From Shimia thalassica (GTDB lineage: Bacteria; Pseudomonadota; Alphaproteobacteria; Rhodobacterales; Rhodobacteraceae): a DNA stretch of 64,000 nt. Below are positions 1 through 64,000 of the stretch, in pieces. A program made the translations under genes and the position numbers. Positions within the stretch are counted from its first letter, which is position 1; each line of letters opens with the position of its first letter. The notes beneath the pieces were generated by a model that saw only the letters and a program-made list of their open reading frames with translations, did not search any database and was not told the DNA's origin. The DNA lies in the NCBI RefSeq assembly GCF_001458215.1, contig NZ_CYTW01000004.1, positions 1 to 64,000 on the forward strand, given 5' to 3'.

Positions 1-345
1 GCATCTCTGCGCCGCCGGTGAAGGGGGTTCTACGGCTACTATCAAAGAGTCGCAACCCCTTTTTATCAAAAACCACTCCCTTTTTCAAAAAATCCGTTTT
101 TTCACTAAATTCCAAAGCGTTACACAACTTTCAGAGCGAAAAGCACGCCTAAAACGAAACTTTATTCCAATCCCCAAACCGCAAAACCAACCGGCGTCAT
201 CAAACCAAACAAAGACTCAGGTCAATTGAACAGCCAACCGTTTCACAAACACCGGAGTCGAAACCCTTGTCGTCTGATTTCGGAGGGTTCGTGCCCTCTT
301 CTTCAGTCGAAGGGGATGAGCCAGCCAGAACCCCCACAATAGATC
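1..345. other. Left-edge stretch without a supported gene
   Basis: I see no convincing gene here. The first 21 bases read in frame 1 as ASLRRR followed by a stop, so a plus-strand gene entering from the left could end at base 21, but six codons cannot establish this. Bases 55-180 are A/T-rich and look non-coding. A small GC stem lies at 283-298 (GGAGGG, loop ttcgtg, CCCTC) and is followed by a weak T-rich run; it could be a poor terminator for a plus-strand gene. No strong terminator for the tonB-like gene ending at 346 was found. Confidence 0.3.
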
Positions 346-1200
346 TTACCGGGATTTGATGGGCACGTCGAAAAAGGCCGACGACACTTTCAACCCTTTG
401 GGAGGTCGTGGGTAGGGACTCGCCTTTTTGACCGCGACAAGGACATGACGATCGACCTTCTGGTTTCCCGACGATTGCACGAGGTCAGCATGCAACAACT
501 GTCCAGTGGACGAGACCTTGATGCGAACCACCGCCCTGCCCTTTCCCACACCTTTGGGAGCGCGGCGCGCAACACGGGCGCGCACCTGACGGCTCCACTT
601 TTCCAGCAGGGACGTTTTCTGCGACTTGGACAGCGACGCGGTTTCAGCTTTGCCTTTGTTACCCTTTGCCGTTTTTCCCCCGTCGCCTGCGGCTTTGCGC
701 GCTTCGACCCGAATGGATGCTTCTGACTGGGCTTTGGGCTTCGGCTTGGCAGGCGGGCTTGGTTTGGCCTCGGGCTGATCCACTGGCTTGACCTCTGCCG
801 GCTTTGAAACCGGCGTGGATTTAGGCGGGGCAGATGGCGAGGCAATCGGCAATGGCGGTGCATCCAGCGAGGTGACAGGCATCGCCATCGACGGCACAGG
901 GCTGGGCATAGGTTGTGAAAGGGCCGGCATTTTTTGAGGCATCGTCTGCTGTGGCGTCTCAAAGGATGTCGGACTTGGGGGTGTCATCGGGGTCTCGGCA
1001 AGGGCGACATCTATTTCGGGAGGCTTGTCCCATGTTTCGACAAGCGCCTTGGTGCTCGCATTCGAGGCCATCATCTGAAGCAGGTCTTCGCCGCCGTCTC
1101 CGGCACTTTCTGCGCCCGCATCAGAAGGGGGCGCAACAAGTGCAAGATGCGCCAGCACCGCCAGCGCGCAAAAGGCGGAAATTTCCGTCAGGGTTCGCAT
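346..1200 (-). CDS. tonB: TonB-family energy transducer of the haem-uptake system
   Basis: This protein would carry proton-motive energy from ExbB/ExbD in the inner membrane to an outer-membrane receptor. The 284-residue product has an N-terminal hydrophobic anchor (about residues 5-20), a long Pro/Lys/Ala-rich periplasm-spanning linker (about 70-200) and a C-terminal TonB-like domain with the pattern GRAVVRIKVSSTGQL then VQSSG near residues 230-255. The ATG at 1200 was chosen because the hydrophobic anchor follows at once and the start lies 4 nt after the exbD stop; an upstream in-frame ATG would run into exbD. It is the last gene of the minus-strand hmuS...exbB-exbD-exbD-tonB run. Its place with haem-transport genes suggests that it serves HmuR at 7034. 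Low-complexity linkers make exact family assignment weaker than for its neighbours. Confidence 0.87.
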   Translation of the reverse strand: MRTLTEISAFCALAVLAHLALVAPPSDAGAESAGDGGEDLLQMMASNASTKALVETWDKPPEIDVALAETPMTPPSPTSFETPQQTMPQKMPALSQPMPSPVPSMAMPVTSLDAPPLPIASPSAPPKSTPVSKPAEVKPVDQPEAKPSPPAKPKPKAQSEASIRVEARKAAGDGGKTAKGNKGKAETASLSKSQKTSLLEKWSRQVRARVARRAPKGVGKGRAVVRIKVSSTGQLLHADLVQSSGNQKVDRHVLVAVKKASPYPRPPKGLKVSSAFFDVPIKSR

Positions 1201-1204
1201 CGCT

Positions 1205-1588
1205 CTATCGCGCCGTCGAGACAAGATTGAGATGTCGCACGCCCGCCTGTGCAAGCTTTGGCAACAACGATGCAATAAGGTCAGCGGGAACGCCGCGATC
1301 TGCTCGCAACATCAACTCGTCTTCTTCTACAAAGTCGCCCAGTGCTGCCAGCACATCCTCTTCTCCATGCGCATCCCCAAAGGCCATCTCACCTTCTGCA
1401 GAGACATGCAGCACAAGCTGACCTGTCGCGGGTGCCTCCACCGAGGCTTCGGGCGGCGTCACTTCGAACGGTTCCGGTGGCGTGATCTGGGCGGTCATCA
1501 GGAAGAAGATCAGCAACAGAAACACCACGTTGATCATCGGGATCGTGCTTTCATTCGCTTTGCGGGTTCGTGTTCGGGCAAACTGCAT
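1205..1588 (-). CDS. exbD: ExbD-family proton channel subunit, with Asn at the key membrane position
   Basis: This 127-residue protein has the ExbD/TolR plan: a short basic cytoplasmic N terminus, one transmembrane helix (about residues 17-36) and a periplasmic domain. The helix starts with PMINVVFLLL. In ExbD, TolR and MotB the position of N20 is normally an aspartate (Asp25 in E. coli ExbD) needed for proton-driven function, so the codon at 1529-1531 (AAC) is a notable departure. The adjacent exbD (1591-2013) keeps the aspartate. The two genes are 2 nt apart and must be co-translated. The protein may act as a structural partner in a mixed ExbD dimer; that is inference. The ExbD-family call itself is firm. 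Confidence 0.9.
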   Translation of the reverse strand: MQFARTRTRKANESTIPMINVVFLLLIFFLMTAQITPPEPFEVTPPEASVEAPATGQLVLHVSAEGEMAFGDAHGEEDVLAALGDFVEEDELMLRADRGVPADLIASLLPKLAQAGVRHLNLVSTAR

Positions 1589-1590
1589 CG

Positions 1591-2013
1591 TTACTCCACC
1601 AGAACCAGGGTTTCATATCCTGCGTCTGACAGGCGCTCCATCACTTGGACCACGCGCTGGAGGTCCGCACCCTCTCGGGCGCGCAAAATGATTGCATCAC
1701 TATGTGAGAGCATCATGGTTCCGAGATCTGCAAGCAGTGCATCCATGGGCGTCACAAGACCATTCAACTTGACGGTATCGGGAAGCACCTCAACCAAACG
1801 TGGGGGCCCCTGATAGGGTTTGTTCGATGCCCCGGCGAGGGGCAGGTTGATCTGAACGTCCACGCCGAAACGCGAGGCCAGCATGAAGAAGACCAGCAAC
1901 AAAAACACCACATCAATCATCGGGGTGAGGCTTGGCTTTCTTCGGAACTGGCGGCGCGCAAGTTTCAACAGATCACTCCGCAGCAGTGGCGGCAGATGCC
2001 GGATGTCCACCAC
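1591..2013 (-). CDS. exbD: ExbD-family proton channel subunit, canonical Asp present
   Basis: This is the second ExbD-like protein of the locus (140 residues). It has a basic N terminus, a single transmembrane helix (about residues 31-50) beginning PMIDVVFLLLVFFML, and a periplasmic domain. D34 (codon 1912-1914) matches the essential membrane aspartate of ExbD. The ATG at 2013 overlaps the end of exbB by 41 nt, which is long. No later ATG precedes the membrane helix, so this start is used, though a non-ATG start nearer the exbB stop is possible. With ExbB it should form the proton-driven motor that powers TonB. Two exbD genes in one TonB operon are unusual compared with the single gene of E. 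coli. Confidence 0.9.
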   Translation of the reverse strand: MVDIRHLPPLLRSDLLKLARRQFRRKPSLTPMIDVVFLLLVFFMLASRFGVDVQINLPLAGASNKPYQGPPRLVEVLPDTVKLNGLVTPMDALLADLGTMMLSHSDAIILRAREGADLQRVVQVMERLSDAGYETLVLVE

Positions 2014-2638
2014 GGGTCAGGATACGTGTCGCGGCATCTTCCATATCGTCTTGGGCGCGGTCGGCCACGCTTTCGAACCACGCCAAGGCCATCGAGGCAG
2101 GGATCGCCACGGCCATTCCTGCGGCGGTGGTCAGCAATGCTTCCCAAATACCGCCAGCCAAAGCTGCGGGATCGGCGCGCGATCCGGCCTCTTGCAACGT
2201 TTGGAACGCCGCAATCATGCCCAGAACCGTGCCCAAGAGCCCCAACAGCGGCGCAATGGTCGCGATCAGCTCCAGCGCACGAAGGCCTGTCCGGGCCTGC
2301 CCCAATTGCCGGTTTGCAACACGTTCGACTTCTTCACGCTGTTGGTCTTCGGTCATCTCGCCGGTGATGCGGCCTTCGATTGCCGCACGCGCAACTACCG
2401 CACGCAGGGATTTGCGCCCTTCCAGTGTGGTGCGCGCGCCGGATCGGTCCCCTCTGACCCACATGCCAACCGCATTTTCGGTGTTTCGTCCGGCCCAGGC
2501 CCCCATAAGCAGCAGGCGCCAAACCTTCCATAGGATCAAAGCGAGGGTCAGAACCGAAAGCGCGGCAATCGCCCAGATTGTAGGTCCCCCCATCAGAAGA
2601 AAGGACCATGCCTCGCTCCAGCGTGCTTCAATTTCCAT
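1973..2638 (-). CDS. exbB: ExbB-family (MotA/TolQ/ExbB) proton channel protein
   Basis: ExbB forms the pentameric inner-membrane channel around ExbD. The 221-residue product has an N-terminal membrane segment (about 14-38), a cytoplasmic loop, and two further helices near residues 125-150 and 170-195. It carries the family signature TIAPLLGLLGTVLGMI in helix 2 and AVAIPASMA in helix 3. The ATG at 2638 fits this topology and overlaps the stop of the upstream VOC gene by 11 nt; a longer start would extend into that gene without membrane-protein character. It sits between the VOC gene and the two exbD genes and belongs to the haem operon. Confidence 0.92.
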   Translation of the reverse strand: MEIEARWSEAWSFLLMGGPTIWAIAALSVLTLALILWKVWRLLLMGAWAGRNTENAVGMWVRGDRSGARTTLEGRKSLRAVVARAAIEGRITGEMTEDQQREEVERVANRQLGQARTGLRALELIATIAPLLGLLGTVLGMIAAFQTLQEAGSRADPAALAGGIWEALLTTAAGMAVAIPASMALAWFESVADRAQDDMEDAATRILTRGGHPASAATAAE

Positions 2639-3020
2639 TGTGTGTCTCCAGTTCGCTGCGCAAACGATCGGGAAGCTCATCCGAACTCATCCCGAATTTC
2701 AGCAGGTTTCCATGAGGGTCGTGCAGGTAGAATTCGGTCATGCCCCATGGGCGCATAAACATGTCCGTCAAACCCGGTGCATTTTGCGCCTTGAGGGTTT
2801 CATAGAGCGCCAGCATGCCGCCACCCCGAATGTAGCAGCTGGTCTCGTTACAGACATCAGGGCGCTCGGTGTAACTATAATGGATTTCAACGCCATGTCC
2901 GCGCAGGATGGCATAGTTGCCAAAAAAGGTTTCGGTCTCGAAACCCAGCTTGGCGGCATATTCAACGGTCTCCGACAGGTTCGGCGACAGAAGAATGGGA
3001 ATGGCTTGCAGATCGGTCAT
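2628..3020 (-). CDS. VOC-superfamily (glyoxalase/bleomycin-resistance-like) protein
   Basis: This 130-residue protein has the repeated beta-alpha-beta-beta-beta plan of the vicinal oxygen chelate fold. It begins with a segment typical of these proteins (IPILLSPNLSETVEYAAKLG) and ends with FYLHDPHGNLLKFG, where a metal-ligand His or Glu often lies. The start is set by an ATG at 3020, 1 nt from the hmuV stop, and its end overlaps exbB. It therefore lies inside the haem-transport operon. Family members include bleomycin/phleomycin-binding proteins, glyoxalases and ring-cleavage enzymes; nothing here identifies a substrate. A role linked to haem or tetrapyrrole handling is possible from position only. 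Confidence 0.75.
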   Translation of the reverse strand: MTDLQAIPILLSPNLSETVEYAAKLGFETETFFGNYAILRGHGVEIHYSYTERPDVCNETSCYIRGGGMLALYETLKAQNAPGLTDMFMRPWGMTEFYLHDPHGNLLKFGMSSDELPDRLRSELETHNGN

Positions 3021-3021
3021 G

Positions 3022-3807
3022 TCATTCGGCTGCCATTGTGGCCGCATGGGGAAGAAGAAACGTCCCAGATGCAGGCGCCGTATTCACGCGCACCTTGCAA
3101 CCATAGGCATGACTCAGCTGTTGATCGGTAAACACGTCTTCGGGTGCACCCTGCGCCACCATGTGACCTTCGCTTATCAGGCCCACATTGTCTGCAAACA
3201 TGGCTGTCAGGTTCAGATCATGCATCACGGTCACGACGCCACCACCGGCATTGGCAAAGTCGCGGGCAATTTGCATCACCTGCAACTGATGCCCGATATC
3301 CAATGCGGAAACAGGCTCGTCGAGAAACAGCCAACGGGGGCTGCCGTCTGCGACAGGTTCCCAAACCTGAACCAGCACACGGGCCAATTGCACCCTTTGT
3401 TGTTCTCCACCTGACAGCTCTTGATAGAAGCGCCCTTCAAAACCGGTCAGCCCGACACGATCCAGCGCCGCAGGGATCAGATGTCCCCGTCCGGCCGTCA
3501 AGCCGCTGGCCAAGCCCAGTCGCACAACCTCAACCACCGTAAACGGAAAAGCGAGGGGAGTGGATTGTGGCAAGACCCCGCGCACCGCCGCCAATTGCCA
3601 TGGCTTGGCGGATGCAACGTCCTGATCATTCAGGAACACGACACCGTCAAAAACGTTTTCCCCCGTCAGGGCACGCATCAACGTGGTTTTCCCCGACCCG
3701 TTAGGGCCTACGATGGCCGTCACCTGCCCAGCAGTTGCGTCAAAGTTCACGCCGTGCAGCACTTCGCGCCGGCCATAAGAGGCCGTAATTCCAGTTGCAG
3801 TGAGCAT
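3022..3807 (-). CDS. hmuV: Haemin ABC importer, ATP-binding protein HmuV
   Basis: This is the ATPase of the haem importer, acting at the cytoplasmic face with HmuU. The 261-residue product has a Walker A motif GPNGSGKT at residues 34-41, the ABC signature LSGGEQQRVQLAR, a Walker B WLFLDEP and the switch histidine in VMHDLNL. The ATG at 3807 was chosen over an upstream in-frame ATG because it gives the standard N terminus (MLTATGITASYG) and lies 4 nt after the hmuU stop. The surrounding gene order (hmuS-T-U-V) and divergent receptor favour haem over cobalamin or ferric siderophores, whose ATPases look alike. Confidence 0.93.
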   Translation of the reverse strand: MLTATGITASYGRREVLHGVNFDATAGQVTAIVGPNGSGKTTLMRALTGENVFDGVVFLNDQDVASAKPWQLAAVRGVLPQSTPLAFPFTVVEVVRLGLASGLTAGRGHLIPAALDRVGLTGFEGRFYQELSGGEQQRVQLARVLVQVWEPVADGSPRWLFLDEPVSALDIGHQLQVMQIARDFANAGGGVVTVMHDLNLTAMFADNVGLISEGHMVAQGAPEDVFTDQQLSHAYGCKVRVNTAPASGTFLLPHAATMAAE

Positions 3808-3811
3808 CAGT

Positions 3812-4888
3812 CTACATATCCAATATGCCGCGCTGGCGCAGCAGTACCCAAAAGAAGAAGGGGCCGCCAATCGTCGCCGTGACAATCCCAATCGGAAGTT
3901 CTGCAGGGGCGATCACCGTGCGGCTGATCACATCAGCAACCAACAACAAAGCCGCCCCCAACAAAGCAGAGTTGATCAATAGAAACCGGTGATCGGGTCC
4001 TGTCATCAAGCGTAACAGATGCGGCACAACAATTCCGACAAACCCGATCCCGCCGCTCACGGCGACAGCCGCCCCTGTTGCGCCCGCCACGGTCAAGATG
4101 GCGGTATTTTTTGTACGCTGGACCGAAATACCCATATGGCTTGCCGCCGCCTCGCCCAGCGCAAGACCGTTCAAACCACGCGCCAGAAACGGAGCGACTC
4201 CCAATGCAATCGCGATCAAGGGCAAAGCCGCCAGCACTTTTGACCAAGTTGCCCCTGCAACCGATCCCATGCCCCAAAACGTCAATGTGCGAAGCTGGGC
4301 ATCATCAGCGATATAAATCAGCACTCCGGAAAACGCGCCCGTCAGCGACCCAAGCGCAATCCCTGCAAGCAGCATGGTTGCAACCGACGTCCGCCCCTTT
4401 CGCGTCGAAACCCGATAAAGGATGATCGTGCTGACCCAACTGCCGACAAAGGCCGCGGCGGGCACAACATAGTATCCCAGACTGGCGGCGATTGCGGCGG
4501 GCAAGTACCCGCCGAGAACAATTGCGACAATTGCGCCAAAGGCGGCGCCAGCACTGACCCCGACGATGCCCGGATCGGCCAGCGGATTGCGAAACAGCCC
4601 CTGCATGACAGCCCCCGAAACCGCGAGCGCCGCGCCAACCAAAATTCCCATAACCGTGCGTGGCAACCGGATATCAAAAAGAACCACCCGATCACGCAGG
4701 GAAAGATCACGCCCCATGGCCAAGTCTGAAAGACCCTGCCACAGCGACGTGCCTGCGGCGCCAATGGCAAGACTGAACAACGAGGCCAAGACCAGCAAGA
4801 CCACCAACACAAACGTCATGTTGGTCGCAATGCGGCTGCGATCTCCTGCCAGATGCGGCCTCGCCGGATTTTGTGTCAGGACCGTCAT
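3812..4888 (-). CDS. hmuU: Haemin ABC importer, FecCD-type permease HmuU
   Basis: This 358-residue, highly hydrophobic protein belongs to the FecCD/BtuC permease family, which normally has ten membrane helices and works as a dimer. Family features include RLPRTVMGILVGAALAVSGAVMQGLFRNPLADPGIVGVSAG in the N-terminal half (residues about 74-115) and SGGIGFVGIVVPHLLRL near residue 280, the loop that contacts the ATPase. Its start overlaps the hmuT stop by one base. It would pass haem delivered by HmuT into the cytoplasm. Specificity is inferred from its neighbours. Confidence 0.94.
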   Translation of the reverse strand: MTVLTQNPARPHLAGDRSRIATNMTFVLVVLLVLASLFSLAIGAAGTSLWQGLSDLAMGRDLSLRDRVVLFDIRLPRTVMGILVGAALAVSGAVMQGLFRNPLADPGIVGVSAGAAFGAIVAIVLGGYLPAAIAASLGYYVVPAAAFVGSWVSTIILYRVSTRKGRTSVATMLLAGIALGSLTGAFSGVLIYIADDAQLRTLTFWGMGSVAGATWSKVLAALPLIAIALGVAPFLARGLNGLALGEAAASHMGISVQRTKNTAILTVAGATGAAVAVSGGIGFVGIVVPHLLRLMTGPDHRFLLINSALLGAALLLVADVISRTVIAPAELPIGIVTATIGGPFFFWVLLRQRGILDM

Positions 4889-5757
4889 CAGCTTCCGGCC
4901 GCCTGAAGCGCTTGAGACAGATCCGTTATGGCTTGGGCGGTGCGCACGGAAAACCCAAGCATGAGCATACCATCCATGCGCACCACTGATTGTGTTTGCG
5001 CCGCTGGTGTTACGCCCAGCGCAGGATGCGCAAACAACTGCTCGTTGGTAATGCCGTGATCACCTGTACGATCCATCAAAAGGATGACATCCGCGCCACT
5101 CAAGGTGATCGCCTCGTCTGTCAAAGGTTTGAAACCGACAAACCCCGATACAGCATTTTCGCCGCCAGCCAGATCGATGATCGCTTGGGCAGAGGTCTCG
5201 TCCCCTGCTGCCATGATCCGCCCGCCTTGCATGGACAAGATGAACAGAACACGTTTTTCATCCAGCCCTTCTGTCGCCGCAACGGCGATCGCAAGGTCCG
5301 CTTTGACGCGCGCGGCAAGGTCTTCTCCCTTATCCGGCACATCCAGCACATCAGCGACAGTTCTAATCCGGTCAAGGATGGCCTGTTGCGAGTACCCTCC
5401 AGCCACCTCGATCATCGGCACCGCAGCTTCCTGCAACAGTTCGACAGCCTCGGGCGGGCCTGCCCCTTCTTCGGCCAGGATCAAATCCGGATTGACCGAC
5501 AAAACCCCTTCCGGGGACAGACGGCGAATATAGCCGACGTTTGGCAACGCAAGCGCCGCCGCAGGATAATTCGACGTTGTGTCGCGTGCCACAAGACGGT
5601 CTTCTTCACCCAAGGCATATACGATTTCCGTGATGGCACCGCCAACCGAGACAATCCGGCTGGGTGCCTCATCCGCACGCGCGGCGACAACCCAAAGCAA
5701 CACAACGATGATCCCCATCACAGCTTGCAAAAGGGATAATGGCGACAAACGTGTCAT
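4888..5757 (-). CDS. hmuT: Periplasmic haemin-binding protein HmuT
   Basis: This is the solute-binding protein that receives haem in the periplasm and delivers it to HmuUV. From the ATG at 5757 the product has 289 residues and opens with a clear signal peptide (hydrophobic core about residues 8-24, then AARADEAP). The mature part has the cluster A-II (BtuF/FecB-like) pattern: RIVSVGGAITEIVYALG, then RDTTSNYP, then VGYIRRLSPEGVLSVNPDLILA. This start overlaps the hmuS stop in an ATGA arrangement. A longer in-frame start would place 35 residues in front of the signal peptide and was rejected. Confidence 0.92.
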   Translation of the reverse strand: MTRLSPLSLLQAVMGIIVVLLWVVAARADEAPSRIVSVGGAITEIVYALGEEDRLVARDTTSNYPAAALALPNVGYIRRLSPEGVLSVNPDLILAEEGAGPPEAVELLQEAAVPMIEVAGGYSQQAILDRIRTVADVLDVPDKGEDLAARVKADLAIAVAATEGLDEKRVLFILSMQGGRIMAAGDETSAQAIIDLAGGENAVSGFVGFKPLTDEAITLSGADVILLMDRTGDHGITNEQLFAHPALGVTPAAQTQSVVRMDGMLMLGFSVRTAQAITDLSQALQAAGS

Positions 5758-6806
5758 ACGAGTTCCGCCTCTTTTTCTTCTTCCAGTGACGCAACCAGCG
5801 TGTTCCACTGTTCCGCTGCGCCTTCCTGTCTCAGAACACCAAAGAACTGTGCGATGACCCAACCATCTGCATCAAAGGCCTCAACCGAAATGGCCGGGCC
5901 TCTACGTGTGCTTTTGGTCACGGCCCAGACCTCGGCGATGTGATCCTTGCGCAGGTGCAGATCATGACCGGGATCCAGAACATTGATCCACGGCCCCATT
6001 TCAACGATCTTTTTGACCGGCCCTGTGTGAATCTCGATACATCCGGAATTTCCCACGAAGATCATGATTGGCACGCCTGTCTCAGCAGCCTCGTGCAGCA
6101 ATGTTTCAACCGCATTTGTCTTGAGTTTGCGCACATACGGCGCGCCGGCCATGCGATAGGCGCCAAGGCGGTTCATCTTGAGCTTGCGAGTCATTTGAAG
6201 GAACTGATGCGTATCGGTCAGCTTGTCCCATTCCGCACGCAGGGTATCTGCCTTTGCCGGATCCCCTTTGGGACCTTCTGTTGGAACCCGCGGCGTGACC
6301 GATACGCTGTCTGACTGATCTTCATGCTTCAGGCTTTCGACAATGCCTGGCCATACCTCGTGGTTTGAAGCGTCACGCAGATGGATCTTGTGGATTGCGT
6401 CTCCTGCGGCGTCAAAGACTTGCAAGGACCGGCGCGGGCCATGTTCCGTCTTCTTCTCGACTGCAAAGGCATGCACCCAATGATTTGGGAACATCCGCAG
6501 ATCAATCTCTTCATTCACAATCAGCGCCGCGTGGGCGCCCGATTTGTAATTGTCATAGACTCCGACCTTTTCGATGACGCAGCTTTCATTGCGGGTCAGC
6601 GACATCACTTCGCCCAATTGCGTTGTCGCGGCCATCAGCGCGTCCAGATCCGCACGAAGGCGTGTCACCCCGTCGCCGACATGGGCCGCGACGAGCTGTG
6701 CCTCGGTTATGCCCAGCTTGGCCGAGAGATCACGTTCGCGCATTTTCGCGTTTTCCAGTCGTGCCGCACGAATATCATGCGACGATACAGCCCCTGCCAT
6801 GGTCAT
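5754..6806 (-). CDS. hmuS: Haemin-degrading/haem-handling protein HmuS (ChuS family)
   Basis: HmuS/ChuS/HemS proteins receive haem in the cytoplasm and bind, traffic or degrade it. The 350-residue length matches the family, which is built from two tandem structural repeats. Both can be seen: GEVMSLTRNESCVIEKVG followed by a strand-rich part near residues 80-150, and a second module starting near residue 215 with FVGNSGCIEIHTGPVKKI. A strong ribosome-binding sequence (AAGGAGAACC) precedes the ATG at 6806. It is the first gene of the minus-strand operon and diverges from hmuR across 227 bp holding the likely shared control region. Confidence 0.92.
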   Translation of the reverse strand: MTMAGAVSSHDIRAARLENAKMRERDLSAKLGITEAQLVAAHVGDGVTRLRADLDALMAATTQLGEVMSLTRNESCVIEKVGVYDNYKSGAHAALIVNEEIDLRMFPNHWVHAFAVEKKTEHGPRRSLQVFDAAGDAIHKIHLRDASNHEVWPGIVESLKHEDQSDSVSVTPRVPTEGPKGDPAKADTLRAEWDKLTDTHQFLQMTRKLKMNRLGAYRMAGAPYVRKLKTNAVETLLHEAAETGVPIMIFVGNSGCIEIHTGPVKKIVEMGPWINVLDPGHDLHLRKDHIAEVWAVTKSTRRGPAISVEAFDADGWVIAQFFGVLRQEGAAEQWNTLVASLEEEKEAELV

Positions 6807-6883
6807 GGAGGTTCTCCTTCGGTCAGTTTTGAATGTCGGAGGGTCTTGCTGTGCGACATTTTTGACGCAAATGGCTGGAGCCC

Positions 6884-6902
6884 GTGATTATGCCTGAATC
6901 AC
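6884..6902. promoter_or_regulatory. Inverted repeat in the hmuS-hmuR divergent region, candidate iron/haem operator
   Basis: A perfect 6-bp inverted repeat, GTGATT and AATCAC, is separated by 7 bases and ends 4 bases before a TTGACA element facing hmuR. Its place between divergent haem genes suggests an operator for an iron-responsive repressor of the RirA, Irr or Fur type. It does not match a consensus that I can name exactly, so the regulator is unassigned. Confidence 0.4.
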
Positions 6903-6906
6903 ATTG

Positions 6907-6935
6907 TTGACAGAAATACTAGGAAAATTTATCTG
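6907..6935 (+). promoter_or_regulatory. Candidate promoter of hmuR
   Basis: A perfect -35 hexamer TTGACA (6907-6912) is followed after 17 bases by TATCTG (6930-6935), a weak -10. This would start transcription about 90 bases upstream of the hmuR ATG. It is a sequence match only. Confidence 0.35.
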
Positions 6936-7033
6936 ACGCAAGCCTCCGATGACAAATTCGGAATCATAACGAAAAAAACCATGCGCCAGCCCTTTCCGCC
7001 AGCAGCACCTCCACGCGACTGGAAAGGGACAAA

Positions 7034-9073
7034 ATGTACACGACACGATCCATCAAGGCGGCCTTGCTCTGTGGCGCAGCAACTGCGCTAGCATTGCCAG
7101 CCACAGCACAAACCATAGACGAAAATGACGTTATCCTGCTCGATGAAATCGAACTCGGGAAAAGCAAACGCGAGGTTCAAACCGAAAAGGCCGAATCCGA
7201 AACCGTCATTAATCAGGAAGAGATGAACGACCGTCAGGCAAACACGATTGCCGAACTCGTCGACTCGGTGCCCGGTGTGACGCTCATCAATGGTGCCTCT
7301 CCTCAGGGATCAGGCATCAACATCCGTGGTTTTGGCGCCAACAGCACATACGGAAGCGACCAAAAGGTTCTGATCCAAGTGGACGGTGCCTCGGTTGGCT
7401 CTGAAGAATTGTACCGGATTGGCACGCAACTTTTCACCGATCCTGAACTCTATAAAAATGTCACCGTGCTGCGCGGCATGGGGGGATCATACGAATATGG
7501 CTCGGGGGCGGTCGGCGGAACCGTTTTGCTGGAAACAAAAGACGCTTCGGACTTCACCGATGGTGAGGTCGGGTTCCGTTTCCGTCAAACCCTGCAATAC
7601 AGTTCGAACGGGGATGGGCTGACCTCGTCGTCGATTTTGGCATGGCAACCGACCCAGAATTTCGAGGTTCTTGGGAACTATGTTTACCGCGACCAAGGCG
7701 TGATGGTGGACGGCGACGGCAACACAATCGGAAACTCGGCCTTCGATGCGCCATCATGGATGGTAAAAGGCAAAGGCACCTTCGGGAATGACGGCGACCA
7801 CAGCCTTACGTTATCCTATGCTGATACGAACTCTCAGGAAAGTGACGTGCCATACGACAGCTTTGGCACGACGGGCGGATCGTTCGGCAATGTCGATCGC
7901 GACATCCACACCCAGACGGCCACGCTCAAATACAACTTCAACCCTCTTGATAGCGACCTGATCGATCTGACGGTTCAACTCAGCTATGCCAATCAGGAAA
8001 TCGACCAAAGCTATGTTTCGGGCAGTTCACCGCTTGAAACCACCGGATCATGGCCGTTCCTACAGCCGCTTGTGGATGCAGATCATCAATATGAAACAAC
8101 CAAGCTGACCATCAAAAACGCGTCGCAATTCGTTACCGGCAGTGCCAGCCACAACATGCGCTATGGCGTCGAGTGGAGCGAACGTGAACGTGCGGAAAAC
8201 ACTGCGGCTTCTGCACCCGGCGGAACGGACGAACGGCTTGCCTTGTTCGTTGTGGATGAAATCGATTTCGGGAACGGTTGGGTTGTAACTCCGGGTCTGC
8301 GTTTTGAAGATCAGGAAATCGGCAGCGACTCGACAAGGTACTACGACAACTCCGCTGCGATGGGGGGAGTCTCGGCAATCTACAAGTTTGCCAATGGATG
8401 GGGCATCTTCGGAAGCGCGGGCTATACCGAAAACATGCCAATCATCGATGATCTTGGTACGCCAGCCTATATGACCCAGCCGGAAAAGGCGAAAAGCTTT
8501 GAACTTGGCTTTTCTTATGCCCAGAACGAGGTCTTCACCGCTGCGGACTCGCTTGCGTTCAAGGTAACGGCCTATCAAACCGATCTTTGGGACGTCACTT
8601 CGTATACGCAATCCATCGGCGGCTCGAGCTATTCCATTGACGAAATCGACACCAAAGGTCTCGAGATCGAAGCGCGGTATTCTATGGCCAGCGGGTTCTA
8701 TATGGACCTGAATGCCAACATCCAGCGCGGCGATTATTATGCCTCTGCGGCCCCGTCCGGATCGCAATATGGCGACTTTGAAGGCATCCCCGCCGACCAG
8801 CTTCGCGTGGCTGTGGGCAAGCGGTTTGGCGACAAGATCGACCTGTCGTGGGAGGCCGTCGTGAACGATGCGATGACCCGCTCGACCACTCCGACGGGTG
8901 GATTTACAATTCACAACCTGCGCGCAACATTCCGCCCCGAACAAGGCGTCTTTGCAGACTCCGAGATACGCCTCGGCCTCGAGAACGCTTTTGACAAGCT
9001 TTACACCCCGCACCTGGCAACACGCGCGGCGCCCGGGCGCACATTCAAAGTCACTTGGGCGAAAACGTTCTAA
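7034..9073 (+). CDS. hmuR: TonB-dependent haem receptor
   Basis: This 679-residue protein is an outer-membrane, TonB-gated receptor. It has a signal peptide (residues 1-25, ending PATAQ), a likely TonB box (DVILLDEI, about 31-38), a plug domain with NTIAELVDSVPGVTL and NIRGFG, the plug/barrel transition GSGAVGGTV, and a long beta-barrel ending in aromatic Phe (VTWAKTF). Length and layout match haem/haemoglobin receptors, and it is divergent from hmuS. The usual FRAP and NPNL motifs of haem receptors are not evident; the corresponding zone reads GYTENMP...TQPEKAKSFELG. Haem is the best substrate guess from context, but a different tetrapyrrole or carrier is possible. Confidence 0.9.
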   Translation: MYTTRSIKAALLCGAATALALPATAQTIDENDVILLDEIELGKSKREVQTEKAESETVINQEEMNDRQANTIAELVDSVPGVTLINGASPQGSGINIRGFGANSTYGSDQKVLIQVDGASVGSEELYRIGTQLFTDPELYKNVTVLRGMGGSYEYGSGAVGGTVLLETKDASDFTDGEVGFRFRQTLQYSSNGDGLTSSSILAWQPTQNFEVLGNYVYRDQGVMVDGDGNTIGNSAFDAPSWMVKGKGTFGNDGDHSLTLSYADTNSQESDVPYDSFGTTGGSFGNVDRDIHTQTATLKYNFNPLDSDLIDLTVQLSYANQEIDQSYVSGSSPLETTGSWPFLQPLVDADHQYETTKLTIKNASQFVTGSASHNMRYGVEWSERERAENTAASAPGGTDERLALFVVDEIDFGNGWVVTPGLRFEDQEIGSDSTRYYDNSAAMGGVSAIYKFANGWGIFGSAGYTENMPIIDDLGTPAYMTQPEKAKSFELGFSYAQNEVFTAADSLAFKVTAYQTDLWDVTSYTQSIGGSSYSIDEIDTKGLEIEARYSMASGFYMDLNANIQRGDYYASAAPSGSQYGDFEGIPADQLRVAVGKRFGDKIDLSWEAVVNDAMTRSTTPTGGFTIHNLRATFRPEQGVFADSEIRLGLENAFDKLYTPHLATRAAPGRTFKVTWAKTF

Positions 9074-9095
9074 GGACTGCAAACAAAAACCGGAG

Positions 9096-9120
9096 AGAGC
9101 GGCAATCGCCGCTCTTATCA
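9096..9120 (+). terminator. Probable intrinsic terminator after hmuR
   Basis: A perfect 8-bp GC-rich stem (AGAGCGGC, loop aatc, GCCGCTCT) lies 23 bases after the hmuR stop. The following tract (tatca) is poor in T, so termination may be partial or the stem may protect the mRNA 3' end. Confidence 0.55.
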
Positions 9121-9247
9121 CCACATCGCCGTCTCCCAAATCATTTTCGAACTGGCGAAAATCTGGAACCTTCGCTGAAAGACAAACCAAAGGACGATCC
9201 CAGACCACACGGGACGCCTTTCGTTGCCTATTTTAAGGGCTCTCCGA

Positions 9248-9266
9248 TCTTAGGTTTTCTCTAAGA
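9248..9266. promoter_or_regulatory. Inverted repeat upstream of the monooxygenase-Rieske operon
   Basis: TCTTAG and CTAAGA form a perfect 6-bp inverted repeat with a 7-base spacer, 77 bases before the first gene of the operon. The size and T/A-flanked symmetry suit a LysR-type operator, and a LysR gene ends this operon (14013-14915). The assignment is inference. Confidence 0.35.
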
Positions 9267-9300
9267 ATAACCCAGAGATTTACAGCTTTATGGGTGTTGT

Positions 9301-9331
9301 CCAACTTGTAACATCACCAAGTCGCAGTTGG
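9301..9331 (+). promoter_or_regulatory. Leader hairpin overlapping the ribosome-binding site
   Basis: CCAACT (9301-9306) can pair with AGTTGG (9326-9331). The right arm contains the first two bases of the GGAG ribosome-binding sequence (9330-9333) of the gene starting at 9343. The stem is short, so folding in vivo is uncertain. Confidence 0.25.
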
Positions 9332-9342
9332 AGAATGCATAG

Positions 9343-10599
9343 ATGGTCGATTCAGTGGATACGCTTGTTGTAGGCGCAGGTCAGGCAGGAATTGCCGCAA
9401 GCGCACATCTGACACGCCATGGTATCCTCCACCTTGTACTGGAAAAAGACCGTATCGCCGAAAGCTGGAGGACGCGGCGTTGGGATTCGCTCGTGGCGAA
9501 TGGCCCGGCGTGGCATGACTGTTTTCCCGGAATGCAATTCCCGCGATCCGGCCCCGAGGCTTTTCCGCCAAAGGAAGAAGTTGCCGAGGCGCTGGCCGGA
9601 TTTGCAGAGGCGCATCAGGCCCCGATCCGCACAGGCGTTGCCGTTAACTCGGTGACCCGTGCCAAAGGTCGCTCGGGCTTTGTTGTCGATACATCAGACG
9701 GCCCAATCGAAGCTCAAAATGTCATCGCCGCGACCGGCGCCTTTCATCATCCTGTCTTTCCCAAGATCATCCCTGATACAGCAAACGTGACGCAAATACA
9801 TTCGGCCAGCTATCGCAATCCGGATCAATTGTCCGAGGGCGCGGTGCTTGTGGTGGGGGCCGGATCGTCCGGTGGTCAGATCGCAGACGAACTGCAAAGG
9901 GCCGGCCGCAAGGTCTATCTTTGTGTCGGGCCTCACGACCGGCCACCGCGCGCCTATCGTGGACGTGATTATTGCTGGTGGCTGGGTGTGCTTGGCCTGT
10001 GGGATGTCGCGGCCAAGGCACCAGGAACCGAACATGTGACGATATCCGTCAGCGGCGCACGCGGCGGCGAAACCGTCGACTTTCGCAAGCTTGCCCATGG
10101 CGGCATGACGCTGTTGGGCCGCGCGTCGGGCTATCAGGATGGCAAGGTTCTGGTCGATGGTGATCTGGTCGAAAACATTGCGGCGGGCGATGCCAACTAC
10201 TTTGACATGCTGAAACAGGCCGACGCCTATATCGACCGTTTCGGGCTGGACCTTCCGGAAGAGCCGGAAGCTCATGTGCTTGTAGATGATCCCGATTGTC
10301 TGACGCACCCACTAGGCGAACTTGATCTTGCCGCAGCGAACGTGACCAACGTCATCTGGGCGACCGGCTATACTCAGGATTTCTCGTGGATCGATCTGCC
10401 CAATGCCTGTGACGCGAACGGCGCACCTTATCATCAGCGCGGTGTTTCACCGGAACCCGGGCTCTATTTTTTGGGCCTGCCGTGGCAATCGCGGCGCGGG
10501 TCCACGTTTATCTGGGGTGTTTGGCACGACGCATCGCATGTCGCAGATCAGATAGAAATTCAACGCAGCTACCGAGAATATCATCCAGAATCGGCCTGA
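9343..10599 (+). CDS. FAD/NAD(P)-dependent flavoprotein monooxygenase (FMO/CzcO-like)
   Basis: This 418-residue protein has an FAD-binding Rossmann motif GAGQAG at residues 11-16, the following ESWRTRRWDSL segment typical of FMO/CzcO-type oxygenases, and a second NAD(P)-binding motif VVGAGSSGGQIADEL near residue 170. Near the C terminus VIWATGYTQDFSW matches the family ATG motif. Such enzymes use NAD(P)H and O2 to oxygenate N, S or carbonyl carbon. It opens an operon with two Rieske oxygenases, RidA and DUF1028, so a role in the same catabolic route is likely. The substrate cannot be read from sequence. It lacks the ferredoxin-type iron-sulphur domain expected of a Rieske reductase and is unlikely to play that role. 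Confidence 0.85.
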   Translation: MVDSVDTLVVGAGQAGIAASAHLTRHGILHLVLEKDRIAESWRTRRWDSLVANGPAWHDCFPGMQFPRSGPEAFPPKEEVAEALAGFAEAHQAPIRTGVAVNSVTRAKGRSGFVVDTSDGPIEAQNVIAATGAFHHPVFPKIIPDTANVTQIHSASYRNPDQLSEGAVLVVGAGSSGGQIADELQRAGRKVYLCVGPHDRPPRAYRGRDYCWWLGVLGLWDVAAKAPGTEHVTISVSGARGGETVDFRKLAHGGMTLLGRASGYQDGKVLVDGDLVENIAAGDANYFDMLKQADAYIDRFGLDLPEEPEAHVLVDDPDCLTHPLGELDLAAANVTNVIWATGYTQDFSWIDLPNACDANGAPYHQRGVSPEPGLYFLGLPWQSRRGSTFIWGVWHDASHVADQIEIQRSYREYHPESA

Positions 10600-10614
10600 A
10601 TATAGGACCAAGCA

Positions 10615-11781
10615 ATGAACATCGCCACGTCAGTAGAGAACCCGATCGACGCCTTGCGCAACAACGTGACTACGCCATTCGAAGAGGCGCGCGCCATGCC
10701 GCCTTCTGTTTATACGTCTGAAGCATTTCATGATGCCGAACTGGAAAACGTGTTCAAGAAATCCTGGTTTTGCGTCGGACGTGCCAGCGCATTGGCCAAG
10801 CCTGGCGACTATGTGACATGTGAACTGGCAGGGCAGCCGATCATTGTTTTGCGCGACAGGGACAACGTCGTGCGCGCCTATTCCAACGTCTGTCGCCACC
10901 GTATGTCCACGTTGCTGCACGGGCGCGGCAATGCCAAATCCATCGTCTGCCCCTATCACGCATGGACCTATAACCTTGATGGCAGCTTGCGTGGCGCCCC
11001 TGCGATGAACGCCAACAAAGCCTTCTGCAAGGACGACTACAGCCTGCCCGACATTGCCTGTGAAGACTGGCTCGGGTGGGTGTTCATCACCCTGAACCCC
11101 GACGCATCGCCGGTGAGCGAAGAACTTGGTGAAGTCGCCGACCTGATCGCAGGTTATGACATGACCAACTACACAGAGACGTTCTTTGAAGAGCATGTCT
11201 GGGACACCAACTGGAAGGTGTTGGCCGAGAACTTCATGGAAAGCTATCACCTTCCGGTGTGTCATGCGGGGACAATCGGCGGCCTGTCAAAACTAAGCGA
11301 AATGATCTGCCCTCCGGGGCGCAAGGCGTTCAATTACCACACCATCCTAAAGGACGAATCCCTGCGCATTGCGATGGCGCACCCGACCAATGACCGTTTG
11401 CACGGGGATGAGCGGCGCACCACATTTTTGCTCGCGATCTATCCCAGCCTTCTGATCACCCTGACGCCGGGCTATTTTTGGTATCTCAGCCTTCACCCAA
11501 AGGGCGCGGGTCAGGTGCAGATCCGCTTTGGGGGCGGTATGTCCGATGACTATAAAGACGACGCCGAGGCGCAGCAGAACCTGATCGACCTCAAGACACT
11601 GCTGGACGAGGTCAACGTCGAAGATCGCGGCTGTACCGAAAAGGTCTATCGCGGATTGTCCGCAGACGGGGCCACGCCGGGGCATTTGTCCCATCTGGAA
11701 CGCCCGAACTTTGATTTCGCACAATATCTGATGAGTCAGATGGATACTTCGTTTCAACCGGTCATCGCGGAAGGGGCCTGA
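10615..11781 (+). CDS. Rieske non-haem iron oxygenase alpha subunit (first of two)
   Basis: This 388-residue oxygenase has an N-terminal Rieske [2Fe-2S] domain with C93-x-H95 and C112-x2-H115, and a C-terminal catalytic domain with mononuclear iron ligands H212, H217 and probably D337. The residue three before the first iron histidine, which bridges the two iron centres, is Glu (E209, in ESYHLPVCH) rather than the common Asp. Glu at this place is known for carnitine monooxygenase CntA and related quaternary-ammonium oxygenases, so demethylation or C-N cleavage of an N-methylated substrate is a reasonable inference. The gene lies 15 nt after the flavoprotein and 2 nt before a related oxygenase. 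No ferredoxin-type reductase gene is nearby. Confidence 0.9.
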   Translation: MNIATSVENPIDALRNNVTTPFEEARAMPPSVYTSEAFHDAELENVFKKSWFCVGRASALAKPGDYVTCELAGQPIIVLRDRDNVVRAYSNVCRHRMSTLLHGRGNAKSIVCPYHAWTYNLDGSLRGAPAMNANKAFCKDDYSLPDIACEDWLGWVFITLNPDASPVSEELGEVADLIAGYDMTNYTETFFEEHVWDTNWKVLAENFMESYHLPVCHAGTIGGLSKLSEMICPPGRKAFNYHTILKDESLRIAMAHPTNDRLHGDERRTTFLLAIYPSLLITLTPGYFWYLSLHPKGAGQVQIRFGGGMSDDYKDDAEAQQNLIDLKTLLDEVNVEDRGCTEKVYRGLSADGATPGHLSHLERPNFDFAQYLMSQMDTSFQPVIAEGA

Positions 11782-11783
11782 CC

Positions 11784-12881
11784 ATGTCGTTTCTATCAGC
11801 ACAATTGCAAGACATCGCGGCCTTGCCGGCAGACCGTCCAATGACAATGCCAGGTGCGTTCTACACCTCTCAGGAACAGTTTGATCGGGAATCCGCATCG
11901 GTCCTGCGTCGGGGGTGGCATTGCCTTGGCCGTGTCGACGAAATCCCGAACGCAGGTGATTTTTTTACGGTTCAGCTGCTCAACGAACCTTTGATTGTTG
12001 TCCGCCAAGAAGACAAAAACGTTGCTGTACTGGCCAATGTTTGTCGCCACCGCGGAATGCCCTTGGCCGAAGGCAGCGGCAACACAAAACGGTTTGTGTG
12101 TTCCTATCACGCCTGGGCCTATGATCTGGACGGCGGCCTGATGCGGGCCGCTCGTATGAAAAACGCAGGCTTTGACGCCAAGAACTGTGGCTTGCACCGT
12201 CATAACATGCACGTGTGGCAAGGGTTCATTTATGTGAATCTGGACAGCGCTGCCGCCCCTTTTGTGCACCCGAAACTTGATGCGCTGCTTGCAAACTACG
12301 AAAGTGAAACCTTTCGTGTCGCCCATGTCGCAGAAGAGGTCTGGAACACAAACTGGAAGTGTCTCGTTGAGAATTTCATGGAAGGCTATCACCTGTCAGT
12401 TGTTCATCCTGAAACACTGCACGGCTACACGCCCACCGGCCTTGCGCGTAAACTGGAAAGTGGTGACGGTTTTACCTCTTATGCCGCAAACTATCCCAAA
12501 ACCATTCCGTCGCGCGGCATGGGCGCGCCCAATCTGACACAGGACGAGCGCCTCAGATCCACGCTTTTCGCTTTGTTTCCGACGCAAGTCGTCAGCCAGG
12601 CAGCAAGCCTTCTGGTCTCGCTCAGTATTTTTCCGATGAATGCAGGGCAGATCAGGGTGAAATGGACCCTGTCCGCCTATGGCGATGACCTTGACGAAGA
12701 CACCATCGCCGCACGCATCGCGCTTTGGGAGAAGGTCAATCAGGAAGATCGGGAAAAGCTTGAGCGTATGCAGATCGCGCTGGCGTCCGAACACGCCCTA
12801 TCCGGTCCTCTTGCAGAGGATGATTACGAAGGCACCATCCGCGATTTTCAGATATGGCTTGCCGCGCAAGACCGAATGTAA
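11784..12881 (+). CDS. Rieske non-haem iron oxygenase alpha subunit (second of two)
   Basis: This 365-residue protein is a paralogue of the preceding oxygenase. It keeps the Rieske ligands C87-x-H89 and C106-x2-H109, the iron ligands H203 and H208, a probable third ligand D322 (NQEDREKLE), and again a bridging Glu (E200 in EGYHLSVVH). The central segment NTNWKCLVENFMEGYH aligns closely with NTNWKVLAENFMESYH of its neighbour. Two alpha subunits side by side suggest either a mixed hexamer/trimer or two consecutive oxidations of one substrate, such as stepwise demethylation. No beta subunit gene is present, consistent with alpha-only trimeric enzymes. Electron-transfer partners must come from elsewhere. 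Confidence 0.9.
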   Translation: MSFLSAQLQDIAALPADRPMTMPGAFYTSQEQFDRESASVLRRGWHCLGRVDEIPNAGDFFTVQLLNEPLIVVRQEDKNVAVLANVCRHRGMPLAEGSGNTKRFVCSYHAWAYDLDGGLMRAARMKNAGFDAKNCGLHRHNMHVWQGFIYVNLDSAAAPFVHPKLDALLANYESETFRVAHVAEEVWNTNWKCLVENFMEGYHLSVVHPETLHGYTPTGLARKLESGDGFTSYAANYPKTIPSRGMGAPNLTQDERLRSTLFALFPTQVVSQAASLLVSLSIFPMNAGQIRVKWTLSAYGDDLDEDTIAARIALWEKVNQEDREKLERMQIALASEHALSGPLAEDDYEGTIRDFQIWLAAQDRM

Positions 12882-12890
12882 GGAACCCCT

Positions 12891-13310
12891 ATGGTCCACA
12901 CACGTATCCGCAAGTTCAACACGTCGGACACTTATCCCGAACAAAAGCTCGACAATGATCTGTGTCAGGCTGTTGTAACCGAAGCGTCTGGCAAGATCGT
13001 CTGGTTGCGCGGGCAATGCCCGCAAAACCTTGATGACGCGGCCAATATAGACAGCCACGATCCCGTCGAGCAAACGCACAAAGTCATGCAAAACATCACG
13101 CAGTTGATCGAAGAAGCAGGCGGCGATATCAGCCATCTTGTCAAAGTGGTCGTCTACATCACCGATGTCCGCCACCGCGAAGCCGTGTATCGCACCATGG
13201 GCGAGTACATCAAGGGCGTGCATCCGGTCTCAACCGGGCTGGTTGTGCAGGCCCTCGCCCGCCCCGAATGGCTGGTTGAAATTGATGGCACGGCGGTGAT
13301 CCCCGCATGA
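12891..13310 (+). CDS. RidA/YjgF/YER057c/UK114 family protein
   Basis: This 139-residue protein matches the RidA family in length and pattern: an early strand pair, a central helix with VEQTHKVMQNITQLIEEAGG and the strands HLVKVVVYITDV, followed by STGLVVQALARPEWLVEIDGTAVIP. RidA proteins hydrolyse reactive enamines/imines formed by amine-metabolising enzymes; others in catabolic operons deaminate intermediates. An arginine (ARPEW) is present near the family's catalytic Arg position. It follows the Rieske genes by 9 nt, so it may clear imines or aminoacrylates formed during oxidative C-N cleavage. It overlaps the DUF1028 gene by 4 nt. Confidence 0.9.
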   Translation: MVHTRIRKFNTSDTYPEQKLDNDLCQAVVTEASGKIVWLRGQCPQNLDDAANIDSHDPVEQTHKVMQNITQLIEEAGGDISHLVKVVVYITDVRHREAVYRTMGEYIKGVHPVSTGLVVQALARPEWLVEIDGTAVIPA

Positions 13311-13981
13311 CATTTTCCCTTGTCGCCCGCTGCGCTGAAACCGGTATGTTCGGGCTTGCAATTTCGTCGTCATCGCCTGCCGTCGCCGCACGGTGTTCTT
13401 ATGCACGTGCCGGTGTCGGCGCCGTGGCCTCTCAGAACGTGACAGATCCCACACTTGGCCCGCGTGCTCTTGATCTGATGCAAGGCGGGATGTCCGCACC
13501 AGAGGCGATTTCGCAGATTCAATCCGAAGGGAAATTCATCGAATACCGACAGGTATTGGCGATTGATACCCAAGGCCGGACTGCAATCCATTCCGGACCG
13601 AACTCTTTGGGAATCTGGACACAATCCGAAGGCCGGGACGTTGCCTCTGGTGGGAATCTGTTGGCCAACGATGGCGTGCCCGACGCAATCGTTGCCGGGT
13701 TCATGAACAGTACGGGTCACATTGGCGACAGGCTGATCGCTGCAATGCGCGCAGGATTGGCCGCAGGGGGCGAAGCAGGGCCGGTCCATTCGGCCGGTAT
13801 GCAGATCGTTGATCACGTGTCGTGGCCCGTTGCCGATCTGCGCTGCGACTGGACCGAAGAGTGCCCGATCGGGGCCATCGCGACCGCATGGGAAATCTAC
13901 AAACCCCAACTGGACGCATACATCCAACGCGCCCTCGATCCACGTGAGGCACCGTCATATGGCGTGCCGGGGGATGATTGA
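13307..13981 (+). CDS. DUF1028 (Ntn-hydrolase-like) family protein
   Basis: This 224-residue protein matches DUF1028, a family with an N-terminal-nucleophile hydrolase-like fold often found in amino-compound catabolic clusters. Recognisable features are the start TFSLVARCAETGMFGLAISSSSPAVAARC, GVGAVASQNVTDP, and the middle GGNLLANDGVP. The ATG overlaps the RidA stop in an ATGA arrangement, showing translational coupling. Hydrolysis of an amide or a related bond is plausible, but no activity is proven for this protein from sequence. Confidence 0.85.
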   Translation: MTFSLVARCAETGMFGLAISSSSPAVAARCSYARAGVGAVASQNVTDPTLGPRALDLMQGGMSAPEAISQIQSEGKFIEYRQVLAIDTQGRTAIHSGPNSLGIWTQSEGRDVASGGNLLANDGVPDAIVAGFMNSTGHIGDRLIAAMRAGLAAGGEAGPVHSAGMQIVDHVSWPVADLRCDWTEECPIGAIATAWEIYKPQLDAYIQRALDPREAPSYGVPGDD

Positions 13982-14012
13982 CATCATTCTGTGCCTTAGT
14001 CAGCATTAACCC

Positions 14013-14915
14013 ATGCAAACGCGATTCACTCTTAGGCAGCTGGAGTATTTTACCTGCGCCGCCGAAACGGGCAGTATTGCCGCGGCCAGTCGCGTGTTGA
14101 ACGTGTCTTCGCCATCCATCTCGACCGCGCTGACCCAGCTTGAGGATGAACTGGATACCCCACTGTTTGTGCGCAAACGCGCGCAGGGCTTATCTCTTAC
14201 AGAGGCCGGGCGCACACTGGCCGAACAAGCATCGAAGATCTTGTTTGAGGCATCCGAGCTGACACGCCTTGCAGGGAACGCTTCTGACTCGGTCCAAGGG
14301 CCGTTGCGCTTGGGGTGTTTGGTTTCGTTTGCGCAGATTGTTGTGCCAAAACTGCGACGCAGTTTTGAGGCGCAACACGCCGCCGTCTCACTCAGCCAGT
14401 TTGAACTGACGCAACCGGATATTTTTGCGGCGCTGCGCCGTGCAGAAATCGACCTGAGCCTCAGCTACGCGATCGACGTGCCCGATGACCTCGAGTTTCA
14501 CCCGATCAAAACCTTACCAGCCTATGTGATGTTTGCGCCCGAACACCCCCTGTCACAACGCACCATTGTGACAATCGAAGACCTTGCCGAGCACGCGATG
14601 GTCCTTCTCGATCTTCCTCTGAGTGCTGACTATTTTCTGTCGTTCTTTGATGCGACCTCCGTAAAGCCCTATATTTCGGAACGTACCAAAGACATGGCGG
14701 TGGCGCGCAGCCTTGTGGCAAATGGATTTGGCTATTCCATCGTCAATTTCCGCCCTGTCGGTACTCTTGCGCCAGATGGCAAGCCGCTGGTGTTTGTGCC
14801 ACTTGATAGCAACGTTCCACCAATCGCGGTGGGTGTGCTCTCTGCAAAGGGCGCCATGAAACGCCGGACCTGCGCGACGTTCTTGCAGCATTGCATCACC
14901 GAAATGGCATCGTGA
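14013..14915 (+). CDS. LysR-family transcriptional regulator
   Basis: This 300-residue protein has the LysR layout: an N-terminal winged helix-turn-helix (FTLRQLEYFTCAAETGSIAAASRVLNVSSPSIS, residues 5-37, then a linker helix) and a C-terminal periplasmic-binding-like effector domain from about residue 90. It lies 31 nt after DUF1028 on the same strand and is probably part of, or the regulator of, the 9343-13981 operon. The inverted repeat at 9248-9266 is a possible target. The inducer is unknown and likely to be the operon's substrate or an intermediate. Confidence 0.92.
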   Translation: MQTRFTLRQLEYFTCAAETGSIAAASRVLNVSSPSISTALTQLEDELDTPLFVRKRAQGLSLTEAGRTLAEQASKILFEASELTRLAGNASDSVQGPLRLGCLVSFAQIVVPKLRRSFEAQHAAVSLSQFELTQPDIFAALRRAEIDLSLSYAIDVPDDLEFHPIKTLPAYVMFAPEHPLSQRTIVTIEDLAEHAMVLLDLPLSADYFLSFFDATSVKPYISERTKDMAVARSLVANGFGYSIVNFRPVGTLAPDGKPLVFVPLDSNVPPIAVGVLSAKGAMKRRTCATFLQHCITEMAS

Positions 14916-15030
14916 CCGCGCGCTCCCCTTTGGCAGGCTGAAACCTTGTGAAACAGTCTCGTGCAGGAATTCGGCGATTTACACGCGTTTCCTTACCGCG
15001 AATGCGCATTGCCACTTATCAGATGCCTGC

Positions 15031-15107
15031 TGGCGACCCCGGCAGGATTCGAACCTGCAACCTGCCCCTTAGGAGGGGGCTGCTCTATCCAGTTGAGCCA
15101 CGGGGCC
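15031..15107 (-). tRNA. tRNA-Arg (anticodon CCU)
   Basis: The minus strand folds as a standard cloverleaf. The acceptor stem is GGCCCCG with CGGGGTC (one G-U pair), the D stem is GCTC/GAGC, the anticodon stem is GCCCC/GGGGC with loop CTCCTAA giving anticodon CCT, and the T arm is GCAGG-TTCGAAT-CCTGC. The discriminator is G (15034) and the 3' CCA is encoded (15031-15033). It reads AGG codons. No integrase or repeated tRNA 3' end was seen nearby. Confidence 0.97.
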
Positions 15108-15152
15108 GTTGGTCGATGTTGTAGCCTGACCAAAAACTGATGTCATCTCTGC

Positions 15153-15162
15153 AAAACGTTTT
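15153..15162. promoter_or_regulatory. LacI-type operator candidate upstream of the LacI regulator
   Basis: AAAACGTTTT is a perfect 10-bp palindrome with a central CpG, the hallmark of many LacI-family operators. It lies 78 bases before the TTG start of the LacI-type gene at 15241, which fits autoregulation. The same decamer also occurs by chance inside hmuV (about 3646-3655), so the match alone is not proof. Confidence 0.4.
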
Positions 15163-15240
15163 TGGCAAGAGTTTCATCCCCCGCTTGAACAACCCTCACC
15201 TTTCACGCTAACATTTTAATATTAGAGGGGGATCTGCGAA

Positions 15241-16260
15241 TTGGCCAATGACGAAAAGCGCTCTTTGACTCTACGCGACGTATCGGAAGCATCTGGTGTT
15301 TCTGAAATGACAGTCAGCCGAGTTTTGCGCAACCGCGGTGATGTCTCGAATGCAACGCGGGAACGTGTTCTGCGCGCTGCCAAGGACCTTGGGTATGTCC
15401 CGAACAAAATCGCCGGCGCTCTGGCAAGCCAACGGGTCAACCTTGTTGCGGTGATAATTCCCTCGCTCTCGAACATGGTCTTTCCAGAGGTGCTTGGCGG
15501 TATCAGTCAGGTTCTTGAAAATACCGAGCTTCAACCCGTCGTGGGCGTAACGGATTACTTGCCGGAAAAGGAAGAAAAGGTCCTTTATGAAATGCTGTCT
15601 TGGCGTCCTTCGGGCGTCATTATTGCGGGCCTAGAACACACCGAAGCCGCGCGGGCGATGTTGAACGCCAGCGGCATTCCGGTGATTGAGATTATGGATG
15701 TTGACGGCAAAGCCGTAGACACGATGGTTGGCATTTCGCACCGTCGGGCCGGACGGGAAATGGCAAAAGCCATTCTAAAGGCCGGTTATCGCAATATCGG
15801 GTTTCTCGGAACAAAAATGCCGCTGGACCATCGGGCGCGAAAGCGGTTCGAGGGGTTCACAGAAGCCCTGGCCAAAAACGGCGTCGAGATTGCCGAGCGT
15901 GAATTCTATTCCGGCGGGTCGGCTCTTGCGAAAGGGCGCGAGATGACAGAGGCCATGCTCAAGCGCAACCCAGAGCTGGATTTCCTGTATTATTCCAATG
16001 ACATGATTGGGGCGGGTGGTCTGCTTTGGTTGCTTGAAAAAGGCTATGACATTCCCGGAGAGATCGGCCTTGCCGGTTTCAACGGGGTCGAACTGCTTCA
16101 GGGGTTGCCGCGCCATCTGGCAACGATGGACGCTTGTAGACGCGAGATTGGCACCAAAGCCGCCGAGGTTCTTTGGGCACGTGTTCAGGGCGAAGATCCG
16201 GACATGATCCACGAGCTGGTTCCCAAAATCTCGTTCGGGGACACCCTCAAGCGTCGCTGA
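15241..16260 (+). CDS. LacI/GntR-type transcriptional regulator
   Basis: The 339-residue product has the LacI-family N-terminal helix-turn-helix and hinge (LTLRDVSEASGVSEMTVSRVLRN, then LGYVPNKIAGALAS, residues 9-62) followed by a periplasmic-binding-like ligand domain. The wording of the hinge and core (GALASQRVNLVAVIIPSLSN) resembles regulators of the gluconate GntR kind. TTG is the start codon: an AGAGGGGG ribosome-binding sequence lies just upstream and the HTH begins within nine residues. Neighbouring genes are not obvious sugar-acid genes, so the target set is probably elsewhere, apart from possible autoregulation. Confidence 0.9.
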   Translation: MANDEKRSLTLRDVSEASGVSEMTVSRVLRNRGDVSNATRERVLRAAKDLGYVPNKIAGALASQRVNLVAVIIPSLSNMVFPEVLGGISQVLENTELQPVVGVTDYLPEKEEKVLYEMLSWRPSGVIIAGLEHTEAARAMLNASGIPVIEIMDVDGKAVDTMVGISHRRAGREMAKAILKAGYRNIGFLGTKMPLDHRARKRFEGFTEALAKNGVEIAEREFYSGGSALAKGREMTEAMLKRNPELDFLYYSNDMIGAGGLLWLLEKGYDIPGEIGLAGFNGVELLQGLPRHLATMDACRREIGTKAAEVLWARVQGEDPDMIHELVPKISFGDTLKRR

Positions 16261-16272
16261 CGGATTTGAAAC

Positions 16273-17196
16273 CTATTTCTTAAGAGACTGGCGTGCTTCG
16301 CGCATCGCATTTCTGAAATGCGGGGCACGACGACGCGCCAGAACAGCTTCGCAATACCGGATCAGCAACTTTGGCCGGTTTTCACGTTGCAGGCGTTGCA
16401 GCATCTCTTTCTGAAAGCGTTGATTTTCCCGACGTCCCCGCAAAAGAGTGTAGAATTGCGTTGTGGACAATGTCCCTGCAACGCTGCCTTCGATCACGGG
16501 TTTGAGAATTCCCAATTGGAGCCACAGTGACGCGATGCGGTGCCCCATAAAACGACACCGGTATTTGTGAATGTTTGCACCACGGAACAGCGCCGCGTGC
16601 ATCGCATCCAAGGATGCCCGCGGATCATAGAACAGATGCACATCCGCAGCCTTTTGCACCATATCGGGGCCATAGCCATAGCGGCTGTTGTAATCGCGTT
16701 TCCACGCCTTGTGATACCGCGTTTCCCACGGGGCGACTTCGCGATCCAGTGTCGCTTGTGGAGAGATCGCGACAACCGTCGATCCCGGTGCCGCAGCAGA
16801 AAATACGGTTGCCGCATACCCGCCCATTGAAGCGCCGTAAAAGACAACCTTGTCGAACTTTTCAAAGAACCCGTCTTCGCGCAAGCGGTCAAAAAAGTCG
16901 AAGACGTCCTCGTCACGATACCAAGACCACCCATGCGCCATCAGGCCAAGCATGGACCATCCCCGCGATTGAACAAACCCATAGCCCCACGGCATTTTAT
17001 CGTCACCGCGATCATAGATGTGATCAAGGTTTTCAAAGGTCACAATCAACGTCTTGCCGCGTTCAACAAAAAGCGCCGTGTGCTCGTGGCCGATTTCCTC
17101 ATAGAATCCTTCGGCGGCCCCGATTTCGGCAAGGTTCTCGCGCCACGCCTCTCGGGTCACGGGTTGATCTGCTGCAATGTCGGATTGCTCGTTCAT
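16273..17196 (-). CDS. Alpha/beta-hydrolase-like protein in a glycosyltransferase cluster
   Basis: The 307-residue product contains a nucleophile-elbow-like motif GASMGGYAATVFS (about residues 121-133), the G-x-S-x-G pattern of alpha/beta hydrolases. It also has a characteristic opening (TALFVERGKTLIVTFENLDHI) shared with proteins common in Rhodobacteraceae that are often misannotated. The C-terminal 60 residues are very basic and probably helical (RRENQRFQKEML...). The ATG at 17196 was chosen because it lies 10 nt after the stop of the upstream glycosyltransferase, whereas a longer start overlaps that gene. It may deacylate or acylate a glycan, but no substrate can be named. Confidence 0.6.
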   Translation of the reverse strand: MNEQSDIAADQPVTREAWRENLAEIGAAEGFYEEIGHEHTALFVERGKTLIVTFENLDHIYDRGDDKMPWGYGFVQSRGWSMLGLMAHGWSWYRDEDVFDFFDRLREDGFFEKFDKVVFYGASMGGYAATVFSAAAPGSTVVAISPQATLDREVAPWETRYHKAWKRDYNSRYGYGPDMVQKAADVHLFYDPRASLDAMHAALFRGANIHKYRCRFMGHRIASLWLQLGILKPVIEGSVAGTLSTTQFYTLLRGRRENQRFQKEMLQRLQRENRPKLLIRYCEAVLARRRAPHFRNAMREARQSLKK

Positions 17197-17206
17197 GCGT
17201 ATGTCC

Positions 17207-18205
17207 TTAGCGAAAGATATCCGGCGCGGCGCTGACAAGCTTGGCCCGGCATTCTTTGATAAAGCTAGGTTCGACCAGAAAATCACGCGACAGCTTTTCA
17301 ATCGAAGCATCCCCCTTGAGAGCTTCAAGAGCCACTTTTGCGCGGAATTCGGGGTCTTCGACCGGTGCCTTCTGTTTGACGATCTTGGTCGGGATCAGCG
17401 CCGCATCCACATCGATTTCATGCTTTTTGATTAGCTTGTCCATGAACGATCCGCGACGCGGGCGGTTGTTTTCTTTTTCTTCCAGCCGCGGCTTCATACG
17501 CCGCGCCCAGAAATGCACGCCCTTGGTGTCATCACTCAGCCGTTCTTCGATATTGAAGCGGCTCATGATCATATGGTTCCGGTCCTTGAACGAAATTGGA
17601 TAAAAGGCGGAAACCGGTTCAGCGTATTTGATTTCACCGCTTTGTTGCAGGAAATAGGTCACGGCCGCCGGTCCGGTGAACCCCCAGTTCTGTTCCGTCA
17701 TGTGGACAGCCCGACCCGCATCTTTTTCGGCCTGAAGCTCTTTTTGCTGCCACGGCTTCAACCACGGGCCAATCGCATATTCATCCTCAAAGAACTCCAG
17801 CATCGCATCAAGCGCTTTCGAGTTTCGGGGCAAGCCCAGAACCGCATTGCAAACAAGATTGTCCTTTTCCCATCCAAACACGCTTTGACGCGTGAAATTG
17901 AAAGGGCGATAGCAATACATGTCTGCATCGACCCAGATCTTGTCGGTTTTCTTGAGCATGTTCAGGCGCCACAAATCCGCATGGATCGCGGGGCTGCCTG
18001 TGCGCGCATGGCGAAACATCGGGTTCGACGGGAATATCTCTTCGGCATCTCCGGCATGCACCCCTTCGGGCACATTCGGGATGGGCTCATAACTATACAA
18101 TGTGGTGTGATGGCCTGCGTCCGCAAAGGACTTGAGGCACAGTTGTTCAAGCCACGACAACTTGCCGCCGATCCACAAGCTCGCAATTTCAGGTAGGTTC
18201 GCCAT
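17207..18205 (-). CDS. DXD-type glycosyltransferase with a C-terminal IS3 OrfA-like HTH segment
   Basis: The 332-residue protein is a GT-A-type sugar transferase. Its N-terminal part carries HADLWRLNMLKKTDKIWVDAD with the metal-binding DXD (VDADMYCYRPF, near residue 95), as in capsule/GT32-like enzymes. The last 50 residues (17210-17359) do not look like a glycosyltransferase. They contain FRAKVALEALKGD, then L-S-x-x-F-x-V-x-P-x-x-I, and end AAPDIF, closely following the N-terminal helix-turn-helix of IS3-family transposase OrfA (typically F-K-A-K-V-A-L-E-A-L...V-x-P-x-x-I). The reading frame is continuous through a lysine-rich linker. The ATG at 18205 precedes a clear beta strand (ASLWIG). 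It is co-oriented with two other glycosyltransferases. Confidence 0.8.
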   Translation of the reverse strand: MANLPEIASLWIGGKLSWLEQLCLKSFADAGHHTTLYSYEPIPNVPEGVHAGDAEEIFPSNPMFRHARTGSPAIHADLWRLNMLKKTDKIWVDADMYCYRPFNFTRQSVFGWEKDNLVCNAVLGLPRNSKALDAMLEFFEDEYAIGPWLKPWQQKELQAEKDAGRAVHMTEQNWGFTGPAAVTYFLQQSGEIKYAEPVSAFYPISFKDRNHMIMSRFNIEERLSDDTKGVHFWARRMKPRLEEKENNRPRRGSFMDKLIKKHEIDVDAALIPTKIVKQKAPVEDPEFRAKVALEALKGDASIEKLSRDFLVEPSFIKECRAKLVSAAPDIFR

Positions 18206-18313
18206 GTCTGCTCTGCACTTTGTTTTCAATTTTGAAACAGTTTACCACATCAAATCCCTTTGTCTCTGAAATTCAGTAAATTTGATAGGTTTCAAAAGGG
18301 TGTAAGGTCCCCG

Positions 18314-20557
18314 CTAGTGGGTGGTTTCCTGCTTTTCGACGGTAAAGAAATATCCATCAGGATGATTGTCATGCACAATGTCATCCGGCACCACGTCCGG
18401 CCCGGCCAGAAAGACATTGGCCCCGAACACATGGTGCATTTTCGAAAGCTGCTCCATCCGGTAGCCGGTCAAATCCGCATAGAAATTCGAGTAGTTTGTT
18501 GTCTCTTTCAGCGCATCGATCTTGCCACGGTGCTTATCAACGCTGAAGTGGTGGGCCTCGGCAATCTCGGGATCTTCCATCAGGCGCGCCATCTCTTTTT
18601 CAAGCGCGGGGATCATGCGTTGGATGGACGTATCTTCAATCGAGTTGTTGTTCATCCGGAACCAATAGGCGAGACCCTGATCCCGATCCACGTGGTTCAC
18701 ACGGCCGCGATCCCGTTTGACCAGAAAGCTCTCGGCGGATCGCACTGCATAGTGGTTCAATTGAACCAGATCGTATCCCACGGTGTCAGACGTGGAGCGC
18801 CACGCATTCCGGTACATGTCTTTGGGCAAAGGTTGCCCTGACCCGTTCACCCAACGGATTTCATTCCACAATTGCGGGTTCAATCCTTTGGGCCGGTGGA
18901 CACCCAGTTTTTTGAACAGGCCGATATTGCGGAAAAGTGTCTTAAATCCCCATGCCTGATGCGGTTTGCGGGTCATTTCTCGGGCGCATTTGGTGTATTG
19001 GGCGATCAACGGTTCGTCGACATATTCGTGAATGTCCGAATTTCCAAACAGCCGCCAGGTGCAGGAAATCATGTTGGCGTCACCAACCGCCTTGAACAGA
19101 TCCGAAAGGTGGCCCTCGCCCGTTTTGATGTTGATGAATTCATCCACATCCATCGAGATTACCCAGTCGGCGTTCTTGACGATCTCTTCCTTTTCGCCAG
19201 CATGAAGGGCGGCGTGCTGTGGCTTCAACCCCGTGCCCTTGAATGGGTTATCGCGGTGCTGAAGGATGCCTTTTTCCTGCAAGAGGTCCAGAAAGTCGTC
19301 CGTCCCGTCGGTACAGTCATTGGTGTATACAATAAAATCCTGCACCCCAATGGCGCGATGATAGGCAACCCACTCGAGGATAAACGGGCCTTCGTTTTTC
19401 ATACAGGTGATGATGCAGGTGCGGTTGCTGGACTGATCCACTTTGGGCGCTTCCAAAATTGGCATGCGCACCGGTTTGTAGCCAAAGCGATCCTTCGACA
19501 TGGCCAAAAGATCATCATCTTCGACAAGTGATGTTTTGGGAACAATACGCGACACCGTATCAGTCGGATGGCGCAATCCCATGAACCGGAAAAATGGCAC
19601 CCACTCGCGCGGGTTGGGCTTTGTTCCGACAATCCGCACCAGCCGCCAAACGGCCTGCGGTCCGGCTTTTTCGGGTGCAACGCACCATCTGCGCCGCAGC
19701 TTCGTGGCGTCGAACTGAACGCAAATGTGATCCGCAAAGCAGGCATCTACGCCCTTGCGGCTGCGCCAAGGGTAACAGTTGCGCCCGGCAAGAATGACAG
19801 ATCCGGTTTCGGAATTCACGGTGAAGTCAAAGAGGTTATCAACGCCGTCGCGTGGCATGACCAGATCACAGATATCCAAAAGGGCGACTGCGCGGGCCTT
19901 GTCCAAAAACCGATGGCGCGCCCATTCAAACAGCTGCAACTCTCGCTGGGGCGACTCCCACGGGGCACCTTCCGGAATGTCCATGCGATCCTTGCCCGGA
20001 GCATCGGGTGCGTTAAACGGATGGGCTTCGGCGGGCAAATCGGGCTGTCCCAACGGATGGTCCGCCTGAACCAGAACAACGCATTTCAGGCCCTTGATCT
20101 TGCGCGCCCCTTGCTTGAGCGCTTTGGCATAGTCGTCGTTGGTGTCCGGTCTTGCACGATCCAGAATAAGGGCCGCTTCGAGACCCTGTGTTTCGACGTG
20201 ATAGGCAAGCCATTCCAAGGTTGCGTCGATACTTTCCCCGTTCCGGATGGCAAAGAAGGTGTTCAAACCTTCGAAAAGGTCTTGCTCGTGATCCTCAAGT
20301 GAAATTGCCGCCTGCGCCCCTGCGACCGCTAAAACCGGAGAATTTGGTCCCTCGGTCGATACGATCATGCCATCGCCGACGCTGCGGATCATGGTGATGG
20401 ATGTTGTGTCATCTGCCGCTGTGATTTGGTCGGCGGTCACACCGACAGCAAAATAGGTTTGCGCAGATCCGTCAGGACGCCGAACTGCTGAAAGAACCAC
20501 ACCGTCGCCCACCTTTTGATGGGCCATGTCGCGTCGATGGAACACCGTCGAAGCCAT
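18314..20557 (-). CDS. Large two-module glycosyltransferase (PF13704-type, tandem)
   Basis: The 747-residue protein has two related halves. The C-terminal half (about 380-680) is a clear glycosyltransferase family 2-like domain: TCIITCMKNEGPFILEWVAYH, VYTNDCTDGTDDF, and the metal motif SMDVDEFINI. The N-terminal half (about 95-260) shows the same order in weaker form: FFAIRNGESIDATLEWLAYH, LILDRARPDTNDD, and LLDICDLVMP in place of the DVDEF motif, so its DXD is lost. The first copy may be non-catalytic and bind acceptor or regulate. The C-terminal half is homologous to the next gene (20596-21663). The protein lacks membrane segments and is probably cytoplasmic. Acceptor and sugar are unknown. 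Confidence 0.82.
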   Translation of the reverse strand: MASTVFHRRDMAHQKVGDGVVLSAVRRPDGSAQTYFAVGVTADQITAADDTTSITMIRSVGDGMIVSTEGPNSPVLAVAGAQAAISLEDHEQDLFEGLNTFFAIRNGESIDATLEWLAYHVETQGLEAALILDRARPDTNDDYAKALKQGARKIKGLKCVVLVQADHPLGQPDLPAEAHPFNAPDAPGKDRMDIPEGAPWESPQRELQLFEWARHRFLDKARAVALLDICDLVMPRDGVDNLFDFTVNSETGSVILAGRNCYPWRSRKGVDACFADHICVQFDATKLRRRWCVAPEKAGPQAVWRLVRIVGTKPNPREWVPFFRFMGLRHPTDTVSRIVPKTSLVEDDDLLAMSKDRFGYKPVRMPILEAPKVDQSSNRTCIITCMKNEGPFILEWVAYHRAIGVQDFIVYTNDCTDGTDDFLDLLQEKGILQHRDNPFKGTGLKPQHAALHAGEKEEIVKNADWVISMDVDEFINIKTGEGHLSDLFKAVGDANMISCTWRLFGNSDIHEYVDEPLIAQYTKCAREMTRKPHQAWGFKTLFRNIGLFKKLGVHRPKGLNPQLWNEIRWVNGSGQPLPKDMYRNAWRSTSDTVGYDLVQLNHYAVRSAESFLVKRDRGRVNHVDRDQGLAYWFRMNNNSIEDTSIQRMIPALEKEMARLMEDPEIAEAHHFSVDKHRGKIDALKETTNYSNFYADLTGYRMEQLSKMHHVFGANVFLAGPDVVPDDIVHDNHPDGYFFTVEKQETTH

Positions 20558-20595
20558 ATTACTCTAACCTGTCTGGGTGGCACGTTGGCCACTTG

Positions 20596-21663
20596 TTATG
20601 ATTTGCTCGTATTAACAACTTGATACCACCGAACCAGCTGGCGCTGCAAACCTTGCGGCAGAACCGCAGAGCCAGACGCCGTAAGTATTTGGGTCAGCAG
20701 TTGATGATAGTCTTCTTCACGGACCAATTCCCGAAAGCGGTTCTGGTGCCACGCCACGGCTTTTGAATGCAGTTCGGCAATCCCGTCAATTTGCCTCAGG
20801 TCTTCTAGGGCCACCTCTGTTGCTCCGGACATCTTTTTGATCGAATGATCTTCCACCGTATTGAAGTTTCGTTCGACCCAATACGCCAGATCCACCTTCT
20901 TGTGGGCCCGATTGGGCAAACCTCGTGCGCTTTTGACCAAAAAAGCAGCCGCCGAACGAATGGCATAGTGGTTCAACTCAACCATTGAGCGCCCGTTCGA
21001 GATCATGAAGAGAGACAGGCGTTTGGTGTTGTCCGCAAAAGACGCCGGAAGAGGCTTGCCAGACCCGTCGACAAATGTCGGCGATGTTGCATGGGGGCCT
21101 GTTTTTTGTTGCGGGCGATGCACCCCAAGCTGATTGAACGGGCCTTTGGTCCGAAACAGCGTTTTGAAGAACCCGGCAGACACCGGATAAGCCGTATCTG
21201 GCGGGATCGCGCGTGTGAACTGCTCGGTGACAGGTCGATCCTCAATGTCTAACACATCGTTGTGCCCGAACAGACGCCAAGGCAGGATCACCCCGTCCGC
21301 CTGATCCGGCACCGCGCCCAACAGGTCGGAAATGGTGTGCCCTTTGGTATGAATATTGAGATACTCATCAACGTCAGACACAAGCACCCAATCTGCCTTT
21401 TTGCGCAATGGATGTTTCCATGCGGACTTGAGCGCTTGCCACTGGATTGACTTCTTGGGCTGCTTTTGATGTGGGACGTGGGTCAAAACGCCAGCGCTCT
21501 GCAACCTATCCAGAATCAGATCGGTCCCGTCATCACAGTCGTTCGAATACACAAGGAAATCGGTCACACCCGCTGCGCGGTGATGTGCAATCCATTCCAA
21601 AAGATACGGACCTTCATTGCGAACCGATGTAACCGAGAGAACTCTCAAACGCTGCCCTGACAA
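20596..21663 (-). CDS. Glycosyltransferase family 2-like protein (PF13704-type)
   Basis: This 355-residue protein is a single-module glycosyltransferase homologous to the C-terminal half of its downstream neighbour. Shared elements in order are SVTSVRNEGPYLLEWIAHHRAAGV, VYSNDCDDGTD, WVLVSDVDEYLNI (catalytic/metal motif), FFKTLFR, LGVHRP and VELNHYAIRSAAAFLVK. The Asp-x-Asp-Glu motif is intact. It starts the minus-strand glycosyltransferase run and diverges from the creatininase-type gene at 21919 across 255 bp. Such proteins are frequent in marine Rhodobacteraceae and are thought to build surface polysaccharide or glycolipid. Confidence 0.85.
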   Translation of the reverse strand: MSGQRLRVLSVTSVRNEGPYLLEWIAHHRAAGVTDFLVYSNDCDDGTDLILDRLQSAGVLTHVPHQKQPKKSIQWQALKSAWKHPLRKKADWVLVSDVDEYLNIHTKGHTISDLLGAVPDQADGVILPWRLFGHNDVLDIEDRPVTEQFTRAIPPDTAYPVSAGFFKTLFRTKGPFNQLGVHRPQQKTGPHATSPTFVDGSGKPLPASFADNTKRLSLFMISNGRSMVELNHYAIRSAAAFLVKSARGLPNRAHKKVDLAYWVERNFNTVEDHSIKKMSGATEVALEDLRQIDGIAELHSKAVAWHQNRFRELVREEDYHQLLTQILTASGSAVLPQGLQRQLVRWYQVVNTSKS

Positions 21664-21918
21664 TTTTGTTTTGCCGTTTTGCTTCGTTTAACATGCTTTG
21701 CGCTGATTTGCAGTTGGCGGATTCATTCCGCAATTCAGGTGAGTCCCCCACGCTACACCGCCACCTTGAAAAGAGCCGCCTTCCCCCTTATCATTTGAAT
21801 ATCTCTGGCACAGATCAAATCGAGGGCCATGCATCCAACCTTATCGGGGTATGGGATCGCGTGGGTTTTGTGTTGCTTGCCCGCTGCGCATCCTGTTCTC
21901 CGCGAACCGGAGATTTAC

Positions 21919-22716
21919 ATGCGCCAAACATCTAAATGGCAAGGGTATTGGGCCGATCTCTCGACCGATGACTTTGCCAATCTGCCAGAAGACACCATTG
22001 CCATTCTGCCGTTGGGGGCAACGGAACAGCACGGGCCGCACCTGCCTCTTTCGGTGGACACCACCCTGACCAACGCTGTTCTTGCGCAAAGCCGATCCCA
22101 TTGGTCCGAGGACACGCATGCGCTGATCTTGCCCACGCTGACAGTGACCAAAAGCAACGAGCATATGGCACATGCCGGCACGCTGAGCCTTTCGGTGCGG
22201 ACCCTTTTGGCGATGTTGGACGACATCGGTGCAAGTGTCGCGCGTGCGGGTGTGAAGCGTCTGATCATGCTGAACGGTCACGGCGGCAATACTGCCCTTC
22301 TTGAAATTGCTGTGCGCGAGATGCGGGTTGCGCATGGGCTTATCACTGCACATGCGTCCTGGTTCGGATTTAGCGAAACCGAAGGGCTGGTTGATCCGGC
22401 GGACGCCGCGCACGATTTGCATGGTGGAGATATCGAAACCTCGGCCATGCTGGCGGTACGTCCTGACCATGTGGATATGAGCAAGGCCCCGAACAGTCAG
22501 CCGAAAAGCCGGCTGTGGCAGGAAAACCTGCGCTGGACGGGTTTGAACGGTCAGGCAGCGCGTCCTGGTTGGGTGATCGCGGACCTGCAAGGCTCGGGCG
22601 TCTGCGGCAACGCGTCGGCGGCGACCCGAGACAAAGGCGAGGCCATGCTGTCATCTGCGGCAAGAAATTTTGCTGCGTTCCTTGCCGAGTTTTCAACTTT
22701 TGAGCCCACAGCATGA
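21919..22716 (+). CDS. Creatininase-family amidohydrolase
   Basis: The 265-residue product belongs to the creatininase family of metal-dependent cyclic-amide hydrolases. It has the metal motif GATEQHGPHLPLSVDTTL (about residues 28-45), supplying Glu, His and Asp ligands, the later signature LNGHGGN near 117, and HGGDIETS. The ATG at 21919 has a GGAG sequence 8 bases upstream and gives the usual family N terminus; an in-frame ATG 90 bases earlier would add an unrelated tail. The gene overlaps the next by 4 nt. The family acts on creatinine, formamidopyrimidine intermediates and other lactams; the neighbouring CodA-like hydrolase supports a cyclic nitrogen compound. Confidence 0.88.
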   Translation: MRQTSKWQGYWADLSTDDFANLPEDTIAILPLGATEQHGPHLPLSVDTTLTNAVLAQSRSHWSEDTHALILPTLTVTKSNEHMAHAGTLSLSVRTLLAMLDDIGASVARAGVKRLIMLNGHGGNTALLEIAVREMRVAHGLITAHASWFGFSETEGLVDPADAAHDLHGGDIETSAMLAVRPDHVDMSKAPNSQPKSRLWQENLRWTGLNGQAARPGWVIADLQGSGVCGNASAATRDKGEAMLSSAARNFAAFLAEFSTFEPTA

Positions 22717-23924
22717 AACACGCCAGTCAACGCACCCTGCCCGACCTCCGCGTGCCAACTATTTTTGTAAAACCCCAAACGTCTTTTTCTGGCGAGGAGG
22801 GTGGAGGCTTTCTGCGCGGTGATGTCGTCGTTGTCGACAATCGCATTGTGGGCATGCGCCCTTCGGACAAACATCTGGACGGGCGTATCCTGATGCCACG
22901 GCTTGTCGAAGCCCATTGTCACCTTGATAAATGCCACACTGTTGAACGTATGGCCGTTGTCGGAGGAAACCTTGAACAGGCCATTCTGGCGCAACGCCAA
23001 GACAAGGCGAACTGGACCGATCAGGATATCCTGAGCCGCGCGAAACGCGGGCTTTCCGAATTTGTCACTGCCGGAACAGGTATGGTGCGCAGCCATGTTG
23101 ATTGGGGAGATACCGCGCCGCCCCCGCGCAGCTGGTCGTTGATGTGCGCATTGGCCGAGGAAACATCGCAGACAACGCTTCAGCTTTCGGCCCTCGTTGG
23201 CGTGGCACAAATGTCGGACAGGTCTTTTGCAAAACAGGTCGTTGCATCAATACCGGACGGGCACGCATTGGGTGCCTTTGTGTTTGGGCAAGACGGCCTT
23301 GAGGCAGGTCTTCGCAATATCTTTGACTGCGCCACAGACCGAGGGCTGCCTCTTGATTTCCACGTTGACGAAGGTCTCTCACCCGATCTGAACGGATTGG
23401 AACTGATTGCCAATATAGCGTTGGAAACCGGTTTCTCGGGGCCAATCCTGTGCGGTCACGCCGTTAGCCTTGCTGTTCACCCGACCGCCACAAGAAACCG
23501 GATCATCGAGAAGCTGTCCAAGGCCGGCATCTGTGTTGCCATGTTGCCCACCACCAACCTGTATCTTCAGGGGCGCAACGGCGGCACGCCCACCATGCGC
23601 GGCATTACTTTGGCCAAAGAACTGGACCAAGCGGGTGTTCCCGTGGTCGTTGGCACAGACAATGTACGGGATGCGTTCTGCCCCGTCGGGCGACATGATC
23701 CGATGTATGCATTGGAGATGGCGATCCTCGGCGCGCATTTGGATTCCCCTTTCGACACATGGCTCAAAACGATCACAACCAATGCCTGTCTAGCATTGGG
23801 GGCCGATGCGCCTAGCCTAAATGGCGCCCCTCTGGATGACGTCCTTCTGTGCGACGCAACTGACTTTTCCACACTGATCAGCGGCGCATCACGGCGCCCT
23901 GCCAATACATATTTCGAGGTGTAA
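22713..23924 (+). CDS. Cytosine-deaminase-like metal-dependent amidohydrolase
   Basis: This 403-residue protein is a TIM-barrel amidohydrolase of the CodA/AtzC-like group. It has the first metal motif AHCHLDKCH (near residue 70), the catalytic/metal segment DFHVDEGLSPD, then CGHAVSL, and the final aspartate motif GTDNVRDAFCPVGRHDPM, which matches cytosine deaminases. It removes an amino group or opens a ring in cyclic amidines or ureas. It overlaps the creatininase gene in an ATGA arrangement, so the two hydrolases are probably used in sequence. The actual substrate may not be cytosine, because the operon context is oxidative. Confidence 0.87.
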   Translation: MKHASQRTLPDLRVPTIFVKPQTSFSGEEGGGFLRGDVVVVDNRIVGMRPSDKHLDGRILMPRLVEAHCHLDKCHTVERMAVVGGNLEQAILAQRQDKANWTDQDILSRAKRGLSEFVTAGTGMVRSHVDWGDTAPPPRSWSLMCALAEETSQTTLQLSALVGVAQMSDRSFAKQVVASIPDGHALGAFVFGQDGLEAGLRNIFDCATDRGLPLDFHVDEGLSPDLNGLELIANIALETGFSGPILCGHAVSLAVHPTATRNRIIEKLSKAGICVAMLPTTNLYLQGRNGGTPTMRGITLAKELDQAGVPVVVGTDNVRDAFCPVGRHDPMYALEMAILGAHLDSPFDTWLKTITTNACLALGADAPSLNGAPLDDVLLCDATDFSTLISGASRRPANTYFEV

Positions 23925-23927
23925 ACC

Positions 23928-25337
23928 ATGTCCGATTCCATTTCTGGCAAGACCAGCCTTGACTGGGAAGCCTTCGCCAAGGATCTCGCCCCCGTCGAAA
24001 CCATATCCGAGCCGGTTCTCGTTAAAAAACGGTCGCGGGATTTCTTTTGGTACTCTCCCATACTGAACGCACAGCTGCGCCGCAGCTTTGGAGACCTTGT
24101 TGCCGTCCCAAAAACAACAGAGGACCTGGCACAGTGTTTGCGTGTGGCTTTTGAACATGATGCGCCAATCACGATACGTGGCGGCGGGACTGGGAACTAT
24201 GGTCAGGCCGTCCCCATGGAAGGCGGGCTGATCATCGAAACAACCCGGATGAACCGCATCCTCGAGATCGGCGAAGGGTATGTAACGGCACAGGCTGGTG
24301 CCAATATCGAAGAGATCAACAAAGCGCTTCACCTTCAGGGCTGGGAGCTGGCCATTTTCCCGTCCACGCAAGACATCGCAACAATCGGCGGCTTCATCGC
24401 AGGCGGGTCTTCGGGAATCGGGTCCGTTGCGAACGGCATGTTGCGGGACGCGGGCAACATCCTCTCCCTGAAGGCGATGTCCGTGTCCGACACGCCAACA
24501 GAGAATCTGTTCGAGGGCGAGGCCGTCAATCACATCCACCATGCGTGGGGGCTGAATGGCGTCATTACCGAGGTCACATTGCGCACTGTGCCACATCGCA
24601 ACTGGATCGGGTGTATGGCCACGTTTGACACCTATGCTCAAGCCTATCAGGCGGGGTATGCGCTGGCGCTGTCAGACAACATCGGGCGCAAGCTGGTTTC
24701 AACAGTAGACGCGCGCATCTGCGCCTATTTTCCGCGACTGGCCGACCACATCCGTCCCGAAAAGCACCTGATGACATCCTTGGTACCTGCTGAAGATATC
24801 GACGCCTACCGTGCCCTTATAAAAGAACAGGGAGGCAGCATTGATTTGACGATGTCAGAAGACGAACGCAAAGAGATGGGCCTGCCCCATGTGTTCGAAT
24901 TCGCGTATAACCACACAACACTTCAGGTTTTGAAGGCTGACAGGTCTGCCACATATTTGCAGGTCGGATGCCCCACCCCGCCAGACGCCAAAGCCATCAA
25001 GGCCCTGCGCCCCAAGCTCGGCGATGATGTGTGGCAACACCACGAATTTGCCTTGCTGGACGGCGAAATCGTTACCTTTGACCTTCCGATTGTCTGGTAC
25101 ACGACAACCGAGCGCCTTCGAAAAATTGAAGCAACCTACACGGAAAACGGCTTCCCGGTGTATGATGCCCACATCTGTATGGTCGAAGGCGGCGGACTCA
25201 AAAACGCCGATTACCGCCATCTGGCATGGAAAAAGCGGATGGACCCCAAAGGTTTGTTGAATGCTCCCAAATCGCGGGAATGGCCGAATGTGAAGCATTT
25301 GAGCCCGGAAGACATCGAAGCCTTGATCCCGTCGTAA
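23928..25337 (+). CDS. FAD-linked oxidase (PCMH/VAO-type, GlcD-like)
   Basis: This 469-residue flavoprotein has the FAD-binding PCMH fold: VPKTTEDLAQCLRVAFEHDAPITIRGGGTGNYGQAVP (about residues 60-100), then FPSTQDIATIGGFIAGGSSGIGS (about 143-165). Related enzymes oxidise hydroxy acids, alcohols or amines, passing electrons to O2 or to a carrier. It follows the deaminase-like gene by 3 nt, and TauD-type and binding-protein genes follow. A role in oxidising an intermediate of the same pathway is the best inference. No covalent flavin-binding His can be assigned with confidence. Confidence 0.87.
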   Translation: MSDSISGKTSLDWEAFAKDLAPVETISEPVLVKKRSRDFFWYSPILNAQLRRSFGDLVAVPKTTEDLAQCLRVAFEHDAPITIRGGGTGNYGQAVPMEGGLIIETTRMNRILEIGEGYVTAQAGANIEEINKALHLQGWELAIFPSTQDIATIGGFIAGGSSGIGSVANGMLRDAGNILSLKAMSVSDTPTENLFEGEAVNHIHHAWGLNGVITEVTLRTVPHRNWIGCMATFDTYAQAYQAGYALALSDNIGRKLVSTVDARICAYFPRLADHIRPEKHLMTSLVPAEDIDAYRALIKEQGGSIDLTMSEDERKEMGLPHVFEFAYNHTTLQVLKADRSATYLQVGCPTPPDAKAIKALRPKLGDDVWQHHEFALLDGEIVTFDLPIVWYTTTERLRKIEATYTENGFPVYDAHICMVEGGGLKNADYRHLAWKKRMDPKGLLNAPKSREWPNVKHLSPEDIEALIPS

Positions 25338-25350
25338 AGGAGACCCAACC

Positions 25351-26241
25351 ATGACCGGATTGAAAACCTCTCCCTTGACCCAAACGTTTGGCGTCGAGGT
25401 GCACGACCTCCAGTTGGCAAACATTTCGCAGGACCATTTGTTCCCCGAATTGCGATCTCTTTTCGAGGAACATTCGGCCTTATTGTTCAGGAATCAGCAG
25501 ATTGACGACGCCCGCCATATGGCCATCGCTCAACTTTTTGGTGCAATCGAAGATCGAAATGCAGACGAAAGGCCCGCGGATGAACCCTTCTCAGTGCCCG
25601 AAGTGTCGAATATTCGACAAGACGGGTCGGTTACAGACCAGATGGACCAGCACACTCTGCACCTAAAATCCAATATGCTATGGCATTCGGACAGCACCTT
25701 CATGCCGGTTCCGGCTCTGACCAACATTCTCATCGGACGGGTTATCCCCTCGACCGGTGGTGCAACCCAGTTGGCCTCGACCCGCGCAGCGTGGGCAGAC
25801 ATGCCGGAAATGCTAAAGGCCAAAATACGCGATCGGGGAATCTGGCATCACTACGCGGTGTCCCGCGCCAAAATATCCGAAACGCTGGCAAAACTGCCTA
25901 TGTTCCACAAATGGCCTGCCCAACACTGGCGCGCTGTTTTACGCAATCCAATCAACAAAAAAGAGTCGCTATATCTTGCATCACATGCCTATGCTGTGGA
26001 TGGATATAACGAGTTGGAAAGTGAGAAACTTTTAGAAGAGTTAATCGGGTTTTGCACTCAGAAGGACTATGTCTACAGCCACGACTGGCAAGCAGGCGAT
26101 GTTTTGATTTGGGATCAACGCGCCGTCCTTCACCGAGGCACACCTTGGCCCTATGACGAACCCCGAAAGCTTTCGAGCATCTGTGTCTCGATCGGCCCCG
26201 AAGACGGGCTACATGAGATGAGGCTTGTTGAAGACCACTAA
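25351..26241 (+). CDS. TauD/TfdA-family 2-oxoglutarate-dependent dioxygenase
   Basis: This 296-residue protein belongs to the TauD/TfdA non-haem Fe(II) dioxygenases, which couple 2-oxoglutarate decarboxylation to substrate hydroxylation, often releasing sulphite, an amine or a carboxylate. The HxD of the iron triad is seen in LWHSDSTF (near residue 111) and the distal His in [12 protein letters not shown], followed by the 2-oxoglutarate-binding arginine in PRKLSS. The gene lies 13 nt after the FAD oxidase. In this operon it may open or demethylate the imported compound. Confidence 0.88.
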
Positions 26242-26327
26242 GAACACCGGCGAAACACACCCGCCAAAAATATGCAGATACACTGCAAAAATCGGGGCCA
26301 GACCCCAACCCAACAGAGAGGAAGACA

Positions 26328-27989
26328 ATGAAATTTTACAAGCGTAACGGACAACCGATGCCGCAAGCGATTGTTGATCAAGCGAGCAAAGTTGGCGACG
26401 ACGCGGTAAACCGCCGTGAGTTCCTGGCACTGGCCAGCGCTTTTGGTGCAACCGCTGCGACAGCCTATTCAATGCTTGGCATGGCAACACCCGCTCAAGC
26501 CGCCGGCAACGCCAAGATGGGTGGCACCGTGCGTATCCAGCAAGAAGTGCGCGCCCTCAAGGACCCGCGCACCTATGACTGGTCACAAATTGCCAACTTC
26601 TCGCGTGGCTGGCTGGAATATCTGGTGACTTACGAAAACGATGGTACGTTCAAGCCGTCGCTGATCGAAAGCTGGGACATCTCGGAAGATGCGAAAACCT
26701 ACACCCTGAACGTTCGCAAGGGCGTTAAGTGGAACAACGGTGACGACTTCACTGCTGAAGACGTGGCGCGCAACATCGAAGGCTGGTGTGACAAAGAACT
26801 CGAAGGCAACTCGATGGCCGGGCGCTTTGCGACCCTGATCGACCCTGACACCAACAAAGCAATCGCCGGTGCGATTGAAGTCGTTGATGGTCACACTGTG
26901 CGCCTGAACCTGCCAAAATCGGACATCTCGCTGATTCCCGGCATGGCTGACTATCCTGCCGCGATTGTGCACGGTTCGCACAATGCCACCGATATGCTTG
27001 CCAACCCCATCGGCACAGGCCCGTATCTTCCAGATGGTCTGGAAGTTGGCGTCAAGGCTGCTCTGGTGCGCAATGCGGACCACACATGGTGGAACGAAGG
27101 CAACGGCGCATGGCTCGATCGTATTGAATTCATCGACTATGGCACCGACCCTGCTGCATGGGTCGCCGCAACCGAAGCTGACGAAGTCGACATGACCTAC
27201 TCGGTAGAGGGTGAATTCATTGACCTGATTTCAAGCCTTGATGGCTGGAATGAAAACGAAGTTGTCACCATGGCGACCATCGTTATCCGTCCAAACCAGC
27301 TGGCCGAAGTTGATGGCAAGATGCCTTATGCAGACGTTCGCGTCCGCAAGGCGATCTCGATGGCTGTCGACAACAACGTTTTGCTTGAACTGGGTTATGA
27401 CAACCGCGGTGTTACAGCTCAAAACCACCACGTTGGTCCGGCACACCCGGAATTTGCCGACATCGGCGCACCAACCTACGATCCTGCAGGCGCTATGGCG
27501 CTTCTGAAAGAAGCAGGCATGGCCGACTTCGAGATGGAAATCCACTCGATCGACGATGCATGGCGCAAGAACACCACCGATGCCGTTGCAGCCCAGCTGC
27601 GCGACGCAGGTTTCAACGTCAAGCGGACCATCCTGCCAGGCTCGACCTTCTGGAACGACTGGGTCAAGTATCCGTTCTCGTCGACAAACTGGAACCACCG
27701 TCCTCTGGGCGTTCAGATTTGGGCGCTGGCCTATCGTTCTGGCGAAGCCTGGAACGAATTCGGCTATGCCAACCCGGAATTTGACGCAATTCTCGAGCAG
27801 GCTCTTGCCACTGCCGACGTTGAACAGCGCCGTGCGCTGATGGCGAAAGGCGAAAAGATCCTGCAGGACGATGCTGTCACGATCCAGCCTTACTGGCGTT
27901 CGCTGTACAACCACACCAGAGAAGGTCTGGAAGGTGGCGATCACCATATCTCGTTCGAGATTCGCCCAGCCAGCCTGCACTGGACCTAA
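26328..27989 (+). CDS. Tat-exported ABC solute-binding protein (peptide/DppA family, SBP_bac_5)
   Basis: The 553-residue protein is a family 5 extracellular solute-binding protein. Its N terminus has a twin-arginine signal: RR at residues 29-30 ([10 protein letters not shown]), a hydrophobic stretch and a probable cleavage after PAQA near 57. The mature part shows YEND...[27 protein letters not shown] and later [12 protein letters not shown], typical of DppA/OppA-like proteins. A GAGAGGAAG ribosome-binding sequence precedes the ATG. It ends the catabolic run and is followed by a strong terminator. No permease or ATPase gene adjoins it, so its transporter must be encoded elsewhere. Substrates of the family include peptides, opines and other nitrogen compounds. 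Confidence 0.9.
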
Positions 27990-28007
27990 TATACGAACCT
28001 AATAGAA

Positions 28008-28036
28008 ACGGGCCGCTCTTGAGCGGCCCGTTTTTT
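28008..28036 (+). terminator. Strong intrinsic terminator
   Basis: An 11-bp perfect stem (ACGGGCCGCTC with GAGCGGCCCGT, CTTG tetraloop) is followed by a run of six T, 19 bases after the stop of the solute-binding-protein gene. It closes the 21919-27989 transcription unit. Confidence 0.92.
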
Positions 28037-28065
28037 ATGATCTCCACAGTTACCAAGGTGACAAC

Positions 28066-28548
28066 ATGGACATGACATTGCTCGCACAGGCAATCTCATT
28101 GGCGTTGCTGGCCGCGTGGCTTACCACAGGCGTGCGCGACAATATCCTGCATCCATCGGTCAATGAGACCTACACGGCACAGGTTTTCACGATGGAACGC
28201 ATGGCTGCCGAATACCCTGACGAATTTGCACGTGTCTCACACCGCGCGGTACACAGCAGGAAGCTTCAGAAGCTGGCTTTTGGCACCGTTGTCGTTTTCG
28301 AAGTCCTCGCCACACTCGTTTTGTGGGCCGGCGTTATCCTGCTGTTCATGTCGATTTTCGGAAGTGCCACCGTCAGCACTGCGCGATCTGTTGCTCTTTT
28401 CGGGGCGCTTATGTTCACGACGATCTGGGCAATGTTCACAATCGTAGGCAACCATTTTTCTTACTGGTTTTGCCACGAAGGTGCCCAGAACACCCACTTT
28501 CAGATGACGTTGTGGGGTCTGGGCAATATGATCTTTCTTAGTCTTTGA
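28066..28548 (+). CDS. DUF2165 family small integral membrane protein
   Basis: This 160-residue protein has four predicted membrane segments (about residues 3-22, 72-95, 107-128 and the C-terminal 148-160). It carries the family signatures TGVRDNILHPSVNE near the start and FSYWFCHEGAQNTHFQMTLWG near the end. The function of DUF2165 proteins is not known. It stands between two unrelated units and ends convergently with znuA, overlapping that gene's 3' end by 11 bp. Confidence 0.8.
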   Translation: MDMTLLAQAISLALLAAWLTTGVRDNILHPSVNETYTAQVFTMERMAAEYPDEFARVSHRAVHSRKLQKLAFGTVVVFEVLATLVLWAGVILLFMSIFGSATVSTARSVALFGALMFTTIWAMFTIVGNHFSYWFCHEGAQNTHFQMTLWGLGNMIFLSL

Positions 28549-29614
28549 GACAGCTTGCAATATCGCTGGCCAAAGCACGCAACATCTCTGGATAGAGGGT
28601 CGCGCCAAGGGTTTGCTGAACGCCAATCGGGTCCAGTTCAATCGACTTGGTGTCAATGCCGTCAGCAACGGTTTTCACGAGTTTCGGATTGAACTGAGGT
28701 TCCGAGAATACACAGACGACTCCGCGCTCTTTCATGGCATCACGCACCTCTGACAGACGGGACGCGCTCGGGGATGATCCGTCTCGCACCAAAATGGCAC
28801 CTGCAGCAGACAGGCCGTAGCGGTCTTCGAAATAATGATACGCGTCGTGGAACACTACAAATGGCGCATCTGCAACCGGGGCCAGCACCGCACCGATTTC
28901 ATCGATCATGGCCTCGAGATCCGCCTGAGCCTGTTTCGCATTCGCCGCATAAGCGCTTGCATTTTCAGGGTCGGCTGTCGCCAAAGTGTCGGCAATTGCC
29001 GCGATCATGGCCACGCTGTTTTGCGGGTCCAGCCAAACATGCGGGTCTGTGCCGTCATGATCATGCGCATGATCATCGTGCTCATCACCGTGATCATCGT
29101 GACCCTCTTCGTGGTCGCCATGTTCGTCTTTGTGGTCATCGTGCTCGTCCGCATGATCGTCATGCGCAGCGTGTTCGTCATGGTCGTCATGATCTGCATG
29201 GTCATCAGCATCATGCTCTTTATCATCGTGGTGGTCTTCGTGATCGTCCTCATCAAGCTTGAACACCGCTGTGTCCCGGAACCCCAATGCGATCAGACCG
29301 GGAGCATCCATCATCTCGACCGCTACCGCATTGGGGGCGACCGTGGGAATCGTATCCTCCAGCTTTGGTGTCAGCTCGTGACCGATCCAAAACACAACAT
29401 CCGCGTCCTGAAGGGCCTTCGCCTCGCTCGGGCGCATCTTGTAGTGGTGCGGTGACACCTCAGGGCGAATCAACAAATCAGGCGTACCAACACCTTGCAT
29501 GACCTGAGCGACCAGCGAATGCAGCGGCGCAATATCTACAACAACTTTGGGCGCTTCAGCAGCAACACCAGCCGTCGCCGCCCCGAAAACCAAACCCCAA
29601 ATAGCCTGTCTCAT
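28538..29614 (-). CDS. znuA: High-affinity zinc-binding periplasmic protein ZnuA with a very long His/Asp loop
   Basis: ZnuA captures zinc in the periplasm for ZnuBC. From the ATG at 29614 the protein has 358 residues with a signal peptide (to about residue 19, GVAA). It carries the cluster A-I metal ligands in PEVSPHHYKMRPSEA, DPHVWLDP and VFHDAYHYF, plus a C-terminal Asp. Between residues 121 and 186 (29057-29254) lies a low-complexity insert rich in His, Asp and Glu, with about 20 His in 66 residues. ZnuA proteins often have such a loop, but this one is long. The Zur box at 29661-29678 directly upstream indicates zinc repression. Confidence 0.95.
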   Translation of the reverse strand: MRQAIWGLVFGAATAGVAAEAPKVVVDIAPLHSLVAQVMQGVGTPDLLIRPEVSPHHYKMRPSEAKALQDADVVFWIGHELTPKLEDTIPTVAPNAVAVEMMDAPGLIALGFRDTAVFKLDEDDHEDHHDDKEHDADDHADHDDHDEHAAHDDHADEHDDHKDEHGDHEEGHDDHGDEHDDHAHDHDGTDPHVWLDPQNSVAMIAAIADTLATADPENASAYAANAKQAQADLEAMIDEIGAVLAPVADAPFVVFHDAYHYFEDRYGLSAAGAILVRDGSSPSASRLSEVRDAMKERGVVCVFSEPQFNPKLVKTVADGIDTKSIELDPIGVQQTLGATLYPEMLRALASDIASCLKD

Positions 29615-29660
29615 CGAAAGATTCCTTGTTATGACCTTTAACAAGGCGCTGGCATATCCC

Positions 29661-29678
29661 GATATGTTATAATATATC
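29661..29678. promoter_or_regulatory. Zur box between znuA and zur-znuCB
   Basis: GATATGTTATAATATATC is an 18-bp palindrome with only one mismatched pair. It matches the AT-rich pattern around TTATAA known for alphaproteobacterial Zur sites. It contains a consensus -10 (TATAAT, 29668-29673) for the zur direction and lies 46 bp before znuA, so one bound dimer could repress both divergent units. Confidence 0.85.
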
Positions 29679-29706
29679 AACCCATGAAATTCCGGAAGGT
29701 GCAAGA

Positions 29707-30183
29707 ATGCATGATATAGGCTTTGCCAAACACGACCACACTGCCTGTGTTTCAAGCGCGATGGACACGGTGGAGTCTTATTGCAGCGAAAACAAAGTCC
29801 AGCTCACGCCAGCAAGACGCCGCGTGCTCGAAATCCTTCTGGAGCACCACAAGGCGATGGGGGCTTACGACATTCTTGCGCTCTTGTCCGCCGAAGGGCT
29901 TGGGTCACAGCCGCCCGTGGTCTATCGCGCCCTCGATTTTCTCACCAAACACGGGTTTGTCCACAAGATCGAAAAGCTGAATGCCTATCTTGCCTGTATG
30001 CATCCGGGTCGGTCACACTCTCCGTTTTTCCTGATTTGTCGCGCCTGTGAAACCGTGGCCGAAACAAAGATGCCCTCTGATGATTTGCTCACAGCAGCCA
30101 GCGCTCTTGGGTTCCAGATTGAATCAACGGTGATCGAAGCCGTGGGCCTCTGCCCCGGGTGTCTGAACGAGGCAAAGGCATGA
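29707..30183 (+). CDS. zur: Zinc uptake regulator Zur (Fur family)
   Basis: Zur represses zinc-import genes when zinc is sufficient. The 158-residue protein has a winged helix near residues 31-90 (LTPARRRVLEILL, then PPVVYRALDFLTKHGFVHKI) and the structural zinc cysteines C111-x2-C114 and C149-x2-C152. Context and the cysteine pattern favour Zur over Fur or Irr. The ATG at 29707 has a GGAAGGT ribosome-binding sequence 6 bases upstream. It is divergent from znuA and overlaps znuC by 4 nt. It is probably autoregulated through the Zur box just upstream. Confidence 0.94.
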   Translation: MHDIGFAKHDHTACVSSAMDTVESYCSENKVQLTPARRRVLEILLEHHKAMGAYDILALLSAEGLGSQPPVVYRALDFLTKHGFVHKIEKLNAYLACMHPGRSHSPFFLICRACETVAETKMPSDDLLTAASALGFQIESTVIEAVGLCPGCLNEAKA

Positions 30184-30935
30184 GCCTGATCGAAATGCAG
30201 AACGTCGATGTGCGCCTTGGCGGGCATCAAGCGTTGAGCCACGTAGACCTTGCAATCAACAAAGGTGAAATTGTCACGATTGTCGGCCCAAACGGGTCAG
30301 GCAAGACCACGTTGCTGCGCACCTTGATCGGTGCCCTCAAACCCAGCCGGGGGACGGTCAAACGGTCCAAAGGGGTCCGGATCGGATATGTACCGCAAAG
30401 CCTTTCGATCGACGCCACGCTGCCTTTGACCGTGCGCCGTTTTCTGTGCCTGCCCCATCGTCACAGCACACAGGCCATGGACGACGCCTTGCATCATGCA
30501 GGCGCAAACGGGTTGCAGGACCGCCAGATGACCGACCTTTCGGGTGGTCAGTTTCAACGCGTGCTTCTGGCCCGCGCATTGCTCAAGAAACCGGATTTGT
30601 TGGTTCTGGATGAGCCGACAACAGGTTTGGATCAACCCGGATCTGCAGCGCTCTATCGTCAGATCGAACAGGTCCGTCAGGATCTGGGCAGCGCGATCCT
30701 GATGGTCAGCCATGAACTCCACGTCGTGATGAGCGCCTCTGACCGTGTGATTTGCCTCAATGGACATGTTTGCTGTCATGGCGCGCCCGAGACCGTGGCC
30801 TCGGCGCCAGAGTATCGTGCGTTGTTTGGTACCGGCACCCAAGGGGCCCTCGCGCTCTATAGACACGACCACGATCACCACCATCACAGCCACGCAGAAG
30901 AATCTCACGAGCACGGAGCCTGCAACCATGCTTGA
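30180..30935 (+). CDS. znuC: Zinc ABC importer ATP-binding protein ZnuC
   Basis: ZnuC powers zinc import. The 251-residue protein has Walker A GPNGSGKT at residues 36-43, signature LSGGQFQRVLLARAL and Walker B LLVLDEPTTGLD. The last 25 residues form a His-rich tail (HDHDHHHHSHAEESHEHG), as seen in many ZnuC proteins and likely to bind zinc in the cytoplasm. The ATG at 30180 overlaps the zur stop (ATGA); a start 21 bases earlier would overlap zur more deeply and adds nothing typical. The 3' end overlaps znuB by 8 nt. Confidence 0.95.
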   Translation: MSLIEMQNVDVRLGGHQALSHVDLAINKGEIVTIVGPNGSGKTTLLRTLIGALKPSRGTVKRSKGVRIGYVPQSLSIDATLPLTVRRFLCLPHRHSTQAMDDALHHAGANGLQDRQMTDLSGGQFQRVLLARALLKKPDLLVLDEPTTGLDQPGSAALYRQIEQVRQDLGSAILMVSHELHVVMSASDRVICLNGHVCCHGAPETVASAPEYRALFGTGTQGALALYRHDHDHHHHSHAEESHEHGACNHA

Positions 30936-31725
30936 TGACTTTCTAATCAGAGCCATGCTTGCCGGACTGGGTGTTGCGGTTGCCGCCGCACCATTGGGGT
31001 GTTTTGTCGTGTGGCGTCGCATGGCCTATTTCGGAGATGCCACCGCGCATGCCGCGATTCTGGGTGTTGCCTTGTCCTTGGCGTTGTCTACTTCGGTTTT
31101 TGCAGGCGCTCTTGCCGTGGCTCTGGCTATGGCCCTCACCGTGAGCACACTGTCCGGCCGGGGATACGCCATGGATACGCTCTTGGGCGTTTTGGCGCAT
31201 TCCGCATTGGCGTTTGGCCTTGTTGCCGTTTCCTTCCTGCAAGGGATCAGGCTAGATCTCGATGCCTATCTCTTTGGTGATATTCTGGCTGTATCGCGCA
31301 CTGATCTGGCTGTGATCTGGGTGGGTGTGGCGTTGATCCTCGCACTGACGATCTGGCGGTGGTCCCCACTTTTGACTGCGACTTTGAACCCCGATCTGGC
31401 CTATGCCAGCGGTATTGACCCAAAACGCGAACAGCTTGTTTTGACACTTGGGCTGGCCATTGTTGTGGCCGTTGCAATCAAAGTTGTCGGGGCTTTGCTG
31501 ATTGTGGCCTTGTTGATCATTCCCGCAGCCAGTGCCCGGCCATTGGCGCGCACGCCCGAATCAATGGCGGTGGCTGCAGCGGTGATCGGTGCGGTGTCGT
31601 CTTTGGCAGGCCTGCGCCTGTCCTTTCTCTTTGACACACCCAGCGGGCCGACCATTGTCTGTGTGTCGGCAGTGATTTTCACCTCGACAAATCTGGTCGC
31701 ACGCGTGCTGCGCGCAACCGCCTAG
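30928..31725 (+). CDS. znuB: Zinc ABC importer permease ZnuB
   Basis: This 265-residue membrane protein belongs to the ZnuB/MntB (ABC-3) family, with seven to nine hydrophobic segments spread along the chain. Typical phrases are FVVWRRMAYFGDATAHAAILGVAL near the start and VKVVGALLIVALLIIPAASAR near the C terminus. The ATG at 30928 was chosen because the hydrophobic permease starts right there; a longer in-frame start would run 168 bases back into znuC in another frame. It completes the zur-znuC-znuB unit and works with the divergently encoded ZnuA. Confidence 0.93.
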   Translation: MLDDFLIRAMLAGLGVAVAAAPLGCFVVWRRMAYFGDATAHAAILGVALSLALSTSVFAGALAVALAMALTVSTLSGRGYAMDTLLGVLAHSALAFGLVAVSFLQGIRLDLDAYLFGDILAVSRTDLAVIWVGVALILALTIWRWSPLLTATLNPDLAYASGIDPKREQLVLTLGLAIVVAVAIKVVGALLIVALLIIPAASARPLARTPESMAVAAAVIGAVSSLAGLRLSFLFDTPSGPTIVCVSAVIFTSTNLVARVLRATA

Positions 31726-31752
31726 CGTATATCCGAGGTGAAACTCTGGCGT

Positions 31753-32997
31753 TCACGCGGTCATTGCGGCGTGGATCAACGCTTTCAACTCTGCCCGCGC
31801 GGGATAAGAGCTTGAAGGGGACAGTTGCGTAAAGAACACGACACTTAGATCCTTGGCCCGATCAACCCAAAAGAAGGTCGATGCCATCCCGCCCCAGCTA
31901 AAGTCACCCACCGAACCGGGTGTTCTGGCGCGCGCTGCATCAAGAACCACGGCCCCGCCAAGGCCAAAGCCCATGCCATCCATCGGCTGTTCTGCAAAGC
32001 TTTGCGGCCCCATCGACGCAATGTCGCCGGGTAAATGATTGGACAGCATAAACTCCACGGTGTTGGACGAAAGCAACCGCTGCCCGTCCAAAGCACCGCC
32101 TTGGCGCAGCATTTCCGCAAAGCGCATATAGTCGTCGATGGTTCCCACCAATCCACCACCGCCGGAATAGGTGTCCGCCGCAAGAAAAGGCGACCCGTCT
32201 GCACAATCGACCATGCGCAGGGTTTCCCTGCCAGTGCTAGCAGAGTTCAACGCCATCGCGTCCCCTTCCAGAGGAGTATACAAAGACGCAAACCTGTCTT
32301 TGCTGCCCTCTGGCACGGAAAACGCGGTGTCATTCATACCCAAGGGGCCAAGGATTTCTTCTGCGAAAAACTGGTCCAAAGGTTTGCCCGACAAAATCTC
32401 GACCACGTGCCCCACAACGTCAATGCCAACAGAGTATTCCCAGCGCGAACCGGGCTGAAATGCCAGAGGCAACGCAGCAAGCTGTTCAACAAGGGGGGCG
32501 AGCGGTCCTTGATTGGCGCGAAAGATCAAGTCCTGCGCGTCCATCGCTTTGGGAAGAACACCGGGGTTGAACGGATAACTTAACCCCGAGGTGTGTGTCA
32601 GAAGTTGGTGCAGTGTCGGGACCGCTGCTGCTTCGGTCTGGTCAATGTCGGTTGCACCGGGGACAAGTGCCCGCATTTCGGAAAACGCCGGGATGAAATT
32701 ACTGACGGGCGCATCCAGATGGCACAGCCCTTTTTCTGCCAACATCATCAATGCCACGCTGGTGACAGGTTTGGTCATCGAATAGATCCGCGCGACAGTG
32801 TCCCGCTGGAAAGGCAGGTTTTCTTCAAGAGACCGCTCACCGGTGGCATGGAAAAACACTTCGTCTCCGCCACGGGCCACCAACATGCTGGATCCGGCGA
32901 ACTTTCTTTCCGCGACATAGCGGTCCATCCAGCTTCGAATCCAATCCAGTCGACCCGCGTCAAACCCTTGTGTAGCCGGATCAACCGTATTCATCAT
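31753..32997 (-). CDS. Serine hydrolase, class C beta-lactamase/esterase family
   Basis: This 414-residue protein has the Ser-x-x-Lys nucleophile motif in RIYSMTKPVTSVALMML (SMTK, near residue 73) and a Tyr-x-x motif in WEYSVGIDVVGHV (near residue 188), matching the class C beta-lactamase/EstB/LACTB group. Members are esterases, D-peptidases or beta-lactamases. A tryptophan-glycine-glycine (FSWGGMAS) stands where KTG or HxG normally lies, common in esterase-type members. It has no signal peptide, suggesting cytoplasmic action. It is 151 bp downstream of the beta-oxidation operon, on the same strand, and may be a separate or read-through gene. Confidence 0.87.
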   Translation of the reverse strand: MMNTVDPATQGFDAGRLDWIRSWMDRYVAERKFAGSSMLVARGGDEVFFHATGERSLEENLPFQRDTVARIYSMTKPVTSVALMMLAEKGLCHLDAPVSNFIPAFSEMRALVPGATDIDQTEAAAVPTLHQLLTHTSGLSYPFNPGVLPKAMDAQDLIFRANQGPLAPLVEQLAALPLAFQPGSRWEYSVGIDVVGHVVEILSGKPLDQFFAEEILGPLGMNDTAFSVPEGSKDRFASLYTPLEGDAMALNSASTGRETLRMVDCADGSPFLAADTYSGGGGLVGTIDDYMRFAEMLRQGGALDGQRLLSSNTVEFMLSNHLPGDIASMGPQSFAEQPMDGMGFGLGGAVVLDAARARTPGSVGDFSWGGMASTFFWVDRAKDLSVVFFTQLSPSSSYPARAELKALIHAAMTA

Positions 32998-33148
32998 AAT
33001 AAGCCCTGCCTCCTGAACCCTGCACGTCGGCAGGGCTTTCCCTTCTGTCTACTTTGCCGTTCGTCATACAGATCGGGCAAGACCGCGAAAATACGTAGTT
33101 TCACTTTGCGCGATTTGAAGCAGGCAGGTCAGAAGCGGCAATTTAGCT

Positions 33149-34651
33149 TTAAGATCTGTCCAATTCGGCAGCAAACGTCTCGATCAACTTGGCTTTGAGT
33201 ATCTTGCCGGTTGGCGCAGCGGGCAGGTCATGCGCAACAATAATCCGTTCGGGCCGCTTGTAAGGTGCCAGCTGACCATGCACAAAATCCTTGAGCACGG
33301 CCTCGGTCAGGCCGCTCTCGGGCGCAGTTTTCACGAAGGCCAGAACCTCTTCGTTGCCCTCCATTTTGCGACCGACCACGCCAGCGACGATCACGTCGGG
33401 GTGCTCGGTCAGGATCGCTTCGACCTCTACCGGATAAACGTTGAAACCCGACCTGATAATCAGTTCCTTGGTACGACCCGCGATGTGAAGCCGCCCCTCT
33501 TCGTCAAAACGCCCCAAATCGCCCGACCGGAACCAGCCTTCGGAGGTCAGCACGTCAGCGGTCTGCACAGCATCGCGGAAATAGCCTTTCATGACCTGCG
33601 GGCCGCCGATCAGAATTTCCCCGATCCCCTCTTCGGGATGCGCACCAACCGCCGTCATATCAAGGGACAATTCACTGCCCAGCATTGCGCGCCCCACACT
33701 GATGTCAGGATCACCCAGATCATTTCGGGTGGCGCACACCCCTGCAGCGCATTCCGTGAGCCCGTACCCATTTTGCAGAGGCAATCCATAGAAGGTTTCC
33801 GCCTCCCGTTTCCACGCCGGATCAAGCGGCGCCCCACCCGATGACACATAACGCAGCAACCCGCGTGAATAACGCGGCATGTCGTTTGCTCTCGCATAAT
33901 GAAACAGGTGCGCGTGCATTTGGGGCACAGCGGGCAGAAGCGTCACGTCATCTTGCAACGCCGCATAAAGACGTTTTACATCGAAACGGGTTTCCAATCT
34001 GGCGGTGCCCTGCGCAAAGCAGATCGCCAAAATCGTGACCAATCCAAAGATGTGCGACAGGGGCAAGGCCAGATAGGTCACATCCCCTTCCTGCATGCCA
34101 CGCACATCTGCCGAAGCCTTGGCAGCGTTGATCAGATTGTCATGGGTCAGCATCGCGGCTTTCGGATGGCCGGTTGTCCCCGAGGTATAGAGCAACACCG
34201 CCACGTCTTCGAAATCCGGCTCTGGCTGGCTGTTTTCGCGGGGGCACAATGCCACCTCTCCGAATGCGCCAGACACATTAAGGGCACCATGTGCCTTGGC
34301 GTGATCAGATGCGGCTGGGGAAGACCCGATTGAGAACATGATCGCGCTCGGGTCCGAGTGGGCGACAATACGTTCTAGTTCAGGACCGGTCAGACGTGCA
34401 TTCACCACAACAGAGGCCGCGCCAAGCTGACTTGTTCCCAGCATAAAAGCGAGCACTTCGATGGAGTTCTCAAAGCACAAGACAACACGGTCACCAGACT
34501 TCACTCCAATTTCCTGAAGCCGGTTCCGCGCATCCTCGGAAGCCGCTTGAAGGTCCTTCCACGTTGTCTGGCTGTCGTCTTGGCTGATCACCCCCAAGCC
34601 GTCGGGTTTACGCGCTGCCGCGTGGCTCACAAAGTCATGTATCCGGTCCAT
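33149..34651 (-). CDS. AMP-dependent acyl-CoA synthetase (class I adenylate-forming)
   Basis: The 500-residue protein activates a carboxylic acid to its CoA thioester using ATP. It shows the AMP-binding motif LYTSGTTGHPKAAMLTH (near residue 160), the adenylate motif GYGLTEC, the hinge-region GDLGRFDEEGRLHIAGRTKELIIRSGFNVYP, and the C-terminal lysine in PTGKILKAKL. The ATG at 34651 gives the usual N terminus, and a start five codons earlier is possible. As last gene of the beta-oxidation operon it probably activates the operon's substrate. The chain is slightly short, as in benzoate- or medium-chain-type ligases. Confidence 0.92.
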   Translation of the reverse strand: MDRIHDFVSHAAARKPDGLGVISQDDSQTTWKDLQAASEDARNRLQEIGVKSGDRVVLCFENSIEVLAFMLGTSQLGAASVVVNARLTGPELERIVAHSDPSAIMFSIGSSPAASDHAKAHGALNVSGAFGEVALCPRENSQPEPDFEDVAVLLYTSGTTGHPKAAMLTHDNLINAAKASADVRGMQEGDVTYLALPLSHIFGLVTILAICFAQGTARLETRFDVKRLYAALQDDVTLLPAVPQMHAHLFHYARANDMPRYSRGLLRYVSSGGAPLDPAWKREAETFYGLPLQNGYGLTECAAGVCATRNDLGDPDISVGRAMLGSELSLDMTAVGAHPEEGIGEILIGGPQVMKGYFRDAVQTADVLTSEGWFRSGDLGRFDEEGRLHIAGRTKELIIRSGFNVYPVEVEAILTEHPDVIVAGVVGRKMEGNEEVLAFVKTAPESGLTEAVLKDFVHGQLAPYKRPERIIVAHDLPAAPTGKILKAKLIETFAAELDRS

Positions 34652-34677
34652 ACGCGCTCCTCCCAAAGTCGCTTGAG

Positions 34678-35457
34678 TTACCTAAAGACAGGTTTCTCCT
34701 TGTTCAGAAATGCCTTGATACCTGTCTGCGCCTCATCTCCGCCCAAGGCATGCGCCATGGCGTCTCGTTCTGCGTCCAGCTGCTCGGCCAATGTCGCGGT
34801 TTCCGCGCTGTTCAGCAGTTGCTTGATCACAGTGATGGCTTGTTCAGGGCCATTGGCAATCTGCGCGCCCAAGGCATGCGCCGCGGCGACAACCGATCCA
34901 TCTTCCAGAACCTCTGTCACGGCCCCAAGGTCAAACATGCGCTTTGCGCCAAGCGGCTCGGCCAGCATGGCCATACGGGCCACCGTCGCGCGTGGCATCG
35001 CCTGTATCAGCGAATAGGTGGCCCCACCGTCCGGCACGAGGCCCGCCTTGACATAGGCCAGAGTGAATTTCGCATTTTCACCGGCCAATACGATGTCACA
35101 GGCCATGGCAATCGAAAGTCCGGCTCCGGCAGCGCCCCCTTCCACGGCGGCGATCACCGGCTTGGGGCATTCCTTGATCGCGCGGATGATCTTGCTCAGA
35201 TTCTCGATCTGCGTTCGGCGTTCTTCCTCTGACATCTCACGACGCAGCTTCAGCGTATTGAGATCCCCACCCGAGCAGAAAAACCCGCCTTCCCCCGCCA
35301 GTACAACAGCCGCAATGGACGGATCAGTTGCAGCACGCGACAGTCCGGCCAGCAATCCTTGATAGTATTCGGGCGACAGCGCATTGCGCATGGCCGGATT
35401 GCAATTCCAGATCGTCAGGCAGGCCCCTGTCATCTCGTGGCGATATTTCTCTGTCAT
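34678..35457 (-). CDS. Enoyl-CoA hydratase/isomerase family protein
   Basis: This 259-residue crotonase-fold protein has the oxyanion-hole segments GEGGFFCSGGDLNTL (near residue 57) and AVEGGAAGAGLSIAMACD (near residue 103). The usual catalytic Glu pair region reads FTLAYVKAGLVPDGGATYSL, where one Glu is replaced (A-Y-V-K-A), as in several isomerase-like members. It overlaps the thioesterase gene by 4 nt. In this operon it likely hydrates, isomerises or ring-processes an enoyl-CoA. Confidence 0.9.
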   Translation of the reverse strand: MTEKYRHEMTGACLTIWNCNPAMRNALSPEYYQGLLAGLSRAATDPSIAAVVLAGEGGFFCSGGDLNTLKLRREMSEEERRTQIENLSKIIRAIKECPKPVIAAVEGGAAGAGLSIAMACDIVLAGENAKFTLAYVKAGLVPDGGATYSLIQAMPRATVARMAMLAEPLGAKRMFDLGAVTEVLEDGSVVAAAHALGAQIANGPEQAITVIKQLLNSAETATLAEQLDAERDAMAHALGGDEAQTGIKAFLNKEKPVFR

Positions 35458-35873
35458 GATTGGGCCTCCGTTTGGCGCACGCGCTTAAACACACCGGTTG
35501 CACTCGCGATCAGTTTGCCCTGGTGATCATGCATTTCGGCGGTGACAAATTTCAGGCTACGCCCGCCACCTGTGACGCGACCAACGGCACGCACCTCGCC
35601 CTGAAGCGCGGGCGCCACAAAATTGATGTTCAGCGAAACGGTGGTGAACGGGGTCAGCCCGTCGTCATCGACGGTCATGCTGGCTGTGACGCCCCCTGCC
35701 GTGTCCAGCAGGGTGGAGATCAGCCCACCATGCAAAACACCATGCCGGTTCATATGTATATCCGCAGCGTCCAAAACGCAGTGCGCTTCTTTCTTTTCGG
35801 CATCCAACTCGACCCGAAAACCGATCAGCCTCGCCAAAGGAAGAGGCTTGCGGATTGGTGCAGTGCCGCTCAT
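35454..35873 (-). CDS. PaaI-family hotdog-fold thioesterase
   Basis: This 139-residue protein has the hotdog-fold PaaI signature HGVLHGGLISTLLDTAGG (near residue 44) with the catalytic acidic residue (D in LLDTAGG), and later VSLNINFVAPALQGEVRAVGRV. It would hydrolyse acyl- or phenylacetyl-CoA-type thioesters and so recover CoA during stalled catabolism. It is overlapped by 4 nt at both ends (ATGA), so it is translationally coupled within the operon. Confidence 0.9.
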   Translation of the reverse strand: MSGTAPIRKPLPLARLIGFRVELDAEKKEAHCVLDAADIHMNRHGVLHGGLISTLLDTAGGVTASMTVDDDGLTPFTTVSLNINFVAPALQGEVRAVGRVTGGGRSLKFVTAEMHDHQGKLIASATGVFKRVRQTEAQS

Positions 35874-36964
35874 GCAGCGGACAACGCGATAAAGCGGGCA
35901 AGATGGTGATCAACATCGCCAAACCAGTGATCGATCATGGTGATACGTCGGGTGAAATGCGACAGGGCATATTCGTCCGTCATGCCAATGCCACCATGCA
36001 TCTGAACAGACTCTTCCACGACCTGCGCACCAACGCGCCCAATCAGGTTTTTGGTCGCGCTGACATTGCGTTCGCGAGTGGTGCGATCCGCCTCCAGATG
36101 CCCAGCAAGATTGATCACTGCAGAGCGTGCCTGCTCAACTTCGATCAACACGTCCGCCATGCGGTGCTGCAACGCTTGAAACTTGCCAATCGGAACACCG
36201 AACTGCTTGCGCTCTTTCAGGTACTCGATGGTCAGGGCCTTGGCTGTCTCCATCGCGCCCAGCGCCTCGGCCGAGAGGGCAAGAACTCCGCGCGCCACTG
36301 CGGCCTCAAGGGCTGCATACCCGCCGGGCAGGCGGTTGGTTTCATCAAGCGCAACATCAACAAACGTCACCGTTGCACCAGATGTCCCGTCGTTATTTGT
36401 GTAATCGACAATTGTGACACCCTTGGCGTCCGTCGGAACAAGGAAAAGGGCAATGCCATCCTGATCCGTGGTTTTACCGCTTTCACGGGCCACAACAACA
36501 AGCGACGAGGCCTGTGCGCCGTTCAGCACATGCACCTTCGTGCCATTCAATTTGCCATCAACAACAGAGGTCTCGACATTATCCAGATCATAGCGCGCCT
36601 GTGATTCCGTACAGGCCAGCGCAACGATGCTTTCGCCTGCAATCACCTCTTCGACAAGGTCCGTGCGGTCCGCAATCAATGACCCGGTTAAAACAGCAGG
36701 CAACAACGGCTCGATTACCCCAGCGCGGCCCAGTTCTTCGAACACAACGGACAGATCAAAGCCCATTCCGCCAAATCCACCCTGATCTTCCGTGAACAGA
36801 GCCCCCAAGACACCCAGTTCGGCCAAACCTGCATAGATGTCGGGATCAAACGGGCGACCCGATGCGATGCCTTTGCGACGGCTGTCGTGGTCATATTTGT
36901 CTGCCAGAAAACGTGACAGCGTATCCTGCAACATCCGGCGTTCTTCGGTCAGGTTAAAATCCAT
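35870..36964 (-). CDS. Acyl-CoA dehydrogenase family protein (subunit 2 of an adjacent pair)
   Basis: This 364-residue flavoprotein has acyl-CoA dehydrogenase features: LGVLGALFTEDQGGFGGMGFDL near residue 50 and the C-terminal IGMTDEYALSHFTRRI. The canonical C-terminal catalytic-Glu phrase (Y-E-G-T) is not seen. With the larger neighbour (36980-38176) it forms a pair typical of heteromeric acyl-CoA dehydrogenases, where two different chains build one active site. It overlaps the thioesterase gene by 4 nt and lies 15 nt after its partner. Substrate may be a branched, cyclic or steroid-side-chain acyl-CoA; that is inference. Confidence 0.9.
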   Translation of the reverse strand: MDFNLTEERRMLQDTLSRFLADKYDHDSRRKGIASGRPFDPDIYAGLAELGVLGALFTEDQGGFGGMGFDLSVVFEELGRAGVIEPLLPAVLTGSLIADRTDLVEEVIAGESIVALACTESQARYDLDNVETSVVDGKLNGTKVHVLNGAQASSLVVVARESGKTTDQDGIALFLVPTDAKGVTIVDYTNNDGTSGATVTFVDVALDETNRLPGGYAALEAAVARGVLALSAEALGAMETAKALTIEYLKERKQFGVPIGKFQALQHRMADVLIEVEQARSAVINLAGHLEADRTTRERNVSATKNLIGRVGAQVVEESVQMHGGIGMTDEYALSHFTRRITMIDHWFGDVDHHLARFIALSAA

Positions 36965-36979
36965 GTCCTGCCCCCTTCC

Positions 36980-38176
36980 TTAAAGCCCGATAATGGCTTT
37001 GGTGATGATGGTACGCTGCACTTCGTTCGATCCGCCAAAGATCGACAGCTTGCGCATGTTGAAATAGCTCGGACCAGCAGTCGCAGCATGTTCGGGGCCC
37101 ATCATTTCGGCGTTGTCGCCCCCTTCCAGATAATCCGGCTGGAACGGCAATGCGTCGGGTCCAACGGCACGGCGCAACAATGAAGTCAGTTCTTGACGAA
37201 TAACCGTGCCTTTGACCTTGAGCATGGAACTTTCCGCGCCGGGCGCCTCGCCTTTTGCGGCCGCTGAAACAACGCGCAGATTGGTGGTCGCCATGGCCAT
37301 CAGATCAATTTCAACCTGCGCCAGACGCGCCGCGAAGTGCGGATTTTCCGTAAGAGGTTTGCCACCCGATTTCACATTTTGCGCAACATGTTTGACGGTA
37401 TCGAGCGCCGCGGTAGAGAATCCGACTCCGGCGATGTTGGTGCGTTCATGGGTCAGAAGATACTTGGCATAGGTCCAGCCTTTGTTCTCTTCACCAACAA
37501 GGTTTTCTGCGGGTACCCTGACGTTATCGAAAAAGACCTCGTTTACCTCTGCTTCGCCATCGATCAACACGATGGGCCGCACCGTGACACCCGGAGACGT
37601 CATATCGATCAGAAGGAAAGAAATGCCTTCCTGTTTTTTGGCATCCGGATCCGTGCGCACAAGACAAAAGATCCAATCGGCATGCTGGCCCAATGTGGTC
37701 CATGTTTTCTGACCATTGACCACATATTCGTCGCCTTCACGAACAGCGCGCGTTTTCACCGCAGCAAGATCCGATCCCGCTCCCGGTTCGGAATACCCCT
37801 GACACCACCAGTTGGTGCCATCCAGAAGTCCCGGCAAAAATCTCTGCCGCTGTTCTTCGCTGCCAAAGGCCATCAAAACGGGCGCCAGCATACTCAGACC
37901 GAATGGCAATGTTCTAGGCGCGTGCGCCAAACAGGCCTCTTCTTCGAAAATCTGGCGTTGAACGGCATTCCACTCCGCCCCGCCATATTTCTTTGGCCAG
38001 TTTGGGGCCAGCCAACCCTTTGCGTTCAACAGCCTGTGCCAATGTTCGACATCCTGCTTGGACATGCGTTTGCCCAGCCGCACTTTCTCGCTAAGGTCTC
38101 TTGGCAGCGTTTCAGCCAGCCAATCGCGCACTTCTGCGCGAAAGGCTTGCTCCTCATCGGTATAACTCAGGTCCAT
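36980..38176 (-). CDS. Acyl-CoA dehydrogenase family protein (subunit 1 of an adjacent pair)
   Basis: This 398-residue protein is a full-length acyl-CoA dehydrogenase. It has the FAD/substrate segment CQGYSEPGAGSDLAAVKTRA (near residue 130), VNGQKTWTTLGQHADWIF, and LLTHERTNIAGVGF. Near the C terminus it reads IFGGSNEVQR where classical enzymes have I-Y-E-G-T/S; the catalytic Glu is therefore replaced by Gly. This is common in one class of paired, heteromeric enzymes. The ATG at 38176 begins MDLSYTDEEQAF, the usual N terminus; an earlier in-frame ATG would overlap the thiolase. Confidence 0.92.
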   Translation of the reverse strand: MDLSYTDEEQAFRAEVRDWLAETLPRDLSEKVRLGKRMSKQDVEHWHRLLNAKGWLAPNWPKKYGGAEWNAVQRQIFEEEACLAHAPRTLPFGLSMLAPVLMAFGSEEQRQRFLPGLLDGTNWWCQGYSEPGAGSDLAAVKTRAVREGDEYVVNGQKTWTTLGQHADWIFCLVRTDPDAKKQEGISFLLIDMTSPGVTVRPIVLIDGEAEVNEVFFDNVRVPAENLVGEENKGWTYAKYLLTHERTNIAGVGFSTAALDTVKHVAQNVKSGGKPLTENPHFAARLAQVEIDLMAMATTNLRVVSAAAKGEAPGAESSMLKVKGTVIRQELTSLLRRAVGPDALPFQPDYLEGGDNAEMMGPEHAATAGPSYFNMRKLSIFGGSNEVQRTIITKAIIGL

Positions 38177-38187
38177 GTCGCGTCCTC

Positions 38188-39363
38188 TTAGAAGATTTCG
38201 AACAGGCCAGCCGCACCCATGCCGCCGCCGATACACATGGATACCACACCGAGCTTGGCACCGCGGCGTTTCCCTTCCAGCATCAGGTGACCCGTCATGC
38301 GCGCCCCCGTCATGCCATAAGGGTGTCCAATCGCGATTGACCCGCCATTCACGTTGTATTTGTCGGGGTCGATGCCCAAACGGTCACGGCTATAGAGACA
38401 CTGGCTGGCGAAGGCTTCGTTCAGCTCCCACAGATCGATATCGTCAACCCTCAGACCATGCCGTTCGAGCAGGCGAGGCACCGCAAACACGGGACCGATC
38501 CCCATTTCATCCGGTTCACACCCAGCAACCGCAAAGCCTTTGAACGCGCCCAGCGGCTCGAGACCGCGCCGCTCGGCCTCGTCAGCCTCCATAAGAACAA
38601 GGGCTGCTGCCCCGTCTGAGAACTGGCTGGCATTGCCCGCCGTGATAAAGTTCTCGGGTCCGCGCACGGGTTCAAGACTTGCCAACCCCTCGATCGTGGT
38701 GGTCGGGCGATTACACTCGTCGCGATCCACGGTCACTTCGTGCATCGAAATCTCGCCGGTTTCCTTGTCCTTGACGGCCATGGTTGCCTGCATCGCGACG
38801 ATTTCATCATCGAATTTGCCTTCTGCCTGTGCTTTGGCAATCAGCTGTTGGCTGCGCAGGCCGTATTCATCCTGTGCCTCACGTGTCACGCCATACCGCT
38901 GGGCAACGATATCGGCGGTTTCCAGCATGGTCATGTAAATGGCCGGCTTGTGCTCTAGCAACCAGGGATCGGCGGCAGGGCGCATTTTTGCCTGCACCAT
39001 AGAAATGCTTTCCACACCGCCAGCAACCATGGGACCTGCGCCATCCGATGTGATCGCATTAGCGGCCAGTGCGATTGATTGCAGTCCGGAAGAACAGAAC
39101 CGGTTTACGGTCATGCCCGACGCAGAAATTGGCAATCCGCCGCGCAGTGCGATCTGGCGACCGATGTTGCCGCCTGTCTCGCCTTCGGGAAGACCGCAGC
39201 CGATGATGCAATCTTCGATCTCGCTACCATCCAGACCAGCACGAGACACGGCTGCCTGAACGGCGTGGCCGCCCATTGTGGCCCCGTGTGTTGCGTTGAA
39301 AGACCCCCGGAACGATTTCGCGAGACCCGTCCGGGCGGTGGATACGATTACGGCTTGTTTCAT
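38188..39363 (-). CDS. Acetyl-CoA C-acyltransferase (thiolase)
   Basis: This 391-residue thiolase carries out the last step of beta-oxidation, splitting 3-ketoacyl-CoA with CoA. Nucleophilic Cys lies in [19 protein letters not shown] (near residue 89), the active histidine in [16 protein letters not shown] (near residue 346), and the second Cys in [12 protein letters not shown] (near residue 377). It is 11 nt downstream of the multifunctional FadB-like gene and 11 nt upstream of the acyl-CoA dehydrogenase pair. Confidence 0.95.
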
Positions 39364-39374
39364 GGGATTTCTCC

Positions 39375-41465
39375 TTACCCGTTCAGGTCTGAAAATGTTT
39401 TGCCTTCAGCCGCCAGTTTTTCCAGCAGCGGGGCTGGTTGCCAGAAAAAGTCATCTTCTTTCTGGAAGGTTTTGATGTCGTTCAGGATCTTTTGGATGCC
39501 CACCGTGTCGGCATAATGCAGCGGCCCGCCGCGCCAGCGTGGGAAGCCGTAGCCATTCATCAGGGTGATATCGACGTCCAGCGGACGCAGGGCGATGCCC
39601 TCTCCCACCACTTTGGCAGATTCATTGACCATTGCGGCCATATACCGGTCGATGATCTCTTGATCGCTGATCTCGCGCGGGGCGATGCCTTTGGCGTCAC
39701 GCTCTGCGGCGATCATGTCGAGAACCTCTTGATCCTTGGTTTCACTGCGGTCAGCGCCGTAGATGTAAAAGCCCCGCCCCGTTTTGCGCCCAAACCTGCC
39801 AAGCTCGCACAATTTGTCGTGGAACTCGGAATACTGCTCGCGGGGGTCGCGTGTCGCCGCCATGCGTTTGCGGTTTGCCCAACCGATATCAAGACCTGCA
39901 AGGTCTGCGACCCGGAACAAGCCCATCGCCAGACCAAAATTTTCCATCGCACGGTCAACGTCATATGGGCTGGCTCCTGCCAGAACCGCGCCATTCAATG
40001 CCTTGGCATAGGTGTTAAGGATACGGTTGCCGATAAAGCCGTCACAGACACCCGACCGCACCGCGATCTTGCGCATTTTCTTGGCCAAAGCGAACCCGCT
40101 TGCCACGACATCGTCAGACGTTTTGTCACCCACAACGATTTCCAGCAGTCGCATCATGTGCGCCGGCGAGAAGAAGTGCAGGCCGATGACGTCCTCGGGA
40201 CGATTGGTCATTGCCGCAATTTCATCAATATCGAGGTAAGAGGTGTTCGAGGCCAGGATCGCGCCTGGCTTGCAGATTTTGTCGAGCTGCCCAAACACGT
40301 CTTTCTTGACATCCATGCTTTCGAACACAGCCTCGATTACCAGATCCACATCCGCGAAATCGGCATAATCCGTTGTGGTGCGGAATTTGCCGCCAACGAT
40401 TGCTTCATACTTTTTCTGGTTGAGTTTTCCGCGTTTCAGAGCGCCGTCCAGATGTCCAACGACCGTTGCAAATGCCTTGTCTGCGGCATCTGTGTCGCGT
40501 TCGGCCAGTGTGACCTCAAGTCCGGCAAGCAATGCACTGGTGGCAATCCCTGCCCCCATTGTGCCACCGCCAACAACACCCATCACCGAGATATCGCGCG
40601 GCGTTCCCGACTTTAATTCGGGCACTTTGCCAACCTGACGTTCGCTAAAGAACGCGTGGATCATCGCGCTTCGTTGATCGTCCGCCATCAATTCCATGAA
40701 CAAGGCGCGTTCTCTCATTACCCCTTCTGCAAATGGAAGGGTGATTGCCGCTTCGATCGCATCCATGATCTTGAGAGGCGCGATCAACCCGCGCGCCGCT
40801 TTGGACACCTTGGCGCGGATGGCGTCCAGTTCACCCTCTGCAACGGGGCTTGGGGCACGTGCACTTGTCGGACGCACACCTGCGCCTTCTGACAAAAGCT
40901 TGTTCGCGTATGCAATACCGGCGGCCCGCACATCAGACCCCTCGGCGATTTCGTCAACCAACCCCAGTTCGAGCGCTTCCTGCGCGCCAATCATCGCGCC
41001 GGTCGTCATCATTTGCGCAGCCTTCGCGATGGGCACGACGCGCGGCAAACGCTGCGTTCCTCCCGCGCCCGGCAACAGACCAAGGTTCACCTCGGGCAGG
41101 CCGAATTTTGCGGTCGGCAGAGCGATTCGATAATGAGAGCCCAGCGCCACTTCGAGACCGCCACCCAGAGCCGTGCCATGCAAGGCGACAACCGTCGGGG
41201 TCGAGATCGCCTCCATTTCATCGATCAGGTTCGGCAAATGCGGCGCCTGTGGCGGCTTGCCAAATTCCTTGATGTCAGCGCCTGCAATGAATGTGCTGCC
41301 ACCTCCGTAAACAACGATGATGTCGGCATCTTCGTTAGCGTCTGCATCAAGCACTGCATTGATCAGCCCCTCGCGCACGGCATGACTTGCTGCATTTACT
41401 GGCGGATTGTTGATTTCGATAACCGCAACGCGGCCTTCTAAAGTCGTGGAAACAGGGTTCGACAC
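39375..41465 (-). CDS. Multifunctional 3-hydroxyacyl-CoA dehydrogenase/enoyl-CoA hydratase (FadB/FadJ-like)
   Basis: This 696-residue bifunctional enzyme hydrates enoyl-CoA and oxidises 3-hydroxyacyl-CoA. The N-terminal crotonase domain shows [20 protein letters not shown] (near residue 95) and [22 protein letters not shown]. The C-terminal dehydrogenase has the NAD motif [13 protein letters not shown] (near residue 297) and [18 protein letters not shown] at 41465 is the likely start: a GGAGGAA sequence sits 5 bases upstream and the crotonase domain begins at once. An upstream ATG (41534) would add an atypical tail. This is the first gene of the seven-gene minus-strand operon reaching 33149. 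Confidence 0.94.
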
Positions 41466-41712
41466 GCTTTCCTCCCAAAATTCGTGGCCGTTTACTAATG
41501 AACAAGATCGTACCTGTGCGCCGAGATATTTCAATATGTGGAATTTCTACTTTTCAGTTCGATACGTAACGGAATTTCGGGCGATGGAGCTGAATTCAAA
41601 AAAACAATACCTGAGTAAAATAAGCAGCTTTACTTTTCCGACAGATATACTCAAGTTATGCGCAAACCGAGTTATGCACCTCGGAATAAAACAACCAATT
41701 AGGAACGAGACC
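41466..41712. promoter_or_regulatory. Divergent control region between the beta-oxidation operon and the imelysin cluster
   Basis: This 247-bp A/T-rich gap must hold promoters for both directions. It contains a direct repeat AGTTATGC at 41654-41661 and 41670-41677 (16-base spacing), the second copy lying between CCGAG and CTCGG arms (41667-41671 and 41680-41684). These lie 36-59 bases before the imelysin ATG and could be regulator half-sites. No clear Fur, Irr or RirA consensus was recognised. Confidence 0.35.
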
Positions 41713-42981
41713 ATGAAAACCAGCACCACATTTTGGGCAACCACGGCTCTTTGCATGAGCATCTCAGGCGCCGCCCTTGCTGCCTCAAAAGCAGATGTTC
41801 TTTCAAACTATGCTGATATCGCCGAAGCAAAATACAGCGACAGCCTGATCACTGCAAAAACGCTTCAGGATGCCGTAAATGCGCTGATTGCAGCGCCGTC
41901 CCAAGAAACGCTCGATGCGGCGAAAGCAGCCTGGATCGAATCGCGCGTGCCCTATCAGCAAACCGAAGTGTACCGTTTCGGAAACGCTATCGTTGATGAT
42001 TGGGAAGGCAAAGTGAACGCTTGGCCTTTGGATGAAGGTCTGATCGACTATGTTGATTCGTCTTACGGCGGCCCGTCGGACGAGAATCCCCTGAATGTGG
42101 CCAACGTGATTGCAAACCCCTCGTTTGAAATCTCGGGCAAGACCATCGACGCCTCTTCCATCACACCAGAGTTTCTGGCCGAAACCCTGCACGAAGCAGA
42201 TGAAGTCGAGGCAAATGTCGCAACAGGATACCATGCCATCGAGTTTCTGCTGTGGGGTCAGGATCTGAATGGCACCAACGCCGGGGCTGGCGCACGCCCA
42301 TTCACAGATTATGCCATGGGAGATGCATGCATAGGCGGTCACTGTGACCGACGTGCCGAGTATCTGCGCGCCGCAACGGATCTTCTCGTGAGCGATCTTG
42401 AATTCATGGCGGCACAATGGGCCGATGGCGGCAAAGCACGTGCAACCGTGACCGCAGATGAAACCGCAGGAATTACGGCCATCCTGACCGGGATGGGATC
42501 GTTGTCCTATGGCGAGCAGGCAGGTGAGCGCATGCGCCTTGGATTGATGCTGAACGATCCGGAAGAAGAGCATGATTGCTTCTCGGACAACACGCACAAC
42601 AGCCACTACTACGACGGCAAAGGCATTCAGAACGTATATCTGGGCAGCTACACACGCATTGACGGCACCGAAGTCTCGGGCGCGTCACTGTCGGATCTCG
42701 TGTCAAAGGTCGACACCGACCTCGACGCCGAAATGCGTGCGAAACTGGACGCGACCATGACGGCATTGGGCGCGATGAAAGCCGCCGCTGACAATGGATT
42801 TGCCTATGACCAGATGCTGGAACGTGGAAACACCGAAGGCGAAGCGCTGATCATGGGTGGCGTGAATGGCCTTGTTGACCAAACACGCAGCATCGAACGC
42901 GTTGTGACCGTTCTTGGTCTAGACGCGATCTCGGTTGAGGGATCAGACAGTCTCGACAACCCCTCAAGTGTCTTTCAATAA
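41713..42981 (+). CDS. Imelysin-family periplasmic protein (iron-regulated, IrpA/EfeO-like M75)
   Basis: The 422-residue product is a full-length imelysin-family protein, a group tied to bacterial iron acquisition, though its chemistry is unsettled. It has a signal peptide (residues 1-23, ending AALA) and the conserved GxHxxE motif as G172-Y-H174-A-I-E177, followed by FLLWGQDLNG. The mature part is helical, and a second half beginning near 240 holds HNSHYYDGKGIQNVYLG. The ATG at 41713 was picked because the signal peptide starts there; the reading frame upstream is open but has no gene character. It heads a cluster with a porin, a di-haem oxidoreductase, another imelysin and DUF1513. Confidence 0.9.
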   Translation: MKTSTTFWATTALCMSISGAALAASKADVLSNYADIAEAKYSDSLITAKTLQDAVNALIAAPSQETLDAAKAAWIESRVPYQQTEVYRFGNAIVDDWEGKVNAWPLDEGLIDYVDSSYGGPSDENPLNVANVIANPSFEISGKTIDASSITPEFLAETLHEADEVEANVATGYHAIEFLLWGQDLNGTNAGAGARPFTDYAMGDACIGGHCDRRAEYLRAATDLLVSDLEFMAAQWADGGKARATVTADETAGITAILTGMGSLSYGEQAGERMRLGLMLNDPEEEHDCFSDNTHNSHYYDGKGIQNVYLGSYTRIDGTEVSGASLSDLVSKVDTDLDAEMRAKLDATMTALGAMKAAADNGFAYDQMLERGNTEGEALIMGGVNGLVDQTRSIERVVTVLGLDAISVEGSDSLDNPSSVFQ

Positions 42982-42994
42982 TTAACCCAAACTT

Positions 42995-43032
42995 CGGGCA
43001 GACCACCAGCCAGACGCCAGACGGTCTGCCCG
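42995..43032 (+). promoter_or_regulatory. Intercistronic stem-loop between imelysin and porin genes
   Basis: A perfect 10-bp inverted repeat (CGGGCAGACC and GGTCTGCCCG) encloses an 18-base loop, 13 bases after the imelysin stop and 20 bases before the porin ATG. There is no T-run, so it is more likely a mRNA-stability or partial-attenuation element than a full terminator. Confidence 0.6.
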
Positions 43033-43052
43033 CTCAAACTTCAGGAAAAAAA

Positions 43053-44072
43053 ATGAACACCACCATGCTGGGTGCGGTTGCCGCATCCCTTTCGCTTTGT
43101 GCGTCCGGCGTCTTGGCACAAGAAAGCTCTATCTTCACCTGGGAAGGTGAAATCGAGATCGGATCAGATTCGGTCATCGACTCAAATACCGCCGGTAACG
43201 AGGTCACAGACAACTACCTGATCACCGAGATCAACATGGCGGCGCAATTCACGCCAACATTCTCGGCGTTTCTGGGGCTGACCCTCGAATCCGGTCTGGA
43301 CCCTGCCTACAACGGTGACGGCACCTTTGAAGGTGTTGGTCTTTATTCGCATGAATTTGGTGTGCAATTCGATATCGCCTCGACAAGCATCATGCTGGGT
43401 AAAGTGCACCCATCATTTGGTACAACATGGGACTCGGCCGCGGGTTTCTATGGCGCAACACTGGCCGAAGATTATGAACTTGCGGAACAGATCGGTATCC
43501 TCGCCGATGTCAGCCTCGGCGACGGCAGCACCCTGTCGTTCGGTCTTTTCTATGCGGATGACACCGCGCTTAGCAGCTCTGCATTCACGGATCGGGGCCG
43601 CAACACAACCGCAGCAGGTGGCGCAGGCAACACCGGTCAATTGAACAACGCATCGATTCAATGGACCAAAGAGTTTGGTGATACGGCGGTTCTGGTCGGT
43701 GCGCGTTATCTGACGGCAGGAACAGGCGACGTAGATGACGAAACCGGTTTTGTGGCTGCTGTAGCGCATTCGCTTGGTGGTGTGGATCTGTTTGGTGAAG
43801 TTGCAGCCTTCCAGAACTATGGTGGCGGCACGGACGATGCGACCTATCTGACCCTGAACGCGGCCTATGGCATTGCGTCGAACACAACCCTATCTGGCAC
43901 CTATGCGCGTCGTGATCTGGACACTGCGGGTGTAACCGACATGGTTTCCCTCGCTGTCGAGTATGAACTGCAAAACGGCGTGACTTTGGGGGGAGCCATC
44001 GGGTACTCCGATGACAACGGAACAAACGATACGCTTTTGGGATTGAACATTCTGATCCCGCTTGGCGGCTAA
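43053..44072 (+). CDS. Outer-membrane porin-like beta-barrel protein
   Basis: This 339-residue protein has a signal peptide (residues 1-22, ending VLAQ), then alternating amphipathic strands with Gly/Asp/Asn-rich turns, typical of a 16-strand general porin. Phrases such as TPTFSAFLGLTLESGLD, AVLVGARYLTAGTGDVDDETGFVAAVAHSLG and the end LLGLNILIPLGG show strand periodicity. It stands within the imelysin cluster, so passage of iron complexes or another small ligand is a reasonable guess. A stem-loop lies on each side of the gene, which could set its expression apart from that of its neighbours. Confidence 0.72.
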   Translation: MNTTMLGAVAASLSLCASGVLAQESSIFTWEGEIEIGSDSVIDSNTAGNEVTDNYLITEINMAAQFTPTFSAFLGLTLESGLDPAYNGDGTFEGVGLYSHEFGVQFDIASTSIMLGKVHPSFGTTWDSAAGFYGATLAEDYELAEQIGILADVSLGDGSTLSFGLFYADDTALSSSAFTDRGRNTTAAGGAGNTGQLNNASIQWTKEFGDTAVLVGARYLTAGTGDVDDETGFVAAVAHSLGGVDLFGEVAAFQNYGGGTDDATYLTLNAAYGIASNTTLSGTYARRDLDTAGVTDMVSLAVEYELQNGVTLGGAIGYSDDNGTNDTLLGLNILIPLGG

Positions 44073-44081
44073 CACGTCTTC

Positions 44082-44108
44082 GAGTGCCCGTTTTTAAGGC
44101 GGGCACTC
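44082..44108 (+). promoter_or_regulatory. Intercistronic stem-loop between porin and di-haem oxidoreductase genes
   Basis: GAGTGCCCG and CGGGCACTC form a perfect 9-bp stem with a 9-base loop (tttttaagg), beginning 10 bases after the porin stop. The T-run is in the loop, not after the stem, so it does not fit an intrinsic terminator. It ends 20 bases before the next ATG. Confidence 0.55.
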
Positions 44109-44128
44109 CATTTCAACGGAGTCGCGAA

Positions 44129-45661
44129 ATGCGACACAGACCCATTCTGTGTATATGTGCCGGCCTTCTGGCCGCCCCAACTTTTGTGCAGGCCGAAAGC
44201 TGGACGCATCTTGGGGACCCTCACCTCAACGTTCTGCCAAGAACAGCAAAAGAGGCCGTACGCATTGAACAGGCAATCGGATCAGATATCGATCCCTCTG
44301 CACTCTCTCCTTTCGAGATTAATACAGCAGGCAAGGCAACCGTCGCTGCGCGAACGGACGAAACGGCCTTTGTGCAGCCTTCGGCAAACATGTCCTTTGA
44401 AGACGAATTGCTGTTTCGCGTCGGCGAGTCGCTGTTTGACAAGCTTTGGGTTTCGTCACCGTCATCGACCAAAGCCTCTGACGGGCTTGGGCCGCTTTAT
44501 AATGCGCGATCATGTCGCCGCTGCCATGTAAATGACGGGCGCGGCCATCCACCGGAATCTCCGGACGACGACGCCATTTCCATGTTCCTGCGTGTCTCGA
44601 TCCCTGCCGACTCTGCTGTTGGTCATGAAAACATCCAAGGCTATATCGCGTCCCGACCCGAGCCGACCTATGGCTTTCAATTGCAGGACCACAGCCTCGC
44701 CGGTGTGCCAGCGGAATACAGCCTTCGTGTCACATACGAAGACCTGCCCGTGACGCTTGCGGATGGCAAAATCGTCACTCTGAGGAACCCGACCTATCAC
44801 ACGGACAATCTAGGCTTTGGCCCGATGCACCCCGACGCAGAATTCAGCCCGCGCGTGGCCCCTCAGATGATTGGTCTTGGGTTGCTCGAGGCAATTCCCG
44901 TCACGGATATTCTGGCCAAGGCCGATCCCATGGACGCCAATGATGACGGAATCTCCGGGCGCCCCAATGTTGTTTGGTCCCTGGAGTATGACCAACCCAT
45001 GCTGGGCAGATTCGGGCACAAGGCCGGATCACCAACCGTGCGCCAACAATCTGCCGAAGCCTTTTCCAATGATATCGGCATTTCCAACCCCCTGTTGCCC
45101 GCGCCATGGGGCGACTGCTCAGAGAACCAGCAGGCCTGTCGCACCGCCCCGCATGGCGACAAGGATGTCAGGGTTTTTGAGATCGATTCCGAAGCGCTGG
45201 ATCTGGTCACCTTTTATTCGCGCAACCTGGCCGTTCCATCCCGACGCGATGTCAACGACACAGAGGTTTTGCGCGGCAAGCGTCTGTTTCACGAAACAGG
45301 CTGTGCCAGCTGTCATACGCCAGCTTATGTGACCCACCGATTGGCGGATCAGCCTGAGCAAAGCTTCCAGATGATCTGGCCCTATACGGACCTGTTGCTG
45401 CATGACATGGGCCCGGGACTTGCAGACAATCGGCCCGAAGTCCGCGCAAACGGACAGGAATGGAAAACGCCTCCGCTGTGGGGTATCGGTTTGACGCGAC
45501 AAGTCAGCGGGCATACGTATTTTTTGCACGATGGTCGCGCGCGCTCGCTGCTTGAAGCCGTGCTTTGGCATGGCGGCGAAGCCGAACAAATGCGCGACGC
45601 TGTAATTGCCATGCCACGCGCCGACCGTGATGCGCTTATTAGATTTTTGGAGAGTTTGTGA
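44129..45661 (+). CDS. Di-haem c-type oxidoreductase (DHOR, DUF1111 thiol-oxidoreductase family)
   Basis: The 510-residue protein is a periplasmic c-type cytochrome-like protein. It has a signal peptide (about residues 1-21, TFVQA) and two haem-binding sites: C129-R-R-C132-H133 and C392-A-S-C395-H396. The typical family phrase GLGPLYNARSCRRCHVNDGRG surrounds the first. Related proteins occur with imelysins in iron-linked operons, and a role in redox conversion of iron in the periplasm is inferred. The ATG at 44129 follows an ACGGAG ribosome-binding sequence and gives the signal peptide. The stop shares a base with the next start (TGATG). Confidence 0.92.
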   Translation: MRHRPILCICAGLLAAPTFVQAESWTHLGDPHLNVLPRTAKEAVRIEQAIGSDIDPSALSPFEINTAGKATVAARTDETAFVQPSANMSFEDELLFRVGESLFDKLWVSSPSSTKASDGLGPLYNARSCRRCHVNDGRGHPPESPDDDAISMFLRVSIPADSAVGHENIQGYIASRPEPTYGFQLQDHSLAGVPAEYSLRVTYEDLPVTLADGKIVTLRNPTYHTDNLGFGPMHPDAEFSPRVAPQMIGLGLLEAIPVTDILAKADPMDANDDGISGRPNVVWSLEYDQPMLGRFGHKAGSPTVRQQSAEAFSNDIGISNPLLPAPWGDCSENQQACRTAPHGDKDVRVFEIDSEALDLVTFYSRNLAVPSRRDVNDTEVLRGKRLFHETGCASCHTPAYVTHRLADQPEQSFQMIWPYTDLLLHDMGPGLADNRPEVRANGQEWKTPPLWGIGLTRQVSGHTYFLHDGRARSLLEAVLWHGGEAEQMRDAVIAMPRADRDALIRFLESL

Positions 45662-46677
45662 TGACCAAACTGCGCGCTATTGTCCTTGCTTTTGTGATGC
45701 CGGCTTTGGCGCACGCGGAAGGATCATCGCCAATTATTCAGGCGGTGGTTCAGGATCACATCCTGCCGCGGTACGAGACCTTTGCCAACGAAGCGACAAA
45801 GCTGGCCGATGCCGCACAAAGCGATTGCCGCGTGAACTCTGCGCCCTTGAAGGCCTCCTTCAATGACACTTTTGATGCATGGATCGGTGTCAGCCACCTC
45901 AGGTTCGGTCCCTCCGAACAGGACAACCGCGCCTTCGCTCTCGCCTTTTGGCCTGACAGCCGCAACAAAACACCCAAATCGTTGACCCGTTTTCTGGTTG
46001 ATGGAGATCCGGCAGGGTTGTCTGCCGAGGCCTACCAAGAGGTTTCAATCGCAGCGCGTGGTCTCTATGCGCTCGAATTTCTTCTGTTTGACGATGTTGT
46101 CTCGACCATTGGCGACCCCCAGTATCATTGCACATTGGTCCAGACCGTAACGCAGGACATTGCCAACAATGCTCGCGCGATTTCGACGGACTGGGACAAC
46201 ACCTATGCAAACCTGATGATGCACCCATCGGAAAGTGGCCCGTACCGCACAGACACAGAAGCTCTGCAAGAGGCGTTCAAAGCCCTGTATACCGGCGTGG
46301 AATTCACCAAAGACACCCGTCTTGGTCGTCCCTTGGGCAGCTTTAACAAGCCTCGCCCCAAGCGTGCCGAAGCGTGGCGCTCGGGGCGCTCTTTGCGCAA
46401 CGTCGAAGTCTCTTTGACATCGCTGCGCGACTTGGCCTCTGTGATTTCCGCCGATCATCCCGGTGTGGCGGCACGACTGGACAACGCTTTTATCTATGCT
46501 CTGGATATCGCAGCGACACAGGACGATCCCACATTTGCGAATATCGCGGACGTTCAAGGCTGGTTCGAGGTCGACACATTGCGTCAATCGCTCGAGGCAG
46601 TTCGCGAGATTTTGGCCGATGAACTGGCGCTTGCGCTCGAGGTCACCGAAGGCTTCAACGCTCTGGATGGAGACTAG
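45661..46677 (+). CDS. Second imelysin-family periplasmic protein lacking the motif histidine
   Basis: This 338-residue protein is a shorter imelysin-type protein with a signal peptide (residues 1-19, ending ALAHA). The region equal to GxHxxE in the first imelysin reads G134-L-Y136-A-L-E139, so Tyr replaces the conserved His. C-terminal parts (FEVDTLRQSLEAVREILADELALALEVTEGFNALDGD) fit the family. Such a member, paired with a di-haem protein and a DUF1513 protein, recurs in iron-related operons of Proteobacteria. It overlaps the previous stop by one base and lies 1 nt before the DUF1513 gene. Binding of metal through the usual His is unlikely. Confidence 0.85.
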   Translation: MTKLRAIVLAFVMPALAHAEGSSPIIQAVVQDHILPRYETFANEATKLADAAQSDCRVNSAPLKASFNDTFDAWIGVSHLRFGPSEQDNRAFALAFWPDSRNKTPKSLTRFLVDGDPAGLSAEAYQEVSIAARGLYALEFLLFDDVVSTIGDPQYHCTLVQTVTQDIANNARAISTDWDNTYANLMMHPSESGPYRTDTEALQEAFKALYTGVEFTKDTRLGRPLGSFNKPRPKRAEAWRSGRSLRNVEVSLTSLRDLASVISADHPGVAARLDNAFIYALDIAATQDDPTFANIADVQGWFEVDTLRQSLEAVREILADELALALEVTEGFNALDGD

Positions 46678-46678
46678 G

Positions 46679-47758
46679 ATGACAACGCGACGCGGGTTTC
46701 TGGGCGGTGTTTTGGCGTCGGGTTTTGTACCGGCGATTGGCTGGGCAGACGCAGGCTGCCCCGGCTTTCTGAATGCGGCACGTCAACCGGACGGGCAATA
46801 TGTTCTTGTCGGGCTGACAAAAGACGGCGCAGAGCTGTTCCGTCTGCCTATTCCTGATCGTGGACATGCCGCAACGGCCCATCCTAATCGCCCCGAGGCT
46901 GTTGGCTTTGCCCGTCGTCCCGGAACCTTTGCCTATGTTGTTGATTGCAGCAGTGGCGCCATTTTGCATCGTCTGAACTCGCCCGAAGGGCGGCATTTCT
47001 ATGGGCACGGCGCCTTTTCACAAGACGGCACAACCCTGTTCACCACCGAAAACGATTATGAACTCGGAGAAGGCCGCATTGGCGTCTGGGATGTTGCGGC
47101 CGGCTACAAACGGATCAGTGAATTCGCCAGCGGCGGGATTGGCCCACACGAGATCAAACGCATTCCCGGTCGTGAAACTCTGGTGATTGCAAACGGTGGG
47201 ATCGACACCCATCCGGAGTCAGGCCGCACAAAGCTCAACATCCCGACGATGCAGCCCAATTTGACCTATCTGTCCCCAACGGGGCAAATTCTGGAAACGG
47301 TCTCGCTTCCTCAAAACATGCACATGAACTCGATCCGGCATCTGGCGGTTTCAAACGACGGTACGGTTGCATTCGGGATGCAATGGCAAACCACTTCCGA
47401 AGCCCCTGCCTTGCTGGGGTTGCACCAGATGGGCAAAGACCTTCGCCTTCCCGAGCTTCCCCAAGACATCCACCACCGCATGAAAGGCTATGTCGGTAGC
47501 GTGGCCATGACGCCGGACGGCACAGAGACTGCGATCAGCTCACCAAGGGGGGGTTTGGTTCTGGTGTTTGACACGCAAAGCGGTGCCCTGCTGAAAACTC
47601 TGGAAGAGCCGGATGTTTGTGGACTTGGGACGCTGGACAATGGATTTGCGATCAGCACAGGAACCGGACGTTTCGGCGCCTTTGAAGGCGCGGAGTTGTC
47701 ACAAATCCGCAAGCATGATTTGCAGTTCGACAACCACTTGGTGGCGGTGACTGGCTGA
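46679..47758 (+). CDS. DUF1513 beta-propeller-like protein with Tat signal
   Basis: The 359-residue product begins MTTRRGFLGGVLASGFVPA, a twin-arginine-type export signal (RR at residues 4-5), so it is probably folded with a cofactor or partner before export. The mature part matches DUF1513, whose members show WD40/beta-propeller-like repeats; visible are HFYGHGAFSQDGTTLFTTEND, GIGPHEIKRIPG and SIRHLAVSNDGTVAFGMQWQ. It is the last gene of the imelysin cluster. The ATG is 1 nt after the second imelysin stop and has a GGAG sequence upstream. Function is unknown; a periplasmic scaffold or redox partner is possible. Confidence 0.88.
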   Translation: MTTRRGFLGGVLASGFVPAIGWADAGCPGFLNAARQPDGQYVLVGLTKDGAELFRLPIPDRGHAATAHPNRPEAVGFARRPGTFAYVVDCSSGAILHRLNSPEGRHFYGHGAFSQDGTTLFTTENDYELGEGRIGVWDVAAGYKRISEFASGGIGPHEIKRIPGRETLVIANGGIDTHPESGRTKLNIPTMQPNLTYLSPTGQILETVSLPQNMHMNSIRHLAVSNDGTVAFGMQWQTTSEAPALLGLHQMGKDLRLPELPQDIHHRMKGYVGSVAMTPDGTETAISSPRGGLVLVFDTQSGALLKTLEEPDVCGLGTLDNGFAISTGTGRFGAFEGAELSQIRKHDLQFDNHLVAVTG

Positions 47759-47831
47759 CCTCGACGGGGTGGCTTTGCCAAAGCGCGAATTTCCTGTATG
47801 GAACAGCCTTCCAAAACGGAAAGCGCGAGTC

Positions 47832-49487
47832 ATGACACAACACCGTTCCGAACTGCTGATGCCAGCAGGCAATCTGCGTAAGCTCAAGATGGCCGTCCTG
47901 TATGGGGCAGATGCCGTGTATCTGGGCACACCAGACCTGAGCCTGCGTACAAAATCCGAATTCTCACTGGAAGATGTGATTGAGGGTGTGAACTTTTGCC
48001 ATGCCCATGGCCGACGCGCCTATCTGACGCTCAACCTGTTTTCGCACAACAAAGACATTCCCAAATTCGAGGAATATCTGGAAACCGTGCGCAAGGTTAA
48101 ACCGGACGGGTTGATCATCTCGGACCCCGGCGTCTTTCAATACGTGCGCGAACGTGCCCCTGAAATTCCACTGCATGTGTCGACGCAGGCCAACATCGCC
48201 TCTTGGTTGACCGTGAAGTTCTGGGAAGGCCAAGGCGCCGATCTGGTGGTTCTGGCCCGAGAAGTGTCTTTCCCCGAATTGGAAGAAATCCGCGCAGAAT
48301 GCCCTGACATCAAACTCGAGGCGTTTGTGCATGGCGCCATGTGCATGACCTATTCCGGCCGTTGCCTGCTGTCGAACTTTATGGCGGAACGCGGTGCCAA
48401 CCAGGGCAACTGTGCCAATTCCTGTCGCTGGAACTATAAGTTCCATATGCGCCTGAAAGACGGAACCATTCAGGAACTGATCGTCGACGAAGACAATCAG
48501 CACATGTTCGAGTTCCTGCTGGAAGAAGGTGTGCGCCCCGGTGAGTTCCTGCCGATTCAGGAAGACGAACGCGGCAGCTATATCCTGAACTCCAAAGACC
48601 TCTGCCTGATGCCAAAACTTGACGATTACCTGCGCATCGGCGTGGACAGTCTCAAGGTCGAAGGGCGCGGTAAATCCGAATACTATGCCGCCATCGTTGC
48701 ACGCGCCTATCGTATGGCGATTGATGACTATTATGCCGATCCGGAAAACTGGAACGCTGCGGACTATATGGAAGAGCTGGATACCGTCGGCAACCGTGGT
48801 TACACGCTCGCCTTCCACAAGGGCCGCCTGACCAACCTCGCGCATGGATACGAGCAGACCGCAGCAATTGCCCAATGGGAATACGCCGGTTTTGTCACCG
48901 AAGTGAAGGACGACGCCTTCTTTGTTGAAGTGAAGAACAAGCTCGAGCCCGGTGATGTGATCGAGATCGTTTCTCCGGTGGCCCGCAACACGATCCTGCT
49001 GCGCGGGTACGAATATGAAATCGCTGCAACGGGTGAGAAACGCGAAGTCATCCACGGGTCCACAAAATCGGTGATCCGTCTGCCGTTCTCGCTGTTTGAG
49101 CATGAAGATATCAACGACCTGCGCACCAACTTCCCGCCCTATACGGTCTTGCGGAAAGAACGCGCGCTGACTGACGAACAGTGGAAGCGCCTGCAACTCG
49201 ACAAAACGGCCTTGGCAATGGAAGTGAAAGACACGACCAACGAAACCGCCTATGTCCGGCGCCGTGATGCCTTGGTCGAAGCCATCGAAGCCGACACCAA
49301 CACGCGTCGCTTCAAGACGAACCGTGCGGGCACCGAAGGGTGCTGTGGCAAAGGCTGCAACGGCTGTTTGATTTTCTGGCAGGACGACATGTATGCCAAG
49401 GCGCGCGACATCCTGTTGCAACGTAAACAGGGTGCCATGCTGACCAAAGCGGAAGCGGCGGAACTTAAACTGCCCGCCGCCGAGTAA
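47832..49487 (+). CDS. Peptidase U32 family protein (TrhP/RlhA-like)
   Basis: This 551-residue protein belongs to the U32 family, whose bacterial members include collagenase-like proteins and RNA-hydroxylation factors. It starts with SELLMPAGNLRKLKMAVLYGADAVYLG, carries a cysteine-rich segment near residues 185-215 (MCMTYSGRCLLS, then GNCANSCRWNY) that may bind an iron-sulphur cluster, and SLKVEGRGKSEYYAAIVARAYR near 285. The C terminus has CCGKGCNGC, another cysteine cluster. The ATG at 47832 gives the canonical N terminus; a GTG 63 bases earlier would add an atypical stretch. It ends immediately before a convergent methyltransferase-like gene. Confidence 0.9.
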   Translation: MTQHRSELLMPAGNLRKLKMAVLYGADAVYLGTPDLSLRTKSEFSLEDVIEGVNFCHAHGRRAYLTLNLFSHNKDIPKFEEYLETVRKVKPDGLIISDPGVFQYVRERAPEIPLHVSTQANIASWLTVKFWEGQGADLVVLAREVSFPELEEIRAECPDIKLEAFVHGAMCMTYSGRCLLSNFMAERGANQGNCANSCRWNYKFHMRLKDGTIQELIVDEDNQHMFEFLLEEGVRPGEFLPIQEDERGSYILNSKDLCLMPKLDDYLRIGVDSLKVEGRGKSEYYAAIVARAYRMAIDDYYADPENWNAADYMEELDTVGNRGYTLAFHKGRLTNLAHGYEQTAAIAQWEYAGFVTEVKDDAFFVEVKNKLEPGDVIEIVSPVARNTILLRGYEYEIAATGEKREVIHGSTKSVIRLPFSLFEHEDINDLRTNFPPYTVLRKERALTDEQWKRLQLDKTALAMEVKDTTNETAYVRRRDALVEAIEADTNTRRFKTNRAGTEGCCGKGCNGCLIFWQDDMYAKARDILLQRKQGAMLTKAEAAELKLPAAE

Positions 49488-49964
49488 TCAGACTTTGTAA
49501 AAACAGTAACGATCCGGGGCTACGGTCTCGGGTCCACGCACCTGTTCAAAGCCGACCAAAGGCTGACCGGAAATCAGAACACCGCCCGGTGCCATGCATG
49601 CGCCGATAAGTGGCGAAAGACGTGCTGCTTCGGCGACATCCTTTTCTTTCTCACCAAAGCCAAAATCGTAATGTGCCAAAACGATCTTTGATCCGCTGCC
49701 TGCCAGCTTGATCAACATCTCTTCGGCTTCGCCCTGTAGGAAATCTTTCTCCGGCGGCACACAGGACGGGTGGCATTGCAAGATACGGTCGATGACCCAG
49801 ATCCGGCGATCCGGCGCGATTTCACGCAGGTGATCATAGGTGCGGCCATTGCCAAGCCCCATATCTACGTAATCGCCAGCGGTATCGCCAACCATGGCGT
49901 GGCCCCATTCCAACCCGTCGCGCTGGGCTGCCAGTCGACGCATCATACTGTCCAGACGGCTCAT
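49488..49964 (-). CDS. Small SAM-dependent methyltransferase-like protein
   Basis: This 158-residue protein shows a class I methyltransferase core: DYVDMGLGNGRTYDHLRE (motif I-like, near residue 31), then RRIWVIDRIL, and KIVLAHYDFGFGEKEKDV, ending with GGVLISGQPLVG. It is shorter than most such enzymes and lacks an obvious substrate domain. It is the last gene of the minus-strand glycan operon and overlaps the deacetylase gene by 4 nt. It may methylate a sugar, or act elsewhere and simply be co-transcribed. Confidence 0.65.
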   Translation of the reverse strand: MSRLDSMMRRLAAQRDGLEWGHAMVGDTAGDYVDMGLGNGRTYDHLREIAPDRRIWVIDRILQCHPSCVPPEKDFLQGEAEEMLIKLAGSGSKIVLAHYDFGFGEKEKDVAEAARLSPLIGACMAPGGVLISGQPLVGFEQVRGPETVAPDRYCFYKV

Positions 49965-50722
49965 GTCTGTTCCTTTTCATCATGGCGATACAGCACAATT
50001 GGCCCTTCGCACATTTCGTTTAAGAATTGTTTCGAGAATGCCCAGATATCGTCATCGTGGACAAGGTGATGGGTCAAATAACCAAAAGGTTCTGCGATGT
50101 CGGTTTTTCCGGTGCGACGATCCCGCAGCATCGCGACCGTGTTTTCAACCAGAACCTCAGGATCAACCAATCCGCGCGTACCACGCCAGAAGATGGGATC
50201 GAGATGTGTGTTGATCCGGGCCAGACCCGGCGCTGCTTCTGACTGCTTTCGGGGCAAGAATGTCGAGACCGCATCATAACCCAGATCGGCAAGGGCTGGC
50301 ATGATCGCCGGATCTATCCGGTTCCATGGCGGCACAAACATCGGGGCCAGCCGCGCACCAAACATATCCTGCAAACGCGCTTTGCCTTTGCTCAGTTCAG
50401 CAACCACATCGTCCCGTGTCCGTGTCACACCAAACTCGGCCTTTTTCTGGTCAGCGGGCGCATGATTTTCGTGGGCCCAGCCATGCACAACAGGGATCAA
50501 CATGCGTGTCTGGTCAACCTTGGCGACGAGCCCATTTGTGGCGTCACGCGGAATAATCGCAAGATGCACAGGAACACCCGCGTCTTCTGCCAGTTCAGTC
50601 AGATGAGACAGCGCATCGGTTGCTTCAATAGCGTCGTCATCGCGCCACCAGAATGGCAACGTCACACCTTCGGCCCGCCATTGGGCGAATTCCGTCCGCA
50701 GGGGCGTCCAGTTTACATTCAC
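49961..50722 (-). CDS. Polysaccharide deacetylase-like (NodB-fold) protein
   Basis: This 253-residue protein has features of carbohydrate esterase 4-like hydrolases: FWWRDDDAIE near residue 25 (acidic metal/catalytic Asp region), HGWAHENHAP near residue 80 (the H-x3-H metal pair of the family), and MFVPPWNRIDPAIMPALADLGYDAVS near residue 123. It would remove N- or O-acetyl groups from a sugar. It has no signal peptide, pointing to cytoplasmic action on an intermediate. It is overlapped by 4 nt at both ends within the glycan operon. Confidence 0.85.
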   Translation of the reverse strand: MNVNWTPLRTEFAQWRAEGVTLPFWWRDDDAIEATDALSHLTELAEDAGVPVHLAIIPRDATNGLVAKVDQTRMLIPVVHGWAHENHAPADQKKAEFGVTRTRDDVVAELSKGKARLQDMFGARLAPMFVPPWNRIDPAIMPALADLGYDAVSTFLPRKQSEAAPGLARINTHLDPIFWRGTRGLVDPEVLVENTVAMLRDRRTGKTDIAEPFGYLTHHLVHDDDIWAFSKQFLNEMCEGPIVLYRHDEKEQT

Positions 50723-51858
50723 GCCGGTCCTCCTGCCAGACTTTCGAGGATTTTTACGGTCTGATCTGCGCCCTGCATTTGAAGGTCATCCCCATGTCGG
50801 CGCCCCTCTTGGATCACCTTTTCAACCAATGCCGCCATCATTTCCGCCGTCGCATCTTGTGCAGTCAGAACATACATTGCGCTTTGATGGGCAAGCGATT
50901 TCGCCCGCAAGGTTTGCTCGACTTCGCCGCCGTCATCAAACGGCACAAGAACCGCAGGAATGCCAGTCTGAAGCAGATCCAGAGCGGTGTTATAGCCGCA
51001 CATGCTCACCGAGGCGGCCGCACCGTGTAGCATTTGGCGAAAGTCGGGGCGCACCCCTTCGATGGTGATATCAAGATCGCCTGCTCTTTGTTGCAGGGCC
51101 TCGATCCGCTGTGCCGCATCCGCCCCGCCGACCAGAAGACGCCAATGCCGGTCGCTCAGGCGCGCGGCGTCTACTGCACATTCAAAAAGAGCCTGTCCAA
51201 CCGAGCCACCACCAGCACTCACCAGCACCTCGCCTTCCGCGACATTGTCGGGATGGGGCGATGACGCAGGCGGCGAGACAAACCCCGTGTAGCGCAGCAA
51301 CTTTGCAACCTCTGGCGTGACCGGCCAGCTTTCCTCGAGCGCCACAATGCCCGGATCGGAATGCACCAACACCGCATCATAGTATTCTGTCAAAAGCGCT
51401 TGTGCTTTTTCCGCTTTCGAAGGCTTCGACGGAGGCGCCAGAATATCGCGGATCGAACAAACGATACGCGGGCGTATGTTCATTTCCTGTGCGGCTTGCA
51501 GTATCGCCTGAAACTCGTTCGACAATGAACGGCGTCCGAAAGGAAACAGTTCGGTCACAATCACATCGGGCTGAATATCGCGAAGTGATGAAACCGCCGC
51601 TTCGATGCGGCGCTGCATTAACGCATCGTCAACCTCTGTGGAATCTTCCTGCAACAAGCGGGAGAAATTGGTTCCATCCGAGGCAATCGAAGGCAACTGC
51701 ACCAGATGAAGACCGGTATAGTCCATATGAGGTGCAGGGCGCCCCCCGGACATGACCCAGACATCATGCCCCGCACGCGCACAGGCCCGCCCAAGCGTCA
51801 AGGCGCGCGACAGATGGCCAGTGCCCAGCAAATGCGTGACGACAATGAGAACCTTCAT
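50719..51858 (-). CDS. GT-B glycosyltransferase, MurG-like
   Basis: This 379-residue protein has the GT-B layout. The N-terminal Rossmann domain starts MKVLIVVTHLLGTGHLSRALTLGRACARAGHDVWVMSGG, with the GTGH glycine-rich loop, and the C-terminal half contains EVLVSAGGGSVGQALFECAV and MCGYNTALDLLQTGIPAVLVPFD, the nucleotide-sugar-binding segment of MurG-like enzymes. It is co-oriented with three other glycosyltransferases. Together with the gene at 54754 it may transfer two sugars onto one acceptor. Donor and acceptor are unknown. Confidence 0.85.
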   Translation of the reverse strand: MKVLIVVTHLLGTGHLSRALTLGRACARAGHDVWVMSGGRPAPHMDYTGLHLVQLPSIASDGTNFSRLLQEDSTEVDDALMQRRIEAAVSSLRDIQPDVIVTELFPFGRRSLSNEFQAILQAAQEMNIRPRIVCSIRDILAPPSKPSKAEKAQALLTEYYDAVLVHSDPGIVALEESWPVTPEVAKLLRYTGFVSPPASSPHPDNVAEGEVLVSAGGGSVGQALFECAVDAARLSDRHWRLLVGGADAAQRIEALQQRAGDLDITIEGVRPDFRQMLHGAAASVSMCGYNTALDLLQTGIPAVLVPFDDGGEVEQTLRAKSLAHQSAMYVLTAQDATAEMMAALVEKVIQEGRRHGDDLQMQGADQTVKILESLAGGPA

Positions 51859-52442
51859 GTGTCGGTGCGCTCTAGGCGAACAATGTCCGGATCCGCAATG
51901 CGTACGGTGCCGTCATCAACTTCGACGACAAACAACCTGTTCCGTTTGACCGCAAAGGGCGCAGGCCCCAGAAAATCCCATCCCGTTGCCTGTGCCAAAA
52001 CCATACGCATGGTTCCGATATGACAAACCGCGATGCTGTCGCGTGTAAGCGAGAACAACCAAGGCGCAACGCGTGCCCACACCTCTGCCGGAGATTCCCC
52101 TTCCGGGGGGCGATAATCCCATCCCCAATACTCGATGTCGCGAAAGCCGGAATCCGGATCGGCCTTGAGATCGACCCCTTTGAGCCCTTCCCATTTCCCC
52201 CAGTCCATTTCTATCAACGCATCAACCGTGTCGGGATCGCGCCTTGCCACGATCTTGGCGGTATCACGGGCGCGCAACAGGGGGCTGGCATAGAGATCAG
52301 CGTCCTGCCAGCCTTGTGGCAACCGAAACGCGGACAGGTCAAGACGAGCCTGATCATCCAACGGGATGTCCGTGCGTCCCTGAATGCGGTGCGCCCGGTT
52401 CCATTCGGTATGACCATGTCGCATCATGGCAAAACGGATCAT
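51855..52442 (-). CDS. Histidine phosphatase superfamily protein
   Basis: This 195-residue protein has the phosphohistidine motif MMRHGHTEWNRAHRIQGRTDIPLD (RHG near residues 8-10) and a second catalytic histidine in AVCHIGTMRMVL near residue 150, typical of the phosphoglycerate-mutase-like phosphatases. It may dephosphorylate a sugar phosphate or lipid-linked precursor in the glycan pathway, or act in general metabolism. The ATG at 52442 has GGAGG 8 bases upstream; an in-frame GTG-type start earlier was not preferred. It overlaps both neighbours by 4 nt. Confidence 0.9.
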   Translation of the reverse strand: MIRFAMMRHGHTEWNRAHRIQGRTDIPLDDQARLDLSAFRLPQGWQDADLYASPLLRARDTAKIVARRDPDTVDALIEMDWGKWEGLKGVDLKADPDSGFRDIEYWGWDYRPPEGESPAEVWARVAPWLFSLTRDSIAVCHIGTMRMVLAQATGWDFLGPAPFAVKRNRLFVVEVDDGTVRIADPDIVRLERTDT

Positions 52443-53518
52443 AATGTGTCCTCCACCAAGGGGCCAAGAACCGACCACAGTCGTGTTCGGGCGGCCCCGA
52501 GTAAATGTTGTTGTTTAACCAAATCACGTGCCTGCTTGGACCGCATGGTCCAATAGGTTTCCTGTTCAAACAAGGCATCAATCTCGGCAGCAACAAATGC
52601 AGGGTTACCTTGCTCGACCAATCCGGACGACGGCACGACATCTCGGACACCTGCGCGATCCTGCGCGACCACCGGCACACCTACCGCCTGAGCCTCGAGA
52701 TACACCATCCCGAAGGCCTCGTTGACGCCCGGCCAGACGAAGGCACCCGCCCTTCCATAGGCCTGTTGCAGCTCCGGCTGATTGAGTTGCCCCAAAAAGT
52801 GAACGCGGTCTGCGTAGGGTTTGAACAAGGCCTCGACCTCAGCGCGCGCTGGCCCATCCCCCGCCAGATACAGGGTCCAGTTCGTGGTTTTCAAATGTCG
52901 CAAGCTTTGTGCAAGAATGTCATACGAGGCCAACTTGTCTCCGTGGCGCATCATACCCGCACTCAGAAGGGTTGGCCCCTCGGGTTGCGTCGGTTGTGGC
53001 AGATCATCCATCTGAAGGAACGGGTGCAACTGGACAAGAGGCTGCCCTTCCCGCTCGTAAGGTTGCAACCCTTCATAGTCCTGTGCGGTCAGGTAAAAGA
53101 TCGCATTGGCCGCCTCGCAGGACGCATCAGCCAATCGTGCGAACCTGTCCCAAGGGCCGCCCAGACGTTTTGCTGCACGTGTTGCTTCAATCTGGAGGTA
53201 GGGAATGCCAAGCGTATTGGCCACAGAGGGCCCCAACAAATCCGGCGCCTTGTAATAGCTGTGATAAGTGACCCAAGCCGACCATCCGCCGGTTTCAATC
53301 AAACCCTGCGCTTCTTTGGCGGCTTGCGCGATCAAGACATCTTGGCGCGCCTCATCCCCTTTGCCGTCATAACAGCGAAACTCGGAAACCAACTCGGCGG
53401 TTACGCCACGGTCTGCATCCGTCAAGGCGCGCATCACCCCACGAGCCATTTCCCGATCTCCAGACGGAACCGTATGGTTAGGGGATTTCATTGGCGCGTA
53501 AAAGGCGATCTTTGACAT
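52439..53518 (-). CDS. Glycosyltransferase family 4-like protein
   Basis: This 359-residue protein begins MSKIAFYAPMKSPNHTVPSGDREMARGV, a usual GT4 N-terminal Rossmann start. The C-terminal domain has LYLAGDGPARAEVEALF, then RVHFLGQLNQPELQQAYGRAGAFVWPGVNEAFGMVYLEAQAVGVPVVAQDRAGVRDVV, which contains the E-x7-E retaining motif. It would add a sugar, with retention, to a growing glycan. It is 3 nt after the next glycosyltransferase and overlaps the phosphatase by 4 nt. Confidence 0.9.
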   Translation of the reverse strand: MSKIAFYAPMKSPNHTVPSGDREMARGVMRALTDADRGVTAELVSEFRCYDGKGDEARQDVLIAQAAKEAQGLIETGGWSAWVTYHSYYKAPDLLGPSVANTLGIPYLQIEATRAAKRLGGPWDRFARLADASCEAANAIFYLTAQDYEGLQPYEREGQPLVQLHPFLQMDDLPQPTQPEGPTLLSAGMMRHGDKLASYDILAQSLRHLKTTNWTLYLAGDGPARAEVEALFKPYADRVHFLGQLNQPELQQAYGRAGAFVWPGVNEAFGMVYLEAQAVGVPVVAQDRAGVRDVVPSSGLVEQGNPAFVAAEIDALFEQETYWTMRSKQARDLVKQQHLLGAARTRLWSVLGPLVEDTL

Positions 53519-53521
53519 CGG

Positions 53522-54757
53522 CTACTCGTCTGTCAGCGTCTTTAGCCGACGGTCCAGCGCATCAATACCAGGCGCCATCAGGAAGTGATCCGTCAGCCGC
53601 GCATAGGCGGCCTCGGCATATTCAAGACGCTGCGCAGGGTTCTGCGCTAGGGTAAGAATAGATGCGGCAAGGGCCGCGGGTGCATCATCCGACAGGATGC
53701 CGTGTTCACCGCTGGTGATGAATTCGGGGATCGCAGATACCGGCGTCGACAGGATACACAGCTTTTGAGAGGCTGCTTCCATCAATACATTCGGCAACCC
53801 ATCCCGATCACCGTCACTTGCAATCCGGCTTGGCAGTACAAAAATATCCGCGTCCCGCAAAGCAGCTATGACATCAGGTTGATCACATGCCCCACGCCAA
53901 ACGATCCTGTCCTGCAGCCCAAGCTCTGCGGCGCGTGCTTTGAGCGTATCGCCAAGCCCGCCCCCGCCGATATGTGTCCAGCGCCAATCAAGGTCCGTTG
54001 GCAGTTTAGCCAAAGCTTCGATCAGGTTATCAAATCCCTTTTTCTCGACCAGCCGGCCAACCGACAACAGTTCGAGCGTCCCCTCCTTTACCTGCCGTTC
54101 CGGTGGCAAAGGAAACCGCCCGAGATCCAGACCGTGGTAAATGAGTTCAACACGATCAGGCATGTCTGCCAATTCACGCAGGTGCTCTGCTCCGAACCGT
54201 GTACAGGTGGCAAGAAACGTCGCGCCGTGATCACGATACGAAAGCTTTTCTCGTTTTTCCCACTCGGGCGATGTCCAGATATCTTTTGCATGCGCCGAAA
54301 CACCCCAACGCATCCCCCGCATGATCGCGGCATAGCGCGTGACCGACGCGGGCGTATGCATAAAGTGCGCATAAAGCGACCCGGTATCGTCAGGCATTTC
54401 GGCAGCCAGAACACAAGCCTGTCCAAACCGACGCAGGCGGTTACGGGTTTTGTCCCGCATGAGGTCTTTCCACCAAACGCCTAATGCCGTCCAGAACCCG
54501 CGTTTTGGAAGGTTGCGCAGAACCCCTTTGGCCACCCGCAAAGGTTCTTCATGCAGATACTCTGGCAAATACCGAACAGGCGCCTTTAACCGGTTATGAA
54601 GCGGATGGCGTTTCTTGTCCGTCGGAAACCGAAGCGACCAGATTTCGAGGTTGTGACCCTTTTCTTCCAGCGCAACAAGTTCCTGCGCAATGAAAGTTTC
54701 GGACAGGCGCGGCCAGCCTTTTACGACAACCGCGAGCCGTGGAGATGTGCGTTTCAT
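53522..54757 (-). CDS. Glycosyltransferase family 4-like protein (colanic-acid WcaL-like)
   Basis: This 411-residue protein starts RLAVVVKGWPRLSETFIAQELVALEEKGH, as in exopolysaccharide GT4 enzymes, and has GVSAHAKDIWTSP mid-chain. The C-terminal domain shows LLSVGRLVEKKGFDNLIEAL, then a donor-binding segment ending DGDRDGLPNVLMEAASQKLCI, with the E-x7-E-like motif. It is overlapped by 4 nt with the upstream MurG-like gene. The resemblance to colanic-acid-type transferases supports a role in surface or secreted glycan assembly. Confidence 0.9.
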   Translation of the reverse strand: MKRTSPRLAVVVKGWPRLSETFIAQELVALEEKGHNLEIWSLRFPTDKKRHPLHNRLKAPVRYLPEYLHEEPLRVAKGVLRNLPKRGFWTALGVWWKDLMRDKTRNRLRRFGQACVLAAEMPDDTGSLYAHFMHTPASVTRYAAIMRGMRWGVSAHAKDIWTSPEWEKREKLSYRDHGATFLATCTRFGAEHLRELADMPDRVELIYHGLDLGRFPLPPERQVKEGTLELLSVGRLVEKKGFDNLIEALAKLPTDLDWRWTHIGGGGLGDTLKARAAELGLQDRIVWRGACDQPDVIAALRDADIFVLPSRIASDGDRDGLPNVLMEAASQKLCILSTPVSAIPEFITSGEHGILSDDAPAALAASILTLAQNPAQRLEYAEAAYARLTDHFLMAPGIDALDRRLKTLTDE

Positions 54758-55977
54758 GCGGCCCCTTGCGCGCCTTCCAGCTGAAGCATTCGCATCGACC
54801 GGTTTGAGACAAAATCCAGCCCATCCAACAATCCCGGCACAAAAGCCGCAGAGGGTGCGGGTTGATCGGGAAGAGCGCGAATTGCAGCGATCATCGAGGC
54901 GACAGTCAATCCATCGCGGTATTCATCCAGAACACGAACCAGACCCATTTCTTCGGCCCTGTGCGCACGAATATACTGTTCGAGCCTTGGCTTGGTACGT
55001 GGAACGATCACGGCGGGTTTGTTAAACGACAGCATTTCGCAAAAGGTATTGTACCCCCCCATCGAGACAATGCCCTGTGCGCCGGCAATAAGGTTTTCGA
55101 TGCGGCTGTCAAATCCGGTGGTCTGAACACGCCCTTCAAGGGCCGCAACACGCGCCTCGAATTCGGCGCGCTGCTCTCCTGACAGGAAGGGGCCATAGAC
55201 CAGTTTGGCATTTGGCTTGAGAGAGGGGTCGGTTTCATAGGCCGACAACACAAGGTTCACCATGCCTGCCCCATCACCGCCGCCACCGGGGGTGATCAGG
55301 ATGTAAGGTTCATCGGGGATTTCGCCCTCTTCCAAACCTTCGCGGCGAAGATATCCTGTGTATTTGATCCTCGAACGGAACGCTGAGGAGAAATCCAAAC
55401 CTGCAGTCGGGTCATAAATCGACTGCAACCCATAAACCCAAGCTTCGTCGTAATAGCGTTCGGCCGCTTCTACGGCGCCTTTGCGGTCCCATTCGGCGCG
55501 CAGCACTTCGGGTTCATCCAGAACGTCCCGCAGCCCAAGAACAATATGCGCCTTGCGCTTGTTTTTGAGCCAATCCAGCGCCGGAATAAGCTCTCCACGA
55601 AAACCGGTCGGCTCTTTGTCGACGATCAGGATATCGGGATTGAAATGAACCGCCGCCGATTTGATCAATCCGGCGCGCAGTTCGGTGGTTTCATCAATAT
55701 CCAGCCCAAGAGTTTCGGACGCATAAGACCCGTCCGGATTCTTGGTCACGCCTGGAAGGCGAATGTGGTCAACGCGGTCGGGAAAGGTAAAGCGGCCAGC
55801 AACCGGCGAACCTGTCAGGATGATCGCGGAAATCCGCGAATCCGCTCCGGTAATGGCACTGGCAAGTGCGCGCGAGCGGCGCAAATGCCCCAAGCCAAAG
55901 GTATCATGGCTATAGAACAGAACACGGGGCGATTGCCGCCCTGCCGTTTGCCCCATTGCTTTCGCCCCATCTGCCAA
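54754..55977 (-). CDS. GT-B glycosyltransferase, MurG-like (second)
   Basis: This 407-residue protein has VLFYSHDTFGLGHLRRSRALASAI near its start, with the GLGH glycine loop, and a donor segment GIVSMGGYNTFCEMLSFNKPAVIVPRTKPRLEQYIRAHRAEEMGL in the C-terminal half. It is a distant paralogue of the gene at 50719. The start is TTG at 55977, with GGGAG about 9 bases upstream; an ATG seven codons later (55956) is an alternative. It follows the nucleotide-sugar dehydrogenase by 27 nt and so may use its product as donor. Confidence 0.85.
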   Translation of the reverse strand: MADGAKAMGQTAGRQSPRVLFYSHDTFGLGHLRRSRALASAITGADSRISAIILTGSPVAGRFTFPDRVDHIRLPGVTKNPDGSYASETLGLDIDETTELRAGLIKSAAVHFNPDILIVDKEPTGFRGELIPALDWLKNKRKAHIVLGLRDVLDEPEVLRAEWDRKGAVEAAERYYDEAWVYGLQSIYDPTAGLDFSSAFRSRIKYTGYLRREGLEEGEIPDEPYILITPGGGGDGAGMVNLVLSAYETDPSLKPNAKLVYGPFLSGEQRAEFEARVAALEGRVQTTGFDSRIENLIAGAQGIVSMGGYNTFCEMLSFNKPAVIVPRTKPRLEQYIRAHRAEEMGLVRVLDEYRDGLTVASMIAAIRALPDQPAPSAAFVPGLLDGLDFVSNRSMRMLQLEGAQGAA

Positions 55978-56004
55978 CAGACCGTGCTCCCGCTTCGAAT
56001 CTCT

Positions 56005-57282
56005 TTAAAGGCGCAGGTCCGACTCGGACCGCGCCAATGCCCCTTTGATATCGTAAAGCATCACATCCGGCTTTCCGAGTGCTCTTATCGCTTCCGCACC
56101 CATATCTGCAAATTCGGTATGTGCAACTGCAACAATGATGCCATCATATACTCCTGCATCCGGTTCTGAAACCGGGGAAAGGCCATACTCGTGCTGAACC
56201 GCATCGGCATTGACCCAAGGGTCCCAGACATCCACGTCCACCGAATAGCTTTGAAGTTCGTCAACGATGTCGGCAACACGCGTGTTTCGCGTATCCGCGC
56301 AGTTTTCCTTGAAAGCAAATCCCATAATCAGGACGCGGGCACGCGCAGGGTTTTCCTTGCGCGCCAGCATCGCCTTGATCAGCTGTTGCGCGACATGCCG
56401 CCCCATATGATCGTTGATCCGGCGCCCCGCCAAAATCACCTCGGGATGATACCCCAGCTGTTCGGCGCGATAGGTAAGGTAATAGGGGTCAACACCGATA
56501 CAGTGCCCCCCGACCAAACCCGGCCGGAACGGCAAAAAGTTCCATTTTGTTCCAGCGGCCTCAAGAACCTCGAGCGTATCCAGACCCAGCCTTGAAAAAA
56601 TCAGAGAAAACTCGTTCACCAACGCGATGTTGAGGTCGCGCTGGGTATTTTCGATCACCTTGGCAGCCTCGGCTGTCATGATCGAACTTGCCTTGTGAAG
56701 GCCAGCCTTGACCACGGGCGCATAGATCGCCTCGACACGTCCCAAGGTCTCGGCATCCTGTGCAGAGATCACTTTCACGATGGTTTCAACGGTATGTTCC
56801 TTGTCGCCCGGATTGACGCGTTCCGGAGAATACCCCAACTTGAAGTCCACGCCGGAGACGAGACCGGTTCTTTGCGACAACTCGGCGCCGCAGACGTCCT
56901 CGGTGACACCGGGATAGACGGTTGATTCCAAAATCACCAGATCGCCCTTGCGCAACCAAGGCGCAATGCTTTTGCAGGCTGACCGGATCGGCCCAAGATC
57001 GGGTTGCTTGGCATCGTTGATCGGGGTGGGCACCGCGATGATATAGGCGCTGACATCTTCGAGGTCTTCCGGATCGCAAGAAAAATGGACTGATGCCGAT
57101 TTAAACGCCTCGGGCGCCATTTCACCGTTCGAATCTATGTGGCTACGAAGCCCCTGAACGTGATCTTCGTGTGTATCGAAACCGACAACATCGAAACCCT
57201 CCCGGGACAACGCCAACGCAAGGGGCAGTCCGACATAACCCAGTCCAAGAACTGCAATCTTTTCTAATGCTTCGAAACCCAC
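56005..57282 (-). CDS. UDP-sugar/nucleotide-sugar 6-dehydrogenase (WecC/TviB/WbpO family)
   Basis: This 425-residue enzyme oxidises a UDP-hexose or UDP-HexNAc at C6 to a uronic acid using NAD. It has the NAD motif GLGYVGLPLALALSREGFDVVGFD near residue 11, VPTPIND, and the catalytic Cys in GLVGGHCIGVDPYYLTY near residue 265. Wording places it with the TviB/WbpO/WecC group rather than plain UDP-glucose dehydrogenases. GTG at 57282 is the likely start, because a GAGGTAAC ribosome-binding sequence lies just upstream and the Rossmann fold begins within ten residues. It is first in the eight-gene operon and provides an acidic sugar donor. Confidence 0.92.
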   Translation of the reverse strand: MGFEALEKIAVLGLGYVGLPLALALSREGFDVVGFDTHEDHVQGLRSHIDSNGEMAPEAFKSASVHFSCDPEDLEDVSAYIIAVPTPINDAKQPDLGPIRSACKSIAPWLRKGDLVILESTVYPGVTEDVCGAELSQRTGLVSGVDFKLGYSPERVNPGDKEHTVETIVKVISAQDAETLGRVEAIYAPVVKAGLHKASSIMTAEAAKVIENTQRDLNIALVNEFSLIFSRLGLDTLEVLEAAGTKWNFLPFRPGLVGGHCIGVDPYYLTYRAEQLGYHPEVILAGRRINDHMGRHVAQQLIKAMLARKENPARARVLIMGFAFKENCADTRNTRVADIVDELQSYSVDVDVWDPWVNADAVQHEYGLSPVSEPDAGVYDGIIVAVAHTEFADMGAEAIRALGKPDVMLYDIKGALARSESDLRL

Positions 57283-57480
57283 GTTACCTCGCCAGACTTT
57301 ACCTGATTTAGTATTACGTTCTGCGCTAGCGAAAAGTTGGGATAATGTCACCCCCAAAGCCTAAATCGCCCCTAATCACCTCACGCAGCCAACATCTTGA
57401 AGGTAAAACGCCATCGTGGTTTGCCCCTTTGCGTTCATTGAGTTAATTCTTTCCAGATACACTCCTTTACGGCGGCGCAC

Positions 57481-59856
57481 ATGCTTTATCGTTTCCTAAT
57501 TCTCTTTCTGACTTTGGTTTTCATGTCTCAGGCAGCGCCCGATGCGCTGGCTCAGGAAAGCACGTCGGAAAACGGCGACACTTCCGAACTGTCAACGGCG
57601 CTCAAGGCCGCTGCTGAATCAGGGGTGAGCGTGGTGATCATCGACTCTGACGGAAAGATTGCGGGGACAACGACAGCCACCGCGCCCGAAGCAACCTCGC
57701 CCGAGAGTGCAGCGGATTCCGCCGATAAGATGACAATGATCATGAAGGGGCAAAAGCGCGCCGATGATTTCCGCAAGGTCTTCAAGGACAGAATGGAAGC
57801 CCTGCCGGCAGCGGTTAATGAAGTGCTATTTGTCCTGCGAGCCTCAAGCCCCGACGGCCAGATCTTCACCTTCGCGAAAACCCTGATGTGGACGCTCGCG
57901 CTTTTGGCTGTGGGAATTCTTTTCGAGCGGGAGATTTTCGGCAAGCGCCTTGCCCGAGGATTCGTTGTGTCGCGCATTCAGGAGAACCCCCATGGGTATT
58001 CTGAAAAGCTGCCCTTCCTTGTGTTCCGCTTCTTTGCGGGATGTATCGGCGTCATGGTGTCGGTACTTGTGGCGTCGGTCCTTGGCACCTTGTTGTTCGG
58101 CAGCACCGAAGACACAGCGATTGAATTCACGATCCTGACCATTGTTGCGGCCTATTCTCTTGTTCGCATTACATCGCTTGTCTGGCGCATGATCCTGTCT
58201 CCGTATCTGGAACAGTACCGCATCCCGAATTTTTCGACTCCAGACGCAAAACGGTTGCATCGCTGGCTGTTCATGATGGCCACGATGGATATCTGCACGA
58301 TGTTCTTTGGGCTTTGGCTGTCGGAACTGGGCCTGAACTATGATGTCTATGCGATTGGCGTGCTGGCTCTGACAACTTTGTTTGCGCTGTTCAACTTGCT
58401 GCTGATCCTCGTCAACCGGCGCGCCATCTCGAACGCCATTCGCGACGGTCGCCCGTTGAAGAGCGTGACATTGGCCACACGGCTTGCCAGCCAGCTCTGG
58501 GCACCGTTGCTTAGCCTCTATGTGATCTATGGCTGGATGCGTCTCAGTGTTGATCTGGTGCTGGACCGCGAGCAGGCCCTGCCGTTGATCGCGGGAGCGT
58601 ATATCATCTTTACGTCGATTATCGTGGTCTATGCGACGATCAACTATGGGATCGAGAAATACTTCAATCGCTCACGCACCATCCGCGAGTTGAATACCGC
58701 CGCAGAAGAAGCCCTCCTTGCCGCAGAAGAAAGCGGTGTCGAGGACGAAGTTTCCAAATCCCTGATGGAAGAGTTGCGCGACGAAATTGACTCGCGACGG
58801 ATCAACACCTTTGAGGACCTCGCCCAGCGGATATCCGGCATTCTGGCCCTTGTTGCGGGCCTCTATGCCACCCTCACCATCTTTGGCGGGGAACAGCTTG
58901 TGGCGGATGAAGGTTTGATCGGGCGTTTTCTCGACGTCGTGATCATCATTTTCATCGGCTACATTGTTTTCAACTGCTTCCGCATCTGGATCGACAGCAA
59001 GATTCGCGAAGAACAGGGTGACATCAACGAAGAAGCCGAACTGGGCGATGAGGGGGGGGAGACAGGAGCGAGCCGCCTTGCGACCCTCTTGCCCCTGTTC
59101 CGGAATTTCATTCTGATCGTGATCCTTGTCACGATCACCCTGATTATTCTGATGGAAATTGGCGTGAACGTAAGCCCGCTGTTTGCTGGTGCCGGTGTTG
59201 TCGGTCTGGCAATCGGCTTTGGCGCCCAGACACTTGTGCGGGATGTCTTCTCGGGCGCGTTCTTCCTGTTTGATGACGCCTTCCGCAAAGGCGAATACAT
59301 CGACATCGGCGGCGTCAAAGGCACCGTCGAAAAAATCTCTGTGCGGTCGTTCCAGCTGCGTCACCACCTTGGGCCCCTTCACACGGTCCCGTTTGGCGAA
59401 ATCCAGCATCTTACGAACTATTCCCGCGACTGGGTTATTATGAAACTGCCGCTGCGTGTGACCTATGACACTGATGTCGAACGCGTGCGCAAGATGATCA
59501 AAAACCTTGGGATCGAACTTTTGGATGATCCGGTGATTGGGGATAACTTCATTCAGCCCCTGAAATCGCAGGGTGTGATCGAGATGCAGGACTCGGCCAT
59601 GATCATTCGAGTCAAATTCATGACCAAACCCGGTGACCAATGGCTTGTCCGTAAGAAAGTCTTTCAGGAAATCCGCAGCCTCTTTGAACGCGAAGGCATC
59701 CGGTTTGCACACCGCGAAGTTACCGTTCGCCTTGCAGACGAAGACGCCGCAGCAGCCGATCTTACACCAAAGCAAAAAGAAGCAATCGCAGGCGCTGTTC
59801 AGGGCGCGATCGACGAAGATGCGTTTCTGGATGATGATGGCGGGGATGATCGCTGA
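57481..59856 (+). CDS. Large MscS-type mechanosensitive channel protein
   Basis: This 791-residue protein has an N-terminal signal peptide (about residues 1-25, DALAQ), a periplasmic acidic stretch, about ten membrane helices between residues 135 and 580, and a C-terminal MscS domain. The pore helix GAGVVGLAIGFGAQTLVRDVFSGAFFLFDDAFRKGEYIDIGG (near 575) and the following beta domain with GTVEKISVRSFQLR are clear. Such channels release solutes during hypo-osmotic shock. It is larger than E. coli MscS and resembles MscK/YbiO-like members. It diverges from the glycan operon across 198 bp. Confidence 0.93.
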   Translation: MLYRFLILFLTLVFMSQAAPDALAQESTSENGDTSELSTALKAAAESGVSVVIIDSDGKIAGTTTATAPEATSPESAADSADKMTMIMKGQKRADDFRKVFKDRMEALPAAVNEVLFVLRASSPDGQIFTFAKTLMWTLALLAVGILFEREIFGKRLARGFVVSRIQENPHGYSEKLPFLVFRFFAGCIGVMVSVLVASVLGTLLFGSTEDTAIEFTILTIVAAYSLVRITSLVWRMILSPYLEQYRIPNFSTPDAKRLHRWLFMMATMDICTMFFGLWLSELGLNYDVYAIGVLALTTLFALFNLLLILVNRRAISNAIRDGRPLKSVTLATRLASQLWAPLLSLYVIYGWMRLSVDLVLDREQALPLIAGAYIIFTSIIVVYATINYGIEKYFNRSRTIRELNTAAEEALLAAEESGVEDEVSKSLMEELRDEIDSRRINTFEDLAQRISGILALVAGLYATLTIFGGEQLVADEGLIGRFLDVVIIIFIGYIVFNCFRIWIDSKIREEQGDINEEAELGDEGGETGASRLATLLPLFRNFILIVILVTITLIILMEIGVNVSPLFAGAGVVGLAIGFGAQTLVRDVFSGAFFLFDDAFRKGEYIDIGGVKGTVEKISVRSFQLRHHLGPLHTVPFGEIQHLTNYSRDWVIMKLPLRVTYDTDVERVRKMIKNLGIELLDDPVIGDNFIQPLKSQGVIEMQDSAMIIRVKFMTKPGDQWLVRKKVFQEIRSLFEREGIRFAHREVTVRLADEDAAAADLTPKQKEAIAGAVQGAIDEDAFLDDDGGDDR

Positions 59857-59927
59857 TCTCGCGGACCGGACAGCACGCGGTTTCCAAAGACCCTTTGTCA
59901 GGACCACGTTCCTGAGGTGAGACAAAG

Positions 59928-59956
59928 AAAAAGAGGCCCGCTGGGGCCTCTTTTTT
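59928..59956. terminator. Bidirectional intrinsic terminator
   Basis: A 12-bp stem (AAAAAGAGGCCC with GGGCCTCTTTTT, tetraloop gctg) has A-runs on the left and six T on the right, so it can stop transcription on both strands. It lies between the convergent mscS-type gene (stop 59856) and the ABC permease gene (stop 60013). Confidence 0.92.
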
Positions 59957-60012
59957 GTGTGTTATTGATCCGTCCCAAGGCGACCGTGCAAGTTGCTGTC
60001 GGTTCCGCGCCG

Positions 60013-61164
60013 TTAGCTGCGATTCGGATCCAAGGCGTCTCGCAAACCATCCCCGAAGAAGTTGAACGCAAGAACCACCACAATGATGGGCAGCATCGGA
60101 ATAGCCGTCCATGGGTAAATCTCGATTGAGGCAAGGTTCTGTGCATCGTTCAACATAACCCCCCAGCTGACGGCTGGAGCCCGCAATCCAAGTCCAAGGA
60201 AGGACAGCGCGGTCTCGCCAAGGATCATCGCCGGTATCGACAAAGTCGCACTAGCAATCAGGTGGCTGAGGAAGTTTGGCAAAAGGTGCTTGCGGATAAC
60301 GCGGCTTGGTTTTGCCCCCATCATCTCAGCGGCGCGCACAAACTCTTCTTCCCGTAACGACAGGAATTTGGATCGCACCGCACGCGCCAATCCCGGCCAA
60401 TCCAATATCCCGAGAATTATCGATATGATGAAGAACACCGCAACCGGCCCCCAGTGCGACGGCACCGCCGCAGACAGAGCAAGCCACAAAGGCAGTTCCG
60501 GCAATGACCGCAAAATCTCAATGACGCGGTTGATAATCCAGTCCAGAAATCCGCCAAAATACCCTGCGATACTGCCCAGAACGATGCCAATCACAAAGGA
60601 TACCGTAATCCCGACCAAACCAACCGTCAGAGAAAGCTGTGCGCCATACATAATGCGCGAGAACACATCGCGCCCAAGTCTGTCGGACCCCCAAAAGAAC
60701 ACGGTGGCCCCTTCTGGCGCGCAGAACAGGTGCTTTGTCGTCGGGAACAATCCGGCCAGTTTGTATTCTCCGCCGTCACAGAAGAACTCGAGCGGTGCGG
60801 GCGCGGTTCTGTCCTGAATATACTCCCAACTGAAATTCTCCAGATTCACCTCGGCGGAAATCGGATAGACATACGGCCCGATGAATTCACCTTCATGAAA
60901 CAGGCGTACCATCTGGGGCGGGGCATACAGGTGATCTTCCAGACGCTCGTTTGGCGTATAGGGAGACAGGAAGCCTGCAAATGGCAGCATGAAATACGAC
61001 AACAGCAAAAAGAGTGCCGAGATCAGCCCGAGCTTGTGTTCCTTGAAGCGCAGCCAGACCAGCCAGCCGTTGGACATATCCAACTCTGCATTGCGGGCCT
61101 CTTGACCAGTATCCGGTTCGTAAGGGGCGTCGTCGATATAGCGTCCGTCTGGTAGGGTCGTCAT
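60013..61164 (-). CDS. ABC importer permease (DppC/OppC family)
   Basis: This 383-residue membrane protein belongs to the binding-protein-dependent transport family. It has a longer N terminus than DppC, a first helix near residue 45, a periplasmic insert of about 110 residues containing CDGGEYKLAGLFPTTKHLFCAPEG, then GSDRLGRDVFSRIMYGAQLSLTVGLVG. The EAA-type loop for ATPase contact is in VRAAEMMGAKPSRVIRKHLLPN. The ATG at 61164 overlaps the stop of the upstream permease. The pairing of long permease and long binding protein resembles oligosaccharide/peptide importers of rhizobia, which is inference. Confidence 0.92.
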   Translation of the reverse strand: MTTLPDGRYIDDAPYEPDTGQEARNAELDMSNGWLVWLRFKEHKLGLISALFLLLSYFMLPFAGFLSPYTPNERLEDHLYAPPQMVRLFHEGEFIGPYVYPISAEVNLENFSWEYIQDRTAPAPLEFFCDGGEYKLAGLFPTTKHLFCAPEGATVFFWGSDRLGRDVFSRIMYGAQLSLTVGLVGITVSFVIGIVLGSIAGYFGGFLDWIINRVIEILRSLPELPLWLALSAAVPSHWGPVAVFFIISIILGILDWPGLARAVRSKFLSLREEEFVRAAEMMGAKPSRVIRKHLLPNFLSHLIASATLSIPAMILGETALSFLGLGLRAPAVSWGVMLNDAQNLASIEIYPWTAIPMLPIIVVVLAFNFFGDGLRDALDPNRS

Positions 61165-62189
61165 CAGGATCGTCCTCCAAAACGGATACGCGGATCAAGC
61201 AAGGCCAGAAGCAGATCCGAGACCAGGGTGCCGATCAAGGTCAGCAAAGCCACAAACATCAAAACAAAGGCGGACAGGAATTGGTCTTGGGACTTCAAAG
61301 AAGTCAGCAACACAGGACCAATGGTTTGCAGGCCCAAAACGACCGAAACAAGAACCGATCCCGATACCATTGCAGGCAGCAACGTGCCGATGTCTGCCAC
61401 AAACGGGTTAAAGGCAACGCGAAGTGGGTATTTGACCAACATCCGGCTTTCCGACATGCCCTTGGCCCGTGCCGTTTCCACATAAGGTTTGCCCAGCTCA
61501 TCCAGAAGATTGGCCCGCAACCGCTGCATCATAGCCGCCGCGCCGGATGTCCCGATCACAAACGTCGGAATGATCAGGTGCACAAGCACGGACATCATTT
61601 TTTCAAAGGACATGGGCTGCCCTTCGAATTTCGGATCCATCAGGCCACCAATCGGCAGGTTCAGATAGCGGTTGCCGTAGTAGAAAAGGATCAATGCCAA
61701 GAGGAAGTTTGGCGTCGCCAATCCAAGGTAGCCAACAAACGCAGAGGTGTAGTCCACCCATGTTTTGGCACGCGCCGCGGCCAGAACACCCAAAGGCAAG
61801 GCAACGGCATAGACAAACAGGATCGCCGCCAAATTGACCAACACAGTCAGCCAAAGAGCGCCGCCCACGATTTCAGAGACAGGGCGGTCAAACTCGAAGG
61901 ACCAGCCAAACTCGCCTTGCAGCATCCCTGCAAAACCGTTGGGCCCGGGCGCGAACCCCATCCAGATAAGGTACTGTTCCCAGAGCGGGCGATCCAACGC
62001 GTATTCCTGTCGAAGGAACTCGGCCTTGGCGATACCGCTTTGCTGACCCGTGGCGCGCAATTCGTTGATCTGGTTGGACAGGTAATCTCCGGGTGGCAAA
62101 TTGATAATGGTAAAGACCAGAACCGAAACCACCAACAGCGTTGCCAGCATCGTTATCAGGCGGAAAATGGCGAAGCGAATCATGGCCAT
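61164..62189 (-). CDS. ABC importer permease (DppB/OppB family)
   Basis: This 341-residue membrane protein is the DppB-type partner. It opens with an N-terminal helix (FAIFRLITMLATLLVVSVLVF) and has the family phrases GEFGWSFEFDRPVSEIV and, in the loop that touches the ATPase, TARAKGMSESRMLVKYPLRVAFNPFV. The ATG at 62189 has GGAG 9 bases upstream and avoids overlap with the binding-protein gene; a start two codons later (62183) is possible. Gene order is binding protein, DppB, DppC; the ATPase genes are not in the window and would not fit before 59928. Confidence 0.92.
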   Translation of the reverse strand: MAMIRFAIFRLITMLATLLVVSVLVFTIINLPPGDYLSNQINELRATGQQSGIAKAEFLRQEYALDRPLWEQYLIWMGFAPGPNGFAGMLQGEFGWSFEFDRPVSEIVGGALWLTVLVNLAAILFVYAVALPLGVLAAARAKTWVDYTSAFVGYLGLATPNFLLALILFYYGNRYLNLPIGGLMDPKFEGQPMSFEKMMSVLVHLIIPTFVIGTSGAAAMMQRLRANLLDELGKPYVETARAKGMSESRMLVKYPLRVAFNPFVADIGTLLPAMVSGSVLVSVVLGLQTIGPVLLTSLKSQDQFLSAFVLMFVALLTLIGTLVSDLLLALLDPRIRFGGRS

Positions 62190-62193
62190 GTCG

Positions 62194-64000
62194 TCACTCT
62201 CCTGCCTGCTTGAACCAGAACTCGTCCGGACGGTGCACACCAAAGTGCGCGCCGGGCGACCATGCCCAAAGCGCCTCTTCGGGGACGTTCTGCAAACGGT
62301 TGTTCACAACAACAGGTTGGCGTGCGCCCTGAAGCAAACCAATGGCAAAAACCTGATCTGCGTGGATATCAACCATTTCCTGCCATGCAACGCTGCGCTC
62401 GGCGTCGGTGGTGGCGTTGCGCCATTGCTCTGCCAACTCCATGAGGCGCATGGCCTCTGGCGTGTCAGGTGCTTCGCCAGCGTCCCCGTGCGTCTGATAA
62501 TGTTGGCCCCACATCGGCCATGAAAAGAATTCCTGCTGCTGCGGTGCCACGTACACGGGCGGTGTATAGGGCTGGGCCAATCCGTTATCCCAACCAAACC
62601 ATGTCGCCGCCATTGTGCTGCCGGAATAGACTCGGTTGCGCAGTATATCGCGCTCGAGGGGGCGCATTATCAGCTTGACGCCCAAGGACCGCCAGTTGTC
62701 GATCACGATCTGAAGGGCGTTTTCCACCTCTTGGCGTTCGCCCGCCGTTTCAACCACCAACCAGAGCGGCCGACCATCGGGCAACAAACGTGTGCCTTCT
62801 TTGTTGCGTTCTTTCAGACCAATTTCATCCAGCAGGGCATTGGCCTGTGCTAGATCATAATCGGCCCACGCCTTCAGGTTTTCTTCTTTGAAGAACGGGC
62901 TGGCGGGCAGCATCGTCATGCCGCCTTCTGTGGCCAATCCGAAATACAGAACCTTGTTGATGATTTTGCGATTGATCCCAAGAGACAGGGCGCGCCGGAA
63001 CCGCACATCACGGATCAGACCCCGCCATTCAGGATCGCTATAATTCATGTTGAGGTAGATTGCGATCTGGGACGCCGTGCCGTTCTTCCAGAGGTGCGCC
63101 TTGTAGTCACCCGTTGCCTCACCCTTTTTGAGAATCGCGATGTCCTTGAAGGCAAGGCCACGCGCCTGAAGATCAACCTCGCCAGCGTTGGCCTTGGCGG
63201 CCACAAGACCGGGGCTAACGACATTCATCTCGATAATATCAATATAAGGAAGCTGCGTGCCTGCGGTGTCTACACGGTGGAAATAGGGGTTCCGAACAAA
63301 CAGGAAACGGCTTTTGCCTTCGTTGGTTGCCAGCATCCAGGGCTGCAGCGTGGGCAAGTCCGCGTTGTCGAACTTGTACATGTTATCCAGCTTGTTGTGC
63401 AGCGCAGCCCAGCTGCGCACACGTTTTTCACGCAACCGGAGCCGCAGCTCTTCCTCTTCGGCATAGGCCGCATGAAACGGCTTGAGATAATGAGATGGGC
63501 GAAACAGGAACGGCGGGCGCGCTTCTGCCAATTCCTGAATGAACTGCGGGTTGGGCCGCGTCCATTCATAAATCACCGTATGTTCGTCAGGAAAAGTAAC
63601 AGTGGGCAGTTCTTCGTCTACACGCAGAAATTCGAGCGGCCCCGATGGAGACAGGTCGGGATTATTGGCGACATCTTCCCACCAATAGCGGAAATCTTCG
63701 GAAGTGAACGGCGCTCCATCAGACCACATATGGCCGGGGCGCAAACGCAGCGTGAACTTGCGATTTTCTTCGATATCCATGCCGAGCAAAAGGTCCGGCA
63801 CAATGATATAGTTTTCGTCATAGCCAACAAGCCGTGCATAGCCATAGACCACCATCTGACGCACATCTTTCGTGCGCGTGACCAAGGTGCGAAGAGTGCC
63901 CCCTTGTCGTCCGGTTACGCGGCCCTTAGCCTCCATGTCGACGACTTGCGGCTCTGCGGGGACACGTTCTGCAACGGGCGGCAAATGGTTGGCCTCGACT
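62194..64000 (-). CDS. ABC solute-binding protein (SBP_bac_5), 5' end outside the window
   Basis: At least 601 residues of a family 5 binding protein are present, with no stop or signal peptide before the right edge. The frame is open to base 64000, so the start and signal peptide lie outside the window. Visible features are YDENYIIVPDLLLGMDIEENRKFTLRLRPGHMWSDGAPFTSEDF, then LPYIDIIEMNVVSPG and LAQANALLDEIGLKERN, ending near a long C-terminal lobe. The chain is longer than DppA (about 500-530 residues), as in binding proteins for oligosaccharides or large peptides. It is followed by the two permease genes at 61164-62189 and 60013-61164. Confidence 0.9.
   Translation of the reverse strand, partial: VEANHLPPVAERVPAEPQVVDMEAKGRVTGRQGGTLRTLVTRTKDVRQMVVYGYARLVGYDENYIIVPDLLLGMDIEENRKFTLRLRPGHMWSDGAPFTSEDFRYWWEDVANNPDLSPSGPLEFLRVDEELPTVTFPDEHTVIYEWTRPNPQFIQELAEARPPFLFRPSHYLKPFHAAYAEEEELRLRLREKRVRSWAALHNKLDNMYKFDNADLPTLQPWMLATNEGKSRFLFVRNPYFHRVDTAGTQLPYIDIIEMNVVSPGLVAAKANAGEVDLQARGLAFKDIAILKKGEATGDYKAHLWKNGTASQIAIYLNMNYSDPEWRGLIRDVRFRRALSLGINRKIINKVLYFGLATEGGMTMLPASPFFKEENLKAWADYDLAQANALLDEIGLKERNKEGTRLLPDGRPLWLVVETAGERQEVENALQIVIDNWRSLGVKLIMRPLERDILRNRVYSGSTMAATWFGWDNGLAQPYTPPVYVAPQQQEFFSWPMWGQHYQTHGDAGEAPDTPEAMRLMELAEQWRNATTDAERSVAWQEMVDIHADQVFAIGLLQGARQPVVVNNRLQNVPEEALWAWSPGAHFGVHRPDEFWFKQAGE

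Follow-up and report, generated by a model that had tools for sequence, protein, structure and literature searches.

A glycosyltransferase encoded in the window, i.e. the whole 64,000-nucleotide stretch of Shimia thalassica DNA that was analysed, ends in a 49-residue tail for which descent from the N-terminal H+HTH of IS3-family OrfA is well supported by sequence comparison. That this transposase segment was joined to the enzyme and domesticated, as a preliminary description of the region had proposed, is likewise well supported, given one supported clade of tailed enzymes, homology by hhalign and HMM, constraint and new signature residues. For the whole account, in which the captured and domesticated H+HTH would now act as a docking or packing module, a function that we infer, the probability is put at about 0.5. 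The features discussed below are as follows.

17207–18205, minus strand: probable glycosyltransferase with OrfA-derived C-terminal tail, 332 amino acids, stop codon included (ATG at 18205; AlphaFold2)
17390–18205, minus strand: GT-A-like domain, residues 1–272 (sub-cut-off Pfam matches and Foldseek)
17921–17929, minus strand: D-A-D (DXD) motif, residues 93–95 (sequence)
17357–17389, minus strand: linker, residues 273–283, poorly constrained (dN/dS 0.28 as ratio of means to 0.36 as median, 17 close pairs)
17210–17356, minus strand: tail of well-supported IS3 OrfA descent with three predicted helices, residues 284–332 (profile, hhalign, HMM, AlphaFold2, column counts)
17315–17353, minus strand: tail helix 1, residues 285–297 (AlphaFold2 model)
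17279–17302, minus strand: tail helix 2, residues 302–309, the first HTH helix (AlphaFold2 model)
17216–17269, minus strand: tail helix 3, residues 313–330, the former recognition helix, with Cys at the position of the conserved Trp of IS3 OrfA (AlphaFold2 model; column counts)
16273–17196, minus strand: alpha/beta-hydrolase-like protein, downstream of the glycosyltransferase (Pfam matches under cut-off)
18314–20557, minus strand: GT2_4/GT92-type protein, upstream of the glycosyltransferase (Pfam)
20596–21663, minus strand: second GT2_4/GT92-type protein (Pfam)

The glycosyltransferase and the descent of its tail

The product of the open reading frame at 17207–18205 (minus strand), here called P0001, was modelled as a whole by AlphaFold2 with a mean pLDDT of 93.7 and a pTM of 0.90. 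Its Pfam matches (Gb3_synth, Gly_transf_sug and Caps_synth) were weak and all under cut-off, no named glycosyltransferase family of Pfam being found above it (best 17.1 bits vs. 22.3). Foldseek placed the protein with structures of Legionella SetA and glycogenin, which we take to be GT-A (E-values down to 1.3 × 10−7, TMq about 0.4), and the D-A-D residues 93–95 are among the invariant columns of a 45-row alignment, in line with the earlier view that all but the tail is a DXD glycosyltransferase. P0001 is thus probably, from sequence and model, a GT-A-like glycosyltransferase with a predicted role in surface glycan. In distant homologues, the glycosyltransferase domain occurs in two copies (L020, L023) or three (L024) within very long proteins.

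The C-terminal residues of P0001 read DPEFRAKVALEALKGDASIEKLSRDFLVEPSFIKECRAKLVSAAPDIFR and contain FRAKVALEALKGD, V-E-P-S-F-I and AAPDIF, the OrfA-like HTH motifs that had been pointed out at this end of the protein. When 15 tails were compared with 12 OrfA proteins by hhalign, the probability was 98.3% (E = 2.4 × 10−14, 45% identity over 49 columns), a score helped by the picking of 11 of the 12 OrfA from matches to the tail profile, the twelfth being the genome's own IS3. An OrfA HMM scored all 30 of 30 aligned tails at 19.4–51.7 bits, compared to a maximum of 8.3 bits among 6,000 shuffles and of 5.3 bits among reversed tails. Chance likeness is excluded by the hhalign E-value together with tail scores far above those of shuffled and reversed sequences. 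A check free of OrfA picking was given by Pfam HTH_Tnp_1, the profile against which the preliminary description had proposed to judge the tail: a Cognatishimia tail (L102) lies above the cut-off (27.8 vs. 24.1 bits), scores of 17.1 and 13.9 bits leave two tails of Shimia type under it, L070 gave no match, and P0001's own tail matches nothing in Pfam (HTH_Tnp_1 included) or NCBIfam.

When the 15-tail profile was run against 295 genomes of the family, the tailed enzymes came first among the matches listed (15, E from 1.4 × 10−27 to 1.9 × 10−19); after a gap, the listed matches continue from E = 2.2 × 10−9 downwards, the best of them covering 47–49 positions and often multicopy. The best 15 of the non-enzyme loci that were inspected (L054–L068, frames of 86–178 amino acids) read as IS3-type OrfA, several with an OrfB-like frame nearby. 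Among 20 regions drawn from the listed matches, which overlap partly with L054–L068 and 18 of which were chosen for frames of at least 135 amino acids, 19 were OrfA or its remnants and one was a flippase fusion (L119), the one exception at the opened places in this look for the same tail on other enzymes. Ribosomal eL40, tried as a relative of the tail profile (best E = 0.0045 among solved chains; Pfam Ribosomal_L40e in 4 of 15 members, best 0.0024), was set aside because the PDB matches span only about half of the tail, whereas OrfA matches its full length and much more strongly. NCBIfam matches of the 15 tails were weak (IS66 TnpA in 8 of 15 members, best 0.0046; Rrf2 in 3 of 15), and one IS3 OrfA searched by sequence against solved chains gave no clear match.

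Predicted alone by AlphaFold2, the tail forms three matching helices (pLDDT 93.0), and in the full protein its pLDDT is about 94. Its structural neighbours are mostly HTH proteins (ArdK, TrpR, HetR and sigma region 4), and 2jn6, which we take to be an HTH_Tnp_1 protein, is among them with a Z of 4.9. As the best Z is 6.2, the top two neighbours are mitoribosomal and Foldseek with the tail returned nothing at E < 0.4, this list speaks for a common fold only. In IS2, PMC3219604 describes a DNA-binding domain with helices at 13–26, 32–38 and 43–58 and a turn at 39–42, and the predicted layout of the tail helices is the same. The likeness to the N-terminal domain of IS3 OrfA (PF01527, HTH_Tnp_1; H+HTH residues 13–58 in IS2, PMC3219604) thus extends from the three helices and the identity given above to the end motif A..LF. 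In contrast to that domain, the tail is C-terminal on an enzyme, lacks the basic arm, the zipper and OrfB, mostly has Cys for Trp and, in P0001, is not recognised by Pfam. The leucine-zipper region is absent, P0001 stopping one residue past the OrfA-aligned F.

The earlier observation that OrfB and IS ends are missing was reproduced: at E = 10−3, two OrfB queries matched nothing either within the window or across the 49 loci L069–L117, and no inverted repeat of at least 14 bp was found at 16000–18600. IS3-like copies exist elsewhere in the genome, as do rve matches.

Relatives, neighbouring genes and fused enzymes

A homologue of the enzyme (E = 10−5 or better) was identified in 138 of the 295 family genomes and a tailed enzyme, among the matches listed, in 15. 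A scan of genome contigs yielded 49 related loci (L069–L117); tailed loci include Shimia, Cognatishimia, Nereida, Pacificibacter, Tateyamaria, Celeribacter, Sulfitobacter, Palleronia, Rhodovulum and Amylibacter. Among the matches listed from 385 genomes of the class (E = 10−4), there were no further tailed enzymes beyond two; the other listed matches were frames of 45–182 amino acids, of which five loci were read. Of the 14 records that a plasmid search returned, most are homologues lacking the tail region; the records carry the annotation hypothetical protein or glycosyltransferase, or none. One tailed orthologue (L017, G013:C1:1603184-1604178) lies in two reading frames and is probably frameshifted.

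In a tree of 92 enzyme domains, all 49 tailed rows fall inside one clade of 54 rows (support 100/99), with L113, whose tail is degraded, counted as tailed and L015, L017 and L114 omitted as partial. The fusion is conserved in other Rhodobacteraceae, a point for which the preliminary description had proposed a survey, and the recent chance fusion that it offered as an alternative is ruled out by the distribution of the tail across many genera together with purifying selection. Five rows inside the clade are tailless (L107, L110, L115, L117 and L016); the tail states on the tree require five changes, most simply one gain and four losses. The tail would then have been gained once, before many present genera of Rhodobacteraceae/Roseobacteraceae split. 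The most OrfA-like tails, however, occur in Shimia and Cognatishimia, at nested positions in the enzyme tree that would not be expected from one simple capture. In a tail tree, 47 distinct tails are parted by one branch (99/94) from 17 OrfA and the HTH of L119. The OrfA Trp is kept in Shimia-type and Cognatishimia tails (L075–L079, L081, L082 and L102), mostly with QIKQW for FIKxC, although these tails are nested among relatives that have Cys. The tail tree conflicts with the enzyme tree, and 49 columns give too little signal to choose, so that the Trp-bearing tails may be ancestral, the result of reversion or the result of conversion from an IS.

GT92-type genes lie in the DNA examined around the glycosyltransferase in 45 of the 49 related loci, and the 16 Shimia-type loci (L069–L084) have two GT92-type genes, the tailed glycosyltransferase and then the hydrolase. 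In half of these (8/16), a sulfotransferase gene stands between glycosyltransferase and hydrolase; in L079 the hydrolase is present only in pieces. The open reading frame continues into a second enzyme in 7 of 56 distinct relatives: a methyltransferase-like domain in L010, L096, L105 and L115 (the L105 piece having no Pfam match), an FkbM methyltransferase in L107, with L117 alike by eye, and a sulfotransferase in L113. The sulfotransferase is a separate gene in L070–L074 and others, and in L097, L101 and L102 the methyltransferase-like protein has a gene of its own, located downstream, the L102 homologue being just under cut-off. Compared to P0001, these fused relatives share the transferase domain and differ in having a second enzyme where P0001 ends in its transposase-derived module. 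The distant glycosyltransferase L031 has a C-terminal fusion to a protein alike, by eye, to the window hydrolase.

At least 47 of the 49 tail positions are kept in none of the seven fused rows and in 46 of the 49 unfused rows (Fisher test, p = 5 × 10−7, a value that takes no account of relatedness and is not to be read as a probability); on the tree, the seven fused rows trace back to only some five events. The tail was lost without fusion in L110 and L016, and its end in L014. Among sister genes of Rhodovulum, L097 has a tailed glycosyltransferase and an overlapping, separate methyltransferase-like gene, and L115 is tailless and fused to a homologue of the latter. A degraded partial second copy of the glycosyltransferase was observed at L102:7117-7275, after the tailed gene and before the methyltransferase-like gene.

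Selection and residue change in the tail

For Shimia-like close pairs (17–23 pairs), mean dN divided by mean dS came to 0.049 (enzyme), 0.284 (linker) and 0.068 (tail); the corresponding values for the full set of usable pairs (89–125) were 0.144, 0.585 and 0.322. These ratios indicate that the tail is kept by purifying selection, more loosely than the enzyme over long times.

Residues were counted in 47 distinct tails and 17 OrfA, in tail numbering. Position 36 is Trp in 17/17 OrfA, whereas in the tails it is Cys in 40/47 (P0001 included), Ala in 1/47 and Trp in 6/47; Lys5, present in 17/17 OrfA, is kept in 4/47 tails. Position 29, at the start of helix 3, is His in 16/17 OrfA and acidic in none of the 17, but Glu or Asp in all 47 tails, and just before the turn Val, where OrfA mostly has Asp or Gly, 35/47 tails have Leu. 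Arg24 is found in 45/47 tails vs. 1/17 OrfA, position 34 is basic in 47/47 tails (Lys in 4/17 OrfA), and Phe32 is new in the tails (37/47). Position 37, Lys or Arg in 17/17 OrfA, is Arg in 35/47 tails. The basic N-terminal arm of OrfA is absent from the tails: 30 tails average a net charge of +0.37, compared to −0.08 for the core of 12 OrfA and +3.25 when their arm is included. Helix 3 has a mean charge of +1.7 in tails vs. +0.33 in OrfA, the slices compared being one residue out of register with uncharged ends. This pattern of change, as read from the sequences, is that of a domain that appears to have taken on a new job, not that of decay.

Possible roles of the tail

In the explanation that we consider most likely, the 49-residue H+HTH of an IS3-family OrfA was joined to the C-terminus of the glycosyltransferase without its zipper and without OrfB. 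The tail, still predicted to be three-helical, kept under purifying selection and with its own new conserved residues, would no longer serve transposition nor, probably, DNA recognition. It would act instead as a compact module for docking or packing, tethering the transferase to a partner, the likeliest candidate being a decorating enzyme from the adjacent gene (hydrolase, sulfotransferase or methyltransferase) or another copy of the glycosyltransferase. A module for protein interaction was among the roles listed in the preliminary description, and a protein-interaction or folding role fits best of those considered. Docking on such a partner would explain why the tail end is missing when an enzyme of this kind is fused directly, and this reading draws mainly on the fused rows without a complete tail and on partners encoded next door in relatives. 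Against it, the fusion junction might simply remove the tail end, a self-stabilising tail would look identical, and over the full set of usable pairs tail evolution outpaces that of the enzyme (0.32 vs. 0.14). A wider proposal, in which the OrfA head became a protein-docking module that assembles surface-glycan enzymes, a non-covalent stand-in for the fusions of relatives, and was taken up more than once (by the glycosyltransferase and by a flippase), is tentative.

The next most likely explanation, which is nevertheless doubtful, is a cap that acts in cis, packing on its own transferase for folding, solubility or active-site gating with no outside partner. The high confidence along the whole chain, with the pTM and the tail pLDDT given above, and the near-constant retention of the tail in unfused relatives are consistent with such a cap, but pTM is weak evidence of packing, the poorly constrained linker parts the tail from the enzyme, and the unfused relatives L110 and L016 do without a tail. 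Continued drift of a passive leftover, tolerated since an old read-through fusion, would account for the several losses (L107/L117, L110, L115 and L016) and for the greater variability of the tail than of the enzyme over all pairs; the close-pair dN/dS of 0.03–0.07, well under that of the linker, and the new near-invariant positions make it unlikely.

The tail might still bind DNA or RNA, coupling glycan synthesis to gene control or tethering the enzyme to the nucleoid. This is possible, at low probability, and the regulatory link between DNA and glycan raised in the preliminary description is not favoured on the residue evidence. The predicted retention of the H+HTH fold, the higher mean positive charge of helix 3 compared to the OrfA sample and the Arg still present at position 37 in 35/47 tails all fit nucleic-acid binding; the loss of the basic arm, of the zipper, of Lys5 in most tails and of Trp in 41/47, together with the acidic position 29, argues against it. 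Mutants described in PMC3219604 point both ways: in IS2 OrfA, R50H and S44N harm DNA binding and W49R retains binding but cannot transpose, W49 being suggested by the authors to contact the catalytic domain, whereas binding by IS911 W42F, assayed in a truncated protein, was slight or absent. Given the behaviour of IS2 W49R, loss of the tail Trp tells more strongly against transposition than against binding to DNA.

When DNA-binding domains of transposases are domesticated, they usually become DNA-binding regulators. The tail is a variant of transposase-domain domestication, in which many genera retain a transposase HTH on a metabolic enzyme, its DNA-facing features eroded and new residues conserved. 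If it docks enzymes, a transposon HTH can become part of a scaffold, and docking can be tested directly on the relatives that nature provides, some tailed, some with a truncated tail and some fused to the enzyme itself. In SETMAR, a fusion of a host methylase with the Hsmar1 transposase described in PMC6326780, the transposase likewise lies downstream of a host enzyme; SETMAR, however, binds DNA sequence-specifically, whereas the tail is only a 49-residue HTH of doubtful DNA binding, bacterial and from another transposase. No description of a fusion between a glycosyltransferase and an OrfA tail was found in the literature searched, in which subscription journals and preprints are thinly covered.

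The flippase fusion (L119; G047:C16:99549-101096, minus strand) is a 516-amino-acid polysaccharide flippase (PF01943, 74 bits) with an OrfA-like HTH at its N-terminus, and no OrfB match was found in the 4.5-kb stretch containing it. Like the glycosyltransferase, it carries such an HTH on a polysaccharide-assembly protein (HTH_Tnp_1 18.7 bits, under cut-off). Unlike the glycosyltransferase tail, its HTH is N-terminal, occurs as the complete fusion in just one genome of the 120 searched and groups with OrfA, not with the tails.
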